64,000 nucleotides of DNA from Beijerinckiaceae bacterium (GTDB taxonomy: Bacteria > Pseudomonadota > Alphaproteobacteria > Rhizobiales > Beijerinckiaceae), in assembly GCA_004564215.1 (NCBI GenBank), contig CP024846.1, forward strand, positions 2,927,501 through 2,991,500. Direction: 5' to 3'. This document shows, one piece after another, positions 1 through 64,000 of the stretch (positions are counted from its first letter, which is position 1; every line of letters begins with the position of its first letter). The notes under the pieces were generated by a model. It was given only the letters and a program-made list of their open reading frames with translations, did no database searches and was not told the DNA's origin. The position numbers were made by a program, and so were the translations under genes.

Positions 1-156
1 GAGATTCTGCCCTGGCTGGCCTTTGCCGGAACCCTGGCTCTCCTCTTCCTTTATTTTATCGGCGCCGAACAGGGAGCCACGGCTCTGCTCTCCGGCCAAT
101 ATGTGCATGAAACCGTGCATGACGGGCGTCATCTTCTGGGTTTCCCCTGTCACTAA
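1..156 (+). CDS. cbtB: CbtB, cobalt transporter subunit (3' part)
   Basis: The frame is open from the first base and ends in TAA at 154-156, giving 51 C-terminal residues; the start lies outside the window. A single hydrophobic helix is followed by the tail VHETVHDGRHLLGFPCH. That histidine-rich ending is the hallmark of CbtB, the small one-helix subunit that partners CbtA in B12-regulated cobalt uptake. CbtA follows 10 bp later on the same strand, which confirms the pair. A cobalamin riboswitch is expected upstream but cannot be seen here. Confidence 0.85.
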   Translation, partial: EILPWLAFAGTLALLFLYFIGAEQGATALLSGQYVHETVHDGRHLLGFPCH

Positions 157-166
157 AGGCGCGCGC

Positions 167-904
167 ATGGTCGGAGGGATTCTTCTGCGCGGTTTGCTCG
201 CAGGAATTATCGCGGGTCTTTTCGCCGCGGGGTTTTTAAGCTTCGCCGGCGAGCCTTCGATCGAACGTGCGATCGCTTACGAAAGCGCTGCGGAGTCGGC
301 ATCCGGACACATGGCGGAGCCTGAGCTCGTGAGCCGAAGCGTCCAGCGGGGGGCCGGACTTTGGATCGCCAGCACCGTCTATGGTGCGGCGATCGGCGGC
401 TTTTTCAGCCTGGCTTTCGCCTTCGCTTATGGGCGCTTGGGGAGTCACGATCCGCGGATCCTGTCGGTCCTGCTGGCTTGCATGGGGTTCGTCGCCATGG
501 TGCTCGTGCCGGAGCTGAAATATCCCTCCAATCCGCCGGCCATCGGCGCGCCCGAAACCATCGCCGCGCGCACTGCCGTTTATTTCGGAATGCTCGCCAT
601 TTCCGTGCTCGCGATGATTTTTTCCGCGACGCTGCTCAAACTGCTTGCGGCCCGCCTCGGCTCCTGGAATGGCGCGCTCGCTTCTGCTGCCGTCTTTGTC
701 GCCATCGTCGGTTCGGCGGCGGTGGCTCTGCCGTCCGTCGATGAGGTTCCAAGCGATTTTCCGGCCAACGTTCTTTGGAACTTTCGCGTGGCGTCCCTAG
801 GGGCGCGCGCAATATTGTGGACCACGCTCGGATTGGCTTTCGGGGCTATGACGCATATGTGGTTTAGTCTCGGGGAAGGGTGCTCGCGGCCACGTTCCGC
901 TTGA
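167..904 (+). CDS. cbtA: CbtA, cobalt transporter membrane subunit
   Basis: This 245-residue integral membrane protein starts at the ATG 10 bp after the cbtB stop; the frame runs open further upstream but overlaps cbtB. About five hydrophobic segments are visible (near residues 5-25, 65-85, 95-110, 140-160 and 220-235). A conserved-looking loop, LVPELKYPSNPPAIG, is typical of CbtA. The family is thought to carry cobalt across the inner membrane for cobalamin synthesis. The pair is probably co-transcribed from a promoter left of the window. Confidence 0.85.
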   Translation: MVGGILLRGLLAGIIAGLFAAGFLSFAGEPSIERAIAYESAAESASGHMAEPELVSRSVQRGAGLWIASTVYGAAIGGFFSLAFAFAYGRLGSHDPRILSVLLACMGFVAMVLVPELKYPSNPPAIGAPETIAARTAVYFGMLAISVLAMIFSATLLKLLAARLGSWNGALASAAVFVAIVGSAAVALPSVDEVPSDFPANVLWNFRVASLGARAILWTTLGLAFGAMTHMWFSLGEGCSRPRSA

Positions 905-971
905 GCGTCTTGCCGCGGGGTCGCCAGCACCCAAAGGTGGCAGCACTTTGTGAAATGAGGTCAGACCGAAC

Positions 972-2069
972 ATGCCCGCCAAATCCTTAGCCTCTGTCGG
1001 CGACCATTTTCTGATCGGCCTCAAGCCTTCGCCGGTCTTGGATGATCGCGACCGCGCGCTTCTTGCGGATTTGCGGCCTGCCGGTGTCATCCTGTTCAAG
1101 AGCAACTTTCGTCACGACCTGCCTTACGAAGCATGGCTCGAGAGCCATGCCCGGTTGATCGACGACATTCGCGCGGCGACCGGGCGCGAGCGCATGTTCA
1201 TCGCGATGGATCATGAGGGTGGGAGGGTTTGCCGGACGCCGCCCCCAATTACGCGCTTCGCCTATGCGGCGCGATGGGCACCCCATGCAGCCGAGGTCGG
1301 CCACGCGATGGGGCGCGAGCTTGCTTCGCTCGGGATCAACCTGTGCTTTGCTCCGGTGCTCGACATTCACACCAATCCGGCCAATCCCGTGATCGGCGAA
1401 CGCGCGTTTGGGCAAACGGCCGAGGCTGTGATCGCTGCGGCGCTGCCGTTCATGCAGGCGCTGCAGGCCGAAAAAATCATACCCTGCGGCAAGCATTTTC
1501 CCGGACATGGCGATACGAGCATCGACTCCCATTTCGGACTGCCGTCGCAAGCGCTCAGCCTTGCCTGCCTTCGCGGACGCGAGATCAAGCCTTTTGCCGC
1601 GGCGATCCAAGCCGGCATTCCGATGCTGATGACCTCGCATATTCTTTTTCCCAGCGTCGACCCCGATGCGCCGGTAACGCTGTCGCATCTTTTTGCGACC
1701 GGTATTTTGCGCGAGGAGCTCGGTTTTACTGGAGTTGCAATCTCGGATGATATTGGGATGGGCGCCATGAAGGGGCTGTTCGACAGCCCCGATGCGGCGG
1801 TCCGCTTTATTGAGGCCGGCTGCGACATGGTCATGGTCTGCGCGCATTTCACCGACGCCGGCCGCGCCAGGGGATTTGCCGGCGCGATCCTGGCGGCGGT
1901 CGAAGCAGGCCGTTTGGACCCGGACCTCTTGGCGCGGTCGCGCGCGCGGATCGAAAGCCTGCTGGCGCGAACATCGATCAACGCGGTCCATTCTTTGCCG
2001 GACGCCACCTTCCGGGAACACGCCGCCGCCGGAGCTTTGTACGAAGCGACGACCGTCGAAGTGGTTTAG
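972..2069 (+). CDS. nagZ: Beta-N-acetylhexosaminidase NagZ-like (GH3)
   Basis: This 365-residue cytoplasmic glycoside hydrolase belongs to family 3. The NagZ signature KHFPGHGDTSIDSH lies near residues 174-187 and supplies the loop His-Asp dyad. The probable nucleophile Asp is in AISDDIGMG near residue 258. NagZ removes GlcNAc from anhydromuropeptides during cell wall recycling. The length is slightly above the usual 340 or so. GAGGT lies 12 bases before the ATG. It follows cbtA by 67 bp and converges on the phosphoesterase gene. Other recycling genes are not nearby. Confidence 0.9.
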   Translation: MPAKSLASVGDHFLIGLKPSPVLDDRDRALLADLRPAGVILFKSNFRHDLPYEAWLESHARLIDDIRAATGRERMFIAMDHEGGRVCRTPPPITRFAYAARWAPHAAEVGHAMGRELASLGINLCFAPVLDIHTNPANPVIGERAFGQTAEAVIAAALPFMQALQAEKIIPCGKHFPGHGDTSIDSHFGLPSQALSLACLRGREIKPFAAAIQAGIPMLMTSHILFPSVDPDAPVTLSHLFATGILREELGFTGVAISDDIGMGAMKGLFDSPDAAVRFIEAGCDMVMVCAHFTDAGRARGFAGAILAAVEAGRLDPDLLARSRARIESLLARTSINAVHSLPDATFREHAAAGALYEATTVEVV

Positions 2070-2127
2070 GCTGGCAGGCCGAAGATTTGTTGTGTTTTGG
2101 TGGTCATGCTTGAGCCAGCGGACGCCT

Positions 2128-3057
2128 TCAAGATTGCGGGTTTGTCCCGTTTGGTCCGTCACCGATGATCAGTTCGACGATCTCCGGTGGCCGCATAAAG
2201 CGAACCGGCGCATAGGATGTGCCGAGGCCAGCCGAAATGATCAAATGGCGGCGTCTTTCGACGATATGTCCATAGATCAGATCCATCCCATAGTGGGACC
2301 GTAAATAGTCTTTGCTGAAAATCGGAAGATTGATCTGGCCTCCATGCGTGTGTCCGCAAAGGGTCAGCGAAACGCGGTCCGGAACACGCCTGAACACGTA
2401 AGGTTCATGCGCCAGCAAAATAACGGGAGCGGGGTCCCGGATCTGTGCCATCGTGCCAGGGAGATCGTCGAGCCCTCGAAAGCGTCTTGGCGCCTTTGGC
2501 TGGGCGATTTGATCGCCGAGACCGGCGACCCAGAAGGCTCGGCCGTCCTTAGTGAGGCGCAGCGCGTTGTTCTCGAGAACCGCGATGCCAGCCCCGCGCA
2601 AAGCGCTGCGAACGCCTTCCGCGTCATCGGCCGGCATCCCGGGCAGAGCGCCGTGCCACCAGTCATGATTGCCAAGGACCGCATAGCTGCCGAGCGGCGG
2701 CTTCAAGACGGACAGGGCCTCGCCCCATTGATCCGGCATCACGGGCCCGGTGACAATGCGATGGCCACCCGCGAAATCGCCGAGGAGGAAAACGACGTCC
2801 GGTTTTAAATCATTGGTCAATTCGGCAATGCCGCGAATGCGGCTGGCCGGCATCCAGGGTTCGCAGGCATGAATATCGGCCAGTACGACGGCCTTGAGGA
2901 GCAAGCCATCAGGCCAATTTGGCGGGGTCAGCCGATAGGAGGTTATGTTGAGACGTAAACCGGGTTCAAACGCAAAAGCGTAGGAGCTAAGGCCAGCGCT
3001 CGCCCAGACCGCGGCGCCGGCCCCTTGTAGAAAAAGCCGTCGGCTTATGCTGGTCAT
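2128..3057 (-). CDS. Tat-exported calcineurin-like metallophosphoesterase
   Basis: This 309-residue protein has the metal-binding blocks of the calcineurin-like superfamily: DIHACE near residue 61, GDFAGG near 94, GNHDWWHG near 131 and HTHGGQ near 238. The N-terminus SRRLFLQGAGAAVWA is a twin-arginine signal, so folding with metals before export is likely. ATG at 3057 is preferred to an in-frame TTG three bases upstream. Relatives act on UDP-diacylglucosamine or other phosphoesters; the substrate here is unknown. It is monocistronic and convergent with nagZ. Confidence 0.85.
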   Translation of the reverse strand: MTSISRRLFLQGAGAAVWASAGLSSYAFAFEPGLRLNITSYRLTPPNWPDGLLLKAVVLADIHACEPWMPASRIRGIAELTNDLKPDVVFLLGDFAGGHRIVTGPVMPDQWGEALSVLKPPLGSYAVLGNHDWWHGALPGMPADDAEGVRSALRGAGIAVLENNALRLTKDGRAFWVAGLGDQIAQPKAPRRFRGLDDLPGTMAQIRDPAPVILLAHEPYVFRRVPDRVSLTLCGHTHGGQINLPIFSKDYLRSHYGMDLIYGHIVERRRHLIISAGLGTSYAPVRFMRPPEIVELIIGDGPNGTNPQS

Positions 3058-3121
3058 CAACGAACTTTACAATACGGCGTCCAAACCATCAAAATTAAAT
3101 GGTGTTTGTCGCCGTGTTTCC

Positions 3122-3316
3122 TTACGCGGCCTCGTCGTCCCTGAGGACGGCCGGAATATCCTTACGGTTTTGCGCCGGCTTTTGCGGCTTGTGCGCGGTT
3201 GCCTCAAGCGCTGCCGCGACGGCCGAAATCCCAATTTCGCGATAAAGCTTGGAGAGGAGGTCGCGGGACCGGCCGATGGCGGCCGCAGGTTGGGAAATGT
3301 TTTGCTCGGTTACCAT
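3122..3316 (-). CDS. Small hypothetical protein (VTEQ type)
   Basis: A 64-residue frame begins MVTEQNISQPAAAIGRS and ends in an acidic tail, RDDEAA. The frame runs open upstream to 3364, but this ATG gives the more natural protein. The ribosome binding site is poor: an A-rich run precedes the ATG. The first residues resemble the N-terminus VTEQSISGDTGRS of the small gene at 35614-35823, so both may belong to one family of short helical proteins. Function unknown. Confidence 0.45.
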   Translation of the reverse strand: MVTEQNISQPAAAIGRSRDLLSKLYREIGISAVAAALEATAHKPQKPAQNRKDIPAVLRDDEAA

Positions 3317-3551
3317 TTTTTTTGTCCATGCCTGATGCGCAATGAGGTGCGGAGCTTTGATCATGTGGTGAGGAAGTTAACGCTGTGTAACTTCGACCGT
3401 TCACTTTTCGAAATGATTGAGAAGCTCTGCTGTTCCGACTGTTAGAAAACACATGTGACGATTTTTATATGTGCGCAAACGCGCTCGTCGGCCAAGCTTG
3501 AATAACAATGCTGCAATCTCCTGTCATTTATCGTTCAAGCTCGACCGTGAG

Positions 3552-5006
3552 TCAGGACCCCATCGCGGGGGCGCGAAAACCCGCGCCGAGCTGCTCGATC
3601 ATGGCCGCGCAGGCGATCGCCGTGCGATCCTCGAAGCTGGCGGCAATAATTTGCACGCCGCGCGGCAAGCCATCTTTTCCCAGCATTACCGGTGCTATAG
3701 CGGCCGGTAAACCGGATCCAGTAGCAAGACTAGCCCAATGCATGAGGTCAAAATAGGGCGTTTTCCGACCATTCACGAATATGTGCTTTTGATGGGGATC
3801 GGCCGCATGATCGTGGCGAATGGCTGCGGTCGGAGCGGACGGGCAAAGCACGACATCGGTCCGCTCGAAAAACCGTGCCCATTCCTGCTGGAGATAAGAC
3901 CGACGCGCCTGAAGGCTGAGGAAATCCGCTCCGCTCAGGCTCATCCCGCGCACTTGTAAAGCGCGTTGGGAAAGGTCCCCGATTTCGAAATCCTTCGCGC
4001 TGGCCGCGAGTTTCTCCCGCACCCTTTCCGGCAGACCAGCGCCAATGATCGCATGGGTCAGGACGGCAAAGACCTCCCATGCTTCTTGAAAGGAGAATGC
4101 CGGGCGCGCGGTATTATCCACGATGGCTCCCGCCGCTTCGAGCATGAGCGCCGCCTTTTGCACGGCTTCGGCGACGGTCGCGTCAACCGGAGCAAAGGGC
4201 TCATCCAGCCAGAGCGCCACGCGCAAACCCTTTGGAAAAGTTTTGCGGGCCGGAGCAAAAGCTTCGGCCTGTGCCATGGGATCGCGCGGTCCAACCAGGA
4301 CGTCGAGGGCTAGCGCCAGATCCGCGGCGGAGCGGGCGAGCGGCCCTGCGACGGTGAACTCGGGATTGCGTCCAAGGCGCAGATCCGGCATCGGCGGGAT
4401 ATGGCCATGTGTGGAGATTAGATTCCAGGTCGTTCTCAGGCCGAAGATGCCGCAGCAATGAGCCGGCCAGCGGATCGACCCGGCGAGGTCCGAGCCGAGT
4501 TCGAGCGCGCTCAAGCCGCTGGCGATCGCCACTGCGGCACCGCCGGAGGAACCGCCTGGAGAAAACTCCAGGTTCCAGGGATTATTGGTGGTTCCGTAGA
4601 TGGCGTTGTAGGTTTGAAAGTCTCCCGTCAAAAGGGGGACATTGGTCTTGCCGAGAATGATCGCACCGGCATTTCGAAGCCGTGCGACGGCACTGGCGTC
4701 TTCGACCGGCACGTAATTGGCGAGGGCAGGGGACCCGACGCAGGTTCGCATCCCGGCCACCTCGAAGGAGTCCTTGATCGTTACCGGCAAGCCTTCCAGC
4801 GGGCGGGCGTCGCCCCGCGCGAGGCGGTCATCGGCGGTGGCGGCAGCCTGCCATGCCGAGGCTTCGTCTATCACGACGATCGCGTTCAAAGCCGGGTTAT
4901 GGCGCTCGATCGCCGCCAAAGTGGCGGCCAGGAGATCACGCGCGGAAAATTCCCCTCGGCGCAGCGCTGCACGCAGATTGGTAGCGGAATCGAACAAATT
5001 TGGCAT
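3552..5006 (-). CDS. Amidase signature family hydrolase
   Basis: This 484-residue enzyme carries the Ser-cisSer-Lys triad of the amidase signature family: Lys in PVTIKDSF, Ser in SPGGSSGGAA and the nucleophile Ser in SDLAGSIR. The start is MPNLFDSATNLR, with AGGGCGAG just before the ATG; the open frame runs 31 codons further but lacks family similarity. The family hydrolyses carboxamides. Without GatB or GatC nearby and with a variable C-terminus, a catabolic or detoxifying amidase is likelier than GatA. Substrate unknown. Confidence 0.88.
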   Translation of the reverse strand: MPNLFDSATNLRAALRRGEFSARDLLAATLAAIERHNPALNAIVVIDEASAWQAAATADDRLARGDARPLEGLPVTIKDSFEVAGMRTCVGSPALANYVPVEDASAVARLRNAGAIILGKTNVPLLTGDFQTYNAIYGTTNNPWNLEFSPGGSSGGAAVAIASGLSALELGSDLAGSIRWPAHCCGIFGLRTTWNLISTHGHIPPMPDLRLGRNPEFTVAGPLARSAADLALALDVLVGPRDPMAQAEAFAPARKTFPKGLRVALWLDEPFAPVDATVAEAVQKAALMLEAAGAIVDNTARPAFSFQEAWEVFAVLTHAIIGAGLPERVREKLAASAKDFEIGDLSQRALQVRGMSLSGADFLSLQARRSYLQQEWARFFERTDVVLCPSAPTAAIRHDHAADPHQKHIFVNGRKTPYFDLMHWASLATGSGLPAAIAPVMLGKDGLPRGVQIIAASFEDRTAIACAAMIEQLGAGFRAPAMGS

Positions 5007-5229
5007 GACTCGCCCTTGTGAAAATGGTCTAGAACGTGATCCGCCGGTGCAGCTCAGATCGGATCGGGGCCGGATGTATCGATTGCCGAGCCGGCGCAAA
5101 GGCGCCGGCGGGCAGGATGGCTGGATTGGCGTGACGGCGAATACAAGGATTTTGGATTTTTTTCCAATGCGGATAGATCAGCTTGCGTAAGGCCAGACAC
5201 CAAGTCGATCGCAAAAGGGACCAGTCGAA

Positions 5230-5994
5230 ATGCGGCGTCTAATCATCGAGGAGCCCTATTCCCGGGCTGCGTTGCTCAGCCGGCGTCTTGCGGTTTTTTC
5301 GCTCGCGGTCGCTCTTGTTGGCATTTTGGGTGTCTGGCGCGGTTTCGATCTCCTTGCGGTGCTTGGCGGCGCTGCGTTGATCGCCTGCGTTGCGATTCTA
5401 TCCGCGGTTTTGGCTTTTGTGATCATTTGGCGCAGCGGGCGCAAAGGGGCCGGAGAGGCGTTTGGCGGGCTTCTCCTCGCCGCCTTGCTGCTGGCCTATC
5501 CGGCCTATCTTGCGCAACGGACTCTGCGCCTGCCGCATCTGTCGGATATTTCGACAGACATTGCCGAACCTCCCGCCTTTTCGCTGTCGCATGAGGCGCT
5601 GGCTGCGCGTGGCGACGTGACGGCGCCAAGCATCCCGGTTTCGAGGCGCAAGGCACAGCTTTTGGCCTATCCTCATATCCAGCCGATCCTTCTCGATCTC
5701 GACGCGCCCGAAGCCTTCGACGCAGTTCAAAAAGCGGTCACGGCAAATGGCTGGAAGATCGTCGAACAAAAGCCGCCCGGCGGACGCGTCGGCGTCGGTC
5801 ACGTCGATGCCATTGCAACCAGTTTTATCTTCGGGTTTCCCTCTGATGTGACGGTGAGGCTTCGGCCGCTGGCCGGTCAGACGCGCATCGACATCCGTTC
5901 CGTTTCGCGTTTCGGTTCCTTTGATTTTGGCGCCGACCCCCGCAATATCGAAAAATTCGAGGCCGCCTTATTGAATGTCGTCGACAAGAAGTGA
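5230..5994 (+). CDS. DUF1499 family membrane protein
   Basis: The 254 residues contain three hydrophobic segments in the first 100 residues, then a soluble DUF1499 domain from about residue 145. The DUF1499 region includes a pattern seen widely in alphaproteobacteria: YPHIQPILLD, then a GWKIVE strand, then SRFGSFDFGADPRNI near the end. The function of the family is unknown. It is divergent from the amidase across a 223-bp gap. Its last 27 bp overlap the convergent SRPBCC gene. Confidence 0.85.
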   Translation: MRRLIIEEPYSRAALLSRRLAVFSLAVALVGILGVWRGFDLLAVLGGAALIACVAILSAVLAFVIIWRSGRKGAGEAFGGLLLAALLLAYPAYLAQRTLRLPHLSDISTDIAEPPAFSLSHEALAARGDVTAPSIPVSRRKAQLLAYPHIQPILLDLDAPEAFDAVQKAVTANGWKIVEQKPPGGRVGVGHVDAIATSFIFGFPSDVTVRLRPLAGQTRIDIRSVSRFGSFDFGADPRNIEKFEAALLNVVDKK

Positions 5995-6501
5995 TGGCAA
6001 GGTTCGGATGAACTGCGGATCATGGGTCCGGTGATTCGGCGGTTGAGGCATCGGAATTTTGGGCACCCGGCCGGTTTCGAGCAGTGACTTCAAGCCACAC
6101 AGAATAATGGGCCAGCCAGCCCGTCCCCCTTCCAGCAAATGTTCCGGTATGGGCGTCGGATGGGATTCGGTCATGGTCAAGCGAACGACTTCCCCCATCG
6201 GCTCAATCTCATAGGTGACGATTGCCTCGGGAAGATTCTTGAACGCCTCGACCGATTCCAGGATCCACGTCACCATCAATTTACGCGGCGGGTCGGCTTC
6301 GACGATTTTGCCCCTCACATCCACACTTCCGTCAGGACTGCGCAATATCCATTCCGATCCACGCTTCCAATCGGACTCAACACGGTGTCCGAAAAAATAT
6401 TGGGTCGTGAATTCGCTCGCAGTGAGGGCGCCCCAGCATTTTTCAGGCGTGGTTGCTATGTAGGTGACGTAAACGGTCTCCTGCGTCGTCGCTTTACCCA
6501 T
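5968..6501 (-). CDS. SRPBCC (AHSA1-like) domain protein
   Basis: A 177-residue START/Bet v1-fold protein. It begins MGKATTQETVYVTYIATTPE and shows the AHSA1 pattern of ligand-binding regulators: W in CWGALTASEF, GSEW, then IVEADPPRKLMVTW. GAGGG precedes the ATG at 6501. It lies 31 bp after the MBL-fold gene on the same strand and is probably its operon partner. The 3' end overlaps DUF1499 on the other strand. In bacteria such proteins often accompany ArsR regulators; none is seen here. Confidence 0.8.
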   Translation of the reverse strand: MGKATTQETVYVTYIATTPEKCWGALTASEFTTQYFFGHRVESDWKRGSEWILRSPDGSVDVRGKIVEADPPRKLMVTWILESVEAFKNLPEAIVTYEIEPMGEVVRLTMTESHPTPIPEHLLEGGRAGWPIILCGLKSLLETGRVPKIPMPQPPNHRTHDPQFIRTLPSLLVDDIQ

Positions 6502-6532
6502 CGGTTTTTCCCTCGAATCCGAAGCCCACACT

Positions 6533-7450
6533 CTAAACAGGACGATAGACGGCACCGAGCGTCGCCGTACCTTCGGTACTGACCAGCCCGCGTTCGGCAA
6601 GATCCTCCAAATGTGCGAGGACCGACAAGGACGCCGCATAAGTGAGGACGGGGTCGAGGTCCTTGTAGACATTGGCCACGATCGCGCCGATCGTCTCGTC
6701 CCCGGCCTCGAGGCGAGCACGGATGGATTTTTCGCGAGTTCGGCGATGCTGCGCGAGGGCACGTATGTAGCGCTGCGGTTCGTTGACAGGACCGCCATGG
6801 CCTGGCCAATAAATCCTATCGTTACGGCCGCTGAGTTTTTCAAGCGATGCCATGTAGTCCCGCATGGTTCCGTCTGGAGGCAAGACGACCGACGTCGACC
6901 AGGCCATGACATGATCGCCGGAAAAAAGCGCCTTTTCTTGTGGCAGGGCAAAGGCGAGATGGTTCTTCGTGTGGCCGGGGGTTTCGACGCAGACCAAGGC
7001 AAAATTTGCGGTTTCGATTGCCTCGCCCTCGCGCAGAATTTTGTCCGGCGCATAGTCTTGATCGTGGGCGGCATCGACGGCGGCGCCTATTGGCCGCTGT
7101 GTGAAGTCCTGTGGAGGGCAACCGATGATCCTTGCCCCCGTTGCGGCTTTCAGCGCGCGCGCTCCAGGGGAATGATCGCGATGCGTATGTGTAACAAGGA
7201 TGGCTGTCACATTTTCGTTCCGCAGGGCTGCGAGCAAGGCGGCGATATGGGCAGGACCCTCGGGGCCCGGATCGATGACAGCGACGTCGCCATTGCCGAC
7301 GACATAAGTGCAGGTTCCGGTAAAGGTCATCGGGCCTGGGTTGCCGGCGACCATACGGCGGACCAACGGCGAGAGCCGTACCAATTCGCCTGGGCCGCCC
7401 AGGAATGAACGGTCGAAGGAAATCTCGCTGTCCTGCGTTTGGTCGTTCAT
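6533..7450 (-). CDS. MBL-fold metallohydrolase, LACTB2-like
   Basis: This 305-residue metallo-beta-lactamase-fold hydrolase starts at MNDQTQDSE. The metal ligands sit in HTHRDHSPG near residue 105, with later histidines in TPGHTKNH and SGDHVM. After the fold, residues from about 245 form the winged-helix tail typical of the LACTB2/RNase Z-like subgroup. Members hydrolyse thioesters or RNA; the substrate is unknown here. It is the first gene of a likely two-gene operon with the SRPBCC protein. Confidence 0.85.
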   Translation of the reverse strand: MNDQTQDSEISFDRSFLGGPGELVRLSPLVRRMVAGNPGPMTFTGTCTYVVGNGDVAVIDPGPEGPAHIAALLAALRNENVTAILVTHTHRDHSPGARALKAATGARIIGCPPQDFTQRPIGAAVDAAHDQDYAPDKILREGEAIETANFALVCVETPGHTKNHLAFALPQEKALFSGDHVMAWSTSVVLPPDGTMRDYMASLEKLSGRNDRIYWPGHGGPVNEPQRYIRALAQHRRTREKSIRARLEAGDETIGAIVANVYKDLDPVLTYAASLSVLAHLEDLAERGLVSTEGTATLGAVYRPV

Positions 7451-7612
7451 TTTGCGTCCCGATGCGGAACATACGGCGGGCGGGAGGAACCGCGGCATTT
7501 CCTATCACATATGGCCTGCGTCCCGCGCCTGGCAGAGGCCTGCAACCGCATTTTTTCAAGGATGCCGGTTTTGAACACGCGTAGGAAAGCGAAGGAACTC
7601 CGGGGGGGGGCT

Positions 7613-8983
7613 TTAGTCGGTGCCGGAAAACACGCCGATTTGGGCCGGCGCCTCGCCGTCGCGATAGCGTTGCCACATGATCTCGTAAAGCCCTTCCATG
7701 TTGCGCGTATAGGCCTCGATATCGAAAAGGGGAGTGGTCAAGCGGTTCGCCGTGAGTTTGGCTTTGACAATGGCCAGCCGGTTTGGATTCGTCGCCAGTT
7801 CAAAAGCCAGTTCAAAATAGGCGTCGAGATCGGCCGCGATCAGCTCATCGAGCCCGATCGCGTGCAAGATGCTTCCGGCGACTCGGGAAGGAAAAGTATC
7901 GCCGGCGCAGGTGATGAGCGGCACGCCCGCCCAAAGAGCATCGCTTGCTGTCGTATGGGCGTTATAAGGTAAAGTATCGAGTACGAGATCGGCGAGCTGG
8001 AGCCGGCTCAAATGTTCGATTTGCGGTCTATCCTCGGCGAAGACTAGCCGGTCCGCCGTAATGCCCCGCCACAACGCCTCATTCTTCAGGTTTCCTTCGA
8101 CCATATCATTCTTCAGGAGCCAAAGCACGCTGCCCGGCACTTCGATCAGGAGGCGGCACCAGATGTCGAATATTTCCGGCGTGATTTTGTAGGCCTGATT
8201 GAAGCAGCAAAAGACGAAGCCATGCGCGGGTAAACCGGTGTCAGTGCGGCTGGGAGCCGTCTTGATCCGTCCCTTGCGGCCATGGGGGTGATAGCTGTGC
8301 GGCAGATAGGCAAAGGACTCGCTGTAGTCTTTGCGGCTCGCGAGCGGGGTGAGGAAAAGATCGGTGATGATGTAATCGCAGACAGTCGTGCCGAGCGTTC
8401 CCGGATAGCCGAGAAAGTTGACCTGAACAGGGGCAGGCCCGAACATCAGGATCGCCGTCCGCGTATTATGCGTATAGCCCTTGAGGTCGACGAGGATGTC
8501 GATGCCGTCGGTATGGATCGCGCGGGCTGCGTCGATATTCGACAAGGCTTCAATATCGATGAAATGATCGAAAGTGGCTTCGAGACGAGGCCGCATTCCT
8601 TTGCTGTCATCGGCGCCATAGGAATAAGCGAACAGTTCGAACCGCGCGCGGTCATGCGCTTCAAACATTTCCACGAGAAGCAGTGAAGTGGCGTGCTCGT
8701 GGAAATCGCAGGATAGGTAGCCGATTCGGATTTTGGGCCGGCTGGCGGTGTTGAAGGTGAAAGCAAGGGCGGCGCGATCGGCTGCACAGGCGGCCTGCCG
8801 GTCTTTCATCCAGAGTTCGGAACAAGCGCGCTGTTCGGCTGCACTGATGCCGGAGAAGGCGAGCAGAAGGAAAGGCGAGACCTTTCCTGATTCTCCTCGC
8901 GCGAGTTTAGCGCGGAAGCCCTCGCGCAAATCGATGAGCCCGGCCCACTCACACATGTCGCGGCTGACAAGGTTCAGCTTCAT
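7613..8983 (-). CDS. GT41 O-GlcNAc transferase-like protein without TPR
   Basis: The 456 residues match the catalytic half of bacterial SPINDLY/OGT-like proteins. The linker motif MCEWAGL is at the very N-terminus, then CDFHEHATSLLL (catalytic-domain His), and LPYNAHTTASDALWAG plus TFPSRVAGSIL for UDP-sugar binding. Full-length relatives carry many TPRs before this point; here translation begins right at the domain edge. AGGAA precedes the ATG. The open frame upstream to 9118 is not TPR-like. It probably glycosylates Ser/Thr or acts in an unlinked glycan pathway; the acceptor is unknown. Confidence 0.8.
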   Translation of the reverse strand: MKLNLVSRDMCEWAGLIDLREGFRAKLARGESGKVSPFLLLAFSGISAAEQRACSELWMKDRQAACAADRAALAFTFNTASRPKIRIGYLSCDFHEHATSLLLVEMFEAHDRARFELFAYSYGADDSKGMRPRLEATFDHFIDIEALSNIDAARAIHTDGIDILVDLKGYTHNTRTAILMFGPAPVQVNFLGYPGTLGTTVCDYIITDLFLTPLASRKDYSESFAYLPHSYHPHGRKGRIKTAPSRTDTGLPAHGFVFCCFNQAYKITPEIFDIWCRLLIEVPGSVLWLLKNDMVEGNLKNEALWRGITADRLVFAEDRPQIEHLSRLQLADLVLDTLPYNAHTTASDALWAGVPLITCAGDTFPSRVAGSILHAIGLDELIAADLDAYFELAFELATNPNRLAIVKAKLTANRLTTPLFDIEAYTRNMEGLYEIMWQRYRDGEAPAQIGVFSGTD

Positions 8984-9120
8984 GAAAGTTCCTGCATGGG
9001 CCGGGCTCTGCGTTCGGCGCAGAACACGGGAAGAAGCTGAACGTTGGGATAGGGCGGCGTGGGCGGCGTAAATTGTTTGATATAAGGAGCAAGCAAGATC
9101 GAGGCCGGTTAGGCACAAAG

Positions 9121-12100
9121 CTATTGAAAGTTGCGGCCTTTCGGCAGGGCGTGCTGGATCCCCGCAGCGGGGGAGGGGTCCCGGGTTAGCATCTGCGGTT
9201 CGCCAAAAAGGCTCGCTTGGGATTTTTCGCTCTTGTCACCGGGAGGATTTGGCCGCTTTACGGCACGGGCAAGGCCAGGGAGGCTTCCCTGAGCGTTGAG
9301 GTCGGAAAGGAGAAACGTCAAATCCTTGGCGCGCTCCATGACGACATGGATCACGCCCGCCTCGTTTTGCAGGCGTCCTGTCACCGCGATGAAACGCGCA
9401 CCGATGACCGCGGGGCGGTAAATCTCTAAAATCTTCGGCCAGACAATGACATTGGCAATTCCGGTTTCGTCTTCCAATGTGAGAAAGATAATGCCTTTGG
9501 CCGAACCTGGGCGCTGGCGCACGAGAACGAGGCCGGCGACGCTGACCCGGCCGCCGGGGGGAAGGATGGCGAGCTCCTCGGCGCGGCAAATTTTATTTTG
9601 TGTTAGAGCGGGATGAGGAAAAGTGGAAACCGGTTTTCCGCCCGCATCCCGCTCTAAATTTTTGGAATCGATCACGTTCATGATTTTGGATTGAGTTAAT
9701 CCAAAATCATCATGATCTAGCCTCTCGCGCACGAAGGCAACAGGATGTCCTTTCAAGGAAAGCGACAAATGGCGGTAATCCTCGATCACTTGTTCGCCGG
9801 GCGGCATGGGCGGGAGCATGGCGTCAGCTTCGAGCGGGCACCAGCTCAGAGCTTGCAATAAAGGCAGATCATCCTTGTCGCCGGCACGGTTTAATCCGCG
9901 CACGGCCCAAAGCGCCTCGCGCCGGTCGAGACCGAGCGAGCCGAACACGTCGGCTTGCGCCAGAATTTCGAGAATGCCGGGAGAAAGCCCGGTGCGCAGC
10001 CAAAGATCGCGGATCGAATCATAACCATTCTTGCGCAAGGCCACGAGCTTCTGCATGTCGGCTTCGCAAAGTCCTTTGATCTGGCGGAAACCGAGCCGGA
10101 GCCGATGCGTCGAGAGGATCTCGCTTTGCATGGAGGCATGGCGGGGATGCAATTGCCTTGCTGTTGAATCAGGCTGGCTTGTATAGGGATCGAGTGTTGC
10201 GTCCCAATCGGAGAAATTGACATCCACCTCCTCGACGGAAATGCCATGCTCGCGGGCATCGCGCACGATTTGTGCCGGAGCATAGAACCCCATCGGTTGG
10301 GCATTGAGAAGAGCGCAGGCAAAGGCATCCGGGTAGCGGCATTTCATCCAGGCCGAGGCATAGACGAGGAGAGCGAAGGAGGCCGCGTGGCTTTCCGGAA
10401 AGCCATAAGTGCCGAAGCCCTCGATCTGCTTGAAGCAGCGCAGCGCGAAATCGCGTGGATAATTGCGCGCGGCCATACCTTCCACCATCTTGTCCTGGAA
10501 GGTACTGATCGTGCCGACATGTTTGAACGTCGCCATGGAGCGGCGCAGCCGGTCGGCCTCGGCCGGGGTAAAGCCGGCGGCGACGATGGCGATCTTCATC
10601 GCTTGTTCCTGGAACAAGGGGACGCCCAGCGTCTTGCAGAGCACAGCTTCGAGTTCCTTGGAAGGATAGGAGACAGGCTCCAAACCTTGCCGGCGGCGCA
10701 GATAGGGATGCACCATGTCGCCCTGGATCGGCCCTGGCCGCACGATCGCGACTTCGATGACGAGATCGTAGAACGTGCTTGGTTTGAGGCGCGGCAGCAT
10801 CGACATTTGCGCTCGGCTCTCGATCTGGAACACGCCGATCGTATCGGCGCGCGAGATCATGGCATAGACGGCGCGCTCCTCGGCGGGCAGGCGCGCCAAT
10901 GTCATGTCCCTGTCGTAATATTTTTTGATGAGGTCGAAGCCCTTGCGCAGGCAGCTCAGCATGCCGAGTGCCAGCACGTCGATCTTCAAAATGCCAAGGG
11001 CGTCGAGATCGTCCTTGTCCCATTCGATGGTGGTACGGTCTTCCATCGCCGCATTGGCGATGGGCACGGTTTCATCGAGGCGCGAGCGGGTAATGACGAA
11101 GCCGCCCGTATGTTGCGAAAGATGGCGCGGAAAGCCCATGAGTTCGCTGGCGAGTTCGATTGCTTTCGCGAGCCTGGCTTCGGTCGGATCCAGACCTGCC
11201 TTGCGTGTTTCTTGTGCGTCGAGTGTCGACGAATGGCCGAAGACCGTGTTGGATAAAGCTGAAACCGCATCTTCCGAGAAACCGAACGCCTTGCCGGTTT
11301 CACGAATGGCCGAACGCATGCGGTAGGTGATGACGCTCGCCGTCAGGCCGGCCCTGGCGCGGCCGTAATGCTCATAAATATATTGCATGACTTCTTCGCG
11401 CCGTTCATGCTCGAAATCGACATCGATATCGGGAGGCTCGTTGCGCTCGGTAGAAATAAAGCGTTCAAAAAGAAGATCATGAATGGCCGGATCGACCTCG
11501 GTGATGCCGAGACAAAAGCAGAGCGTCGAATTGGCTGCCGAGCCACGGCCTTGGCATAAAATGCCGCGCGAACGGGCAAAGCGCATGATGTCGTGGACAG
11601 TCAGAAAATAGGGCGCGTAATCGAGCTCCGCGACAAGCTTCAATTCATGCGCGATCGCTTGCCGCACATGTGGCGGAACGCCGTTTGGATAGCGCTGCCT
11701 TGCCCCCTCATGGGTGAAAGCCTCCAAAGCTTCCTGCGGTGTTGCAAAGCCCTCCCGCAATTCCTCGGGATAATCGCCGCGAAGCTCATCGAGGCTGAAG
11801 TTGATGCCTTCCAGAAAATATAAGGTCTCTGCGATCGCCTCGGGGGCCTCGGCAAAGAGACGCGCCATCTCGGTCGCGTCTTTGAGATGGCGCTCGGCAT
11901 TGGCCTCGAGCCGATAGCCTGCTGCGTCCAGAGTCACGCCTTCACGGATAGAGGTGAGCACATCCTGCAAGGCGCGCCGCTGCGGCGCATGCATGAGAAC
12001 ATCGTTGGTGGCGAGAAGCGGAAGGCCGGTCCTGCGTGCAAGAGCGCGGCGGTTCATAAGATCGCGCCGCATGTGCCGGCCATAAGTCATCGACGCCGCA

Positions 12101-12702
12101 AGCCAGACGTTATTTTGCGTGGCGGCACGCAGCGAGTCCAGCAACGCAAAATGTGTGTAAGACGGCTCTTTGCCTTCGGTCACGGTTTTGGGGGCATCGG
12201 TTAAATCGGAATGGATTTTTGCCGCCTGCCTGCGCGTATCCTTGGCCTCCCAGCTGCTCTTTGGCATGACGATGAGTTGCATACCTTGCGCATGCTCGAT
12301 GAGGTCGCTTTGCGTGAGCAGGCACGTCCCTTTTTGCGCGCGGGCGTTGCCGCGCGTGAGGAGCCGCGTCAGGCGGGCATAGGCGGCGCGGTCCTTCGGA
12401 AAGCTCAAAATGTCGGGTGTATGATCGCAAAAGACGAGCCGGGCGCCGCTTACCACGCGAAGGCCTTTCGCGGCAGCCTTATGCTCGCGGGCGAAAACAT
12501 GGGCGCGCGCAATACCGGCGAGCGAATTGCGATCGGCGATCCCGATCCCGGCAAGGCCCAGATCCAGGGCTTGGGCGACAAGCTCTTGCGGATGCGAAGC
12601 GCCGCGTAAAAACGAAAAATTCGTCGTGACGGCGAGTTCGGCATAGCGCGGGGAATCCCTTTCCGTGCCAGGCTCTCTTGTCATGTCAGCATCTCTTGTC
12701 AT
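9121..12702 (-). CDS. dnaE2: Error-prone DNA polymerase III alpha subunit DnaE2
   Basis: A 1193-residue C-family polymerase. The order is an N-terminal PHP domain (AELAVTTNFSFLRGAS), the catalytic core (NEPPDIDVDFEHERREE, then GFVITRSR), and a C-terminal OB fold (SVAGLVLVRQRPGSAKG). DnaE2 performs SOS translesion synthesis with ImuA and ImuB. The ATG at 12702 overlaps the imuB stop as ATGA, so translation is coupled; a second ATG at 12684 is possible. The protein is longer than the usual 1050-1090 residues, partly because a palindromic element adds about 40 residues near 995-1036. Confidence 0.95.
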   Translation of the reverse strand: MTRDADMTREPGTERDSPRYAELAVTTNFSFLRGASHPQELVAQALDLGLAGIGIADRNSLAGIARAHVFAREHKAAAKGLRVVSGARLVFCDHTPDILSFPKDRAAYARLTRLLTRGNARAQKGTCLLTQSDLIEHAQGMQLIVMPKSSWEAKDTRRQAAKIHSDLTDAPKTVTEGKEPSYTHFALLDSLRAATQNNVWLAASMTYGRHMRRDLMNRRALARRTGLPLLATNDVLMHAPQRRALQDVLTSIREGVTLDAAGYRLEANAERHLKDATEMARLFAEAPEAIAETLYFLEGINFSLDELRGDYPEELREGFATPQEALEAFTHEGARQRYPNGVPPHVRQAIAHELKLVAELDYAPYFLTVHDIMRFARSRGILCQGRGSAANSTLCFCLGITEVDPAIHDLLFERFISTERNEPPDIDVDFEHERREEVMQYIYEHYGRARAGLTASVITYRMRSAIRETGKAFGFSEDAVSALSNTVFGHSSTLDAQETRKAGLDPTEARLAKAIELASELMGFPRHLSQHTGGFVITRSRLDETVPIANAAMEDRTTIEWDKDDLDALGILKIDVLALGMLSCLRKGFDLIKKYYDRDMTLARLPAEERAVYAMISRADTIGVFQIESRAQMSMLPRLKPSTFYDLVIEVAIVRPGPIQGDMVHPYLRRRQGLEPVSYPSKELEAVLCKTLGVPLFQEQAMKIAIVAAGFTPAEADRLRRSMATFKHVGTISTFQDKMVEGMAARNYPRDFALRCFKQIEGFGTYGFPESHAASFALLVYASAWMKCRYPDAFACALLNAQPMGFYAPAQIVRDAREHGISVEEVDVNFSDWDATLDPYTSQPDSTARQLHPRHASMQSEILSTHRLRLGFRQIKGLCEADMQKLVALRKNGYDSIRDLWLRTGLSPGILEILAQADVFGSLGLDRREALWAVRGLNRAGDKDDLPLLQALSWCPLEADAMLPPMPPGEQVIEDYRHLSLSLKGHPVAFVRERLDHDDFGLTQSKIMNVIDSKNLERDAGGKPVSTFPHPALTQNKICRAEELAILPPGGRVSVAGLVLVRQRPGSAKGIIFLTLEDETGIANVIVWPKILEIYRPAVIGARFIAVTGRLQNEAGVIHVVMERAKDLTFLLSDLNAQGSLPGLARAVKRPNPPGDKSEKSQASLFGEPQMLTRDPSPAAGIQHALPKGRNFQ
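9596..9720. repeat. Two-hairpin palindromic element inserted in dnaE2
   Basis: One arm pair is TTAGAGCGGGATG at 9603-9615 facing CATCCCGCTCTAA at 9645-9657. The second is a perfect 13-bp inverted repeat, ATGATTTTGGATT (9680-9692) and AATCCAAAATCAT (9698-9710), with a 5-base loop. The stretch is translated without a stop as part of DnaE2. It separates residues that are normally adjacent: RERL on one side and CRAEELAILPPGG on the other. It resembles dispersed intergenic palindromes of Hyphomicrobiales, here placed inside a gene. No second copy was noticed in the window. Confidence 0.8.
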
Positions 12703-14315
12703 GCAAAGAGACCGTGCATGAACCAGCGCGGCCGCGCCGTTTCGCCGTTGAAAAGACCTTCGCGAAAGAGCCAGAACCTGTGGCCCTCGCTGTCTTCGGC
12801 GCGGAAATAATCGCGGGTCAAGGCCGTCTCGTCGTTCCACCATTCAGGTGCGATGCGCTCCGGGCCTTCGATGGCCGCGACCTCGTGCATGACGCGGCGC
12901 CAACGAAATCGCAGAGGCGGCCCGTCGGGCACGCCAGCGATGGTTTCGATCGGCTCCGGCCGCTGCAAAAGCCGGATCGGACGAGAAGGGAGCGTGCTTG
13001 CAGGTTCGGCCCCCTCCCGCGCCTCGTCCTTGGCATGCACCTTGGCGGATGGGCGGGAGATCGAGGCGGAGCTGCGCGCCGCCGCGGCGGGAACCGCGAC
13101 GACCGCGAATTCCGGCACATGCGTGGCGTTGAAAGCGAGCCGGGTGACCCGCCGCAATCCCAATCTCGCGCCGAGCCGGTCGATGAGATGGACGAGATCG
13201 GCGGTATCGGCGGCATCGCTTTGGCCAATGTCGAAATTCGTTTGCTCGGGATTCTGGCGCTCGACCACAAGGGCCGCGAGGCGAATGACATCGAAGCCAC
13301 AGCCGGCGTCGAAAGCATCGCCGCCGGTCTCCACATTGGCTCTTTCGATGCGTTCGTGGAACAGTCTTGCGATGGCCTTGGGTTCGCGTAACGGCCGGCT
13401 CGTGCCCACCTCAAAATGTTTCACCATGCCATCGACACGAAACAAGCTTGCCTCAAGGCGCCGCGCGCCTTCGTCATGGAGGAAGAGAAGGCTTGAGAGA
13501 TCCTGTGCGAGCGACAAGAACGTAGCTTCGATGTCCTCACGTTGCGTAATGCCTTCCAGAAAGCGCCGCTCCGCCAGATAGGCCGGCGCCTCGAAACGCG
13601 GCGATATCGCGGTTTTGGAAACCCCCAAAAGCGCATCGAGCCGGGCATGCAGAAAAGGACCAAATCTTGCGGTGATCGGCGCGCGCGGCCGCAGGATGAT
13701 GTCGGAGATGCGGCGCAATCCCGCCTGCGCGAGATCGGCAAGAGTTGCCGCATCGACACACAAGGCTGCGAGCGGCAGATCGCCGAGACGGCGAGCGAGT
13801 TCTTTTTGGTCAAGATTTGGCGGCAGGATTTGCAGGGCGCCATAACGTGCCAAAGCCCAGGCCGCTTCCGGCGTCGATGCAAGGCCAGCGCGGGCGCCAA
13901 AGCCCTGGTCTTTGAGCCGGTCCTCGACTTCAGCGATAAGTTTTTCTTCGCCCCCAAAAAGATGCGTTGCGCCGCTCACATCGAGCATTACGCCATCGGG
14001 CGGATCGAGCGCCACAAGGGGCGTGAAACGACGGCACCAGTCGGTCAGATTTTCGAGTGTCTGCGCTTCGGCTCTCGCATCCGCATCGATACAGACGAGG
14101 GAAGGATGCATGGCACGGGCGTCGGTGAGCGTCATGCCAGGCTTAAGACCCAAGGCCATGGCCCGCGGGTCGACGGCGGCGAGTCTTTGCGCGCTCTTGA
14201 TTTTGATGACCGTCGCGAGCAGAGCATCAGGCGGTTTTCGCAAGCCTTGCGCGCGCCTCAGCCGATTGATCCGGTCGATGGCGAGAAAAGGCAGCGAGAG
14301 GGAGAGGAAACGCAT
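12699..14315 (-). CDS. imuB: ImuB, Y-family polymerase-like mutasome subunit
   Basis: This 538-residue protein begins MRFLSLSLPFLAIDR. It has the Y-family fold but not the usual catalytic acidic pair, as expected for ImuB, which acts as a beta-clamp-bound adaptor rather than a polymerase. The frame is open to 14540, but the family N-terminus fixes the start at 14315. The start lies inside imuA with an 89-bp overlap, and the end overlaps dnaE2 by 4 bp. It is part of the LexA-controlled imuA-imuB-dnaE2 operon. Confidence 0.93.
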   Translation of the reverse strand: MRFLSLSLPFLAIDRINRLRRAQGLRKPPDALLATVIKIKSAQRLAAVDPRAMALGLKPGMTLTDARAMHPSLVCIDADARAEAQTLENLTDWCRRFTPLVALDPPDGVMLDVSGATHLFGGEEKLIAEVEDRLKDQGFGARAGLASTPEAAWALARYGALQILPPNLDQKELARRLGDLPLAALCVDAATLADLAQAGLRRISDIILRPRAPITARFGPFLHARLDALLGVSKTAISPRFEAPAYLAERRFLEGITQREDIEATFLSLAQDLSSLLFLHDEGARRLEASLFRVDGMVKHFEVGTSRPLREPKAIARLFHERIERANVETGGDAFDAGCGFDVIRLAALVVERQNPEQTNFDIGQSDAADTADLVHLIDRLGARLGLRRVTRLAFNATHVPEFAVVAVPAAAARSSASISRPSAKVHAKDEAREGAEPASTLPSRPIRLLQRPEPIETIAGVPDGPPLRFRWRRVMHEVAAIEGPERIAPEWWNDETALTRDYFRAEDSEGHRFWLFREGLFNGETARPRWFMHGLFA

Positions 14316-15129
14316 CGCGGAAACATGCCTCTTCGTGATCCCAGAGAACGGCAAAAAACCTATCCCGGTCGAAGCCGACGCCGGAGGGACCGGCGCGGGC
14401 CTTGAGGATGCGGACGGACCAGGAAGCAAGGCCCGGCGGCGGCAAGCCTGGAACAGGTCCCAGGCTTGCCAGGTCCTCCTTCCGAGATCCGGGTCGTGAA
14501 AGAATCTCGAAACGGGTTTTCGCGCTGCTCGAAAACCCACGCGCGCCGGGCGCGGCCATGAGCATCAGGCCTGGCGTTCCGCTTTTTTGCGCCCCGAGAA
14601 CAAGGCGGCGGGACGCAACGAGGTCATAGGCCTTTTGCGGGTTTCCGATTTCGGCGATCACGGCGGCCGCGCGGCATTTCAAGGCCTCTTCCATGGTCCA
14701 GAGGCTTTCCTTTACATGCGGCGTATGGATCAGGAGGAGGCGAGCGGGATCGATGCCATGAAGCGCGAGCCCGGGCCCATAAGGCCTGCCATTCTCCAGT
14801 CCGGCGTAATCCTCGACGATCCAAATAATGGTCGATTGGGTTTGGTCGACTTTTGCGGCAAACCGGGCAGCCAAGGCCAGGGCGAAACCACATGCCGCCG
14901 CCGCATCATTGGCACCGGCCGGCACGATCTCATGCAAGGCGCTGCGGCAAAGGCCACCCTGCAACACCCTATCGAGGCTGCAATTCTCGCCTAGAGTTAC
15001 TCCTGCGGGCTCGGGAGCCCGGCGTTGAAGGAAACCGTTTCTGGAGGGGCTCAGACCACAGCCGGCTTCGATCCAGGCGATTTTCTGGCGCAAAAAATCC
15101 ACTCGTTCCGAACTGCCGCTATGCGACAT
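14227..15129 (-). CDS. imuA: ImuA, SOS mutasome RecA-like accessory protein
   Basis: A 300-residue RecA/SulA-like protein that heads the mutasome operon. Family blocks include LHEIVPAGANDAAAACGFAL near residue 65 and TIIWIVEDYAGLENGRPYG near 100. The ATG at 15129 has GGGAG nine bases upstream; an in-frame GTG at 15138 is the alternative. ImuA works with ImuB and DnaE2 in damage-induced mutagenesis. A LexA box lies 25 bp upstream. Confidence 0.92.
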   Translation of the reverse strand: MSHSGSSERVDFLRQKIAWIEAGCGLSPSRNGFLQRRAPEPAGVTLGENCSLDRVLQGGLCRSALHEIVPAGANDAAAACGFALALAARFAAKVDQTQSTIIWIVEDYAGLENGRPYGPGLALHGIDPARLLLIHTPHVKESLWTMEEALKCRAAAVIAEIGNPQKAYDLVASRRLVLGAQKSGTPGLMLMAAPGARGFSSSAKTRFEILSRPGSRKEDLASLGPVPGLPPPGLASWSVRILKARAGPSGVGFDRDRFFAVLWDHEEACFRDAFPLPLAAFSRHRPDQSAEARARLAKTA

Positions 15130-15154
15130 CGGCCGCACTCCCGGCTCGCCATAA

Positions 15155-15169
15155 GTTCTCTATTTGTTC
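15155..15169. promoter_or_regulatory. LexA (SOS) box of the imuA operon
   Basis: GTTC at 15155-15158 and GTTC at 15166-15169 are separated by exactly seven bases. This is the alphaproteobacterial LexA operator; on the operon strand it reads GAAC-N7-GAAC. It is 25 bp upstream of the imuA ATG. A TTGACT hexamer upstream on the same strand could be the -35 of the repressed promoter, with a weak -10 overlapping the box. Confidence 0.88.
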
Positions 15170-15358
15170 TCATTGATTCCCCTTTCGGGAATAAGAGTCA
15201 AGGGGGTCGGACAAGTGGCTGATTTCGCGGCGGCAGAACAATGATACGTCGAGGATGGCCCTCGTTTCCTGTGCATCAAACGTCGCCTTTCCCGATCGAG
15301 GAGCGAAATAATCGGTGGTAGCGACGCTGCCGGATCAAGGGCTACTGAGAGTAGGCTC

Positions 15359-18300
15359 ATGGCAAACGATGACAAGCAGCCAGGGACGAGTTTAGCGAGC
15401 GGCAGCGTCGTCTTTGTTGCCCTTCTTGCGACCGGTACGTATCTCTTTCATCGAGAAGCACCGCTCGTGGGTTCGCGTCCGGCGATGACGGAGACGAACA
15501 TCGGCGAGCAAGCCGACGCGCAGACGATCGATGCCCGCTTATGGCAGGATCCTTTTGCGGCCGTTGCCAGAATTATCGAAAAACTGGGAAAGAGCGAACG
15601 CGGACAGCAATGTCTGAATAGCAGTGACAAGACTTGCAACTCACCCTTGGATTCGGAAAACGGCGAAGAGACGCTGGTGATTGGCGTCACAGTCTCGGGG
15701 GCCCCTTATTCAGAGGATGCCGAGCAACGAAGACGCACGCGCTACGCCGTGTTGGCAGGCCTCGAACGGGCCGGCTTTGTGCCTAGCGACGCACGCCACA
15801 TTGGCTATTTCTGGTTTCCACAACAACCGCAGACGTTTCTCCTCCCGCAACCGGTCTTGTCGCCGGCTATTCCACCCTCGCTTCTCTTGTCGGCGGACGC
15901 CTACACGAAGTGGTATGATCCCAATAAGCTCGCCCTAACTCCCATTATGGCGCAATTGCCGCCGGTTGCGTTGTCGCGACAGTCAAAATCCTCCAAGCGA
16001 GGTCAGGACCCGGACGAGATGGCGGCAATCGAGGGTGCGTCACAATCCTTCGTTCCCTTTGAATGGTTTGAGATGCCGCAACACAACCTCTCAGTGAATC
16101 GAAGCTCTTCTCGGAGCATTCTTCTGCTGTGGTTAAAAGAAGAAAGCTTGAAAAAGCGACCTCTCCAGAAAGTTCATGAACTCAAGACTTTCCTTCACAT
16201 GCGAGAGGATCAAAGGCTGAAAATCATCGGCCCCTATTCGTCGGATATTCTGCAGGGCATGGTGAGGGAAGCGTGCCTGCCCGTTTCCGGCAGGCCTGAA
16301 GAAAAATGTGCAGCTCGGGATCAAGCCTACGGTCCCGACCTGAAGGACGTAAATTTTTATGCTTATGGCGCCAGCGTACCGGACGCCCAACTCCTGGGGA
16401 CAATCGCTACTTCCCCCGAAAAAAATCGGGATATTTTTGAAAATCTATTAGGCCTCCACCTGCAAAGAACCATTGCGAGTGACGACACGCTGGCCAGCGG
16501 CCTTGTAAGTGAACTCAAGCTGCGGAACGTCAAAGTCGGTCCGGATAGAAAGGACGGGGATTTGGCGCTGATTTCCGAATGGGACACTTTTTACGGCCAA
16601 ACTCTTCCCAAGGCGGTCGAGGCCGGGTTCGGTAGAAATCCATGTAAAGATGGCACGGTTTGCTGGATACACAAGCTCACCTATCTGAGGGGACTCGATG
16701 GTCTAACGCCCATGACAGACGGGGCGGAAGACCGGAGGCAAGACAAATCGGCGCCGCAAGATGCAAAACCAGCTGGCGCGGCAGGTTTCTTCAAAACTCA
16801 AACCGACCTCAAAAATTTGGACCGGCCTGTCGGGCAGGGTCAATTCGATTACCTCCGGCGGATGAGCAGGGATCTGCATAAAACGGACGATGAGCTTCGT
16901 AAGAAAGGCCGCCGATTACAGGCGATCGGCATCCTCGGCAGCGACGTGTTTGACAAGCTTCTCGTGTTACGGGCGCTGCGACCCGAATTCCCGGAGGCGT
17001 TGTTTTTCACCACGGATTTTGATGAAGCCTTCACCATCGAGAGCGAACTTCCCTGGACCCGCAATCTCGTCATTGCGTCGAGTTTCGGCTCCAAACTCAC
17101 CGAAGCCATCCAAGGTGGGATCCCTTCTTTCCGCAGCAGTTATCAAACCTCTGCGTTCCTTGCTACCCTGGCGGCGATCGGCAATCCGGCCAATCATTGG
17201 GCGACGCCGGAAGGCTTTTCCGATGATCTCGCCCGACAGCTCTCAATCCCCCGTATTTTTGAAATCAGCCGAACCGGAGAGGTATTGTCTTTTACCGCGG
17301 AGCAGGTGCCCGTTCAGCCCATGAATTATGACCCGCAGCCCGAAGACTGCCCGCAAGGGTCCGGCTCGTGCAATCCGCTGCCGTTGCTCGCCAAAGCGAC
17401 GACCCCTAACGAGGGGCGTTCTGCCGCGGAAGGCGGGATGCATGGGCTAATGAACATTCAGCCGGACAACGAAAAGCTGTTTCCGACGTTTGAGGAGAGT
17501 GGCCGAAAAAAATTGGCCTTGGGCCTCGCGGTTGCAGCCTTCCTTGCCCTTGCCTTACTTTATTTCCGTAAAGTCCCGAAGGATGCGCGCGTCGAGGTCG
17601 GCCTCGTCGGCCTCGGTCTTGCGGCGGGTGCGCTGGCCTCCGTCTATTGGGAGCAATTCGCGGAATTTGTGACCGACAATGGCAAAGGTGAACCGATCCT
17701 TATGCTGCAAGGCGTGAGCGTTTGGCCGACCGTCTTGCTGCGAGGTCTGGGTATCATTCTCTCGTTGTATTTCATTTGGCGCGCTCAAAGCGGCCTCCAC
17801 GACAACCTCCGCGAGATCGCCGATGAAATGCACCTCGAACCCGCCGATAAGCGCGGCTTTTTGAAAAAGATCCTGAGCCGCATTCTCACCCTTAAGAAAG
17901 AGATTGCTTCTTTTTGGCGGGAAAGACGCTTTTTGGGCGTCTTCTCCTATTTGCGGAAAACGATTACGAGCATTTTTGATTATTCTCTTGATGCCGATCC
18001 GGACCAGACGGATGATCGCGCAAAGGAACCTCGATCGCTCCAAGTCAAAGCGGCTTGGAAGGCTTATGTCGGGCAAGAGCGATTTTGGTCTCGCCGCTTC
18101 TGGCGCGCGCTCACCTACACTCTCGCGATGTTTATGATCTTCAGGTTTGTCATCGCGCCCATGCTAGGTCAGCCCACAATCCCCGCGCGGGGGATTCTTG
18201 CCTATAATGCTTATTGGTGGACGACGCGGCTTGACGTCATACTCATGCTGTTTTTGACTTTCTTCGTTTTCGATGCGACCTGTTTCTGCCTGCTGTTTGT

Positions 18301-18973
18301 CAACAAACTGCGTCGCGCGGCAACGCAATGGCCGCTCGAGACGATAAAGCTGTTCGAAAAGCGCATGCAGCTGCAACCCGAAATTGTTCATGACTGGATC
18401 GATCTGGAATTCGTAGCCAAGCGCACGCGGTGCATCGGATGGCTGATCTATTATCCGTTTGTGCTGATCGCTTTGCTGATTATTTCCCGCAGCTCGGTGT
18501 TCGCCAATTATGCCCCAAGCTCGACGATACTCGTCGCGCAGGGCATTAGTCTTTCCGTCGTCTTCGGGTGCGCCATCATGTTGTGGTGGGCAGCGACGTC
18601 CGCGCGCGAGGCCACAAAGCAAAGTCTCACGGATAAAATCATCCGTCTGCAAGGCCCCTCTGCCAAGGAACGCGATCAATCCGCATCACGCCGAGAGGCG
18701 CATTCCCTCGGAAATGATACTGGGACAAACCAAGCTCCCTGCGCGGAGGAAGGTACACTCGCCGCCGCTCATCCATTGCCGCAGCAAAAGGACATAGACG
18801 ACAATCCGCGCTACGCGGAACAGTTGGAAACCTTATTGCGGCGGGTCGAGCAACTCAGGGATGGTGCCTTTGGTCCGTTTACCCAACAACCGCTTGTGAG
18901 GGCAGTGATCTTGCCGATGGGCAGTTTCGGCTGGACGGTTTTCATTGAAAACGGACTGATCCCAGGTCTTTAG
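15359..18973 (+). CDS. Large receptor-like membrane protein, function unknown
   Basis: A 1204-residue protein with one N-terminal membrane helix (about 13-30) and a long, probably periplasmic region (35-710). About seven further helices follow (near 718-736, 742-760, 785-803, 911-930, 953-975, 1022-1042, 1055-1077), then a charged tail. The periplasmic part has ARLWQDPFAAV near 60 and a second domain near 515-610 containing IGILGSDVFDKLLVLRALRP. That second pattern recalls type I periplasmic binding folds, so a sensor or receptor role is possible. No enzymatic motif or partner gene was recognised. It is alone between imuA and ogt. Confidence 0.75.
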   Translation: MANDDKQPGTSLASGSVVFVALLATGTYLFHREAPLVGSRPAMTETNIGEQADAQTIDARLWQDPFAAVARIIEKLGKSERGQQCLNSSDKTCNSPLDSENGEETLVIGVTVSGAPYSEDAEQRRRTRYAVLAGLERAGFVPSDARHIGYFWFPQQPQTFLLPQPVLSPAIPPSLLLSADAYTKWYDPNKLALTPIMAQLPPVALSRQSKSSKRGQDPDEMAAIEGASQSFVPFEWFEMPQHNLSVNRSSSRSILLLWLKEESLKKRPLQKVHELKTFLHMREDQRLKIIGPYSSDILQGMVREACLPVSGRPEEKCAARDQAYGPDLKDVNFYAYGASVPDAQLLGTIATSPEKNRDIFENLLGLHLQRTIASDDTLASGLVSELKLRNVKVGPDRKDGDLALISEWDTFYGQTLPKAVEAGFGRNPCKDGTVCWIHKLTYLRGLDGLTPMTDGAEDRRQDKSAPQDAKPAGAAGFFKTQTDLKNLDRPVGQGQFDYLRRMSRDLHKTDDELRKKGRRLQAIGILGSDVFDKLLVLRALRPEFPEALFFTTDFDEAFTIESELPWTRNLVIASSFGSKLTEAIQGGIPSFRSSYQTSAFLATLAAIGNPANHWATPEGFSDDLARQLSIPRIFEISRTGEVLSFTAEQVPVQPMNYDPQPEDCPQGSGSCNPLPLLAKATTPNEGRSAAEGGMHGLMNIQPDNEKLFPTFEESGRKKLALGLAVAAFLALALLYFRKVPKDARVEVGLVGLGLAAGALASVYWEQFAEFVTDNGKGEPILMLQGVSVWPTVLLRGLGIILSLYFIWRAQSGLHDNLREIADEMHLEPADKRGFLKKILSRILTLKKEIASFWRERRFLGVFSYLRKTITSIFDYSLDADPDQTDDRAKEPRSLQVKAAWKAYVGQERFWSRRFWRALTYTLAMFMIFRFVIAPMLGQPTIPARGILAYNAYWWTTRLDVILMLFLTFFVFDATCFCLLFVNKLRRAATQWPLETIKLFEKRMQLQPEIVHDWIDLEFVAKRTRCIGWLIYYPFVLIALLIISRSSVFANYAPSSTILVAQGISLSVVFGCAIMLWWAATSAREATKQSLTDKIIRLQGPSAKERDQSASRREAHSLGNDTGTNQAPCAEEGTLAAAHPLPQQKDIDDNPRYAEQLETLLRRVEQLRDGAFGPFTQQPLVRAVILPMGSFGWTVFIENGLIPGL

Positions 18974-19095
18974 GGCAGAAAGCTACAGGCATCGGTTCTG
19001 GCCTGATCTGCGCTTATCGCGGCGCCCGGAAAATTTTAGGGGAATTTCCTCCTTCGCATTTTTGCCTCCACGGCGGCAAATGCTAGAATGCGAGC

Positions 19096-19683
19096 ATGAC
19101 CATACATTTTACCCTCTTCGACACACCAATTGGCCGATGCGCGATTGCGTGGGGATCGCGTGGCATCGTCGGCGCGCAGCTTCCGGAGGCCACCGTCCGG
19201 GAGACACGGAAGCGGGTGCTTGCAAGATTTGCCGGTGCTCGGGAAGCGCCGCCGCTCCCCGAGATCGAAGGCGCGCGAGACGGGATCGTCGCGCTACTGC
19301 AAGGCAAAGCCTGTGATCTTTCTTCGATTGTTCTCGACATGGAGAGGGTGCCGCCATTCCATCGTCGTGTCTATGCGATTGCCCGCGGCATTCCGCGCGG
19401 AGAGACGCTGACCTATGGCGAGCTTGCGATGCGGATGGGCGCGCCCGGCGCTGCCCGTGCCGTCGGACAAGCGCTCGGGCGAAACCCGTTTGCGATCATC
19501 GTGCCGTGCCATCGGGTGGTCGCTGCCAGTGGCAGGCTCGGCGGCTTTTCCGCCAATGGCGGCACTCTGACCAAACTCAGACTCCTCTCGCTCGAAGGCG
19601 CTGGAAATGGCGAGCCCGGATTTTTCGACGACTTCGCTATGGTGGTTGGCTCAGAACGCACCGGCGACGCGGTGCGGCCTTAG
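19096..19683 (+). CDS. ogt: Methylated-DNA-protein cysteine methyltransferase
   Basis: A 195-residue O6-alkylguanine transferase. The suicidal cysteine is in IVPCHRVV near residue 138, preceded by the helix-turn-helix AARAVGQALGRNP. The C-terminal ~20 residues after LTKLRLLSLEG are an extension. No Ada-type regulatory domain is present, so it is an Ogt-type repair enzyme. It removes alkyl groups from O6-guanine. It is probably monocistronic and is followed convergently by the CDF transporter. Confidence 0.92.
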   Translation: MTIHFTLFDTPIGRCAIAWGSRGIVGAQLPEATVRETRKRVLARFAGAREAPPLPEIEGARDGIVALLQGKACDLSSIVLDMERVPPFHRRVYAIARGIPRGETLTYGELAMRMGAPGAARAVGQALGRNPFAIIVPCHRVVAASGRLGGFSANGGTLTKLRLLSLEGAGNGEPGFFDDFAMVVGSERTGDAVRP

Positions 19684-19741
19684 CGCTTGATCGATTCTTC
19701 TGTTGGGGCTGGCCGAAAGCTCCGCAGCTTCTGGAACCTGC

Positions 19742-20686
19742 TCAGACCACATGATCCGGTTGCAGTGCGCAGATGGTATTCTCATCCAGTTCGACTTGAA
19801 TCGTCGTGTGGCCGATGTCATAGCGCTCGTGCAGCTGTTGCGCGAGTTCCACCAAATATACGTCGCCGGGATGCCCGCCCGGCATCAGGACATGGCACGT
19901 CAAAGCGGTTTCGGTCGTGCTCATCGACCAGATATGCAGGTCGTGAATCGCGACGACGCCCGGCTGGTGCCGCAGAAAATCGCCGACCTCGTCGAGCTTG
20001 ATCCCGGCCGGCACCGCATCGAGCGACATGCCGACGGAGTCCCGCAGCAGGCTCCAGGTGCCGGCCAGAATGATCCCGGCGATCGCGAGGCTGACGAGCG
20101 GATCAAGCCGCGTCCAGCCGGTGAGCAGGATCACTCCGGCGGCGACCACAACGCCCGCCGATACAAGCGCGTCATAGGCCATGTGCAGGAAAGCGGCACG
20201 CAGGTTGATGTCGCCCTTGCGGCCTGAGGCGAACAGCCATGCCGTCACGCCGTTAATCACAATGCCGATCGCCGCGACGGCCATGACGGTCAGACTTGCG
20301 ACGTCGCTCGGCTCCATCAGACGGCGCACCGCCTCGACCGCGATTGCGCCGACCGACACCAGCAGCAAAACCGCATTGCCGAGCGCGGCCAAAATCGTGC
20401 CGCGCCGCAGTCCATAAGTATAGGTGAGCGAGGGCGCGCGCCGTGCCAGCAGCGTTGCAACCCATGCCATCACAAGCCCAAGGACATCGCCGAGATTATG
20501 GCCCGCGTCGGCGATCAGGGCGATCGAGTTCGCAAACAGCCCATAGATGACTTCGACGATGATAAAACCCAGATTGAGGCTAATGCCGATCGCGAAGGCG
20601 GCGCCGAAGTCTTTCGGCGCATGCGCATGGGCATGACCGGCGTCGGGCGCGTGGCCGTCGTGATCGTGATGTTCATGCTTAGCCAT
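19742..20686 (-). CDS. Cation diffusion facilitator, CzcD/ZitB type
   Basis: A 314-residue six-helix CDF exporter. The N-terminus is histidine-rich (HEHHDHDGHAPDAGHAHAHA), likely a zinc-binding cytoplasmic loop. The transport-site residues appear as DAGHNLGD and HMAYDALVS, and the C-terminal cytoplasmic domain with HDLHIWSMS is present. It exports Zn and similar divalent metals in exchange for protons. GGGGGA precedes the ATG at 20686. It is the second gene of the operon, 13 bp after the short CDF gene, under the MerR-type promoter. Confidence 0.9.
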   Translation of the reverse strand: MAKHEHHDHDGHAPDAGHAHAHAPKDFGAAFAIGISLNLGFIIVEVIYGLFANSIALIADAGHNLGDVLGLVMAWVATLLARRAPSLTYTYGLRRGTILAALGNAVLLLVSVGAIAVEAVRRLMEPSDVASLTVMAVAAIGIVINGVTAWLFASGRKGDINLRAAFLHMAYDALVSAGVVVAAGVILLTGWTRLDPLVSLAIAGIILAGTWSLLRDSVGMSLDAVPAGIKLDEVGDFLRHQPGVVAIHDLHIWSMSTTETALTCHVLMPGGHPGDVYLVELAQQLHERYDIGHTTIQVELDENTICALQPDHVV

Positions 20687-20699
20687 CGGTCCCCCGTGT

Positions 20700-21347
20700 T
20701 TACTCGGCCGCCGTGACGGCGTGCGTTGCCCTTCCAGTACGCAGCTCATAATGCGCTTGAAAGACAATCTGCCAGCCACCCCACAGACCCAGCCCGCCGA
20801 TAAGGGCGGCCACGACCAAATCTGGCCAGTTGGCGCCAGTACCAAAAACCCCCATCGCCGCGAGCATCACCGCGACATTGCCGAGCGCATCATTGCGTGA
20901 GCAAATCCAGACGGAGCGCATGTTCGCGTCACCGCCGCGGAAACGGTAGAGCATGAGCGCCACGCCACCATTGGCGATCAAGGCGGCAAGACCAACCAGG
21001 CCCATGACCTCGGCGTGTGGCAGAGTGCCGTAGAACGCGTGCCATGTGGTGCTTCCAAGCACCCATAGCGCGAAAACAATCAAAGTGCCGCCTTTGGCGA
21101 CAGCGGCACGGGCGCGCCAAGTCAACGTCATTCCGGCCACACCAAGGCTAATGGCGTAGTTCGTTGCATCCCCGAAGAAATCGAGGGCGTCGGCCTGCAG
21201 GGCGGTCGAGCCGGCTGCGGTACCGGCGGCGATTTCGGTCAGAAAAAACCCAGCGTTGATGAGGAAGGCAACCCAAAGCGCGCGCCGCCAGCGAGGGCTG
21301 TTCAGCGGCTTGGCGCTGGCACCGTGGTCATGATGACAGCAGGCCAT
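20700..21347 (-). CDS. Short CDF-family cation transporter
   Basis: A 215-residue membrane protein with metal-ligand-rich N-terminus MACCHHDHG. CDF-like motifs are ADALDFFGDATNY (transport-site acidic residues) and CSRNDALGN. It has about six helices but ends soon after the last one, so the CDF cytoplasmic dimerisation domain is missing. AGGAGACC is positioned well before the ATG. It is the first gene of the divergently controlled metal-efflux operon. It probably moves Zn/Cd/Co, perhaps as a partner of the full-length CDF downstream. Confidence 0.85.
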   Translation of the reverse strand: MACCHHDHGASAKPLNSPRWRRALWVAFLINAGFFLTEIAAGTAAGSTALQADALDFFGDATNYAISLGVAGMTLTWRARAAVAKGGTLIVFALWVLGSTTWHAFYGTLPHAEVMGLVGLAALIANGGVALMLYRFRGGDANMRSVWICSRNDALGNVAVMLAAMGVFGTGANWPDLVVAALIGGLGLWGGWQIVFQAHYELRTGRATHAVTAAE

Positions 21348-21374
21348 AAGGTCTCCTCGACAAAGTTCGGATGA

Positions 21375-21412
21375 CCGCTTAAATAAACCCTGTAGCCACT
21401 ACAGGGTCAAGG
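21375..21412. promoter_or_regulatory. MerR-family operator and promoter
   Basis: ACCCTGTAG at 21387-21395 and CTACAGGGT at 21399-21407 form a perfect 9-bp dyad with a 3-base centre. Read towards the transporters (minus strand), TTGACC and TATTTA flank it with a 19-bp spacer. That overlong spacer is diagnostic of promoters activated by MerR-family regulators through DNA untwisting. The site lies between merR and the CDF operon and should also autoregulate merR. Confidence 0.88.
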
Positions 21413-21414
21413 AC

Positions 21415-21822
21415 ATGTCGATTGGCACCTTCAGCATCGGCGAGTTGGCGCGCCTCACCGGCACCAAGGTTGAGACCGTTCGCTATTACGAACATATCGG
21501 CCTATTGCCATCAGCGGCGCGCACCGGCGGCAATTATCGCGTCTATGCCCGCAGTCACCTTGAACGCCTGAGCTTTATCCGGCGCGGCCGTGATCTTGGT
21601 TTCTCGCTGGACGAGGTGCGAGAGCTGCTGCGGCTATCCGATGACCGGGATCGGTCCTGCGCCGAAGTTGACCGGATCGCGCGGGTTCACCTGATCGAAG
21701 TGGAACGCAAGCTCGCCGATCTGATGGCGCTTGGCGCCGAGCTTCGCCAGCTCGTTGACCAATGCCAGCATGGCACGATTGCGGAGTGTCGTATTATTGA
21801 AGCCCTCGCCCCCGCTGCATAG
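21415..21822 (+). CDS. MerR-family metal-responsive regulator
   Basis: This 135-residue protein has an N-terminal winged helix (FSIGELARLTGTKVETVRYY), a dimerising coiled coil and a C-terminal metal site. Cys in DRSCAEVD and the CQHGTIAEC loop match the ZntR/CadR/PbrR class. It probably senses Zn, Cd, Pb or Hg and turns on the divergent CDF pair. No mer genes are present, so mercury is less likely. The ATG lies 8 bp after the palindromic operator. Confidence 0.9.
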   Translation: MSIGTFSIGELARLTGTKVETVRYYEHIGLLPSAARTGGNYRVYARSHLERLSFIRRGRDLGFSLDEVRELLRLSDDRDRSCAEVDRIARVHLIEVERKLADLMALGAELRQLVDQCQHGTIAECRIIEALAPAA

Positions 21823-21890
21823 TTCGTGGGGAACGTGTCACATTAATCAAAGTGTTGGCAACGCTAAAAACTCTATTCAACGGGAACGAA

Positions 21891-22856
21891 ATGGCCTGGC
21901 CTCAGAATTTGCAACCCATGTCGTTGCCGGTCATCGGCGCGCCCCTTTTTATTATTTCAAATCCCCGTTTGGTGATCGCGCAATGCAAGAACGGCGTCAT
22001 TGGCGCCTTTCCGGCCCTCAATGCACGGCCGAAGGAGGCGCTCGAGGATTGGCTCGCGACAATCACCTCCGAACTCGCCGCATTCGCAGTTGCAAATCCA
22101 GGCGCCGAAGTTGCGCCATTCGCGGTCAATCAGATCATTCATGCTTCCAACGACAGGCTCGCGCATGACCTCGCGCTGTGCGGCAAATACAAAGTGCCGA
22201 TCATTATAACGAGCCTTTCGGCACCGAAAGAAATTGTGCCCCACGTACATGCCTGGGGCGGCCTGGTTTTTCATGACGTCATCAGCGTCCGCCACGCCAG
22301 GAAAGCGATCGATTCAGGGGTCGATGGGCTGATTCTTGTCTGTGCCGGAGCAGGGGGGCATGCGGGCACCCTGTCCCCTTTCGCGCTCGTGGAGGAAGTG
22401 CGCAAGTTTTGGCAGGGTCCGCTCGCATTGGCGGGCGCGATCGCAACGGGACGGGGCGTGCTCGCCGCGCGCGCGATGGGCGCCGACTTTGCTTATGTCG
22501 GCACGCGATTCATTGCCTCGGAAGAGGCCAATGCCGATCTGCGCTACAAGGAAATGATTGTCGCGAGTGACGCTTCCGACGTTCTTTATTCAGCCTATTT
22601 TACCGGCGTGGCCGGAAATTATCTCCGCCAGAGTGTGATCAACGCCGGGCTCGATCCCGACCATTTGCCGGAACGCGACAAAAGCGTGATGAACTTCGAG
22701 GCCGGTAAGGCCGCCGAAACAGTGAAGGCGTGGCGCGATATTTGGGGGGCCGGGCAAGGGGTCGGCGCCACCAGCGATATTTTGCCCGCCGCGGAAATCA
22801 TCCAAAGAATGCGCCGCGAATATCTGCGCGCAAAGGAAGATCTTTGCGCGCATTGA
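21891..22856 (+). CDS. Nitronate monooxygenase family FMN enzyme
   Basis: A 321-residue TIM-barrel flavoprotein. The N-terminal LPVIGAPLFIISNP, the central ILVCAGAGGHAG glycine-rich block and AGAIATGRGVLAARAMGADF for phosphate binding match nitronate monooxygenase (2-nitropropane dioxygenase). It oxidises alkyl nitronates such as propionate-3-nitronate with FMN and oxygen. The ATG at 21891 gives the family N-terminus; an upstream in-frame ATG at 21852 adds 13 residues. It stands alone downstream of merR. Confidence 0.88.
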   Translation: MAWPQNLQPMSLPVIGAPLFIISNPRLVIAQCKNGVIGAFPALNARPKEALEDWLATITSELAAFAVANPGAEVAPFAVNQIIHASNDRLAHDLALCGKYKVPIIITSLSAPKEIVPHVHAWGGLVFHDVISVRHARKAIDSGVDGLILVCAGAGGHAGTLSPFALVEEVRKFWQGPLALAGAIATGRGVLAARAMGADFAYVGTRFIASEEANADLRYKEMIVASDASDVLYSAYFTGVAGNYLRQSVINAGLDPDHLPERDKSVMNFEAGKAAETVKAWRDIWGAGQGVGATSDILPAAEIIQRMRREYLRAKEDLCAH

Positions 22857-22867
22857 TGATGCCAGGC

Positions 22868-23623
22868 TCAGTCCGAGCGCAACACGAAGCGGCGTTCCAA
22901 TCTTTGGGCCGGCCGCGCGTTCATGGGATAAAGCCTGGCGAACGCGGCGATGTCAGCCTCCGCCACCTCGATGGGATCGGTCAAAAGCATCCAGTCGACG
23001 ATCTCGTCGCACGGCGGTGTCGTGAGCGACCCCGAATAGCGATAGTAACCGAGGTTTGGGGGAAGCAGACCGTTCGGATCGATGCCTGGATCGGCTTTGA
23101 CCGGGGGACCCTCGGCCGCGGGCATGGTCGCCGCGACTTTGGCGAAGACCGGATTTGGCTTGCCAGCTGTCATCATCACACCGATCACGCCGGCAGATCC
23201 TTTGACATCGCGATGAACGAAATGAATTTCCATCGCGAAGTTCTTGCCGTTGACGACGTGCTCGCTCGGATGATGGAAGTGAAATTGATCGAGCGTGTAG
23301 AGCTCGGAGCCAATCTTCAGCGTCCCGCCCAAGCCGAAATTGAGCTGAATGGAATGGCCGTTGTTAACGATCGTGTCGGGGCGTCCCGCCCAAGCGATTT
23401 GGAGCGCCGGCAACTGCGCCTCGATGGCACCGTCGATGACGATGGGCGATTGCCTATCTCCGACTGTGCAGAGGCGGCTGGCCGGATCCAGATCGCCCCA
23501 ATGATTGGGGCCGGTGGTGCCTTGATAACTCCAGTGCGATCCCTCGGCTGCGAATCCGGTATCTGCGCAAAGCGGGCACATCGCAAGTCCGGCAAGCGCT
23601 TTCAGTAGTCGTCGACGATGCAT
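22868..23623 (-). CDS. cah: Periplasmic alpha-type carbonic anhydrase
   Basis: A 251-residue exported enzyme with signal MHRRRLLKALAGLAMCPLC followed by GFAAEGSHWSYQG. Zinc histidines are in QFHFHHPSEH and EIHFVHRD, and the substrate pocket includes GSLTTPPCDE. The family hydrates CO2 to bicarbonate in the periplasm. GGGGG precedes the ATG. It follows terC on the same strand, but a hairpin lies between, so independent transcription is likely. Whether export is Sec or Tat is uncertain. Confidence 0.92.
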   Translation of the reverse strand: MHRRRLLKALAGLAMCPLCADTGFAAEGSHWSYQGTTGPNHWGDLDPASRLCTVGDRQSPIVIDGAIEAQLPALQIAWAGRPDTIVNNGHSIQLNFGLGGTLKIGSELYTLDQFHFHHPSEHVVNGKNFAMEIHFVHRDVKGSAGVIGVMMTAGKPNPVFAKVAATMPAAEGPPVKADPGIDPNGLLPPNLGYYRYSGSLTTPPCDEIVDWMLLTDPIEVAEADIAAFARLYPMNARPAQRLERRFVLRSD

Positions 23624-23644
23624 CGTTAAACCCCCGGAGAAAAA

Positions 23645-23680
23645 GAAACATATCGGTCAACGGATGACCAATATGTTCTT
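23645..23680 (-). terminator. Probable terminator of the terC-family gene
   Basis: AACATATCGGTCA (23648-23660) and TGACCAATATGTT (23666-23678) pair at 12 of 13 positions around a 5-base loop. On the minus strand the hairpin is followed by TCTTTTTCT, a Rho-independent arrangement just after the terC stop. An operator for the carbonic anhydrase is an alternative. Confidence 0.55.
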
Positions 23681-23683
23681 ACA

Positions 23684-24358
23684 TTACTCCACGCTTTTTT
23701 GTCGATTGCCGAGCCAACCCACCAGCATCACAAAAAAAGCGCCGGCGGCCGCGCACCAAAGCTCGAAATTTGGGAGGCGCGGCCGCAGCCAAACCTCGAT
23801 CTCCGGATCGGCGCCGATAAGATCGCCCGCGACCCAGCCGAGCAGGGCCGCGCCAGCCCAGATGAGAATGGGAAACCGATTGAAGAGCGGAAGCAGCAGC
23901 GTCGATCCGAAAATGATAAATGGAATCGACAGGGCCAGTCCAAGGAGGATCAAGAGTTTCGATCCTTTGGCCGCGGCTGCCACCGCCATCATATTGTCAA
24001 GGGACATCACCGCATCCGCGACGACGATGATGCGGATCGCCGACCACAGCGTGTTGGCCGGTTTGATGGCTTTCTCGGGCGCTTCTTCACCGACGAGGCG
24101 GATCGCGATCCAAAGCAACAAGAGGCCGCCCCCAACCTTGACAAAGGGCAGCGCCAACAATTCCACGACCAGAAATGTGCAAACGACGCGCAACGCCACG
24201 GCCGCGCTGGACCCGAGAACAATCCCGGCTTTCCGTTGCCCATCGGGCAGCGACCGGCACGCGAGTGCGATGACGACGGCATTGTCCCCCGATAGCAGAA
24301 TATCGATCCAGATAATCTCTAGAAGCGGGAGCCAAAAAGCCGTTGTACTGAAGTCCAT
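23684..24358 (-). CDS. TerC/YjbE-family membrane protein
   Basis: This 224-residue protein has about seven hydrophobic helices. The paired acidic motifs ILLSGDNAVVIALA and DAVMSLDNMMAVAAAA are typical of the TerC family, in which the aspartates coordinate a metal ion. Relatives are implicated in manganese export and metalation of secreted proteins. No tellurite genes are nearby. It is followed by the terminator-like hairpin and the carbonic anhydrase gene. Confidence 0.88.
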   Translation of the reverse strand: MDFSTTAFWLPLLEIIWIDILLSGDNAVVIALACRSLPDGQRKAGIVLGSSAAVALRVVCTFLVVELLALPFVKVGGGLLLLWIAIRLVGEEAPEKAIKPANTLWSAIRIIVVADAVMSLDNMMAVAAAAKGSKLLILLGLALSIPFIIFGSTLLLPLFNRFPILIWAGAALLGWVAGDLIGADPEIEVWLRPRLPNFELWCAAAGAFFVMLVGWLGNRQKSVE

Positions 24359-24367
24359 CGTTTGGAG

Positions 24368-25117
24368 CTAGGCCATGAAGGGCGCAAGGTCAAGCGCCGG
24401 ACCCTCTGCTGGCTTCATCACGAAATCGTAATGCTTCCGCGTTGAAAAAGAAACTTCGGTTGAGCCTTTGGCGAAATCAATCGCCCGGTCTTGGCGAATT
24501 TTCCGGGCGGTGATGAGGATCGCGATGAGCGCGACCTGGATCAGGTCGCGCAGGCTTGGGCGTCCTTTTCGCAAGGCATCGTTTCGCCGAGTGCTTGGCG
24601 CGATACGCGGCACATGAATGAAGCCGATCGCGCGCGCCTTCGATTGGGCGAGCGAAGCCATCAGCGACTGATTGCAGACATAGTCGCCGGCGTCGATCGA
24701 CAATTGTCCGTGAAGCTTCGCACGACGGAGCGCCGCTTCGATTTGGCGGCCGGGAAAGGTCGACTTCGCGATATGCGGCGCGCCGGGAACAATGACGCGG
24801 TGCGGGGCACGTCGACCCGAAGCGTCGCAATGCAGAAGGCTCGACCGATTGAGCGCTCTTGTTTCTATTTTGAAGAGCTTTGAGCGTGCCGCAAGTCCGA
24901 AATGCAGAAGTGCGTCCGGCTTTAATGTTTCTTCAAGACGGCGGAGCTTTATGGGCACTTCACGATAGACGACCGGCAGGACGTCGAGTTCCAATGCGAT
25001 CCCGAGGCGAGAGAGCCGCGCTCTATGCTTACGGAGTTCATGGATCAGCAATGCCGTCGGGTTCCGGCGGGCGCCTGGAAATTTGCCGAACCCGGTGACC
25101 AGGATGCGAATCCTCAT
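24368..25117 (-). CDS. Pyroglutamyl-peptidase I family (C15)
   Basis: A 249-residue cysteine peptidase. The triad candidates are Glu in KLFKIETRA, Cys in GDYVCNQS and His in FIHVPRI. The start MRIRILVTGFGKFPG is the family N-terminus; an upstream open frame is ignored. The family removes N-terminal pyroglutamate from peptides. A C-terminal extension of about 35 residues follows the fold. It ends 9 bp before the terC-family gene starts and may be co-transcribed with it. Confidence 0.85.
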   Translation of the reverse strand: MRIRILVTGFGKFPGARRNPTALLIHELRKHRARLSRLGIALELDVLPVVYREVPIKLRRLEETLKPDALLHFGLAARSKLFKIETRALNRSSLLHCDASGRRAPHRVIVPGAPHIAKSTFPGRQIEAALRRAKLHGQLSIDAGDYVCNQSLMASLAQSKARAIGFIHVPRIAPSTRRNDALRKGRPSLRDLIQVALIAILITARKIRQDRAIDFAKGSTEVSFSTRKHYDFVMKPAEGPALDLAPFMA

Positions 25118-25297
25118 GGCGACAAGCTTTGCCACGGCGAACAATGAACAAGATATGGCCCATAGGCCGGTTGCCGAAAACCCCGGCTTTTGAAGGCAAG
25201 GCTTGACGGATTCAGGAGGCACCGCCCTTCGCGCGCGCCCGTATTTTCTTTCCCCGACCGGATGCCAGTGGTCGCATTCCCGACACCTTTAGCAGTC

Positions 25298-25474
25298 ATG
25301 AAGGAGCCAAATCATTTAGTCGTTGTCGAATTGCCGCCCTTGTCTTTAAGCAAGGCTCGATGGTCGATGGAATTTGACCGACTTCTGGCTGATTTCCGGA
25401 TTGGACTCGCCCAGTGTGGAAATGGCCGGGTCGACAAGGTGGACCAACTCCTTACCGAAGTCGATCGGCTTTAA
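25298..25474 (+). CDS. Possible 58-residue hypothetical protein
   Basis: Within the 400-bp gap 25118-25517, an ATG at 25298 opens a 58-codon frame (MKEPNHLVVVELPPLSLSKA to QLLTEVDRL). Its composition is amphipathic and protein-like. No good ribosome binding site or recognised family supports it. The rest of the gap shows nothing else. Confidence 0.3.
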   Translation: MKEPNHLVVVELPPLSLSKARWSMEFDRLLADFRIGLAQCGNGRVDKVDQLLTEVDRL

Positions 25475-25517
25475 TAAGATGCGCTCGGCTTGGGATCAAA
25501 CATTGAATTGGAGCACG

Positions 25518-26732
25518 ATGTCGCGAGGAAAAAGCAAAATGGTGCACGCCTCTGGCGGCCTGATCCCGCGAACGCAAGCCATCGCCGCGCTCGTGGCTTG
25601 TGGGATTGCCTGCTTTTTTATGAGCTTGCTTGTTTCTGGCTGTGCCTCGGTGGGCTTGTCGGGGATGGGCGAAGCTTCGGTCGAACCTCGCGCGATTTCC
25701 ATTTTTGTCGCCTCGACTCGCAAGGGCGAGCGGGGCGCTTCAAGCGAGATCGCGGTCGACAAGGGTTCGCGCCTGTCGCTGCAAATGATCAGCGTGCCCC
25801 CCGGACATCAGCCCGGCGTGATAGAACGGCCCAGCTTCGGTTCTGAAGATCCGCAGAATCATTTCGTCGCGGCCAGCCGGCGAGCGCTGGACGAGACCGC
25901 GTTCTTGGGCGAAATCGCCAGCCATCTTTCCGGGCGAGTAGGCTCCAATCGGGATATTTTGCTTTACATCCATGGCTTCAACACGAGCTATGACGAAGCA
26001 AGGTTCCGGCTCGCCCAGATCGCCGCCGATGGGCGCTTTGGCGGTGTTCCCGTCCTCTATACTTGGCCGGCGACGGGCAGCATCCTCGACTATGGCGCGG
26101 CAAAGGAAAACGCGACCTCTGCGCGCGATGCCCTCAGCAGGCTCATTCACCAGCTTTCCGAAGTACCGGATGTTGGCCGCGTCCACATCCTCGCCCATTC
26201 GATGGGCGCGTGGCTGACCATGGAGGCCCTGCGCGAAAACGCAATTTCCGGCAGCCCGGATCTCAATGGCAAGCTCGGAGACGTGATGCTCGCCGCGCCC
26301 GATATCGATCTCAACGTTTTCCGCCAGCAACTGGCGCGGCTCGACCGTTCGCATATTTTTGTTCTTGTGGCTGCCAATGATCGCGCCCTGTCGATCTCGC
26401 GGACCCTCGCCGGGGACCGTCCCCGACTGGGTGGACTGGATCCCAACAATCCCAAGGATCTCGCGGAGCTGGAAGCGCTGGGGGTCAAGGCCTATGATCT
26501 CTCGCGGGAAACGCGAGGGCTGATCGGCCATGGCACCTATGCCGACGCCCCCCAAGTTGTGCGGACGATCGGCTCTCAGATCACCGAGCAAAGACCGCAG
26601 GACGCCAATGTCCAGGCCGTGCTGGGGGAGAAGCCGGTCGACCCCAAGATCATCGCCAAACCGCTTGCCCCGATTGATGCGGCCGCCGTAGTGCCGCCTT
26701 CGCCCGGCGCCCCTGCGGCTCCGCCTCAGTAA
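25518..26732 (+). CDS. Lipoprotein alpha/beta hydrolase, DUF900
   Basis: This 404-residue protein starts at the ATG with GGAG close upstream. A signal with lipobox LLVSGCAS (Cys near residue 42) predicts membrane anchoring. The DUF900 alpha/beta hydrolase domain has LLYIHGFNTSYDEA, AHSMGAW (nucleophile Ser) and a late acidic region, NDRALSISR. The tail is proline/alanine rich. The family resembles esterases or lipases of unknown substrate. Monocistronic by appearance. Confidence 0.87.
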   Translation: MSRGKSKMVHASGGLIPRTQAIAALVACGIACFFMSLLVSGCASVGLSGMGEASVEPRAISIFVASTRKGERGASSEIAVDKGSRLSLQMISVPPGHQPGVIERPSFGSEDPQNHFVAASRRALDETAFLGEIASHLSGRVGSNRDILLYIHGFNTSYDEARFRLAQIAADGRFGGVPVLYTWPATGSILDYGAAKENATSARDALSRLIHQLSEVPDVGRVHILAHSMGAWLTMEALRENAISGSPDLNGKLGDVMLAAPDIDLNVFRQQLARLDRSHIFVLVAANDRALSISRTLAGDRPRLGGLDPNNPKDLAELEALGVKAYDLSRETRGLIGHGTYADAPQVVRTIGSQITEQRPQDANVQAVLGEKPVDPKIIAKPLAPIDAAAVVPPSPGAPAAPPQ

Positions 26733-27262
26733 AAACGGGCAATCAGGGATGGTTCGGGCAAGGTAAACAGCCAAGAACGTCCGGTCGGCACAATTTGGGG
26801 AAATTCCCTCGGAACTTTCGTCGTCATGGGGGGTTGACGAGCTAGAGGGGTTGTGTGCCCGCAAACGCACAACAATTTGCCCATCCACTTCCAAGCTTTG
26901 AAGCAAAGGCCGAGCAAGCAGGCGCCAAGCTTTACGGAAGTCGATAGGATTGCCAAACGCTATTTAAACTCTGGACTTATTGCAAAGTGAGAAGGCCGAT
27001 TTATTGGTCCTCTCAAGATCGGTTGGGACACGGGCCGTCCCATCTTGGTGGATACTATGCAATTGAGGTCATTCACGGTTTTTTGACGAGATTAAAAACC
27101 GAACCGAATTTTTATATTGCAAAGCAACATGGATTATAAGGTTGACGTCATAACAGTGTTAGAATTACTATTTAAAAACCTTCAGTCGGAAAAGGGCCGC
27201 GCTACAGATAAGCTTTAGGAACGTCTGAAAAACTTTCGAGAGGGGATGTCATCAAGCACTCA
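26733..27262. other. Gene-poor gap, AT-richer than surroundings
   Basis: No convincing gene is seen in these 530 bp. A dyad CGGTTTTT/AAAAACCG lies at 27076-27101 (10-base loop region). The stretch around 27100-27190 is clearly AT-richer than the flanks. No tRNA or conserved RNA structure was recognised. Confidence 0.5.
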
Positions 27263-27715
27263 ATGGGACCTGGGTCTCTGTTCAGTAAACCCGCGAAAGC
27301 GAGGGATGTCATGTGCTTAATCGCCGAAATAATCCATACGTGTTCGAACGAGGAGGTCGCCCATGCCGCCGTTGCATCGATGGGAGCCGATTTCGCGAGC
27401 AAGGTCGGCGCCACCGCCGGCAACTATGGATTATCAATTGGCGCCTTCACGGCTCGCGCGGTTCTTCATTTTGAGAAGATTGGCGGAGAACAGGAAAAAG
27501 AGGCTCTTCGGGCCGCTATGAATGGAGCGGATCAGCCGATCCTTTCTGGGCTGCAGCATATTTTGCTACCGGTCATGGAATCAAAGGGTTTGGATCGGTC
27601 GGACCTGTCGCTTGCCCTGACTAGGACGCGAGCAACCTCCGAACGGCCGCGTCCACGGCGGACTTCGAAAAAGTGCTGCCAGGAACATTTGCAGAGCGAA
27701 ACGTCTTCCAATTGA
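27263..27715 (+). CDS. Hypothetical protein with helical N-terminal domain
   Basis: A 150-residue protein of unknown function. Residues 10-105 look like a compact helical domain (ARDVMCLIAEIIHTCSNEEV, then GATAGNYGLSIGAFTARAV). The last 30 residues are basic and cysteine-containing. A second start at 27311, with AGGGATG just upstream, is possible. It converges on the sulfite-reduction operon. No family was recognised. Confidence 0.5.
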   Translation: MGPGSLFSKPAKARDVMCLIAEIIHTCSNEEVAHAAVASMGADFASKVGATAGNYGLSIGAFTARAVLHFEKIGGEQEKEALRAAMNGADQPILSGLQHILLPVMESKGLDRSDLSLALTRTRATSERPRPRRTSKKCCQEHLQSETSSN

Positions 27716-27766
27716 TGCGAGCCGGAAGCGGCCTTGGGCCGCTTCGTTGGCGGCGTCGCCTCGAGC

Positions 27767-28273
27767 TCAAGCCAGTGCGCGCCGCGCCCAGGGCCTCGTT
27801 TCTTCGGCGACTTCACGTCCAAGGCCTGGCTGGTAGAAAATGCCGAGATCGGGTCTCCGCCCTTCTTCCAGCAGCCGAAGCGTCGCCTCATCGCGGATGT
27901 CAAAACTATCGAAACCGCAGCGGGCCAGCAATTGCAGCTGATCGAAGAGAATGTCGCCGGTGGCGCGCAATTCGCCTCTAAATCCATAGCTGCGGCGAAA
28001 TTGATGTGCGAGCGAGTAGCCGCGCCCATCCGTGAATTTGGGAAAAGCGATCATGACCAGGGCGAAGTGACGAAGCTCCGGCGCGATGGTTTGCGCCGAC
28101 GTTCCCGGTTCCACAAATAGTCCGAGCGCGATATCGGCCGGTCGCGCTTGATGCTTCGCATCTTGCCACTGCGGCAAGGTCAAAATGACTTTGCCGCTAG
28201 GGGGAAAATCCTCTCCTTGCGCCAAGATCCGCCATTGGTCCGGCGCGAAAGCATCGCCTTTGTATAAGGGCAT
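27767..28273 (-). CDS. DUF934 protein of the sulfite reduction operon
   Basis: A 168-residue DUF934 protein starting MPLYKGDAFAPDQWRI. Conserved-looking blocks are FPKFTDGRGYSLAHQFRR and ELRATGDILFDQLQLLAR. The family is found almost only beside cysI and cysH and is annotated as a probable electron-transfer or accessory factor for sulfite reduction. It starts 2 bp after the cysH stop, so it is co-transcribed as the last gene of the operon. Confidence 0.9.
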   Translation of the reverse strand: MPLYKGDAFAPDQWRILAQGEDFPPSGKVILTLPQWQDAKHQARPADIALGLFVEPGTSAQTIAPELRHFALVMIAFPKFTDGRGYSLAHQFRRSYGFRGELRATGDILFDQLQLLARCGFDSFDIRDEATLRLLEEGRRPDLGIFYQPGLGREVAEETRPWARRALA

Positions 28274-28275
28274 CT

Positions 28276-29007
28276 TCAATGATCCGATAAAGCGTCGAGG
28301 GCTTGCGTATGGACGCCGCATTCAATCTTGCCGCGCCCACGCCAGCGGCCCGCGCGCAGGTCTTCGCCGGGCTTTACCGGCGAGGTGCACGGGATGCAGC
28401 CGATCGAGGGATAGTTTTTCGCGACGAGCGAATGGCGCGGCAACGCAAAGGCATCAAGATAGCCAAGGATCTTGCTTGCGGACCAGCGCGCGAGGGGGTT
28501 GACCTTGATCCGCCCGCTTTCGGCTTCGAACAAGGGGAGTGTTGCCCGTGTTTGGGCCTGAAAGCGTTTGCGCCCGGTGATCCAGGCATCATTGCCTTTC
28601 AGGGCCTCTGCCAAGGGCACGACCTTCCGGATCTCGCAACACGCGTCAGGGTCGGTCGCCCAAAGGAAATCTTCGGGATCTTCGGCCGCGAGCCTGATTG
28701 GGTCGGGCCCAATGGTGATGACATTGCGGAGATCAAGATGAGCGGCGAGCTGCTCACGATAGGCAATTGTCTCTTTGAACAGAACCTTGGTATCGATAAA
28801 GAACACGGGCGTCGCTTTGTCGATTTGCGCGACCATGTGAAGAAGCACCGCAGAATCCGCGCCAAAACTGGAGACGAGCGCGATCCGGCCAGGAAAAAGA
28901 TCTTCGATGGCAGCGCGCAGCACTTCTTGGGTGTCTGTCTCGGCATATTTGGCCGCAAGCTGCGCGGCCAGATCGGTATCACCGAAGAGGATGTCATCCC
29001 CGCGCAT
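28276..29007 (-). CDS. cysH: Adenylylsulfate (APS/PAPS) reductase CysH
   Basis: A 243-residue enzyme of assimilatory sulfate reduction. It has SSFGADSAVLLHMV for nucleotide binding, the cysteine pairs DACCEIRK and IGCIPCT that hold a 4Fe-4S cluster, and the catalytic ECGVH tail. The cluster ligands point to the APS-reducing type. AAGGAGG lies before the ATG at 29007, and the gene overlaps cysI by 14 bp. It reduces activated sulfate to sulfite with thioredoxin. Confidence 0.93.
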   Translation of the reverse strand: MRGDDILFGDTDLAAQLAAKYAETDTQEVLRAAIEDLFPGRIALVSSFGADSAVLLHMVAQIDKATPVFFIDTKVLFKETIAYREQLAAHLDLRNVITIGPDPIRLAAEDPEDFLWATDPDACCEIRKVVPLAEALKGNDAWITGRKRFQAQTRATLPLFEAESGRIKVNPLARWSASKILGYLDAFALPRHSLVAKNYPSIGCIPCTSPVKPGEDLRAGRWRGRGKIECGVHTQALDALSDH

Positions 29008-30652
29008 ACAACGCCTCCTTGAACGGCTCCATCCCAATCCGCCGGTAGGCCGCGAGGAAATCTTCGCTTCGGTCAGTTCGGAACTTCAAATAGGTATCGA
29101 CCACGGTTTCGATCGCGTCGACGATTTCTTCCGACGAAAAACTGCGGCCGGTGATCGCACCGACGCCGCAAGTCTCGTCGGCGGAACCGCCAAGCGTGAT
29201 CTGATAGGCTTCGGCGCCGGTTTTCTCGAGGCCGAGAATGCCGATATGGCCGACGTGGTGATGTCCGCAGGCATTGATACAGCCGGAAATATTGATCTTG
29301 AGCTCCCCGATTTCCTTGGCCCTGACAGTGTCGCCGAAACGCTCTGAAATCTGTTGCGCGATCGGAATCGAGCGGGCGGTCGCCAGCGCGCAATAATCAA
29401 GGCCGGGGCAGGAAATAATATCGGTCACAAGGCCGGTGTTGGCGGTTGCAAGACCTTGGCTCACGAGTCCGTCGTAAACCGCCGGCAAATCATCATAGGC
29501 GACATGGGGGAGAACGAGGTTTTGTTCGTGGGCGACACGGATCTCATCATGCGAGAAACGTTCGGCGAGATCGGCGACAAGATCCATCGAGTCCGCGCTT
29601 GCGTCGCCGGGAATACCGCCGATCGGCTTTAAGGAAATAGTGAGGATCCCGTAACCGGGTGTTTTATGCGCCACCACATTTTGCGCGACGAAACGGGAGA
29701 ACCCGCGGTCGGTCGCTTTGCGTTTTTCCAGGGCAAACGAAGACTCCGCGCGCGGCGGCAGTACGGGCGGAGCGAAATAAGCGCGGATGCGATCAATCTC
29801 GCTCTGCGGCAAGGTCAGGGCATCTTCACGATGATTGGCGAATTGATCCTCGACTTCGGCGCGAATGACGTCAGCGCCTTTCTCATGCACGAGGATTTTG
29901 ATCCGCGCCTTATATTTATTGTCGCGCCGTCCTTCGAGATTATAGACGCGCAAAATTGCGTTGGTGTAGGCGAGCAGATCCGTCTTTGGCAGAAAGTCGC
30001 GGATCTTATGCGCAACCAAGGGGGTGCGGCCTAAGCCGCCGCCGACATAAACCGCAAAACCAATCTCGCCTTCCGCGTTTTTGACGATCTGATAGCCGAT
30101 GTCGTGCACCCTGATCGCCGCCCGGTCCTTAGCCGCGCCATTGACCGCAATCTTGAATTTGCGCGGGAGAAACGAATATTCGGGATGCAGCGAAGACCAT
30201 TGCCGCAAAATTTCCGCATAGGGGCGGGGGTCTTCGATCTCGTCGGCGGCCGCACCGGCAAATTGATCGGCCGTGACATTGCGTATGCAATTTCCGGACG
30301 TCTGGATCGCATGCATCTCGACTTCGGCAAGCTCATTCAAGATCGCCGGGCAATCTGCGAGCGCCGGCCAATTGAACTGGATGTTCTGCCGCGTGGTAAA
30401 ATGGCCGTAGCCCTTGTCATAATGGCGCGCGATGAAGGCGAGCTTGCGCAGCTGCCGAGACGACAAGGTGCCATAGGGGATCGCGACGCGAAGCATATAG
30501 GCGTGGAGTTGCAAATAGACGCCGTTCATGAGCCGCAGCGGCTTGAATTGGTCCTCGTCCAGCTCGCCAGAAAGGCGGCGAGCAACCTGATCGGCGAATT
30601 GAGCCACACGGGCGGCCACAAAGCTTTTGTCGAATTCATCGTAGCGGTACAT
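28994..30652 (-). CDS. cysI: Sulfite reductase hemoprotein CysI-like
   Basis: A 552-residue nitrite/sulfite reductase of the one-subunit type. It has duplicated ferredoxin-like domains with GHFTTRQNIQFNW and the siroheme/4Fe-4S ligands in SCPGLDYCALA and NISGCINACGHHH. It converts sulfite to sulfide. The start MYRYDEFDKSFV at 30652 is preferred over an ATG five codons upstream. Because DUF2849, cysH and DUF934 flank it, sulfite rather than nitrite is the likely substrate. Confidence 0.92.
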   Translation of the reverse strand: MYRYDEFDKSFVAARVAQFADQVARRLSGELDEDQFKPLRLMNGVYLQLHAYMLRVAIPYGTLSSRQLRKLAFIARHYDKGYGHFTTRQNIQFNWPALADCPAILNELAEVEMHAIQTSGNCIRNVTADQFAGAAADEIEDPRPYAEILRQWSSLHPEYSFLPRKFKIAVNGAAKDRAAIRVHDIGYQIVKNAEGEIGFAVYVGGGLGRTPLVAHKIRDFLPKTDLLAYTNAILRVYNLEGRRDNKYKARIKILVHEKGADVIRAEVEDQFANHREDALTLPQSEIDRIRAYFAPPVLPPRAESSFALEKRKATDRGFSRFVAQNVVAHKTPGYGILTISLKPIGGIPGDASADSMDLVADLAERFSHDEIRVAHEQNLVLPHVAYDDLPAVYDGLVSQGLATANTGLVTDIISCPGLDYCALATARSIPIAQQISERFGDTVRAKEIGELKINISGCINACGHHHVGHIGILGLEKTGAEAYQITLGGSADETCGVGAITGRSFSSEEIVDAIETVVDTYLKFRTDRSEDFLAAYRRIGMEPFKEALYARG

Positions 30653-30691
30653 GCCAGGTGCGCCCATCCGAGCTAGCCGAGTCGCGTCAAT

Positions 30692-31039
30692 TCAAGAAAA
30701 CACACTGATGCCTTGGCGGGCCACGAGGTCCGGCGAAGGATCTGCTTCGCGCAGCTCTCGCAAAGGCGGCAAGAAGTCTATGGTTGGCCCACGGGCTCGA
30801 ATGGCCTCGCGCAAGGTCACCGCATGCAAGCCGGCAGCATCCTCTGCGACCTCGACAATAAAAGGTTCAACGATAAGATTGCGCCTGGCGTCGTTGCGGG
30901 CGGCGCCCAGGCCTGCTTCGGCGTCCTCTTTGGTCGCAAAAACTTTCGCCTCTTCGATCGTTTCCGACCAGGATCCGTCGCGGCCGATATAAACCACCCC
31001 GCCATCGGCGAGCCGATTTGCTGTAACAACCTTGGACAT
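30692..31039 (-). CDS. DUF2849 protein, first gene of sulfur operon
   Basis: A 115-residue DUF2849 protein (MSKVVTANRLADGGVVYIGR). The family is nearly always the gene before cysI in Hyphomicrobiales and may deliver electrons or assist sulfite reductase; its mechanism is unknown. It opens the operon here; cysG, which is often the neighbour, is absent. The ATG at 31039 follows an AT-rich promoter region. A longer open frame upstream lacks family similarity. Confidence 0.88.
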   Translation of the reverse strand: MSKVVTANRLADGGVVYIGRDGSWSETIEEAKVFATKEDAEAGLGAARNDARRNLIVEPFIVEVAEDAAGLHAVTLREAIRARGPTIDFLPPLRELREADPSPDLVARQGISVFS

Positions 31040-31403
31040 AACGGTGCTCACCAGAACTACACTTTGACTTGCATATAGTCCAATTAACAGAGTTTGGCGA
31101 GCTTTTATATATAAATACATTTTATATATGTATAATAAGCCATTTTTTCGTTGGCTCGGTTCAAGTGCCGTTTATGCGACCCGGCGGGGGGGTCGCATAG
31201 CATCGGCCTATGAAGTTTTTTACTGCTCCCCTCGCATGCGCCCCAGGATCGCTCCAAATAGGGGAGGTCCGTTCGCCCGCGGCGCGGCCGACTGAGCTTT
31301 CGCTGTGCGCGGGAAGCTAGGCTTGCCTCTCCCGCTTCAATTTCGTATCGGATGCCCTCATTCGCGCCGACGATTTGTTGCGCGAGGCGTGTTTGGAGTC
31401 TTC
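31040..31403. other. AT-rich promoter gap with a strong hairpin
   Basis: The 364-bp gap separates the sulfur operon from dedA. It holds an AT-only-like run near 31107-31138 and a 10-bp perfect inverted repeat, TATGCGACCC (31173-31182) with GGGTCGCATA (31190-31199), loop of seven. The hairpin lacks a T-run, so it is more likely a binding site or leader structure than a simple terminator. Confidence 0.6.
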
Positions 31404-32039
31404 GTGTTCGTCTCACACATTCAACCGCTCATCGCTCAACATGGCTATTGGGTCGTCTTTTTGATCGTCATGCTGGAGAGCGCCGGCGTTCCGCTCCCGG
31501 GCGAAACCGTGTTGGTGCTTGCGGCAGGCTATGCCGGTGCCACCGGGGAGCTTAACCTTTCCCTGGTCATCGCTTCAGCGGCGTCTGGGGCGATCATCGG
31601 AGACAATATAGGCTTCTGGGTTGGCAGAACTTGGGGAACCAAGTTTCTTCTGCGATACGGAAAATTCGTTCACCTTTCAGAGAGCCGCCTCAAGCTCGGG
31701 CAATATTTATTTGCAAAACATGGTGCGAAAATTGTTTTCTTCGGCCGTTTTGTCGCCTTCCTGCGAGTCCTCGCCGCCTTGCTCGCGGGCGTGAACAAAT
31801 ATGAGTGGCGGCAATTTCTGTTCTTTAACGCTCTCGGCGGGGTCACCTGGGCAGTTGTGATCGGAATTGGCGCTTTTCTTTTTGGCGATTCCATTCATCG
31901 GGTGAGCGGCCCGCTCGGCATCGCGGCCCTCGTCGCTGTCGTCGCCGGCGTGATTGTGTTTATGTATATCGTTCGCCGGGAAGAAAAGAAGATGGAAAAA
32001 AAGCTCTCCGAGCCCGACGCTGATTTTCGCGCGCTTTGA
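31404..32039 (+). CDS. DedA-family membrane protein
   Basis: A 211-residue VTT/DedA protein. The GTG start has GGAG eight bases upstream and gives MFVSHIQPLIAQHGYWVVF. The conserved ESAGVPLPGETVL motif and the FFGRFVAFLRVLAALLAG segment, plus about five helices, match the family. DedA proteins act as proton-coupled lipid scramblases or flippases for carriers such as undecaprenyl phosphate. An ATG 33 codons upstream would add a non-family leader. Confidence 0.88.
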   Translation: MFVSHIQPLIAQHGYWVVFLIVMLESAGVPLPGETVLVLAAGYAGATGELNLSLVIASAASGAIIGDNIGFWVGRTWGTKFLLRYGKFVHLSESRLKLGQYLFAKHGAKIVFFGRFVAFLRVLAALLAGVNKYEWRQFLFFNALGGVTWAVVIGIGAFLFGDSIHRVSGPLGIAALVAVVAGVIVFMYIVRREEKKMEKKLSEPDADFRAL

Positions 32040-32092
32040 AGCCACGCGGGTTCAATTAAATTTCATTCGGAACACAGCCTAAACCCAAATAA

Positions 32093-32962
32093 TTAGGGCT
32101 TTTCGAGACGCGCGATGAGGCTCGATGTGTCCCATCGCCGGCCTCCCATATTTTGGACATCGGCGTAGAACTGATCGACCAAGGCCGCGACGGGGAGGGT
32201 TGCGCCGTTCCGGCGGGCCTCGGCAAAGCATATGGCAAGGTCCTTGCGCATCCAATCGACCGCGAAGCCGAAGTCGAACTTGCCGGCGTTCATGGTTTTG
32301 TGCCGGTTGTCCATTTGCCAGGATTGCGCCGCCCCTTGGCTGATGATCTCGACGACAGCATCGGGATCGAGCCCGGCACGCTTGGCGAAATGGATGCCTT
32401 CGGCCAAAGCCTGAACCAGACCCGAAATACAGATCTGATTGGCCATTTTTGTCAGCTGCCCCGACCCTGATGGGCCCATCAGGCGGCAGGCCTTGGCATA
32501 GGCCGCGATGACCGGCTCCGCCTTGCGGTAATCTTCGGCAGCGCCGCCGCACATGATGCTGAGCGTCCCGTTTTCGGCGCCGGCTTGGCCGCCGGAGACC
32601 GGCGCATCGATGAAGCCAGCACCCCTCGCTTCGGCCTTTGCGTGAAGCTCGCGCGCGACTTCCGCCGAGGCGGTCGTATGATCGACAAAGACTGCTGAGG
32701 GCTCGAGCCCTTCAAAAGCGCCGTCCGCACCGGTCGTCACCGCGCGAAGATCGTCGTCATTTCCGACGCAGGCAAAGACAAACTCCTGGCCGACTGCGGC
32801 CTCTCGCGGGCTTGCAGCAAATCCGCCGTTGAATTCAGTTACCCATTTTTCCGCTTTGGCGACAGTGCGATTGTAAACGGTGACGTCATGGCCCTTTTTC
32901 TTGAGGTGGCCGGCCATCGGATATCCCATGACGCCGAGTCCGAGGAAAGCTACTTTTGCCAT
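32093..32962 (-). CDS. Beta-hydroxyacid dehydrogenase, GLYR/3-HIBADH type
   Basis: A 289-residue NAD(P)-dependent oxidoreductase with the Rossmann motif FLGLGVMGYPMAGHL at the N-terminus, the substrate motif DAPVSGGQAGAENGTLSIM near 120 and the catalytic Lys in GSGQLTKMANQ near 170. The family reduces 3-hydroxyisobutyrate, tartronate semialdehyde or glyoxylate/succinate semialdehyde. The substrate cannot be set from sequence. It follows the solute-binding protein on the same strand by 38 bp, possibly in one transcript. Confidence 0.88.
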   Translation of the reverse strand: MAKVAFLGLGVMGYPMAGHLKKKGHDVTVYNRTVAKAEKWVTEFNGGFAASPREAAVGQEFVFACVGNDDDLRAVTTGADGAFEGLEPSAVFVDHTTASAEVARELHAKAEARGAGFIDAPVSGGQAGAENGTLSIMCGGAAEDYRKAEPVIAAYAKACRLMGPSGSGQLTKMANQICISGLVQALAEGIHFAKRAGLDPDAVVEIISQGAAQSWQMDNRHKTMNAGKFDFGFAVDWMRKDLAICFAEARRNGATLPVAALVDQFYADVQNMGGRRWDTSSLIARLEKP

Positions 32963-33000
32963 TGGTTCGTCTCCGGCGAGGCCCTTAAAGAGCGCTGCGG

Positions 33001-33825
33001 CTAATTGATTTGGAAATCAAAATATTTGCTGCTGAGTTTGGCAAAGGTGCCGTCGGCCATGCTCGCATCCAGGGCCTTCTCGAACATCGCTTTCAAGACC
33101 GTGTCTTGCTTGCGAAGGCCGATGCCAATGCCGTCGCCGAAATAGGCGGGATCGCGCGGCACGTCGGACGTGAGGATGCAACAGAGTGCCTCCCTGCGGG
33201 TCTTGATGTAGTCCATAAGTGCGTCCTTGTCGCCGATGAAGACGTCGAGGCGCCCTTCGGCAAGATCGAGAATGGCTTCCTCCAGCGAGGCGTAGGTCCG
33301 GATCTCCGACTGTTTGAAAATATCTTCGACATAGGCCGGGTGGGTTCCTCCCGACTCGACGCCTATCGTTTTGCCGGCAAGACCATTGGGGGTCGTATCC
33401 GTGATGACATTCTGCTTGGAACTCATGAACGCCGAGGGCATTCGGATATAAGGCTTGGTGAAATCGATTTTCTGACGGGCCTCGTCGGTGATTTCCATGG
33501 CCGCCATGATCGCATCATATTGATTGTCGAGAAGGCCGGGAATGAGTCCGTCCCAATCCTGCGCGGTGAATGTGCAGGTCACTTTCATGCGGGCGCATAG
33601 ATCGCGTGCGAGATCGATCTCAAAGCCGGCAAGCTTATTGTCTTCGAGAAAATTGTAAGGCGGGCGCGCGCCTTCGCTGGCAATTCTGACCGTTTGCCAG
33701 ACAGCATGCGAACCCTCTGCGGCCACCTTTGAGGGCAGCCCCATGAAGTTAAGGATCAAGCTCATTGCAAAAATCCAACGCGCATAAGAGGCTCGCACCC
33801 GGCCTGTTTGAACCCTGAGCGACAA
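33001..33825 (-). CDS. Orphan amino-acid-type solute-binding protein
   Basis: A 274-residue family 3 periplasmic binding protein. After a signal region (RWIFAMSLILNFMGLPSKV), the SBP pattern GARPPYNFLEDNKLAGFEID and DFTKPYIRMPSAF is clear. The frame opens at TTG 33825; GTG 33798 is a good alternative. It would bind a polar amino acid or similar ligand. No permease or ATPase gene adjoins it, so it works with distant partners or as a sensor. Confidence 0.85.
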   Translation of the reverse strand: MSLRVQTGRVRASYARWIFAMSLILNFMGLPSKVAAEGSHAVWQTVRIASEGARPPYNFLEDNKLAGFEIDLARDLCARMKVTCTFTAQDWDGLIPGLLDNQYDAIMAAMEITDEARQKIDFTKPYIRMPSAFMSSKQNVITDTTPNGLAGKTIGVESGGTHPAYVEDIFKQSEIRTYASLEEAILDLAEGRLDVFIGDKDALMDYIKTRREALCCILTSDVPRDPAYFGDGIGIGLRKQDTVLKAMFEKALDASMADGTFAKLSSKYFDFQIN

Positions 33826-33866
33826 TCAACTTCTCCTTACAGTCCTATTCGGCCCATCTGCTTAGG

Positions 33867-34124
33867 GTGAAAAGGCGCGGCTATGCATTCGGCGGCGTGG
33901 GCGCCATTGCGGGCGCATTTATAGGATTGATTTCAGGTTTCGGGAAAGGGGCTCGGTCGGGCTTTGGCCTCTTTACGGCAATCGGCGCATATTTTGCTTT
34001 CGAACGCCAAAGAGTGGCTGCAGACCGCGCGCGGACGCAAGGCACCGGCGTCGCCACGGGCGAGCAGCTTGAAACGAGGGGCCCCGGCTCTTATAACTCG
34101 CCAGCCAGGTACAATGGAGCGTAG
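33867..34124 (+). CDS. Small glycine-rich membrane protein
   Basis: An 85-residue frame beginning at GTG. Residues 6-45 are glycine/alanine-rich hydrophobic (GAIAGAFIGLISGFGKG), then a charged tail. It ends 6 bp before mrp, so translation coupling is plausible. No family was recognised and the start is uncertain. Confidence 0.45.
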   Translation: MKRRGYAFGGVGAIAGAFIGLISGFGKGARSGFGLFTAIGAYFAFERQRVAADRARTQGTGVATGEQLETRGPGSYNSPARYNGA

Positions 34125-34130
34125 CCAAGT

Positions 34131-35219
34131 ATGGTTAGCGATCAGGATGTTCTCGCCGCGCTTCAATCGGTTCCGGGTCCAGACGGCAAGACGCCGCTGC
34201 CTCAGTCCGGCGCCCTCTCCGGTCTTTCGATCAAGGAGGGAAAGGTCTATCTCTCCATTGCAATCGACCCGCGCCAATCGGCGGTGCTCGAGCCGATGCG
34301 GGCCGCCGCGGAGGCAGCGGTCAAGCAAACGCGCGGTGTGACTTCGGCTCTCGTCAGCCTGACCGCGGAAACGCAAGCGCCACCGGCGTCCGCCCCGCCT
34401 AAGGCCGCCGCCCCGCGCAATATCGCCATACCAGGGATTTCCAACATCATTGCCGTCGCGTCCGGCAAGGGCGGTGTCGGCAAGTCGACAAGCTGTGTCA
34501 ATATTGCGCTTGGCCTTGCATCGCTGGGTTGGCGCATTGGCATCCTCGACGCCGATATTTATGGACCGTCGCTGCCGCGCCTTCTCGGACTCAAAGGAAA
34601 GCCCGAGTCCGAAGGCCGCACGATCAAGCCGCTCACCGCTTACGGGGTCAAGGCCATGTCGATCGGCTTCCTCGTCGAGGAAGAAGATCCGATGATCTGG
34701 CGCGGGCCGATGGTGATGTCTGCGATCCAGCAATTGCTGCGCGACGTCCAATGGGGAGAACTTGATTGTCTGGTGGTCGACATGCCGCCTGGGACCGGCG
34801 ATGCACAATTGACATTGGCACAAAACGTTCCGCTGGCCGGCGCCGTCATCGTGTCGACGCCTCAGGATCTTGCGCTTATCGACGCGCGCCGCGGCATTGC
34901 GATGTTCAACAAGGTGGACGTTCCGGTCTTGGGCATCATTGAAAATATGAGCTATTTTCTCTGTCCGCATTGCGGCGGCCGCTCCGATATTTTCGCGCAT
35001 GGCGGGGCCCGCCATGAGGCCGAAAAATTTGGCGTGCCGTTTCTCGGAGAAGTGCCGCTGGATATTGGGATTCGCGAAAATTCCGACTTGGGTCGCCCGG
35101 TGACGGCGGTTGATCCAAAGGGTGCCTTTGCGGGGATTTATCGTGCGATCGCAGCGCAGATCAAAGCCAGTCTCGAAAAGGAGCGTCCCCGCGCCGCCCC
35201 GAAGATTACGATTGAATAA
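34131..35219 (+). CDS. mrp: Mrp/ApbC iron-sulfur carrier ATPase
   Basis: A 362-residue protein with an N-terminal MIP18/DUF59 domain (1-85), a linker rich in Pro/Ala, and a deviant-Walker P-loop ATPase from about 105 (ASGKGGVGKSTSCVNIALG). The CPHC pair near 280 is the Fe-S binding site used for dimer-bridged cluster transfer. Mrp delivers 4Fe-4S clusters to apoproteins. Length matches alphaproteobacterial Mrp. Confidence 0.95.
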   Translation: MVSDQDVLAALQSVPGPDGKTPLPQSGALSGLSIKEGKVYLSIAIDPRQSAVLEPMRAAAEAAVKQTRGVTSALVSLTAETQAPPASAPPKAAAPRNIAIPGISNIIAVASGKGGVGKSTSCVNIALGLASLGWRIGILDADIYGPSLPRLLGLKGKPESEGRTIKPLTAYGVKAMSIGFLVEEEDPMIWRGPMVMSAIQQLLRDVQWGELDCLVVDMPPGTGDAQLTLAQNVPLAGAVIVSTPQDLALIDARRGIAMFNKVDVPVLGIIENMSYFLCPHCGGRSDIFAHGGARHEAEKFGVPFLGEVPLDIGIRENSDLGRPVTAVDPKGAFAGIYRAIAAQIKASLEKERPRAAPKITIE

Positions 35220-35275
35220 ACCGGATCCGCGTGCGACGTTTTGCGGAGACGGCAAAACGTCAGGGAGGGTTTTCG

Positions 35276-35539
35276 ATGAAAAGCTCCCAGATCCTCGTAA
35301 TGGGCGCCGCCTTGATGCTCCAGGGGCCTGCTCTCGCCGCCGACCGGGATCATCGCGGTGCCGCGCAGAATGGGACTGGTTATTACGTGCCCAATTTTAG
35401 CGATGGCTCTGGAGCCTCGACTCCGATTATGGAGGTTCCAGGCAGCGTCGTGGTCGTCCCGCAGCAGGTACTGCAAGACCAACAGTCCATCACGCTCTGC
35501 GATGCGCTGAGGAATGTCAGCGGCGTGACCTGCCGATAA
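35276..35539 (+). CDS. Exported mini-protein ending in a TonB-plug motif
   Basis: An 87-residue protein. The signal peptide is MKSSQILVMGAALMLQGPALAA; the mature part ends VPQQVLQDQQSITLCDALRN and VSGVTCR before TAA. That C-terminus is the start of the plug domain of TonB-dependent siderophore receptors, where a barrel of some 600 residues would follow. No barrel remnant was found downstream. AGGGAGG lies a few bases upstream of the ATG, so it appears to be expressed. It is either a truncated receptor or a genuine small protein using the plug segment. Confidence 0.6.
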   Translation: MKSSQILVMGAALMLQGPALAADRDHRGAAQNGTGYYVPNFSDGSGASTPIMEVPGSVVVVPQQVLQDQQSITLCDALRNVSGVTCR

Positions 35540-35613
35540 ATACCGACTGTACCCCGTTGTTATTTATTGAGTTTCTGCGGCACCTTAGAGATAGACCAAG
35601 CTTCCAGCCCTAG

Positions 35614-35823
35614 TTATGGTTGGGCCACTTCCGTCTCCAGAGTCCTCCTAATGTGCGCAAGGTAGGGTTTCAACATGTCGACTGTCTTACGTGTGTTTGG
35701 ATTGTCGCCACCCGCTTGAAGCTCTGAGATCCTCTTTTGCAGGACGTCTATAGCCGTGCGGGCGACCCGGATACGCCTGGCATAACTCCGTCCCGTGTCG
35801 CCTGAGATCGATTGCTCGGTCAC
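35614..35823 (-). CDS. Small helical hypothetical protein (VTEQ type)
   Basis: A 69-residue protein read from a GTG with GGAGG six bases upstream (first residues VTEQSISGDTGRS). It is mostly helical with an HIRRTLETEVAQP end. The first residues resemble the protein at 3122-3316. An ATG 18 codons upstream is in frame but has no clear ribosome site. Function unknown. Confidence 0.5.
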   Translation of the reverse strand: MTEQSISGDTGRSYARRIRVARTAIDVLQKRISELQAGGDNPNTRKTVDMLKPYLAHIRRTLETEVAQP

Positions 35824-35971
35824 GACATGCCTCCGCTCGTTAAGACGATTAACGTCGGAAAGCATAGGGTGTGCCATATTGCTCGAGCTCTAGCTATGGT
35901 CGGGCCGCCTTTTCGTTTAGCCTGGCGTCCCGCGCGGGGCTCGTGTGGACAAGCCAGGCTAGGAACCCCGA

Positions 35972-36217
35972 ATGAAAGATTTGCTCGGAATCCTAAACTT
36001 TCTTTCAGCGATTTGCGCATTTAGCGCCGCGATGTGCTGGCTAAAGGTCGCGCTGGTTTCACTGCCGGCTACCATGGGCCTCACCGTCGATATGACTAAC
36101 TTCGATTGGCTGACCAAACCGGTTCTCGAGCAAGCAAACTGGAACAAGCGCGCAGCATACTTCGCCGTCGCGGCGGCTGTGCTGCAAGGCCTCGTTGCGG
36201 CCAGCGACCTCGTCTGA
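35972..36217 (+). CDS. Small two-helix membrane protein
   Basis: An 81-residue frame with two hydrophobic helices (LGILNFLSAICAFSAAMCW and YFAVAAAVLQGLVAASDLV). Between them lies VDMTNFDWLTKPVLEQANW. The composition is that of a real small inner-membrane protein. The ribosome site is weak. No function can be given. Confidence 0.5.
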   Translation: MKDLLGILNFLSAICAFSAAMCWLKVALVSLPATMGLTVDMTNFDWLTKPVLEQANWNKRAAYFAVAAAVLQGLVAASDLV

Positions 36218-36746
36218 TAGGCGCGACGGCTATAGGGAGAACGGCAAAAGAGTGGCTTTGGGCGCTAAAATTGGTTGATACGCTGCAGGCTTATGCTGGC
36301 ACGCATCCATCTGCCAGATGCCGAACTTTGGATCGAAGGTCTGGCTCACCGACAAACTCAATGGCCTTAGGGGGCTCGGCAATAAACTCAGCCATCAAGC
36401 TGCGTAAGATAAACCCCAATATCAACGAACGGTAGCACCGGCACTGCCAGAAGATCGCGATGGGCCAGCTCGTCTTCGGGTCGATATAGGTCGTACTGGC
36501 AGCTACAAAGAAAATCACGAGCGGCAGGGCTTTCCAGCCGACCTGCCGCTGAACTTGGCGCAGCCGCATGCATTCGGTCCTCGTCCGCACGATCGACGAG
36601 GTTGATATCGATCTCAACTTTCCCCAAGCGGCATGATAGCCTGCAGGTTATCGTGCTTGGGGACTCGAAGTGGCGCTTGAAGTTTCGGATGCCTCCCTGA
36701 CACATCGCTGCCGCCAGGCGGCGTCGCGCGTGGCCGGTCGGCCCCA
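36218..36746. other. Gene-poor gap with a long imperfect palindrome
   Basis: No intact gene is visible. Short overlapping frames on both strands look degenerate. An imperfect inverted repeat runs from CCCCAAGC at 36622-36629 to GCTTGGGG at 36655-36662, with a CCTGCAGG centre. It lies 85 bp before the MFS gene and marks the left boundary of the 36.7-40.2 kb cluster. It could be an operator or a decayed element end. Confidence 0.5.
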
Positions 36747-38357
36747 GTGACTGCCGGGGGTGGGCCCATCGCGACCCGAGTCTGGATCGGCTATGCCTTC
36801 CTTCTGTTCTCGGTTGTCCTGATCATCGTCGACTATACCGTCGTTGACAGTGTTATCCCCGATCTGGTTCGGGATCTCGATCTCACTGTCGATGATGTCG
36901 GGACGGCCCTGACAAGCTATCTCGCGACGGCGGCTGCCTTCACCATCCCCGGAGGCAAGCTGGCCGACCGCATCGGTCGACGCCTGCTGTTTCTGATCGG
37001 GCTGGCCTTGTATGTGGCCGGAAGCACCCTGACCGGCTTGGCTTGGGGCTTCTGGCCTTTGGTCGCCGGGCGCGTTCTGCAGGGGCTATCGCTCGCCATT
37101 GTGCTGCCGACCGGGCTCGGCCTGCTCAACAGCCTGTTTCCACAAAATCGTCCCCGCCGGCACCGAGCCCTTGGCCTGTGGGCCACGGCGATCGGCGTTG
37201 CGGCCGGCATCGGGCCGCTTATTGGGGGGATGATGGCGGTCACTTTCTCCTGGCGTTGGGCGTTCCTGGCCGGCGTGCCCCTTGCGGCAATCGCTGCGAT
37301 CGGGATTCGTTTGTGTCTCCCCGAAAGCCAAAAGCAGGCGGCCGCGTCTTTCGACGTCGGCGGGACGACGCTGCTGGTGCTTGCCGCGGGGAGTCTCGTC
37401 GTGGTGGCCGATCGCTGGACTCATTTGGGATCCGGTTCGGCGGCGCTCTTGCTGACCGGCACTGTGGCTGCATTTGCCGGCTTCGTTTGGGTTGAGAGAG
37501 CGCGGGAGCGGGCGGGACGTGACGTCGTCGCATCGCTGGGCCTGTTCCGAAAGCGAAGCTTTGCCGCCGGCACCGTGACCGCGGCCCTGATGTCCTGCGG
37601 CGATGTGGGCTTTCAACTCGTGCTGCCTCTTTTCACTGGGGTGGTGCTCGACTACGACCCTTTGGCAGTGGGTTTCGTGCTGGCCGCTTATGGAGTTGGG
37701 ATCGGCCTTGGCGGCGGCCTCGCTGAGCAAGTCTGCAAATTTTTCGATGAGCGGACCGTGGCTTTGACCGCGGTCGGTGTTCTGCCGCTGACCCTGTTAG
37801 CGCTGATCCCGATGTTCAAGTCCAGCGGCTCCGGACCGCTCATGGCGGCGGTACTCGCGGTCTACGGCGTCGCCTGGGGTGTGGCCTATGCCACGCTCGT
37901 AAATATGATCTTTCGGGATGTGCCCCAATCGGCGTCCGCCATGGCCGGCGGCATGCAGAGTTCGATGCGGCTGCTTGCAGGTGCGCTCGGGGCGGCCATG
38001 CTGACGGCGGTCTTTGCCGGGGTCTCGACGACAAGTGTCGAATCCTCGGCGACCGCGCAGCAGCGCGAACACCTCAAAACCCATCTCGGGGCGTCGCCCA
38101 AGGTCCTCTATTCCCATCGACGGATTGGCCGGCTCCAACACGAGCAACGCGGGACGCCGCCATTCAACGAAGCCAATGTGGCGGTGGTCAACGAGGCCTA
38201 TTCGGCCGGGGCGCGGGCCACCATCGCGGTCGCCGCCGGACTGACCTTGCTCGCCTTGGGAGCCGGACTTGCGCTCCCGCGCGGTTCGCCCCGTTTTCCG
38301 GGCGGCGGCCTATTCACCCGCGTTCGGCAGGCGGCCGGTGGCGCGCAACATCGGTAG
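36747..38357 (+). CDS. MFS transporter, DHA2-like exporter
   Basis: A 536-residue major facilitator with about 14 helices, starting at GTG. Motif A appears as GKLADRIGRRLLFLIG and the drug-exporter motif C region as GVAAGIGPLIGGMMA. Unusually, the loop near residues 430-475 is long and charged before the last helix. It likely exports a small organic compound. Its last 48 bp overlap the convergent oxygenase gene, and its GC-rich codons resemble that gene. Confidence 0.87.
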   Translation: MTAGGGPIATRVWIGYAFLLFSVVLIIVDYTVVDSVIPDLVRDLDLTVDDVGTALTSYLATAAAFTIPGGKLADRIGRRLLFLIGLALYVAGSTLTGLAWGFWPLVAGRVLQGLSLAIVLPTGLGLLNSLFPQNRPRRHRALGLWATAIGVAAGIGPLIGGMMAVTFSWRWAFLAGVPLAAIAAIGIRLCLPESQKQAAASFDVGGTTLLVLAAGSLVVVADRWTHLGSGSAALLLTGTVAAFAGFVWVERARERAGRDVVASLGLFRKRSFAAGTVTAALMSCGDVGFQLVLPLFTGVVLDYDPLAVGFVLAAYGVGIGLGGGLAEQVCKFFDERTVALTAVGVLPLTLLALIPMFKSSGSGPLMAAVLAVYGVAWGVAYATLVNMIFRDVPQSASAMAGGMQSSMRLLAGALGAAMLTAVFAGVSTTSVESSATAQQREHLKTHLGASPKVLYSHRRIGRLQHEQRGTPPFNEANVAVVNEAYSAGARATIAVAAGLTLLALGAGLALPRGSPRFPGGGLFTRVRQAAGGAQHR

Positions 38358-39203
38358 GAAAGGATGCTCATCGGCATCGAGATAGTCATTGGGTGGACGC
38401 CAGTCGATCCGTCCCATCTTCCGCGCGAATAGCCCGTAGCCGATAAGCTCCTGGAGCCGAGGATCGAGTCGGCGCACCAGCTCGCGAGGGAGGCTGAGTT
38501 GCTGGTTGACCTGCTGACGGAGGAAGCCGGCGCAATAGTTGATGGTGAGGGCCGGGCGCTCCGCAGTCGTGCGGTTTTCTCCCGCGGTATGCCAAAGACT
38601 GCCGTTCCAGACCAGCGCCGAACCTGCCGGCATTTCGATTGCGTTGCTCTCGACAAAGGGCGGCTCGGGCTTCTCCTGCCAGCGGTGCGAGCCGGCCACG
38701 ACCCGAGTTGCCCCATTGGCATCCGTGAAGTCGCAGAGGGCTATGAGGGCATTGCAGAGCAGAGGCTGGTGAGGTCGCGGCAGCGGATACATTTCATCGT
38801 CGCAATGCAGCCGCTGGGCGACGGCGCCGGGCAGCTGGTTGCTGGTCATGAACCAGGACAGCAGGCAATCCGGTCCGAGCACGCCCTCGATGACAGGCAA
38901 GATCCGCGGATGCACGGGCAGCGGCTCGTACCTTCGGCCGTGGATCAGCAAATTGTCGACCCGGACCCAATCATGATCCGGGACTTTGAGCGGCGCCTGG
39001 CCTTTTCGGAGGAAGCCCTTCACGACAGTGGTCGAGTTGGCGACAACTGTCGGCAGCTCCCGGTGGAGCCGTCGGGTATCGTCCAGAAACGCCTCGACCT
39101 CGTCGCGATCGAGAACGGCCTCAATGACGGTGTAGCCGCGTTCCGTGACCTCGGCGATGTGGCGCTCGGTCTCCGAGGGGACCGGCGCGGAGCGGGGGGC
39201 CAA
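38310..39203 (-). CDS. Phytanoyl-CoA dioxygenase-family Fe(II)/2OG oxygenase
   Basis: A 297-residue cupin-fold oxygenase. Iron ligands are His133 and Asp135 (RLHCDDEMYP) and His205 (LWHTAGENRT), with Arg211 or Arg216 to bind 2-oxoglutarate. Family members hydroxylate fatty acyls, amino acids, antibiotics or halogenate small molecules. The only sensible start is TTG at 39203, 5 bp after the stop of the 38-residue peptide gene, so translation is probably coupled. The substrate is unknown; the peptide upstream or a small metabolite are the candidates. Confidence 0.85.
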   Translation of the reverse strand: MAPRSAPVPSETERHIAEVTERGYTVIEAVLDRDEVEAFLDDTRRLHRELPTVVANSTTVVKGFLRKGQAPLKVPDHDWVRVDNLLIHGRRYEPLPVHPRILPVIEGVLGPDCLLSWFMTSNQLPGAVAQRLHCDDEMYPLPRPHQPLLCNALIALCDFTDANGATRVVAGSHRWQEKPEPPFVESNAIEMPAGSALVWNGSLWHTAGENRTTAERPALTINYCAGFLRQQVNQQLSLPRELVRRLDPRLQELIGYGLFARKMGRIDWRPPNDYLDADEHPFLPMLRATGRLPNAGE

Positions 39204-39208
39204 GGGCG

Positions 39209-39325
39209 TCAGGCCGGAAGGAGGTCGATCTCTTCCTCGTCACGGGCCACTTCCGCAGTTTGCGGGGTGGTTTGAGGAGCAGTTTCGGGTTCGGCGGTTT
39301 CCGGACGACTCTCGTCTTGGTTCAT
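39209..39325 (-). CDS. 38-residue acidic peptide upstream of the oxygenase
   Basis: ATG at 39325 to TGA at 39209-39211 encodes 38 residues. It begins MNQDESRPETAEPETAPQTT and ends AEVARDEEEIDLLPA, with no Cys, Tyr or Trp. AAGGAG followed by GGAG sits directly before the ATG, one of the best ribosome sites here. It precedes the TTG-started oxygenase by 5 bp and is transcribed with it. The short acidic leader-like sequence with an IDLLPA end could be a precursor peptide, a leader peptide controlling the oxygenase, or a protein-protein tag. No family was recognised. Confidence 0.6.
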   Translation of the reverse strand: MNQDESRPETAEPETAPQTTPQTAEVARDEEEIDLLPA

Positions 39326-39394
39326 GCTCCGTCTCCTTAGAGTTGCCAAGCGCGATATGGTGCAATGCCAAGCTACACCATTCATTTGACGTTA

Positions 39395-39430
39395 ACAATC
39401 AAATGTTCAAAGACAATCAATTGTTCAAAG
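39395..39430. promoter_or_regulatory. Two tandem 18-bp repeats, candidate repressor operator
   Basis: ACAATCAAATGTTCAAAG (39395-39412) is followed directly by ACAATCAATTGTTCAAAG (39413-39430), one mismatch apart. They lie in the 187-bp region between the divergent peptide-oxygenase operon and the XRE/S24 gene. This position suits an operator for that repressor, controlling both directions. Confidence 0.65.
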
Positions 39431-39512
39431 TGCGACCCTCGCGCCGTACAATGGCTGTTAAGAAAATCGCTTTTCGGTGGAATCGTACAACACGTTTTGT
39501 TATATTTCGTGA

Positions 39513-40178
39513 ATGGAAGAACCCTATCAGCGGCTTCAATTCGCCCGAGAGAACGCCGGGTATGAAAACGCGACCGATGCCGCCCGCGCCTTCGCCTGGA
39601 ACGAAAACACCTATCGCAGCCACGAGAACGGGGAGCGGGGTTTGCGGCCTGCCGTGGCCGAGCGCTACGCCAAAGCGTTTTGCGTAAGCGCCGCATGGCT
39701 TCTCACCGGCGAAGGCGATGGCGAGGCTAGGCCCGAGCCAAAAAATGTCGTCCGCCTGGTCGGACGGATCGGCGCCGGTGCGGTTATCGATGCCGATTTC
39801 GAGCAGGAGCCGGCGGAAGGTTTCGCCGAAATCGAAATTCCCTATCCCGTACCCGACGGAGCCGTTGCCTTCGAGATTGTCGGCGACAGCATGTGGCCCC
39901 GCTATGATCCCGGCGATATTGTCATCTGCTGGAAGGTCGCTCAAACACGAAGCGAGGCGGATGGTTGGGAGGCCGCCGTGCGGCTGACCGATGGACGGCG
40001 GTATCTGAAGACAATCCGGCGGGTCGGCAAGGATCGGTTTGATCTGGTGAGCCATAATGCGAGCCCGATCCACAACATCCAAATCGAATGGGCCTGCAAA
40101 GTGTTTGGGAATATCCGCGCCGGCGAATGGAACCTGCTCGAAAAGGCGCCGCGGAGCGTCCGGCAGGGGCTTCGCTGA
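39513..40178 (+). CDS. XRE-family repressor with S24 peptidase domain
   Basis: A 221-residue phage-C2/LexA-like regulator. An N-terminal helix-turn-helix (about 5-65) is followed by an S24 domain with Ser in IVGDSMWPRYDPGD near 124 and Lys in YLKTIRR near 168. Such proteins repress until self-cleavage or ligand signals, although many chromosomal copies act without RecA. It is divergent from the peptide-oxygenase operon and probably controls it through the tandem repeats. Confidence 0.88.
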   Translation: MEEPYQRLQFARENAGYENATDAARAFAWNENTYRSHENGERGLRPAVAERYAKAFCVSAAWLLTGEGDGEARPEPKNVVRLVGRIGAGAVIDADFEQEPAEGFAEIEIPYPVPDGAVAFEIVGDSMWPRYDPGDIVICWKVAQTRSEADGWEAAVRLTDGRRYLKTIRRVGKDRFDLVSHNASPIHNIQIEWACKVFGNIRAGEWNLLEKAPRSVRQGLR

Positions 40179-40217
40179 CCGAAGCGGAATAGCGCGATTT
40201 GTAGATTTTTTGAGCTG

Positions 40218-40276
40218 CTGTACATTTTGTGTTGCGCCGTTACTGTTCGTTATGTACAGTACTTTATCGGCGCAAC
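40218..40276. repeat. Two interleaved inverted repeats before the helical protein gene
   Basis: CTGTACAT (40218-40225) pairs with ATGTACAG (40252-40259), and GTTGCGCCG (40231-40239) pairs with CGGCGCAAC (40268-40276). The order A-B-A'-B' would give an H-type pseudoknot in RNA. At DNA level the two TGTACA palindromes could be protein sites. The region is 95 bp before the next start codon. Confidence 0.6.
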
Positions 40277-40370
40277 GCGGCCATCCCGATCAACAGGCAC
40301 CGGGGCGGGATCGGCAAGGCTAACGCCGGAAAAAACTGTTTCAATCAGCCTGGTCGACAGGAGTAGGGCG

Positions 40371-40679
40371 ATGGCCAAGCGTGTCAAAAATCAACAGGCC
40401 CCTTCCCTCGTGAAAGAGGTATTTACCGATCTCGATAGCCAACGGATTGCTGGGGCCAGCGCGTCGGAAACTGCGGAATATGTCGCGCAAATGACTTCGG
40501 AACTTGTGATGATTGCCAAGTCTTCGGCTGACTACATCGCAACAATGACCTGCGAGCTTTCGACCCTCGCCAAATCCGCCCAGCTTGAACGGCTGACCCT
40601 CCTTTTGGAATTGGTTCAGCAGGAGGCCCAATCCGTGTTTCATCGCGAGCGGGGACATGAGGGCGTGTTTGCCGGATAG
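40371..40679 (+). CDS. Small helical phasin-like protein
   Basis: A 102-residue protein beginning MAKRVKNQQAPSLVKEVF. From residue 35 on, it is a long amphipathic helix (AEYVAQMTSELVMIAK, then AQLERLTLLLELVQQEAQ). The pattern resembles phasins or other granule/surface-associated helical proteins common in this order, but no specific family is certain. GAGTAGGG stands before the ATG. Interleaved inverted repeats lie in the leader. Confidence 0.6.
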   Translation: MAKRVKNQQAPSLVKEVFTDLDSQRIAGASASETAEYVAQMTSELVMIAKSSADYIATMTCELSTLAKSAQLERLTLLLELVQQEAQSVFHRERGHEGVFAG

Positions 40680-40824
40680 GATGCCGGGCCCCCTCCCGGC
40701 AATTGGCCAAGAAGGGCTTGAGCGGTTCCACTCGCGGAAAGAGGCAGGCTGGAGCGGCGCGCCTTTTGCGCCCTTTGCCTAACAAGGCTTGGGCTCATGA
40801 GGGTCCGGAAACCCGATCATTGCG

Positions 40825-41052
40825 TCAGGGAGAGGATTCCGTTCCTCCCTGTTGGGCGGTCCGATTTTCGAACCAGGCCTGGATCTCTTCCATCGGCACG
40901 CGCTCTTCATCCGGCCCCTCAACGGCGGTCACTTCATTGTCTCCCTGCGCCAAGGTCCAAGCCTCCTCAAGGGCCTCCTCTTCCGTATCCCATTCGCGCG
41001 ACAGCATTTCGTGTTGCAGGGAATTATCGATATAACGCACATGCCATCCCAT
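40825..41052 (-). CDS. Small acidic hypothetical protein
   Basis: A 75-residue protein (MGWHVRYIDNSLQHEMLSRE). The central stretch is strongly acidic (DTEEEALEEAWTLAQGDNEV). It has the compact, polar make-up of a genuine cytosolic small protein of unknown function. The codon pattern is consistent with coding. No motif gives a role. Confidence 0.6.
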   Translation of the reverse strand: MGWHVRYIDNSLQHEMLSREWDTEEEALEEAWTLAQGDNEVTAVEGPDEERVPMEEIQAWFENRTAQQGGTESSP

Positions 41053-41368
41053 TTTGGGTCCCTCCCATTTCTTGAACGTCAGCCAATCTCTAATACCTCA
41101 GCCCCACACTTGAGCCGGGCTTGGAAAACTTAAGGAAGCGACAGCCGTCAGTGCGGGGGGCAATTCGGGCTTCATCTTCGGTGTTCAGGCGAAATCTGCG
41201 TTCGTAGACGCGAAATTGCTTCTACTCCCTTGGCGCAGGCGGAGGAAAGACCATCTATGCGATGGGGTCGCAATGGTCTCTTTTGGTGGGGCCACAACGG
41301 CAGGTCCGCCGGCCTTGTGGGGCGCCCACATTGAACGTCAACCGGATATAGATTGTGGTTTTGGCAAT
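41053..41368. other. Non-coding gap of 316 bp
   Basis: I see no gene, tRNA or strong hairpin here. It is the divergent promoter region between the small acidic protein and the membrane protein at 41369. Confidence 0.5.
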
Positions 41369-41695
41369 ATGAATGATCAGCGACCGACCCCGCCAGACAA
41401 GGGCAACTCTCTTGAGCCGGAGATCATTCCCCCGGACCAACCGGATGCCGCGGAATTGGACACCGCCCATTGGCCGCGCCGGTTTGTCGATGTGCGCGGC
41501 GAACAAAGGATCTATGTGACCCGAATAGGGCCGCTTGGCCTGCTTCCTTTCGCTTTGCTGTTTGGTTTTGTTTCTGTTGCCCTGCTGATTTTCTTTATCG
41601 GCGCTTTCCTGATTTTGATCCCGGTGCTCGGCTTTGTCGTTGCCGCCACGATCATCGCTGGCCTGCTGCGCATCAACTCCCATAGGCCGCGCTAA
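41369..41695 (+). CDS. Small membrane protein with acidic N-terminus
   Basis: A 108-residue protein. About 50 polar, proline-rich residues are followed by two close hydrophobic helices (PLGLLPFALLFGFVSVALL and LILIPVLGFVVAATIIAGL). The start MNDQRPTPPDKG at 41369 was chosen over a longer open frame. It is common-looking in alphaproteobacteria but functionally unassigned. Confidence 0.6.
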   Translation: MNDQRPTPPDKGNSLEPEIIPPDQPDAAELDTAHWPRRFVDVRGEQRIYVTRIGPLGLLPFALLFGFVSVALLIFFIGAFLILIPVLGFVVAATIIAGLLRINSHRPR

Positions 41696-41714
41696 TCACA
41701 GCAAGTGAGCGCGC

Positions 41715-42434
41715 TTAACCGTCAAGTTCCGGATAATGGCGGAAGATGCCCTCTTCATTGAAGGGGATGCGGCGATCGCTTGACAGATAGGCCTGAATGC
41801 GCGGACGTTTGGCCACCGCTTTGTGCAATCCCTCAACCAGCCGAAATTCGGGAAGCGCCCGCCTCATGCAGCGCGGAAAAGCGTAGCTTAGGCCCTCGAC
41901 AATCTGAAACAGCGATAAGTCGGCGTAGCTCACCGACTTCCCCACCAAATGCTTTTCTCCCTCCGGATTGCGTTTCAGGATGTCCTCGAACCAACCCAGA
42001 AATTTGGGGATGCGCTCCTTGCGAAACTGTTTTGATCGGCGCCGCGCTTCCGGTTTTTGATCCTCATAATAGAGATCTCCTCCCAAGGGGTGATGCGTGT
42101 CGTGGGCTTCCCCAACGAGGTCGGCAATGGTGAGCTGGATCTGATGGGTCCAAAGACGAAGTGCCTCTTCTCGCGGAGCCAAACCGTGACGATCGCCCAG
42201 ATAAAGGAGTATTGCTGCGGTCTGTCCGATCAGAACGTTTCCATCCTTCAGGAAAGGGGGCGCGAATGGCGGATGGGAGATCTCTGCGTCCTCCAGGACC
42301 GCGGAGAGCGCGGCCATACCGCCGTCACCCGACCGGGCAACATCGACATAGTCCGCGCCGGCTTCCTCCAACGCCAGCCGGACGAATTCGCCCCGCCCCT
42401 GAATCTCTGGCCAATAATAAAGCTGGTAAGCCAT
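41715..42434 (-). CDS. Glutathione S-transferase
   Basis: A 239-residue thioredoxin-fold plus helical-domain GST. The N-terminus MAYQLYYWPEIQGRGEFVRL has the catalytic Tyr and the sigma/pi-like GRGE motif; GQTAAILLYLGDR is the glutathione-binding turn, and VSYADLSLFQIVEGL belongs to the helical domain. It conjugates glutathione to electrophiles or acts in redox. It is 19 bp from a convergent small gene and 25 bp downstream of the GT4 gene. Confidence 0.88.
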   Translation of the reverse strand: MAYQLYYWPEIQGRGEFVRLALEEAGADYVDVARSGDGGMAALSAVLEDAEISHPPFAPPFLKDGNVLIGQTAAILLYLGDRHGLAPREEALRLWTHQIQLTIADLVGEAHDTHHPLGGDLYYEDQKPEARRRSKQFRKERIPKFLGWFEDILKRNPEGEKHLVGKSVSYADLSLFQIVEGLSYAFPRCMRRALPEFRLVEGLHKAVAKRPRIQAYLSSDRRIPFNEEGIFRHYPELDG

Positions 42435-42459
42435 GTTCAAGCTCCGTGCTGCGGTTAGC

Positions 42460-44121
42460 CTAGCCTATCCGCTCCCGCATCGATTGGGCAATTGAAGCGA
42501 ATTTGTCTGCGGCCAGGCTGTCGCCTCCGTCCAACTCAAGCGAATGCGGCGGTCTCTGAAACGGATCACCCGCCGGGGGGCGTTGGTTGATCACGCTTTC
42601 GATGTCGTGCGCGACGTCCGACCATGACCGCAAGGGCGCGGACTCGATCTGTTGTTGAAGAGCGTAGCGAGTTTCGGGGTTCAAGAGGAGGCGAATGGCA
42701 TTCTTCATTTCCCGAGGATCGTAAGGAGAGAAATAGGCGCAAAGATCGCGACCGACCGTCGGGATGGAACTCGTGTTGGAGGCCGCACATGGTTTTCCGA
42801 ACCAGAAGCTTTCGCCAATCGGCAATCCCCATCCCTCGAAGAAGCTTGGGAAAATGGTGAAGAGGCAAGAGGAATACAACCATTGCAACTCACGATCGGT
42901 TGGCGCTTCGATGAAAATAATCCGGTCGGCGAAAGCACGTGCCGCGTCGAGCTTCGCCAATGCGTCATCGGCTTTCCAGCCTCTCCGCCCCGCGATGACA
43001 AGCAGCGGAAGGCGATGGCCGAGTTCCGTTGCAAGTTCGTCCCAAACGGCAAGAAGCGTGAGATGGTTCTTGCGCACTTCTATTGTCCCGACGCAGAGTA
43101 CGAAGTCGCAAGCGATGAGACCTGCAAGCCGATCCGTGGCCGCGAGCGGAGGTGCATTGCGCGGTGAACCTGGAAATTCGTCGGCGAGCGGAACGATCGA
43201 CGAACATGTCACCAGGCTCGCGGCGTTCGCTTGCTGCCGAACACGTTCCAGTTCGCGGCGGTTGAGGTGGGTCGTGACGATAAAATGGATCGGCAAACTG
43301 AGAATCTCAAAATATTCGGCTTGGAAATCATGCCCGGTAAAATCGGGATTGGTGACGGGTATGAGATCGTGAACCAGGACGAGGACAGTTGCACGGTTTG
43401 CTGCGGCCCGTTTGCAGAAATTGATTGTCTCTTTGTTGACCCAGAACGCGCCGCCGATAAACAGCGTGTCTTCAGCTTTTAATTCGGGTGCCCGGGCGTA
43501 GCGCTTGCTGCGGAACTTGCGACGCCGTTTGTTGAAGAAGGCGCGCAGGCCCTTGAGCGTCCGTCCGAATTCGAAGAATGTTTCTTTCAGTAAGGAAAAA
43601 ATGGCATCGACGTCGCCATTCGCGGACTCGATGATCGGGCGCAGTTCGTACCATTGTCCGAGATGCAAGCCGAGTATGCTCACCGAGGGGTTCGACTGAG
43701 CAAGTTTCGTCGCCACTTCAAGCTGAACGCGGGGGATTCCCGCGCAGCTATCGTGCCAGATCGCATGCGACACGACATCCGTAAGGTCGAGATAGACACG
43801 CGGCAAGGCCTGCTGGGTGAAACGCGACAGATCCACCTGGAAAGGCTTTGAAGTCTTTGTCGGCGATCGCAAATTGTTTTGGATCGCACCTGCGTCTTCG
43901 AAAGAAAGGCAGCTTGCAGGGACGACACTGAGGCGCGCGCTCAGCAATGCGCGGATATCGGCTGTCAGACGAACCACGTAGCCGGAAGCAGCTTTGGCAA
44001 GATGCCGCAGGGCCGTGTGTCGAGCGATGAGCGCCACGGCGATCAGGCGCCACGTCTCGAGGGGAAGGTCGCTCGTCGCGTTGCTATAGACGCCGAGGAT
44101 CGAACAGATGACAGAAAACAT
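42460..44121 (-). CDS. GT4-family glycosyltransferase
   Basis: A 553-residue protein with a GT-B fold in the C-terminal two thirds. CVGTIEVRKNHLTLLAVWD and the E-x7-E motif EGWGLPIGESFWFGKP are characteristic of mannosyl/rhamnosyl-type GT4 enzymes. The N-terminal 120 residues are atypical, with DVVSHAIWHDSCAGIPRVQL before the fold. AAGGAC precedes the ATG. It likely builds an envelope polysaccharide, but no other polysaccharide gene adjoins it. Confidence 0.85.
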   Translation of the reverse strand: MFSVICSILGVYSNATSDLPLETWRLIAVALIARHTALRHLAKAASGYVVRLTADIRALLSARLSVVPASCLSFEDAGAIQNNLRSPTKTSKPFQVDLSRFTQQALPRVYLDLTDVVSHAIWHDSCAGIPRVQLEVATKLAQSNPSVSILGLHLGQWYELRPIIESANGDVDAIFSLLKETFFEFGRTLKGLRAFFNKRRRKFRSKRYARAPELKAEDTLFIGGAFWVNKETINFCKRAAANRATVLVLVHDLIPVTNPDFTGHDFQAEYFEILSLPIHFIVTTHLNRRELERVRQQANAASLVTCSSIVPLADEFPGSPRNAPPLAATDRLAGLIACDFVLCVGTIEVRKNHLTLLAVWDELATELGHRLPLLVIAGRRGWKADDALAKLDAARAFADRIIFIEAPTDRELQWLYSSCLFTIFPSFFEGWGLPIGESFWFGKPCAASNTSSIPTVGRDLCAYFSPYDPREMKNAIRLLLNPETRYALQQQIESAPLRSWSDVAHDIESVINQRPPAGDPFQRPPHSLELDGGDSLAADKFASIAQSMRERIG

Positions 44122-44152
44122 CGGATGTCCTTCACAAAAGCCGCGCAAGGGT

Positions 44153-44446
44153 TCAGCGGGGCTGCGGATCAAAACTGCGCGGGGGCATGAGCAGGACGGC
44201 GCCGAGGGGCGTTGCCGCGTTTCGAACAGGGTCGGCCAGCACAGCCCTTGAAATTTCTGGCTCCGGCCGCGCGCAACGCGCCGCTACAGCGACCGGAAGG
44301 ATGAGCGAGAGAACCGCCGCGAAGAAAAATAGGCCTCGCCGCAAACCGGCGAAATGAAGGGCGCCAGGGGATGACGTCCACGGATCCAAGGAGCGGCGGC
44401 TGGACCGGGAGGGTTTCGTGGAGACCGGGATTAAACGTCGGATCAT
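44153..44446 (-). CDS. Hypothetical protein with one membrane helix
   Basis: A 97-residue frame with a basic N-terminus and a helix near 36-58 (GLFFFAAVLSLILPVAVAA), then a polar tail. GAGG lies before the ATG at 44446. It is 31 bp upstream of the GT4 gene and divergent from the DUF6502 operon across the GTGGGA sites. No family was recognised. Confidence 0.45.
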   Translation of the reverse strand: MIRRLIPVSTKPSRSSRRSLDPWTSSPGALHFAGLRRGLFFFAAVLSLILPVAVAARCARPEPEISRAVLADPVRNAATPLGAVLLMPPRSFDPQPR

Positions 44447-44461
44447 AGGGACGGACCTCGC

Positions 44462-44535
44462 GTGGGAATAAATCACACGCTAGCCTTAGGTGGGAAAATA
44501 TCCCACGTCAAGTGTTTTGTGGGATTGTGTCCCAC
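44462..44535. promoter_or_regulatory. Three phased GTGGGA-N5-TCCCAC operator sites
   Basis: Two perfect dyads, GTGGGA-N5-TCCCAC, lie at 44490-44506 and 44519-44535. A third with one mismatch (TCACAC) is at 44462-44478. Centres are 28 and 29 bp apart. They fall between the DUF6502 start and the divergent 97-residue gene, so a dimeric regulator probably binds cooperatively here. Confidence 0.8.
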
Positions 44536-44560
44536 TCCGTCTTGGTTCATATGTTTTTGA

Positions 44561-45436
44561 ATGAGTGATCAGTCTGACCGCACCCCGCCGGACGCAGCCA
44601 AGCTGCAGGCTCCGATTGCTCGCCTGCTGCGGCCGCTCGTTCGGCTGTTGATCAGGAGTGGGATTACTTTCCCCGCACTCAGCGATTTGCTGCGCGAACT
44701 TTACGTCAACGTCGCCGAATATGATTTTGCATTAGCCGACAAGGAGCAAACCGACAGTCGCGTCAGCCTGCTCACAGGTATCCATCGCAAGGAGGTGCGG
44801 CGTCTGCGCGGGGCAGGAGCGCCGATCAGTGTCGTGCCGGCGTCTGTGTCACGGACGAGCCGCATCATCGCGCGATGGCTGGCGGCGCCGAACTTCACCG
44901 ATGAACAAGGAAGGCCGTTACCTTTGCCCAGGGTCGCTGACCTTGACTCATCGCCCTCATTTGAATCTCTCGTCGCGTCGGTGACTCGTGACGTCCGTCC
45001 CCGGGCGGTGCTCGACGAATGGCTTGATCGCAAGCTGGTGACGATCGATGCCGAGGGACGGATCGTTCTGTCCGAAGGGGCTTTCGTTCCGCAAAGCGGC
45101 AGCGATCAGCAGCTTTATTATCTCGGGCGCAATCTGCACGATCATGTCGCTGCCGCCGTCGCTAACGTCCTCGGCGAAGAGCCCCGTTATATGGAGCGCG
45201 CGGTCCATTACGATGGTTTGTCGTTGGACTTGGCCCAGCGCCTCGAAGACCGCTCACGGGAACTCGCGCTGGATGTGTTGCGGGAAGCCAATCGCGAGGC
45301 GCATGCCGCCTGCGAGGCCGATGTAGGAGGCGACTACCGCTGGACGCTCGGCGTCTATGTTTATCGAGAACGGGAACGTGACCCGGTTCCCGAGTCTGCA
45401 GATCCAGAGGGTAGTGCACAAGGGCCCGACCGGTGA
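44561..45436 (+). CDS. DUF6502 family protein
   Basis: A 291-residue cytoplasmic protein with the DUF6502 pattern: LQAPIARLLRPLVRLLIRSG near 11, FALADKEQTDSRVSLLTGIH and RKEVRRLR near 60-85 (helix-turn-helix-like), and RYMERAVHYDGLS near 209. The fold looks regulatory but no function is proven. It overlaps the next gene by four bases and forms a two-gene unit behind the GTGGGA sites. Confidence 0.85.
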   Translation: MSDQSDRTPPDAAKLQAPIARLLRPLVRLLIRSGITFPALSDLLRELYVNVAEYDFALADKEQTDSRVSLLTGIHRKEVRRLRGAGAPISVVPASVSRTSRIIARWLAAPNFTDEQGRPLPLPRVADLDSSPSFESLVASVTRDVRPRAVLDEWLDRKLVTIDAEGRIVLSEGAFVPQSGSDQQLYYLGRNLHDHVAAAVANVLGEEPRYMERAVHYDGLSLDLAQRLEDRSRELALDVLREANREAHAACEADVGGDYRWTLGVYVYRERERDPVPESADPEGSAQGPDR

Positions 45437-46710
45437 GCGATCGTCATCCTATAACGCGCAGACGTATTTTGGCTCTGTTCGCCGCCTTGCCGACTTTCAT
45501 GGGATCGTCCGGCCGCGTCACCATCGGGAAGCCGCTTGATCAAGGAATCGGCGGCACGGGCGTGGCTCCTTCGCCGAAGGAACGCGAAGGGGATAAAGGC
45601 ATTGGCGGCACCGGCGTCATCGGCTCCATTCAACGCTTCGGCAGCATTTTCGTGAACGACCTCCGCATCGCCTATCCGCAGGACGTGATCGTGCGGATCG
45701 ATGGCAAGGAAGCGGCGGCCGATGATTTGAAACTTGGACAGGTGGTGCGCGTGGTCGCGGAACAACGCGGCAAGGGGCTGACGACTCGAAGAATAGACGT
45801 GACGAGCGAAGTGGTCGGCCGCATCGATGGCGTTTCGCTCGGACGCTTCACGGTGCTCGGCCAGACCGTCTCGTTTTCCGGCCTCTCCTGGGCGGGAATG
45901 AAATGGCGTATTGGCGATCACGTTGCGGTCAGCGGTTTGCGGCGGCCGGACGGCGTGATCGTCGCGAGCTTGGTTGAGAAGCGACCCGGCGACGCGATGA
46001 AAGTTGCGGGGCCCATCGTAGAGACGTCTGACGGATCGTTGATGATTGGTGGTCTGAAGCTCGCCCGCGTGGACAGGACGTTGATCGGACGGCGTGTCGT
46101 ATTGGAGGGCCAACTGGTCAAGAATGTTTTCGAGGTCTCCGAGGGCGTCACCGAGCGGGCTCTGCTTGGACCCAATGTCAAAAAGCTTTCGGTGGAGGCC
46201 TATGTCGAACGCAGCGACGGCGGTTTGCGCCTTGGCTCGGGGTTGGAGGTCGTCGGCGGCCGCACCGCCGGCCTCCCGGCTCACGGATCCGTACGTGCCT
46301 TCATTACAACGGGAGTTGGGAGTGGGGGACAATTGCAGGTGGAGTCCATCCATCTCGATCGACGGGAAGGAGGTCCGGCCAATGGAGGCGGTTCGGCACC
46401 GGGAGAGCGGAACGACAAAGGCGGCATGAACCAACCGGGATCCGGAGGCTTCGGCAACCCGCAAGGATTTGACACTCCAGGTGGATTGGGCGGAGTCCCC
46501 GATGGGCTTGGCACGCCTGGGCTTGGCACGCCTGGGCTGGGCGGGCCTGGGCTGGGCGGAACTGGCGGATTTGACGCTCCAGGTGGATTGGGCGTTCCTG
46601 GTAGCGTGCCGGGGCTCGGGGCCCCGGGCCTACCTGGTCGAATCGGTGTTCCGGGTGGCCTGCCGGGGCTCGGCGGCTTCGGCGGCCCTGGCGGCGTTCC
46701 CAAGCGTTAG
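45433..46710 (+). CDS. Exported DUF5666 protein with Gly/Pro repeat tail
   Basis: A 425-residue protein starting at GTG within the DUF6502 stop (GTGA). A Tat-like N-terminus (TRRRILALFAALPTFMGSS) precedes two GIGGTGV repeats and at least two DUF5666 beta domains (65-320). The last 90 residues are imperfect repeats of Gly, Pro, Leu and Val (GLGTPGLGTPGLGGPGLGG). The pair DUF6502-DUF5666 recurs in proteobacteria but is uncharacterised; an exported adhesion or sensing role is a guess. Confidence 0.8.
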   Translation: MSDRHPITRRRILALFAALPTFMGSSGRVTIGKPLDQGIGGTGVAPSPKEREGDKGIGGTGVIGSIQRFGSIFVNDLRIAYPQDVIVRIDGKEAAADDLKLGQVVRVVAEQRGKGLTTRRIDVTSEVVGRIDGVSLGRFTVLGQTVSFSGLSWAGMKWRIGDHVAVSGLRRPDGVIVASLVEKRPGDAMKVAGPIVETSDGSLMIGGLKLARVDRTLIGRRVVLEGQLVKNVFEVSEGVTERALLGPNVKKLSVEAYVERSDGGLRLGSGLEVVGGRTAGLPAHGSVRAFITTGVGSGGQLQVESIHLDRREGGPANGGGSAPGERNDKGGMNQPGSGGFGNPQGFDTPGGLGGVPDGLGTPGLGTPGLGGPGLGGTGGFDAPGGLGVPGSVPGLGAPGLPGRIGVPGGLPGLGGFGGPGGVPKR

Positions 46711-46837
46711 CGGATCCTGCGAATTCGCTACCGAACATCGACAGCAAACCTATCAAGCCTCTTCCACCGGGACATCGGCCATATGTTCTAAATCGACTGT
46801 CCTGGATCGACCACTCGCCTTAGACGTGCCGGGGCTT

Positions 46838-47329
46838 TTAAGGTGTGCCATTCGCATTCGCCGTCGGACGGCGGGGCACAACGAGCTTGCCCACCAGAAT
46901 CTGGACGATTTCATCCCGCTGATTTTTCGTTTCGATGCGGACCGTGACCATGCCGCGGTCCGGGCGTGAGCGCGATGGCTTAATGTCAACGATCTCGCTT
47001 TCGACCCGCAAGACATCACCGGGACGCGTGGGACAAGGCCAAGTGATCTCGCCTCCAAGGCCGATAATTCCGCCGCCGATCGGTGCCCCGCCACCGACCA
47101 GAAGCCGCATGGTGATGGCCGCAGTGTGCCAGCCGCTTGCCACCAGCCCACCAAATAACGAGGCCTTTGCAGCCTCTTCATCGAGATGGAAGGATTGGGG
47201 ATCGAATTCCGCGGCGAAGGCTTTCACTTGCCTTTCGTCAAGAGCATGCGCGGCGCTGACGAAGCGCTGCCCCACGCGCATATCGTCCAAATAGAAGCGC
47301 CGGCTCGAATCATCTCGCGCGTCCGTCAT
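46838..47329 (-). CDS. MaoC-family hot-dog dehydratase
   Basis: A 163-residue MaoC-like (R)-enoyl-CoA hydratase fold. FAAEFDPQSFHLDEEAA near 40 holds the catalytic Asp and His, and LVASGWHTAAITMRLL is the hot-dog helix. The family hydrates enoyl-CoA or acts in fatty-acid or PHA metabolism. The ATG at 47329 is the family start. The gene is convergent with DUF5666. Confidence 0.88.
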   Translation of the reverse strand: MTDARDDSSRRFYLDDMRVGQRFVSAAHALDERQVKAFAAEFDPQSFHLDEEAAKASLFGGLVASGWHTAAITMRLLVGGGAPIGGGIIGLGGEITWPCPTRPGDVLRVESEIVDIKPSRSRPDRGMVTVRIETKNQRDEIVQILVGKLVVPRRPTANANGTP

Positions 47330-47597
47330 GGTTGAGAGTCACCCATGCTGTGGTCAATCTCGCTGCGTTACGATCTCGCGCGAAGCGAACAGAGGCTCAA
47401 GGCGAAAATCACTCATGTTTTGTCGTCCTCGAAAAGAGCCGGCGAACATGCGCCCCGTCATTGGTTCACGACAAAATGAGCGGATCACGCATCGACAGTT
47501 GACGCTTTGCCGACACCTCGTGCGCAACAGCACGGCAGCGAATAAGAGTATTGTGAAAAAAAAGCAATTACCAAAACTCATTCGGGAGTGATTGCCT

Positions 47598-47888
47598 GTG
47601 TTAGGTGCCTTGATCCTTAGCCTCTTAACTGGCGCAATTCTTGGACGAATTTTTGCGGCTTTCATTCTCTTGCCGACCTGCTGCGGCTTGGCGATCGCCG
47701 TTTTGGTTTCGTCGTCCTGGCACGGACAGGCGAGCGCTATGCAAACCGGCTTTGAAATCGCTCTCATGATTGGGAGCCTTCAAATTGGCTATGCTTTAAC
47801 GTCGGGCCTGTTGTCAGGCGTTTTTGCTGACATGATGCAACATATCCGTTTTCGTGTGCCATCGCAGACGCCGACGCCGCAACGCTAA
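47598..47888 (+). CDS. Small membrane protein
   Basis: A 96-residue protein from a GTG with GGGAG upstream; TTG six bases earlier is an alternative. Three hydrophobic stretches (LGALILSLLTGAILG, LLPTCCGLAIAVLVSS and IALMIGSLQIGYALTSG) make it an integral membrane protein. The C-terminus is polar. Function unknown. Confidence 0.55.
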   Translation: MLGALILSLLTGAILGRIFAAFILLPTCCGLAIAVLVSSSWHGQASAMQTGFEIALMIGSLQIGYALTSGLLSGVFADMMQHIRFRVPSQTPTPQR

Positions 47889-48103
47889 AGTCACGACAGC
47901 TGTTTCGTTGCCGAGACTTGATCGACGACATCCCATATTCGGCTCTGTGTTTCACATGACGAAGCACATGAGCATCAAACTGGGCGCAAGAGGGCGAAGG
48001 GCAATGCATTTTGTTTGGGTTGCGCTGAATGAACAGCACCTCGAATTGGATCTATTGGATTTCTGCAATGGGGGATTTACGGGCGGTAAGAGGAGGTAGA
48101 CAC

Positions 48104-48343
48104 ATGGTTGACGTGATTAAATTAAAAACCGGCGAAAGGGATACGGCGGAAGGCTCTGACGGTCCCTTGGGCGGAAAGATCAAGGAGATTCGCAGTGTGT
48201 TGCGGATGGCCTATGAAGCGGGCCGCGCAAAAGGGCGTGAAGAAGCAAGACGCGAGTTGCTCGGCAGTTTGGAAACCACCGAGAATATTGCCGCCGAGAC
48301 CGCAGCGGAAACACCCAAAGAAGAAGACTCCGGGGAGAGCTGA
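48104..48343 (+). CDS. Small charged hypothetical protein
   Basis: A 79-residue protein with an excellent ribosome site (AGGAGGT before the ATG). The sequence MVDVIKLKTGERDTAEGSDG leads to a basic helix RMAYEAGRAKGREEARRELL and an acidic end. No family was recognised, but signals strongly support expression. Confidence 0.65.
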   Translation: MVDVIKLKTGERDTAEGSDGPLGGKIKEIRSVLRMAYEAGRAKGREEARRELLGSLETTENIAAETAAETPKEEDSGES

Positions 48344-48444
48344 AAGCTTCGTCCCGTGATGAGTGGAACTAGAGTCTGGCTTCGCGATTGTCCCGGGAAG
48401 GAAATGGAGTAGCGAGGTTGGAATGTTACTTGTTTTTCTGCTTC

Positions 48445-48606
48445 ATGACGGCGCCCGTGCCGGGCATCGTCCCCGACGGAGCCGGCGGCTACTTGCCCTT
48501 CACAAACAGCCGGGTCCTACCGGACGGTTCGCTTCGGCCATATGATCCGTTGATTGATGGCTCTTTCGCGGGCGATCCGATACAAGCCCTTGTCGAGCCC
48601 TTTTAG
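48445..48606 (+). CDS. Possible 53-residue protein
   Basis: The frame from the ATG at 48445 (MTAPVPGIVPDGAGGYLPFT) to RPYDPLIDGSF reads like a folded extracytoplasmic peptide. No ribosome site or family supports it. Kept at low confidence. Confidence 0.3.
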   Translation: MTAPVPGIVPDGAGGYLPFTNSRVLPDGSLRPYDPLIDGSFAGDPIQALVEPF

Positions 48607-48767
48607 GTTTTGCTCGACGCATGTTCCCGTCCTTAAATGGCCCTTATCTGATGACGAGAATTCGGGGCAGCTCCGGTCGCCAGGTCTTTTTCGTGAGCAA
48701 GGGGTTCATAGGCCCACCTCCGTAATGTCCGAGGCTCGGATCTCTGCGAGAAGGATTGGTCGTCGGC

Positions 48768-49949
48768 ATGCGGTTAGATGCTCTGGACTGGCTTAATTTT
48801 TTCCTCGCCGATGTGCGTGGCGGGCTCGGCCCATATCTCAATGTTTTTTTGCTCACTAGAATGGATTGGAGTCAGGCCGCAATCGGCGCGGTGCTGACGA
48901 CCAGCGGCCTCATCGGAGTCATGGCGCACCCGGCCGTGGGCGTTTTTATCGACAACACCCGGGCAAAGCGGGCTCTCATCATTGCCGGTGTCCTTCTCCT
49001 CTCATGCTGCGGTCTCGCGATTGTATGGATGCCGGTCACACCCGTCGTTCTCATCGCGGATATCTTCATGGCCGTTCTTGGCGGTGTTTTCGCGCCAACC
49101 GTGGCCGCGATCACTCTTGGCATGTTCGGACGCGACGCGCTAGCGGCCCGCCTCGGCCGCAACGCCGCATTTGATCGGGCCGGCAACATCTTCATCGCAC
49201 TCTTTGTCGGCGTTCTCGGAGCGGCTTACACGCAAGAAACGCCGTTCTATCTCACACCGATTTTTGCGGGGCTGACGACGATCGCGGTGCTCTCGATTCC
49301 GGCCGGTGCCATTAATCATGATCAAGCCCGTGGTCTTCCGACGAATGGTTCTCACCATGCGCTGCCCACAAACTGGCGAGCGTTACTCAAGGTTCGCCCG
49401 CTTGTCGTGTTCGCGTCCGCCGCGGGGCTCTTTCATTTCGCCAACGCACCGATGCTGCCGCTCGTCGTCCAGAAGCTTGCACTGGCCAATCCCGGTTGGG
49501 AAACGAGCCTCACCTCCGCCGCCATTATCGTCGCGCAGTTCGCTACGATCTTGATGGCGCTGCTGGTGACCCGGGCGAATACGCTAGGTCGCAGGCCGCT
49601 TTTGCTGCTCGCATTCGCCGCGCTCCCGCTGCGTGGCTTTCTTTGCATGTCGTTCGATGATCCGTCCTGGCTCCTGGCGGTGCAAGTTTTGGATGGCGTT
49701 GGGGGCGGGCTTTTCGATGCACTTCTGCCGCTCGTCCTCGCCGATATTATGGGTGGGACCGGCCATTACAGTCTCGCCCGCGGCGTTCTTGGCACCCTTC
49801 AAGGTATCGGCGGCTCATCGAGCCAGGTCGTGGCAGGATATATCGTCGCGATGGTGGGGTATAGCGCCGCCTTTTTCACACTTGCGATGATCGGAACCGC
49901 GGGTCTCCTTCTCATCCTCATCCTTATGCCGGAGACCAAGCCGGTCTAA
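48768..49949 (+). CDS. MFS transporter
   Basis: A 393-residue twelve-helix major facilitator starting MRLDALDWLNFFLADVRGGL. The N-terminal half has GVFIDNTRAKRALIIAG (motif A-like) and the C-terminal half GGLFDALLPLVLADIMGGTG. AAGGA lies upstream, with a second possible TTG start. Related proteins include uncharacterised proton symporters of alphaproteobacteria. The substrate is not predictable. Confidence 0.85.
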   Translation: MRLDALDWLNFFLADVRGGLGPYLNVFLLTRMDWSQAAIGAVLTTSGLIGVMAHPAVGVFIDNTRAKRALIIAGVLLLSCCGLAIVWMPVTPVVLIADIFMAVLGGVFAPTVAAITLGMFGRDALAARLGRNAAFDRAGNIFIALFVGVLGAAYTQETPFYLTPIFAGLTTIAVLSIPAGAINHDQARGLPTNGSHHALPTNWRALLKVRPLVVFASAAGLFHFANAPMLPLVVQKLALANPGWETSLTSAAIIVAQFATILMALLVTRANTLGRRPLLLLAFAALPLRGFLCMSFDDPSWLLAVQVLDGVGGGLFDALLPLVLADIMGGTGHYSLARGVLGTLQGIGGSSSQVVAGYIVAMVGYSAAFFTLAMIGTAGLLLILILMPETKPV

Positions 49950-49977
49950 CTGCGATTTCGTTGCCGCGTACAGCATA

Positions 49978-50005
49978 GTCATACACACGTCGTCATACAT
50001 GCGTC
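49978..50005. repeat. Tandem 14-bp repeat
   Basis: GTCATACACACGTC (49978-49991) is followed at once by GTCATACATGCGTC (49992-50005), two mismatches. It lies 30 bp after the MFS stop and 220 bp before the DUF883-like gene. It may bind a regulator or be random. Confidence 0.45.
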
Positions 50006-50224
50006 GTACCGGCGTCACGAACTTGGCCTCGTCCAATCGATGGATCCATTGCAGCCTCCGGCGGAACCAAGCTTCGTGGGCGTACGTTGAGGGGCCGGTA
50101 TGTGGTGATAGAGCGGATCGCCATCATTAGCAGCGCTTCGAATCATCTGCCCTGGTCCGACGCTTGTCTCTTCGCATTTTTGTTTGGCCTTCGGCCAACC
50201 GCACCCAATCAGAGGAAAAACATC

Positions 50225-50692
50225 ATGGAAGAACGCCAATCGCAATCCAGATCTGCCGCTACCGGCGGCATCAATGATGGCCCCTACAGCGCAGTAGGAA
50301 AATCCGGTTCATCAATTGCGGAATCGGCGGCTCGCGGCAAGGAAGCCGTCGGCAATGCCGCAAGTGAGGCGATGGACTCGGCAGCAGCAGATTGGCAGTC
50401 GTTACGAAATGACCTGAACGGCGTCAAGGATACCGTCGCGAAGTTCATGTCGCAGGCAGGTACCGAGGCTGCAAGAACGGCACGTGACGTGACCTCCAAC
50501 GTGGCGGGCCAGGTTACCACTGCGGCCACCAATATGGCCGGAAGCAGCGCGGAGATGGCTTCTGCGGCGAATGAACAGGCCAAGGCTTTTGCATCCGAAG
50601 TCGAAACTGTGATTCGGCGCAATCCGATCGGTGCGATGGCAGGGGCGGTGCTTGTTGGCATATTGATCGGGCTCGTAGGACGCCGAAGCTGA
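50225..50692 (+). CDS. DUF883/ElaB-YqjD-like membrane-anchored protein
   Basis: A 155-residue protein. Long amphipathic helices (AADWQSLRNDLNGVKDTVAK onward) lead to a C-terminal anchor RRNPIGAMAGAVLVGILIGL with small-residue spacing. That architecture matches ElaB/YqjD/DUF883 proteins, which bind ribosomes or the inner membrane under stress. The ATG at 50225 was chosen over a long upstream open frame. Its stop overlaps the next start. Confidence 0.75.
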   Translation: MEERQSQSRSAATGGINDGPYSAVGKSGSSIAESAARGKEAVGNAASEAMDSAAADWQSLRNDLNGVKDTVAKFMSQAGTEAARTARDVTSNVAGQVTTAATNMAGSSAEMASAANEQAKAFASEVETVIRRNPIGAMAGAVLVGILIGLVGRRS

Positions 50693-51417
50693 TGTTGTTC
50701 CGAATCCTCAAGTTGCTGGGGCTTGATGTTCCAGCTCAAGTAGAAGCGGCAAAAGCGAGCGTTGAGCTGCGGGTCGAACAGGCGGTCTGTCAAGGCAAAC
50801 GGCTCGCTCAGAAAGCAGCGGTGATCTTTGCCCTTTACGCGCTCGCCGGGATGACGGGGGTGCTGGCGGTGGGGATCGGCCTGATCGGGTTGTATCGTTG
50901 GGCCTTGCAAGAGTGGGGCGCCGATACATCGCTGGCAATCATTGGCGGTGTCTTGGGCCTATTGACTGTGGTCTTCGCGGCGGTGGCCGCGATCAAGGGC
51001 AAATCCTTGGCGTCCGAAGGGATAGGAATGCAAAGTGACGCCCCGAAGCCAACGGCCAATCTCAGTGCCCTCATGGGCGCGCCGGCCATCGGTGCGGACG
51101 CCGCAAGCGCGTTTGGTTCCGGCGCGAGTATGGATTTTGCTCCTTCGAGTGCGATGTCGATGGTGCCAAGTACATCCGCCAGCGATCTGGTGCAGCCTTT
51201 GGCTGCCTTTCTGAAGAAAATCGGCAAATATCCCGGCGCGGGCAATCCGGTCGTAGACGACCTCATCGAGAATATGGGGGCGACCGCGCGGGGCACGGCG
51301 GAAGAAGTGGTTGACCGCGCCGCCAAGACGATCCGCTACGGCGACCGCGGGCAGGTGGTTTTCGTCATGACCGGGGCCGCATTCGTTGGTTGGCTGCTCA
51401 CCCGTACCCGGCAATAA
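50692..51417 (+). CDS. Holin-superfamily-like membrane protein
   Basis: A 241-residue protein, translation coupled to the DUF883-like gene (TGATG). Two helices near 45-67 and 77-98 follow a helical N-terminus; a third sits at the extreme C-terminus (VVFVMTGAAFVGWLLTR). Between them lies a Ser/Ala/Met-rich linker. The pairing resembles DUF883-plus-phage-holin III modules in Hyphomicrobiales, but a lysis role is unlikely. Confidence 0.65.
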   Translation: MLFRILKLLGLDVPAQVEAAKASVELRVEQAVCQGKRLAQKAAVIFALYALAGMTGVLAVGIGLIGLYRWALQEWGADTSLAIIGGVLGLLTVVFAAVAAIKGKSLASEGIGMQSDAPKPTANLSALMGAPAIGADAASAFGSGASMDFAPSSAMSMVPSTSASDLVQPLAAFLKKIGKYPGAGNPVVDDLIENMGATARGTAEEVVDRAAKTIRYGDRGQVVFVMTGAAFVGWLLTRTRQ

Positions 51418-51454
51418 TCTTCAAGGAGCATCTACCGTTTCACAGCAAAATTTG

Positions 51455-51496
51455 CCGAGGCCTCCAATTGATTTTGGAGCCTCGGTCTCGTTTTGC
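51455..51496 (+). terminator. Terminator after the holin-like gene
   Basis: CCGAGGCCTCCAA and TTGGAGCCTCGG form a stem with one bulged base around TTGATT-like loop bases. A TCTCGTTTTG tail follows. It lies 37 bp after the stop at 51417, so it likely ends that two-gene transcript. Confidence 0.75.
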
Positions 51497-51661
51497 TTGG
51501 CGGCGCAACCCAAGCTCGTCTCGGGGGTTCACAGAGTTTCGGGGGCTATCTTCGACGACGCAACGCCAGAAGGGCGGTCACCTGTTGACGCAGGTAAAAA
51601 AGCGGACTCAACTCGATGTTGGCGGCAGCAATGTCTTGGAGTTTCAGGAAGGCGATCATCC

Positions 51662-51874
51662 ATGAAACATGAGCTGTGGCGTGAGAGGCTGGCTTATTGT
51701 GCTCTCGGGGTCGTTGCGGCGTTTATGCTGGCTTCGGTCGCACGGATGTGGGCTCATATGGCGGAGATGGTTTCAATCCTGGGCGCGGCCAGAGCCTATG
51801 CCATCGGATCGACGATCAGCGTGGCGGGCTTATTGGCAATCGTCATGGTCTTTTCGCCCGACCGAAACGTATGA
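51662..51874 (+). CDS. Small two-helix membrane protein
   Basis: A 70-residue protein (MKHELWRERLAYCALGVVAA) with helices at about 11-28 and 44-64. AGGAAGG precedes the ATG by about ten bases. It sits between the holin-like and CBS genes and may belong to the same envelope/stress neighbourhood. Function unknown. Confidence 0.55.
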   Translation: MKHELWRERLAYCALGVVAAFMLASVARMWAHMAEMVSILGAARAYAIGSTISVAGLLAIVMVFSPDRNV

Positions 51875-52041
51875 GGGGTGAACTGTAACGGTTAAGGCTG
51901 GCGGAAGCCTGTTCGCGGCAAGACGCCGCACAGCGCTCTTGCTTAGGCTTGAGACCGGGTGCATCCTGACGCAATTCAGTGCACTGCCTGCGGGCAGCCG
52001 AAGCAAACCGATGGAAAATTGGTTGCGAAAGGGAGGCAAAA

Positions 52042-52473
52042 ATGACAATCGCGCGCATTCTCGCCGCCAAGGGCGCAGACGTGGTCACGACCCAGCCGCA
52101 TCGAACTTTGGCCGAAGTTGCCGAAGTTCTGGCGGCGAAAAACATTGGTGCGGTCGTGGTCGCCGATGCTCAAGGCAAGGTTATTGGCATTTTATCTGAA
52201 CGCGACATCATCCGCGCAGTCGCCAAGCGCGGTGTCTCCGTATTCAATGACGCGGCGTCGATGCACATGACCGCCGAGGTCACCACCACACGTGAAGACG
52301 AATGCGTTCATGTCGCCATGGAGAAAATGACCGACGGCCGGTTCCGGCATCTCCCGGTTTTGCGCCATGAGAGGCTGGTCGGGTTGGTGTCGATCGGCGA
52401 CCTCGTTAAGCAACGCCTTGCTGAATATGAATATGAGCAGAAAGTCTTGCGAGACTATATCGCGACGGCTTGA
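52042..52473 (+). CDS. Two-CBS-domain protein
   Basis: A 143-residue protein made only of paired CBS domains. The blocks GKVIGILSERDIIRAVAKRG and ERLVGLVSIGDLVKQRL close each motif. Such proteins bind adenosyl nucleotides and regulate partner enzymes or redox. AGGGAGGC precedes the ATG. It converges on ptsN. This is the YbaP/CBSX-like stand-alone type common in alphaproteobacteria. Confidence 0.88.
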   Translation: MTIARILAAKGADVVTTQPHRTLAEVAEVLAAKNIGAVVVADAQGKVIGILSERDIIRAVAKRGVSVFNDAASMHMTAEVTTTREDECVHVAMEKMTDGRFRHLPVLRHERLVGLVSIGDLVKQRLAEYEYEQKVLRDYIATA

Positions 52474-52515
52474 GCCGTTTCATGCCGCCAAAAGGCGCAC
52501 AGCCGGAGACTTCGC

Positions 52516-52992
52516 TTAGCTTCCCGTCTCTGCCTTAGGTGCATGGTGCGGTTCGCAAAGCAGATGGTAAAGCGTTGTGCCACTTGCGGCCTTGCGCAGT
52601 TTCGCGGCGAACTCCTTGTCGCGCAAACGCCGTGAGATGGCGGCAAGTGTGGCAAGGTGTTCCCCGCCGGCTGTCGCGGGAATCAACAGAAGGAAAACCA
52701 AGTCGACAGGCTTGCCGTCGATCGAGTCGAAATGAATCGGTCGGTGAAGCCGGACAAACATGCCGAAGAACTGATCCAATCCCGCCACGCGCGCATGCGG
52801 AAGGGCAAACCCTTCACCGAGCCCGGTCGAACCCAATTTTTCGCGGGCTTGCAAGGCGTCGAAGAGCATTGTCGAATCGAGGTGAAGCGAGGTCGCCGCG
52901 CGTGAGGCGAGATCGAGAAGCAATTGCTCCTTGTTGCTCGCGCGGGCGCCGAAAACGACGCGGCTCGGATCGATCAGATCAGCGAGATCCAT
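52516..52992 (-). CDS. ptsN: PTS EIIA-Ntr-like protein (PtsN)
   Basis: A 158-residue EIIA domain. The phosphorylated His is in GFALPHARV near residue 66. It belongs to the nitrogen PTS, whose phospho-state controls potassium transport and stress signals. The usual rpoN-hpf neighbours are absent, so it may be a second, specialised copy. It converges on the CBS gene and could share its regulation. Confidence 0.85.
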   Translation of the reverse strand: MDLADLIDPSRVVFGARASNKEQLLLDLASRAATSLHLDSTMLFDALQAREKLGSTGLGEGFALPHARVAGLDQFFGMFVRLHRPIHFDSIDGKPVDLVFLLLIPATAGGEHLATLAAISRRLRDKEFAAKLRKAASGTTLYHLLCEPHHAPKAETGS

Positions 52993-53080
52993 GACTATCC
53001 CGGTGTGGGCGGGGGAGGTGGCGAAGTTCGTACTGCAGCGTCGCTAACGAGGCTGCCTTTGCTTGTTTGAGCATGAGACA

Positions 53081-53308
53081 CTAGCGCTTGGGTGTTCGCG
53101 ACTTGAGGGCATCGGCGACCTGAAGGACCCACAATATACCAAAAAGCAGGAGTCCAAACCAAGCCAGAGGAATGAGCCAAGGATAGGGCTCGAGCGGCGG
53201 AATCAAGCCGTAATGGAGCAGAAGGATGACGATCCCGAATGTCGCGGAGATGCCCAAATGAGGGTCAGTCAGCTCCATTTTTAAGATTTCGAGCCATCTG
53301 GATGCCAT
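53081..53308 (-). CDS. Small membrane protein
   Basis: A 75-residue protein (MASRWLEILKMELTDPHLGI) with two helices, ISATFGIVILLLHYGLIPP and PLAWFGLLLFGILWVLQVA. The ATG at 53308 is preferred to one four codons upstream. No family was recognised. Confidence 0.55.
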   Translation of the reverse strand: MASRWLEILKMELTDPHLGISATFGIVILLLHYGLIPPLEPYPWLIPLAWFGLLLFGILWVLQVADALKSRTPKR

Positions 53309-53551
53309 GGAATGCCTCAAAATCCTGCGGTTTTGCGACCGCGCGACGAGGCGTCGGCACCGGCTTGGAAAACGGGTAGCTTCTTTCTGGCATCAAGGAA
53401 ATAGCCCCATTTTGCTTTTTTGTTGGATTTGGGCCGGCGGCGCATGCCAGCTGGCTCGCGTCGTATGCTACCGGCCCAGGAGGGCGCCTGAAATGAGCCG
53501 CTCGCCGGCAATAGCGCTAGGATGGATCGCCGATAGCCGAAAGGATTCGCA

Positions 53552-53668
53552 ATGATTGATTGGAAAATATGGGCCGACCGCGCGCTGAAAATTTGCGCGG
53601 TCGCCATTGTGATCGGGCTGATCTCGGCGGCGCTTGCCGCCATGTTAGCCCTTTTTGTAGTCAAATGA
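53552..53668 (+). CDS. 38-residue single-helix membrane peptide
   Basis: ATG 53552 to TGA 53668 encodes MIDWKIWADRALK followed by one hydrophobic helix and a VVK end. AAGGA lies seven bases before the ATG. The size and make-up match small regulatory or toxin-like membrane peptides, but no antitoxin or partner is visible. Confidence 0.6.
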   Translation: MIDWKIWADRALKICAVAIVIGLISAALAAMLALFVVK

Positions 53669-54043
53669 CCGCGTTTTTGCCGATATGGCCAGATCACTGA
53701 AACGCGGTTGCCGATCGGCGGGTCGGCTAATAATTCGCGAAAAAGAGGGAAGAGTTCAGCTTACGCTGCTGAAGAGATCGCGGCGGCACTCCAAATATTT
53801 CCTGGCAGGACCCTTCAATTGAAAGGTGAGAGCAACAAATTTCTCTGTGAGGCGTTGCAATAAAATATGCGTCCCGATCAGGCTCTCCAGCCGTATTGAT
53901 TTTGCCTACAGTTGCGATGAGGAGGCCCTTGGGTCGCTCTTTAAATGATTTGGCGGTCCGCCCCGCAAGTCTAGTTCCGTTTCAGCTTGACTTGCGCATC
54001 AATGAATCTTCCCGGATGCGTTCGGGCAAAAAAGGTTAGAACA
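53669..54043. other. Non-coding gap of 375 bp
   Basis: Nothing gene-like is seen. CCGCGTTT (53669-53676) and AAACGCGG (53700-53707) are a perfect 8-bp inverted repeat just after the small membrane peptide and could end its transcript, though no T-run follows. Confidence 0.5.
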
Positions 54044-54352
54044 ATGACCGATTATTCAATGGAAGAGTCAATCGCTCGCTGCATTCTTGTGACCCTGCTT
54101 GGCTATAGTTGGACCGGCAGACATGCATTGACGTTCCATGCCTTCGTTTTGCAATTTGGCAAACGGGGTTGGAACCGCAGTGATTTCGATCGCGGCATAC
54201 GATTTGCGGCCCAAAGACGATGGGTCGAGGTCAGTTTCCCGACCTCCTTCAGGCTCACCGAGGCGGGTTTTGCCGAGGCCAGCAAGATCACGGGAGAAAA
54301 GGCCGGGGGAGACCAGCATGTGCAGGGCGAAAGGCGCGGGCTGAGCAGTTGA
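54044..54352 (+). CDS. Hypothetical wHTH-like protein
   Basis: A 102-residue protein starting MTDYSMEESIARCILVTLLG. Residues 45-85 (RSDFDRGIRFAAQRRWVEVS, then FRLTEAGFAEASK) resemble a winged-helix tail. DNA binding is possible but not shown. The ATG at 54044 gives a compact protein; the frame is open 19 codons further. No neighbours suggest a pathway. Confidence 0.5.
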   Translation: MTDYSMEESIARCILVTLLGYSWTGRHALTFHAFVLQFGKRGWNRSDFDRGIRFAAQRRWVEVSFPTSFRLTEAGFAEASKITGEKAGGDQHVQGERRGLSS

Positions 54353-54398
54353 CCATACGCAGCCGCCTTGTCTGCCGGCTCTATCGTGACGATGCAGT

Positions 54399-54518
54399 TC
54401 AAAGAGATGTCTTGTTCAGTTTATTATGTATGGCGGTGGCGGCGATCGCGGCATGGCCCACCGCTACAGAGATCTGATTGAGTTCATTCACGACATCGCC
54501 AGCGGCGTAAAGACCCTC
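54399..54518 (-). pseudogene. Remnant of thioredoxin-reductase-like gene (3' end)
   Basis: About 39 residues (EGLYAAGDVVNELNQISVAV, then GHAAIAATAIHNKL) match the C-terminal FAD-binding end of TrxB-family flavoproteins. The upstream frame breaks away from the family immediately, so the rest of the gene (about 260 residues) is gone. No ribosome site or start is present. It sits between a small gene and the porin terminator. Confidence 0.75.
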
Positions 54519-54583
54519 AGCGAGAAACAAGCGCGGTCGCGTTCTTGACGAATCATCGGCGCGCGTTGCGCAGTCGAATAGCA

Positions 54584-54615
54584 AAGAAAAAGGCCGGCGG
54601 ATTAAACCACCGGCC
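54584..54615 (-). terminator. Rho-independent terminator of the porin gene
   Basis: On the minus strand GGCCGGTGG and CCGCCGGCC form a hairpin around TTTAAT, followed by TTTTTCTTT. It starts 27 bp after the porin stop. Confidence 0.85.
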
Positions 54616-54641
54616 CTGCGTACTTTGAGAAGATTGCGCGG

Positions 54642-56405
54642 TCAAAAAGGATAGTAGCGAAGGCTGGTCAGGAATATATTTTCATTCCGCTCTGGCGTCC
54701 CGCCGACGCCGGGAAAACCAATGCGCTGGGTGAAGGAATATTGCAGGCCGCCTGCTAAACGGCCGAAAGGCCCCTTATAAATATTGTCCCAGAAACCCGC
54801 CGTGATTTGCCGGATCAATTTGGTGTTGCCAGTGCAGGCACTTGCGCCGGTGCCGGTGCCGAAGAATTCGATTGCGCAACCGCTGTTCACGAAATTCGGA
54901 TTGCCCCAGCCGAACGGTGTGTGGGCTCCGGGGATCGAAAGCCCCGCTTTGGAATTCTGGAATTCCTGACCGGCATAGGTATAAATGTCGAGCTCAGGGA
55001 AGGCATGCCAGACCGCGCCCGCAAGCAGCATGGTTTCCGGGATTGCCGCGAGGCTGCCATCCGCGTTGAAGGTGACGTCGGGGAGTTGGGCGGTGCCATA
55101 GCGGCCGATGCCCCGTCCTGTCATGCCGGAGAATTGGACTTCGAGAACCTTGGGAATAACCGGTATGAGGATCGAGCCCCCGACACCGCCGCCTGTGGTG
55201 TTGTTATTTTGATTGGGGATGCCTGTGCCGAAAGGAAACGCGGCAGTGCGGAAGGGATAGATGATTCTATCTTGGAAATTCCGGAAGATGCCAAAGGCTT
55301 CCATATGGAGGGTGCGATCGCCAATCGTCGGATCCCAGGCAAGCTTGCCGATCAGGTCCGGCATTTGATTGAGGGAAATCGCATTGGCGTTATTGAGCAG
55401 GGAACCGCCAACGATGCTGGTCTGAGGGAATGCGATGCCGGCAGCCCCCACCGTGTTGATGATGGCCCCGCCGTCGAACAGCGTTGGGGTGCCGCCGCCG
55501 AAAGTGGTCTGCGGATTTTCCGCCGATAGAGCGGCCCAGAAGGTTCTGTCGAAGTCTTTGACGATTCGGATCTGCGGGGTACGCTGCCAGACAAAGCCCG
55601 GAACGTACTGGGCGTCGATCGTCAGGGGAATATCTTCCTGCCGCGGCAGAATGCCTTTGGTATTCATGGTCGCCAGAGACCAGGTTTGACCGGCAAGCAG
55701 ATGAGCGCCGAAATAGTCCTGATCCACCGTCAGGTAGAGGTGGCGGGCGCGGGGTTGGTAGGAATTGCTTTCGTTGGAATTGGCGGTTTGCGCAGCCCCG
55801 AGGAAATCCAGTTCCCCATAGCCGGCGAGATGTGTGGCTGGATCGACATCGCCTTGCACCAGCAAAGAGAAGCGGCTCTGGCGCGCGGAGAAGCGGAATT
55901 CATTGGTATGGCTCGCGGGAACATTGGAGAAAGGAATGTTTTGATAGGGCGTCCCTATATCGGCGCCGATGAAGGGGCTGCGGGTCACGCTTTCCAATGC
56001 CAGGAAGCCGCCAGGCGTAATGGTGACGCCTTTAAACCAGATCGTGGAGGGGCCAAGAGTCGGCAGGCCGCGGACATCCGTTTCGGATTGGGCGAGGCCG
56101 CCGGGTCCCGGCTGTGGCGGTACACCAATTCCATAGGCGGCTGGCGCGGGTGCCGGGCCCGGCACCGGTTGCGCTTCCACTTGCCGGATCTGGGCCTGGG
56201 TTTGCTTCTGTTTGCGGGCCTGCTCATTGACCTTTGCTTCGAGCTGCTTCAGCCGTTCCTTGAGGAAGCGGATCTCGGAGGTTGTATCCTCGGCATGGAC
56301 TTGCGTCGCCTGGACAGCCACAAGAGCGCCAAGAGCCATCGCGACGGCTGCTCGCTTATGCTTGTAGCTCTGCTTCCTCCCAAGCTTAATGTCTTGCGTT
56401 TTCAT
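54642..56405 (-). CDS. Outer-membrane porin-like protein with coiled coil
   Basis: A 587-residue exported protein. A signal (KHKRAAVAMALGALVAVQAT) leads to a coiled coil of about 40 residues (IRFLKERLKQLEAKVNEQAR), a proline-rich hinge, and a beta-barrel of about 470 residues ending in the aromatic FLTSLRYYPF, the usual outer-membrane C-terminus. The coiled coil resembles trimeric porins that anchor to peptidoglycan. Substrate unknown. Transcribed divergently from the two-component operon. Confidence 0.8.
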   Translation of the reverse strand: MKTQDIKLGRKQSYKHKRAAVAMALGALVAVQATQVHAEDTTSEIRFLKERLKQLEAKVNEQARKQKQTQAQIRQVEAQPVPGPAPAPAAYGIGVPPQPGPGGLAQSETDVRGLPTLGPSTIWFKGVTITPGGFLALESVTRSPFIGADIGTPYQNIPFSNVPASHTNEFRFSARQSRFSLLVQGDVDPATHLAGYGELDFLGAAQTANSNESNSYQPRARHLYLTVDQDYFGAHLLAGQTWSLATMNTKGILPRQEDIPLTIDAQYVPGFVWQRTPQIRIVKDFDRTFWAALSAENPQTTFGGGTPTLFDGGAIINTVGAAGIAFPQTSIVGGSLLNNANAISLNQMPDLIGKLAWDPTIGDRTLHMEAFGIFRNFQDRIIYPFRTAAFPFGTGIPNQNNNTTGGGVGGSILIPVIPKVLEVQFSGMTGRGIGRYGTAQLPDVTFNADGSLAAIPETMLLAGAVWHAFPELDIYTYAGQEFQNSKAGLSIPGAHTPFGWGNPNFVNSGCAIEFFGTGTGASACTGNTKLIRQITAGFWDNIYKGPFGRLAGGLQYSFTQRIGFPGVGGTPERNENIFLTSLRYYPF

Positions 56406-56892
56406 GATGTTGTGTCCCCTCAAATCTGTCGTGGATGAGGAAATCGGATAGCAACGGTCCGTGACAGCGAAGCATCATCTAAGTAATGAAAATTAAAACC
56501 TATTTTAATGTTGCGCCCGAGCATTCGGTCAACAAATTGAATGAAAATAAGTTTTGGCCTTCTGGCCTAGATTCTGGCCAGGAATGGATCTGATCCTTTC
56601 AAATTCGGCGTGACGAAATTAGCACAGCAGTAGGACGTCCCATCGGAACAGCCGAAGGCAATGCCGTAATCACAATAGCTTGTCCTCCGCGATAGCTTTC
56701 ACTCTCGGAATCGTCGTATTTGACAAATTTATGAACCTTGTTTCATGAAGTGAGTTTCATGAAACAAGTTTTATGAATCTTGAGTGTAAAAATCTATTAA
56801 AGCACCCAAGATTAAGCAGTGGTCCTAGTGAGCAAAATGAGCGCTCGCGGTTCGCGTCGCGGACAAATGAGCCGGCAAGATTCGTTGAAATC
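56406..56892. other. 487-bp divergent regulatory region
   Basis: The gap between the porin and the response regulator has no gene. It holds the four-copy 14-bp repeat at 56728-56777 and is AT-rich at 56480-56560. The porin promoter must also lie here. Confidence 0.6.
56728..56777. promoter_or_regulatory. Four TTT(C)ATGAA repeats at 14-bp intervals
   Basis: ATGAA occurs at 56731, 56745, 56759 and 56773, exactly 14 bp apart, each preceded by TTT, TTTC, TTTC or TTTT. Two inner copies form the longer dyad CTTGTTTCATGAA/TTCATGAAACAAG. An OmpR-type regulator encoded just downstream is the natural candidate binder. Similar sites recur at 63680-63701. Confidence 0.8.
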
Positions 56893-57639
56893 ATGGTCTC
56901 AATGATTAATCCAGAGCAAGAGGTGGACCACGGACAGGCTCCGGCCTCTGCGTCCGCCTCAAAAATTCCCGTTCTGCTCGTCGAGGACGAGCCGGCCATG
57001 GCGTGGGAGATCGCAGCGGAACTGACGAGTCTCGGCTATTTGGTGCGTATCGCCGAAACTGCAGCGGACGGACTCGCGGAAGCCCGCTCGCACGCTGCCG
57101 AACTTCTGATCGTGGATCGCATGCTCCGGGGAACGGACAGCCTATCCATGATCGAGATCTTGCGGGGCGAAGGCATTCGAATTCCGGTGCTCGTCGTGAG
57201 CGCGCTCGCCTCCGTCGACGAGCGAATCCGTGGATTAAAGGCAGGCGGAGACGATTATCTCATTAAGCCCTTCGCCATGGGCGAATTAGCGGCGCGCGTG
57301 GAAGCTCTTTTACGCAGATCGAGCGACTCGCGGACCGTCATTCTTCAGCTGGGGCCGCTTAAGCTCGATCTGATCGAACGCACCGCGTGCCGGGGCGAGC
57401 GCATTCTCGATCTGCTGCCGACCGAGTTCAAGCTTTTGGAATATCTTATGCGGCGTCCTGGCCAGATCGTAACCCGCACCATGCTGCTGGAGGACGTTTG
57501 GCATTATCGCTTTTTGCCGCAGACCAATTTGGTGGACGTCCATATCGGCAAGTTACGGCGCAAGGTCGACTTGGCAGGCGATCCGCCGCTCATTCATTGC
57601 GTTCGCCGCTCCGGATTCATGCTTCGTGCGGACGAGTGA
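56893..57639 (+). CDS. OmpR-family response regulator
   Basis: A 248-residue regulator. The receiver domain has VEDEPAM, the phospho-Asp in LLIVDRML, Ser/Ala in VVSALAS and Lys in YLIKPFAMGEL. The winged-helix domain (from about 155) includes LPTEFKLLEYLMRRPGQIVT. The start is uncertain: ATG 56893 or 56902; an ATG at 56773 lies inside the repeat array. It is followed, with a 14-bp overlap, by the kinase. It probably activates its own operon. Confidence 0.88.
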   Translation: MVSMINPEQEVDHGQAPASASASKIPVLLVEDEPAMAWEIAAELTSLGYLVRIAETAADGLAEARSHAAELLIVDRMLRGTDSLSMIEILRGEGIRIPVLVVSALASVDERIRGLKAGGDDYLIKPFAMGELAARVEALLRRSSDSRTVILQLGPLKLDLIERTACRGERILDLLPTEFKLLEYLMRRPGQIVTRTMLLEDVWHYRFLPQTNLVDVHIGKLRRKVDLAGDPPLIHCVRRSGFMLRADE

Positions 57640-59065
57640 GCTTTTTAAGACTTCGACTTTCCGGTTGGCTCTCTTCTTCGCGCTGGCGGTGACAGTCTCG
57701 GCCGTCGTGGTGTTCATATTCATCTACGAACAGGTGGGGTCATACAATGTGTCCCGGCTGGACTATTTACTTGAGCAGGAGGTTGCGAGGGCCGTAACCC
57801 AACCCGAAGAGAGAATTAAACGTGAGCTTGAATTGCGGTTTACCGCCGACCTGCGCCATCTCGACTACGCGGCACTGTTCGACAAGACCGGCGAGCTTCG
57901 GTATGGCAATTTAGCGTCGATCCCGAAGGATCTTCCCATCGACGGCATGGCGCACACCTTGCACGTGCCGACCATGCGCGCTCCCGATACCGGAGCCGAG
58001 ACGGCGGTCTTCGTCGCCGGCCGGAGGCCAGATGGCAGCATCGTGCTGCTGGGCCGAAGCCTCTACCTCGTGAACGCATTCAAGCGAGCTGTCGTTGAAG
58101 CCTTGATCATCGGTCTCTTGCCCGCGATCCTGTTGGCGCTTGTCACGGGAGCGATCTTCAGTTTTCGCAGCACCCGCCGCCTCAAGGCGATCAATGAGAC
58201 GATCGTTCGCATTATGCACGGCGATTTGCAGGAAAGATTGCCTGCGAACGGTAAGATGGACGATCTGAACTATGTCACGAGCGCGGTTAATCTCATGCTC
58301 GACGAAATTGTTCGTCTCGTCGGTCAAATCAAAAGCGTAGGAGACAATATCGCCCATGATTTGCGCGCACCCTTGGCGGTCATGCATGCCAAGCTCGAAC
58401 GAGGTCTGAAGAGCCAAACCGATCACGACTTGCGAGTCACGGTGGAGCACGCGCTTACCGACCTCGACCATGCGCTGACCACTGTTACGGCGTTGCTTCG
58501 GATCTCCGAAATCGAATTCGGTCGCCGGCAGATTGGCTTCTCCGAGGTGGATCTGTCGGAGGTTTGTCTCTCTGTCTTCGAGCTCTACCAGCCGCTGGCG
58601 GAAGCCAAGCAGATCGAATTTACGCTGAATGCACCGGCGCCGCTTTCGATCGAAGGTGATTTCGATTTGTTGGTTGAGGCGATCGCCAATCTTGTCGACA
58701 ATGCGATCAAGTTCACGCCGAGAGGGGGCTCGGTCGCCATTACCGCAAAGACCATCGGAGATGGCTTTATTGCTCGGGTGTCGGATAGCGGTCCCGGTGT
58801 TGCGCCGGAGGAACGCGAGCATATTTTCAAAAGATTCTATCGCTCGGACAAATATCGGCACATTCCCGGTACAGGCTTAGGCCTGAGCATGGCGGCGACG
58901 ATTGCCGACGTTCACGGCTTCGAACTTTGCATCGACGGTACTCAACTCGGGGCCACCTTCCAGATTTCCGGGCGCTTGGCAAAGGAGATCGCAGCTCCGT
59001 CGTTGGATAAGACGCCAACAATCGACCAGCAAAAGCGGGATGGTCGAGACGAGGCCAAAGGATAA
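57626..59065 (+). CDS. Sensor histidine kinase
   Basis: A 479-residue inner-membrane kinase read from GTG, overlapping the regulator. Two helices (13-35 and 158-180) enclose a periplasmic domain of about 120 residues. HAMP, then the His in NIAHDLRAPLAVMHA near 247, the N box NLVDNAIKFTP, and G boxes DSGPGVAPEE and GTGLGLS follow. Cognate with the upstream regulator. The signal is unknown; the downstream efflux pump suggests toxic compounds or envelope stress. Confidence 0.9.
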   Translation: MRTSELFKTSTFRLALFFALAVTVSAVVVFIFIYEQVGSYNVSRLDYLLEQEVARAVTQPEERIKRELELRFTADLRHLDYAALFDKTGELRYGNLASIPKDLPIDGMAHTLHVPTMRAPDTGAETAVFVAGRRPDGSIVLLGRSLYLVNAFKRAVVEALIIGLLPAILLALVTGAIFSFRSTRRLKAINETIVRIMHGDLQERLPANGKMDDLNYVTSAVNLMLDEIVRLVGQIKSVGDNIAHDLRAPLAVMHAKLERGLKSQTDHDLRVTVEHALTDLDHALTTVTALLRISEIEFGRRQIGFSEVDLSEVCLSVFELYQPLAEAKQIEFTLNAPAPLSIEGDFDLLVEAIANLVDNAIKFTPRGGSVAITAKTIGDGFIARVSDSGPGVAPEEREHIFKRFYRSDKYRHIPGTGLGLSMAATIADVHGFELCIDGTQLGATFQISGRLAKEIAAPSLDKTPTIDQQKRDGRDEAKG

Positions 59066-59170
59066 ATTTTTTTATAATAAACCTTGGCGCAAGGCGGGTG
59101 TATGCAAGCCCGGTCGGCAACTTAGCCGCCAGCGCGGCGAACCAGGCCGGAGTTGTTCGAGGCCATTTCG

Positions 59171-62100
59171 ATGCTAGCCATCGTCCGATTGGCGCTTCGG
59201 CGTCCTTATACATTCGTGGTCATGGCGATCCTGATTTCGATCTTTGGCTCGCTGGCCGCGATTCGGACGCCCATCGATATTTTTCCCAACATCGGTGTCC
59301 CTGTCATCAGTGTGATCTGGACCTACAATGGATTGCCCTCCGACGATATGTCGGGCCGCATCGTCTATTTCTATGAACGTTCGCTCACGACGACGGTCAA
59401 CGATATCGAACATATCGAGTCGCAATCCGTGCAAGGGTATGGAATCGTCAAAATATTTTTCCAACCTTCGGTGGATATCAACGCCGCGCAAGCTCAGGTC
59501 ACTGCCGTATCGCAAACCGTGTTGAAGCTCCTTCCGCCGGGCGTTACCCCGCCGCTCGTCTTGACCTACAACGCCTCCAGCGTGCCGATCCTGCAGGTGG
59601 CGCTCTCAAGCGATACGCTCTCACAAGCCAAGCTCAATGATCTCGGGCTGAATTTCATTCGGCCTCAGCTGGCCACTGTCGCCGGCGCGGCGCTGCCTTC
59701 GCCCTATGGGGGCGTGGTCCGTCAGGTGCAAGTCGATCTCGATCAGCACGCTCTGCATTCGTATGGTCTTTCGGCGCAGGACGTCGGCAACGCCCTCTCC
59801 GCGCAGAATCAGATCACGCCCGTCGGCACCGAAAAGATCGGCAAGTTCGAATATACGGTTAATCTCAACGATTCGCCGAAACGCATCCAGGAATTCAACG
59901 ACATGCCGGTGAAAGCGGTTAACGGCACCGTCATCTTTATGCGTGATGTCGCCTATGTGCACGATAGTGCTCCGCCCCAAACCAACGTCGTCCAATTGAA
60001 TGGACGCAAGGGCGTGCTGATGACGGTTTTGAAATCGGGCTCTGTTTCAACCCTGGATATTATCGCCGACGTCAAGAAAATGTTGCCGATTATCGCGGAA
60101 TCGATGCCTAAGGGATTGGAAATAAAGCTCGTTGGCGATCAATCTGGCTTCGTCAAATCCGCCGTCGGTAATGTCATCCAGGAAGGCGTGATCGCGGCTG
60201 CTTTGACCGGCCTCATGATTCTTCTCTTTCTCGGAAGCTGGCGCTCGACGCTCATCATCACGGTGTCGATCCCGCTGGCGATCCTTGCCTCGCTCACTGC
60301 ACTGTCGGTGTTAGGACATACGATCAATGTTATGACGCTCGGCGGTCTCGCGCTTGCGGTCGGCATTCTTGTCGACGACGCAACGGTCACGATCGAGAAC
60401 ATCAATTGGCACCTTGAGCACGGCGAACCGGTCGAACCGGCCATCCTCGATGGCGCGCGTCAAATTGTGGTTCCCGCCACCGTTTCCTTGCTCTGCATTT
60501 GCATCGCTTTGGTGCCAATGTTCGGTCTTGCCGGCGTTTCGGGCTATCTTTTCCGTCCGCTCGCGGAAGCCGTCGTCTTCGCAATGATCGCTTCTTATGT
60601 CTTGTCGCGCACGTTGGTGCCGACAATGGCCAATCACCTCCTGCAACCCCACCAAGCGTTGCCTCATCGGGATAGCGACGCTACCCCTTCCCAGGCAAGA
60701 ACCAATCCGCTGGCGCGTTTTCAAAAGGGCTTTGAGCAGCGTTTTGAGCAATTGCGTGATGCGTATCGCGGCCTATTGGGTCTCGCCCTCCGCCATCCGA
60801 GGGGTCTCATCGCCGGTTTTTTTGGCGTGACGGCTCTTTCGTTTGGGCTCGCGCCCTTTCTCGGCGAGAATTTCTTCCCCGACATAGATGCAGGCGCGAT
60901 CAAACTTCACGTTCGCGCACAACCCGGCATGCGGATCGAGGAAACAACAGCCTTGTGCAACCGGATCGAGCAGAGGATCCGCGGCATCATTTTACCGGCC
61001 CAGCTCGAAAATATTGTTGATAATATTGGCATGCCGGTCAGCGGTATAAATCTTTCCTACGGAAATTCGGGAACGATCGGCGTATTCGACGCCGATATTC
61101 TTATCTCGCTAAAGGAGGGGGCGACCTCCACATCCGATTACGTCAAAATTCTGCGCGAGACTTTGCCACGCGCTTTTCCGGGGACGACATTCGCGTTTCT
61201 TCCTGCCGATATCGTGAGCCAGATTCTGAACTTTGGCGCGCCGGCACCTATCGATGTGCAAATTAGCGGCCGCGATTTAAATGCCAATCGGATCTACGCC
61301 AATAGACTGCTAGCTAAAATAAGACTGGTGGCGGGCGTGGCCGATTCACGTATCCAGGAAGTGTTCCAGGCCCCCGCCCTGAACATAGACTTCAACCGCT
61401 CGCTTGCCAGCTTGGTCGGGCTGACTGAACGCGACGCGGCGACAAGCGTTCAGACAACGCTTTCGGGCAGCACCCAGACTGCGCCGACGTTCTGGTTGAA
61501 CCCTGGCAGTGGCGTGTCGTATCCGATCTCCATCCAGACACCCCAATATCGAATGGATACATTGGGATCTTTGAGGAACCTGCCGCTGTCGGCAAGCCAA
61601 TCCACACAGCTTCTCGGCGGTCTCGCGACGATCGCTCCGAAGCCGGTCGATGCCGTGGTGTCGCATTACAACATCCGGCCCACGGTCAATATTTACGCGG
61701 CCACGCAGGGCCGTGATCTCGGCGCTGTCGCGGCCGACATAGAAAAGATCCTGGATGAAACCAAAGCGGAACTTCCGAAAGGCGCACGGGTCGTAACCCG
61801 CGGCCAAATCGAGACGATGAACAGCTCCTATCATCAGCTTTTCTTTGGCCTCGGCTTTTCGATCGTGCTGATCTATCTCGTGATCGTGGTCAATTTTCAG
61901 TCGTGGCTCGACCCGTTGATCATCATATTGGCGCTTCCCACGGCGCTGGCGGGAATTGTCTGGATCTTGTTCCTGACGCATACGACTTTGTCGGTGCCGG
62001 CCCTCACGGGCGCGATCATGTGCATGGGTGTAGCCACCGCGAACAGCATCCTTGTAACCAGTTTCGCGCGTGAAGAGTTAGCGCATGGCATGGACGCGAT

Positions 62101-62356
62101 GAGCGCTGCTTTTGCCGCGGGCGCCACGCGTTTTAGACCGGTACTCATGACTGCGCTTGCGATGATCATAGGCATGTTGCCGATGGCTATCGAGCCAGGA
62201 CAAAATATGCCGCTTGGCCGCGCTGTGATCGGCGGACTGATCTTCGCGACCTGTACGACTTTGATTCTGGTGCCGACCCTTTTCAGCATCGTCCATCGGC
62301 ACGATCAGCCGAAGGATGCAGTGGTACAACCGCTTTCTGATTCCACACCGGCCTGA
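59171..62356 (+). CDS. RND efflux permease
   Basis: A 1061-residue RND pump with two repeats of six helices and two large periplasmic loops. GILVDDATVTIENINWHLEH in helix 4 carries the proton-relay Asp pair. The start MLAIVRLALRRPYTFVVMAI is chosen over an upstream TTG. It exports hydrophobic toxicants or metals through an outer-membrane channel; no OMF gene is visible before the window edge. The adaptor follows 16 bp later. Confidence 0.92.
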   Translation: MLAIVRLALRRPYTFVVMAILISIFGSLAAIRTPIDIFPNIGVPVISVIWTYNGLPSDDMSGRIVYFYERSLTTTVNDIEHIESQSVQGYGIVKIFFQPSVDINAAQAQVTAVSQTVLKLLPPGVTPPLVLTYNASSVPILQVALSSDTLSQAKLNDLGLNFIRPQLATVAGAALPSPYGGVVRQVQVDLDQHALHSYGLSAQDVGNALSAQNQITPVGTEKIGKFEYTVNLNDSPKRIQEFNDMPVKAVNGTVIFMRDVAYVHDSAPPQTNVVQLNGRKGVLMTVLKSGSVSTLDIIADVKKMLPIIAESMPKGLEIKLVGDQSGFVKSAVGNVIQEGVIAAALTGLMILLFLGSWRSTLIITVSIPLAILASLTALSVLGHTINVMTLGGLALAVGILVDDATVTIENINWHLEHGEPVEPAILDGARQIVVPATVSLLCICIALVPMFGLAGVSGYLFRPLAEAVVFAMIASYVLSRTLVPTMANHLLQPHQALPHRDSDATPSQARTNPLARFQKGFEQRFEQLRDAYRGLLGLALRHPRGLIAGFFGVTALSFGLAPFLGENFFPDIDAGAIKLHVRAQPGMRIEETTALCNRIEQRIRGIILPAQLENIVDNIGMPVSGINLSYGNSGTIGVFDADILISLKEGATSTSDYVKILRETLPRAFPGTTFAFLPADIVSQILNFGAPAPIDVQISGRDLNANRIYANRLLAKIRLVAGVADSRIQEVFQAPALNIDFNRSLASLVGLTERDAATSVQTTLSGSTQTAPTFWLNPGSGVSYPISIQTPQYRMDTLGSLRNLPLSASQSTQLLGGLATIAPKPVDAVVSHYNIRPTVNIYAATQGRDLGAVAADIEKILDETKAELPKGARVVTRGQIETMNSSYHQLFFGLGFSIVLIYLVIVVNFQSWLDPLIIILALPTALAGIVWILFLTHTTLSVPALTGAIMCMGVATANSILVTSFAREELAHGMDAMSAAFAAGATRFRPVLMTALAMIIGMLPMAIEPGQNMPLGRAVIGGLIFATCTTLILVPTLFSIVHRHDQPKDAVVQPLSDSTPA

Positions 62357-62372
62357 ATTGGAGACGCCGCGC

Positions 62373-63590
62373 ATGACCTCTAAATCCATACCTGCCGTTG
62401 GGTCGCGAAGGCTGCGGTTAATCGGCGTACTCGCCGCCGCCGCCGCGATCGGACTTGGCGGATATGGCATCGCCGATCGTGCAAGGAGCAAGCAAGATGT
62501 CCAAGTCTGGACAAATGACCAAGCTATTCCGACCGTCAAGCTGGTGAAACCGCAATTGGGGCCGAGCAAAGGGGAGCTTAATCTTCCCGGCAACGTAAGC
62601 GCATTTTATGCAGGCAGCATCTACGGACGAGTCAGCGGCTACGTGAAGGACTGGTACGAGGACATCGGCGCGCATGTAAAAAAAGGTCAGGTGCTGGCAG
62701 TCATCGATTCTCCAGACCTCGATCAACAACTGGCCCAGGCCCGCGCGGATCTCGTGAGAGCAGAGGCCAATCAGCAATTGGCCGACGTGACCTATGAGCG
62801 ATGGAAGACCCTTTCAAAACAAAACATTGTGTCACAACAAGCAAAAGATGAGAAATACGGAGATGCGATGGCAAAAGCCGCTGACGTGCAAGCGGCTCAG
62901 GCCAATGTGGCGCGGCTCGAAGCAATGACGTCATTCAAGAAACTGACGTCGCCCTTCGACGGGATTGTAACCGCCCGCTCACTCGATATTGGCGATCTCG
63001 TCGATGCAGGCGGTAAAGCCGGCAAGGCCTTATTTCAGGTGTCCGATGTTCACATCATGCGCATCTACGTGAGCGTCCCTCAGGCGTTCCTCGGCGATAT
63101 GAAGGAGGGCCTCAAAGCGACGCTACAACTCCCAGGCATGGATAAGACGTTCGAGGCGACGCTGCTCACGACTTCCAACTCGGTATCGGAACAGTCTCGA
63201 ACCGCACTCATCCAATTGCTCGCTGACAACTCCGACGGCAAGCTCTGGCCGGGCGCCTTCGCCGAGGTCCATTTCCACATTCCTTCGGATCCGAATGTTT
63301 TGCGACTGCCAGCCACCGCATTGCTCTTTGGCCCGCAGGGAATGCAAGTCGCCAAAGTCGACGCTCAGAACAAAGTTGTGCTGAACAGAGTTCAGCTCGG
63401 CCGCAATCTTGGCAATGAAGTCGAGATCATGTCGGGTGTCTCGATTTCCGACCAGATTATTGACAGCCCTCAGGAATCGTTTGCGTCCGGCGACACGGTG
63501 CGGATTGCCAGCGCCCAAGACAGTGTCTCGAAAGTGCGCCCGAGGGTGCAGGCCGCGCGCGCGGCGGTATTGAACGCGCAAGACATGTGA
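62373..63590 (+). CDS. RND periplasmic adaptor (MFP/HlyD)
   Basis: A 405-residue membrane-fusion protein. The N-terminal anchor is RLIGVLAAAAAIGLGGYGI, then a lipoyl half-motif (GSIYGRVSGYVKDWYEDIGA), a helical hairpin of about 65 residues, a second lipoyl half (FDGIVTARSLDIGDLVDAGG) and a beta-barrel domain. GGAGACG precedes the ATG. It links the inner permease to an outer-membrane factor. The permease-before-adaptor order is the less common one. Confidence 0.9.
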   Translation: MTSKSIPAVGSRRLRLIGVLAAAAAIGLGGYGIADRARSKQDVQVWTNDQAIPTVKLVKPQLGPSKGELNLPGNVSAFYAGSIYGRVSGYVKDWYEDIGAHVKKGQVLAVIDSPDLDQQLAQARADLVRAEANQQLADVTYERWKTLSKQNIVSQQAKDEKYGDAMAKAADVQAAQANVARLEAMTSFKKLTSPFDGIVTARSLDIGDLVDAGGKAGKALFQVSDVHIMRIYVSVPQAFLGDMKEGLKATLQLPGMDKTFEATLLTTSNSVSEQSRTALIQLLADNSDGKLWPGAFAEVHFHIPSDPNVLRLPATALLFGPQGMQVAKVDAQNKVVLNRVQLGRNLGNEVEIMSGVSISDQIIDSPQESFASGDTVRIASAQDSVSKVRPRVQAARAAVLNAQDM

Positions 63591-63679
63591 GCCTGACAAC
63601 CGTGCTGCCATTTTGATTGGCTGTTCCAGGCCGACTCCCCGCTCCATCCCGGAGATCGCTCCTGCCAGAGCAATTCCAT

Positions 63680-63701
63680 TTATGAAAATACTTTCATGAA
63701 A
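63680..63701. promoter_or_regulatory. Second pair of TTT(C)ATGAA repeats, 14 bp apart
   Basis: ATGAA at 63683 and 63697 reproduces the spacing and TTT/TTTC context of the array at 56728-56777. The pair is 126 bp upstream of the exported protein gene at 63827. It extends the putative regulon of the response regulator. Confidence 0.75.
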
Positions 63702-63826
63702 TGAAATATATAAAGATGATTTTAAAGTATAAGCATGTTATTTTTCCTGTTCCGGCGCCTATACTATTAGCAGAGCTCAGCTACTAACAGTTTAATACCA
63801 GAGCTCGACAACCGCTGGAGATTATT

Positions 63827-64000
63827 ATGAAGCTTTGTAACGTGAGGGCAATTGTCGCCCATAGGGCGCCGATCATTGGGCTTGCTGCCGCGGCGCTGGC
63901 GGCATCGATCGGCGCCGCTTCCGCACAGGAGCGTTATCCTTCCAGCGCGGATCAATATTACAACGTCTATGCGAACCCCAATCCGCGGACCGCTCCCTCG
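63827..64000 (+). CDS. Exported protein, 5' part only
   Basis: The first 58 residues are visible. GGAG lies before the ATG. A signal peptide (APIIGLAAAALAASIGAASA, cleavage before QERYPSS) leads to a Tyr/Asn-rich start of the mature chain (ADQYYNVYANPNPR). Too little is present to name a family. Its position behind the response-regulator sites suggests an efflux or envelope function. Confidence 0.75.
   Translation, partial: MKLCNVRAIVAHRAPIIGLAAAALAASIGAASAQERYPSSADQYYNVYANPNPRTAPS

Follow-up and report, generated by a model that had tools for sequence, protein, structure and literature searches.

A dispersed palindromic element with IS630-like ends, lying in frame within dnaE2 of a Beijerinckiaceae bacterium

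The dnaE2 locus and its insert

The locus lies in a 64,000-nucleotide stretch of DNA (hereafter "the window") from a Beijerinckiaceae genome that consists of a single contig of 3,326,434 bp. An open reading frame (ORF) of 1240 aa, which reaches 1364 bits against the NCBIfam model PRK05672 (cut-off 939), encodes the error-prone DNA polymerase DnaE2, the only one among the 45 scored of 65 genome candidates and accompanied by a DnaE of 32% identity. Its true start is probably a later ATG than the start of the ORF. The gene adjoins imuB-like and imuA-like genes, whose names are drawn partly from resemblance and position, since the corresponding models match below their cut-offs. The features of the locus are as follows:

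9121..12843, minus strand: dnaE2, error-prone DNA polymerase, 1240-aa ORF (NCBIfam PRK05672)
12699..14540, minus strand: imuB-like Y-family polymerase gene, by resemblance (NCBIfam polymerase IV models below cut-offs)
14227..15138, minus strand: imuA-like gene (ImuA model match below its cut-off)
9604..9719, no strand: complete element from TA to TA, 116 bp, net insertion 114 bp, delimited by genome copies and insert-free DnaE2 homologues
9604..9605, no strand: TA opening the element on the left (target site duplication), with T (Y) before it
9718..9719, no strand: TA closing the element on the right (target site duplication), with G (R) after it
9606..9617, plus strand: left terminal repeat GAGCGGGATGAG, equal to one end of the IS630-family element L200 (TA included)
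9604..9657, no strand: hairpin 1, from arm search and folding
9670..9717, no strand: hairpin 2, whose outer end GATCATGATGATTTT is partly like the other IS630 end GAGCGGGATGATTTT
9604..9717, minus strand: translated insert, 38 codons, residues 1043-1080, DHDDFGLTQSKIMNVIDSKNLERDAGGKPVSTFPHPAL

The initial annotation had described a palindrome of two hairpins inside the dnaE2 frame, and both hairpins are indeed present and fold far better than shuffled sequences. Specifically, the arms of hairpin 1 (9603-9618 and 9642-9657) are 16 nt long and 94% complementary, and those of hairpin 2 (9680-9692 and 9698-9710) are 13 nt long and 100% complementary. As RNA, the element folds with -50.1 kcal/mol (z -8.0), which none of 200 shuffles equalled, and folding as DNA yields a z of -7.8. 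The palindrome lies inside the frame as described, but its bounds, given as 9596..9720, had to be moved to 9604-9719 with a net insert of 114 bp. Likewise, the estimate of about 40 added residues holds (38), but their position, given as 995-1036, becomes 1043-1080; the older numbering fits a count from the later start codon.

The size of the insert can be read from the spacing between two invariant sites that served as anchors in an alignment of 40 DnaE2 homologues (two more of the 42 loci were left out). This spacing amounts to 28-44 residues in the homologues, mostly 31, and to 69 here, that is, 31 plus 38. The insert-free homologues therefore imply a net gain of 38 codons (116 minus 2 bp). 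Conservation of the inserted residues in most DnaE2 proteins, which had been named as a finding that would speak against the palindrome reading, was not observed, as the 40 homologues have the shorter loop. The element is absent from all 44 DnaE2-type loci spanning the insertion site. The exact empty site was not found among the DnaE2 homologues, six relatives having CTC or CTG in place of the CTA of this gene. Separately, the dnaE2 of Bauldia litoralis (L067) carries, in the same loop, an unrelated, repetitive and charged insertion at least about 38 residues long, from which we conclude that the loop tolerates changes in length.

The insert was thought to be unique to this copy of DnaE2, which proved incorrect: a database protein (P0001) is a DnaE2 that is identical at 1139 of 1186 residues and carries the insert at the identical position. 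On the sequence evidence, the insertion appears to predate the divergence of this lineage from that of P0001. Residue differences between the two proteins amount to 2/39 within the insert, 34/981 before it and 5/160 after it; in the polymerase core, 6 of 422 residues differ, and the frame of P0001 is intact. These comparisons also bear on whether DnaE2 has lost some or all of its function through the insertion, with the gene on a course of decay, as the size of the insert and its location near the OB domain might suggest. We judge this unlikely, given that the frame is intact here too, that the model score exceeds its cut-off by a wide margin (1364 bits vs 939) and that P0001 combines the same insert and an intact frame with so few core differences; the polymerase presumably still works.

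An AlphaFold2 model of DnaE2 residues 830-1240, built from 41 sequences, has a mean pLDDT of 71.8 and a pTM of 0.46. In this model the insert (model residues 214-251) is predicted as coil, with pLDDT mostly below 50, and is flanked by a helix (205-215) and by the strands of the OB domain (270-345, mostly near 90). Since the insert occurs in no other row of the alignment, its low pLDDT would be expected on that ground too, and the result fits a disordered loop without proving one. Taken together, the insert probably forms a disordered loop where the helix-hairpin-helix region passes into the OB domain; the external loop proposed in the initial annotation is compatible with this low-confidence coil prediction.

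A dispersed family with IS630-like ends

The host genome contains at least 53 copies of the element, a count to which a first screen with 40 of its 65 candidates scored contributed. This agrees with the proposal of a dispersed Hyphomicrobiales palindrome and is at odds with the second finding that had been named as speaking against it, namely a lack of other genomic copies. The 55 BLAST rows correspond to 53 copies, with two rows each for L170 and L174, and to 51 independent copies once the segmentally duplicated L161, L163 and L172 are counted as one. The latter have identical flanks behind a gene of 445 aa and represent a segmental duplication found three times in the genome. We considered as complete the 47 copies with a recognisable right end, leaving out six and keeping duplicates. 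TA is found at both edges in 37 of these 47, and in 36 of the 37 it is preceded by Y and followed by R. A 4-bp duplication of YTAR was considered as well and rejected, since only TA occurs in duplicate and the bases outside it (Y on one side, R on the other) do not repeat one another. The commonest length is 116 bp (23/47 complete copies), with a net length of 114 bp, a multiple of three. Matches to the element occur in 17 of 40 genomes, the host genome included.

Two side observations concern the architecture of the copies. Hairpin 2 occurs in three length forms, the common one of 116 bp and others of 113 bp (6 copies) and 119 bp (3 copies); its arms match in the 113- and 119-bp forms where inspected (e.g., L142 and L152) and are unequal in the 116-bp form, a pattern that would fit templating of one arm by the other. 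At L141 (genome positions 155365-155593), two elements lie head to tail, with one end lost at the junction.

We then turn to the enzyme that might move such a palindrome. Matches to the IS630-type transposase domain PF13358 are confined to one locus of the host genome, where an IS630-family element of 1050 bp (L200:1381-2430; ends TAGAGCGGGATGA) sits in CCCCC-TA-GGGGG. Its transposase is encoded in two different frames, with a run of eight A at the transition, which suggests programmed frameshifting, as far as sequence can tell. The two ends of this element read TAGAGCGGGATGAGATTTGGCGGAA and TAGAGCGGGATGATTTTAGACGGAA. The palindrome starts with TAGAGCGGGATGAGG, of which 14 nt including the TA are identical to one of these ends, and its right end (consensus TAGATCACGATGATTTT) has a partial likeness to the second; in the direct comparison, consensus GATCACGATGATTTT matches GAGCGGGATGATTTT in part. 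Similar ends are found on IS630 elements of relatives where visible (L202-L205, L208, L209 and L212). On pSymB of Sinorhizobium meliloti, which has three PF13358 loci, such ends lie on both sides of one (L285), on one side of another (L287) and not at the third (L286).

The properties by which miniature inverted-repeat transposable elements (MITEs) are recognised are thus found together: no transposase of its own and many copies per autonomous element (116 bp, at least 53 copies, one PF13358 locus), terminal repeats in common with an IS630 element of the same genome (14 nt identical on the left, partial on the right) and TA at both edges (37/47 complete copies). The initial annotation had not mentioned this likeness to an IS630-type MITE. 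A palindrome of the REP/BIME type, moved by a RAYT tyrosine transposase, would likewise be palindromic, dispersed and mostly intergenic; however, the host genome has no match to Y1_Tnp (PF01797), the RAYT domain searched for, and the TA edges and IS630-like ends point elsewhere, leaving this origin exceedingly improbable. Given the IS630-like ends, the TA sites and the absence of RAYT, the element has the appearance of a MITE belonging to this IS630 group.

Reading frame, insertion sites and host proteins

Only one of the six frames of the dnaE2 copy is open, on the minus strand and entered at a codon YTA. In this frame, 35 of the 47 complete copies are open and a multiple of three in length; the other 12 fail by length, and none by substitution to a stop codon. 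We examined the classes of substitutions in all six frames on 45 of the 47 complete copies. No stop codon was found among 89 distinct substitutions, against 1.99 expected, which is not significant (P 0.115), and for selection on the peptide the synonymous and nonsynonymous counts of the genome copies fit the null. Since the substitutions show no codon-level selection, a tolerated, near-neutral insertion fits best, and the insert in dnaE2 is, on this evidence, probably neutral or nearly so.

The 51 independent copies fall into three classes: three lie inside called genes, 20 abut a stop codon formed by the element edge and 28 lie elsewhere. Genes were called by codon usage trained on the window, a simple method that could miss genes broken by insertions. 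The three genic hosts are dnaE2, acetate kinase (L150) and an ACR3 arsenite transporter (L155), all with the element in its open frame. The acetate kinase scores above the TIGR00016 cut-off and the ACR3 protein above its NCBIfam cut-off, the ACR3 model being split in two stretches; comparison of the ACR3 host with solved structures gave nothing meaningful. By comparison, the 204 YTAR sites of the window comprise 100 in called genes, 17 at stop codons and 87 in intergenic DNA. Copies in genes (3/51) are therefore in short supply relative to YTAR sites in genes (100/204 in the window; P 2e-11), and edge-formed stops are in excess among non-genic copies (20/48, against 17/104 of the non-genic YTAR sites; P 3e-5). 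Counting duplicates, the edge-formed stops number 22 instead of 20; among the 20 independent ones the codon is TAG in 17 and TAA in three variant copies. The stop can be re-formed at the edge because a YTAR site, when read as TAR, is itself a stop codon (TAA or TAG), and each edge of the element reads TAG. The genic shortage and the stop-codon excess fit a loss of disruptive insertions, and a target preference may add to the latter. At L153 and L160, the called gene is terminated by a TGA within the element, which may thus have altered the gene tails or supplied a new C-terminal tail. The annotated slipin gene at L247 in Sinorhizobium also ends at the element edge.

These observations can be arranged into a mechanism. 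The IS630-family transposase would act in trans on the palindrome and insert it at Y-TA-R sites, leaving TA at both edges. Where orientation and phase are right (codon YTA at the edge), the gene would be read through for 38 residues without a stop; where the TA falls within a stop codon, the element edge would re-form TAG (TAA in variant copies) and the gene would still end there. Insertions in other phases would break genes and mostly be lost by selection, so that the survivors would be those in intergenic DNA, those at stop codons and those that are in frame where the site tolerates them. We consider it very probable that the dnaE2 insert is a copy of such a non-autonomous, IS630-mobilised MITE, tolerated as a near-neutral insertion.

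Searching protein databases with the peptide as a region of the DnaE2, ACR3 and ImuB hosts revealed 51 proteins that carry it (6, 42 and 3 new in successive searches), among them the acetate kinase of the host genome (P0012) and the related DnaE2 (P0001). Together with the two further in-frame genes of this genome, they bear out the suggestion of a Rickettsia-style, in-frame entry into coding genes. As the open frame alone was searched, the census is mute on the absence of other frames. Homology outside the peptide was limited to two pairs among the 51, a PBP1C pair and P0007/P0008 (78 aa); the latter match is probably a second, unmasked copy, since both proteins carry two. A few of the other hosts have a Pfam superfamily in common (e.g., CHAD, nitroreductase and methyltransferase). 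The hosts include KdpC, MoeA, MutL (between its domains), RibD, ImuB, TrmB, a P-type ATPase, NicO of Methyloferula stellata and a sulfite-reductase-like flavoprotein.

Precomputed Pfam domains are available for 44 of the 51 proteins, and a domain scan covered 32 (31 of these 44, plus P0051), of which 31 pass the Pfam cut-off and P0051 does not. In nine of the 32 (P0019, P0020, P0022, P0028, P0030, P0036, P0038, P0040 and P0046), the peptide is covered in full by a single Pfam stretch, and in four (P0005, P0006, P0010 and P0027) the domain is split in two stretches. Within the 51, the peptide lies at most 50 residues from the N-terminus in 11, equally close to the C-terminus in seven and internally in 33. 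Where the peptide is N-terminal, translation may actually start downstream of the element, and P0050 begins inside it. A longer subfamily, with about 12-15 extra residues in the peptide and in frame, was noticed in P0042, P0043, P0045, P0048, P0049 and P0050 (for example, ERDAQISLRNPRKLDCAGKP); one of its hosts is an ImuB.

In the DNA of other genomes, copies lie in frame in moeA, a cytochrome chaperone gene, the PBP1C gene, nicO and a methyltransferase gene, and in frame near the N-terminus in a methylmalonyl-CoA mutase gene and glyQ. The host at L234 resembles Hda/DnaA in our own reading, Pfam giving no match. Five of the 15 ORFs across copies (L227, L228, L230, L233 and L235) were not counted, being antisense or spurious by eye; the ORF at L238 has an internal stop, and region L240, which overlaps L227, was left out. 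An annotated pxpB gene in Terrarubrum (L246) was rejected as an in-frame host and left uncounted, since it starts inside the copy.

The breadth of hosts bears on the idea, raised in the initial annotation, that the insert alters polymerase or mutasome contacts, an idea to which our analysis lends no support. Co-option of the insert, changing mutasome contacts or the regulation of the polymerase, might be read from its C-terminal location, its retention in P0001 and the presence of the peptide in the ImuB of another lineage (P0043). However, dozens of other kinds of protein carry the same peptide, the genome copies give no sign of codon-level selection, and the 2/39 differences from P0001 do not set the insert clearly apart from the rest of the protein, which together make such a role quite improbable. 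A broader alternative is that the element itself has been selected for translatability, with a length of a multiple of three, one open frame, a peptide that does no harm and edges that form stop codons, so that harmless copies spread further. The 35 of 47 complete copies that are open and in phase here, set against one of 12 complete pSymB copies with a length divisible by three (Fisher P 4e-5), and the lack of stop codons among the 89 substitutions would argue for it. Yet the synonymous and nonsynonymous counts match the null, the lack of stops is not significant, and a founder effect explains the length in the host genome; moreover, among the matches listed for genome G013, 5/23 are in phase with the query length and 17 are one base longer, so that a frame-neutral length is no rule of the family. 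We hold selection for translatability to be rather unlikely. With similar reserve, one may speculate about a gene-compatible transposon family of free-living bacteria, which docks on stop codons and re-forms them or else reads through as a harmless disordered peptide, uses coding DNA as its habitat and feeds 38-residue loops into dozens of proteins, some of them essential. The preferred reading remains that of a tolerated, near-neutral MITE copy.

Relation to known palindromic elements

Against plasmid records, the 116 bp gave 166 matches, 135 of them over at least 80% of the length, with 146 in Sinorhizobium and 12 in Ensifer. On pSymB of strain 1021 there are 34 matches, 12 of them complete, and 11 of the 12 are not a multiple of three in length; the repeat is not annotated in the pSymB record. 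The Rhizobium-specific intergenic mosaic element RIME1, reportedly described by Osteras et al. in 1995, is said to be roughly 109 bp long with two palindromes. By elimination and from this description, we take the family with the Sinorhizobium plasmid copies to be probably RIME1, a name that serves as a lead. Such a length and two palindromes fit our element, whereas the in-frame genic copies in the host genome and its relatives are unlike what its intergenic name implies. If the link is true, a repeat whose name marks it as intergenic occurs within proteins of a sister lineage.

Other repeats were compared as well. Searched with Rfam, the window gave nothing at the gathering threshold, and one Sinorhizobium copy gave, at E<=1, two matches far below the gathering scores. 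Identity with the Sinorhizobium repeats Sm-4 and Sm-5 was rejected, because their pSymB coordinates as given in Table 1 of PMC2780559 do not overlap with ours; two repeats in that listing are no more than a few hundred bases away from partial element matches. The element as a protein-coding sequence is unreported in the literature titles and abstract openings searched, in which subscription papers are thinly covered.

Among described MITEs, RUP of Streptococcus pneumoniae is, according to the sections of PMC2229807 used here, a 107-bp MITE of IS630-Spn1 with IS630-like terminal repeats and a TA target, which is intergenic and has stop codons in all six frames. Our element resembles RUP in its IS630-like terminal repeats and TA target, but differs in having one open frame and in being found inside proteins. 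ERIC and Correia elements are listed in the same sections as short TA-flanked MITEs, some forms of which have open reading frames (PMC2229807); they have other hosts, and we liken them by description.

The closest parallel in behaviour is offered by the Rickettsia palindromic elements (RPEs), which the consulted portions of two sources describe as palindromes of 105-146 bp, either intergenic or fused in frame into conserved proteins (PMC2229807, PMC10969869). The corresponding part of the latter, a review from 2024, calls this in-frame habit unusually frequent and a similar mechanism in other prokaryotes conceivable (PMC10969869). To judge from a cited title, the palindromic repeats of Wolbachia group with RPEs as the nearest system. 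Like RPEs, the element described here is a palindrome of about 100-150 bp found in frame inside unrelated conserved proteins. Unlike them, its hosts are Hyphomicrobiales, it has an IS630 candidate partner and many of its copies lie at stop codons; RPE hosts are obligate intracellular, and the portions used name no transposase (PMC2229807, PMC10969869). A Rickettsia-like, in-frame invasion of many proteins would thus now extend to soil- and plant-associated Hyphomicrobiales, with a candidate transposase at hand. Cultured relatives and natural lengths that are either frame-neutral or frame-shifting would make the movement of the element, the tolerance of its insertions and its supply of new protein segments accessible to experiment. 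By analogy of behaviour, the element appears to work like an RPE, yet we do not file it as one, since the genome and all named matches belong to Hyphomicrobiales.
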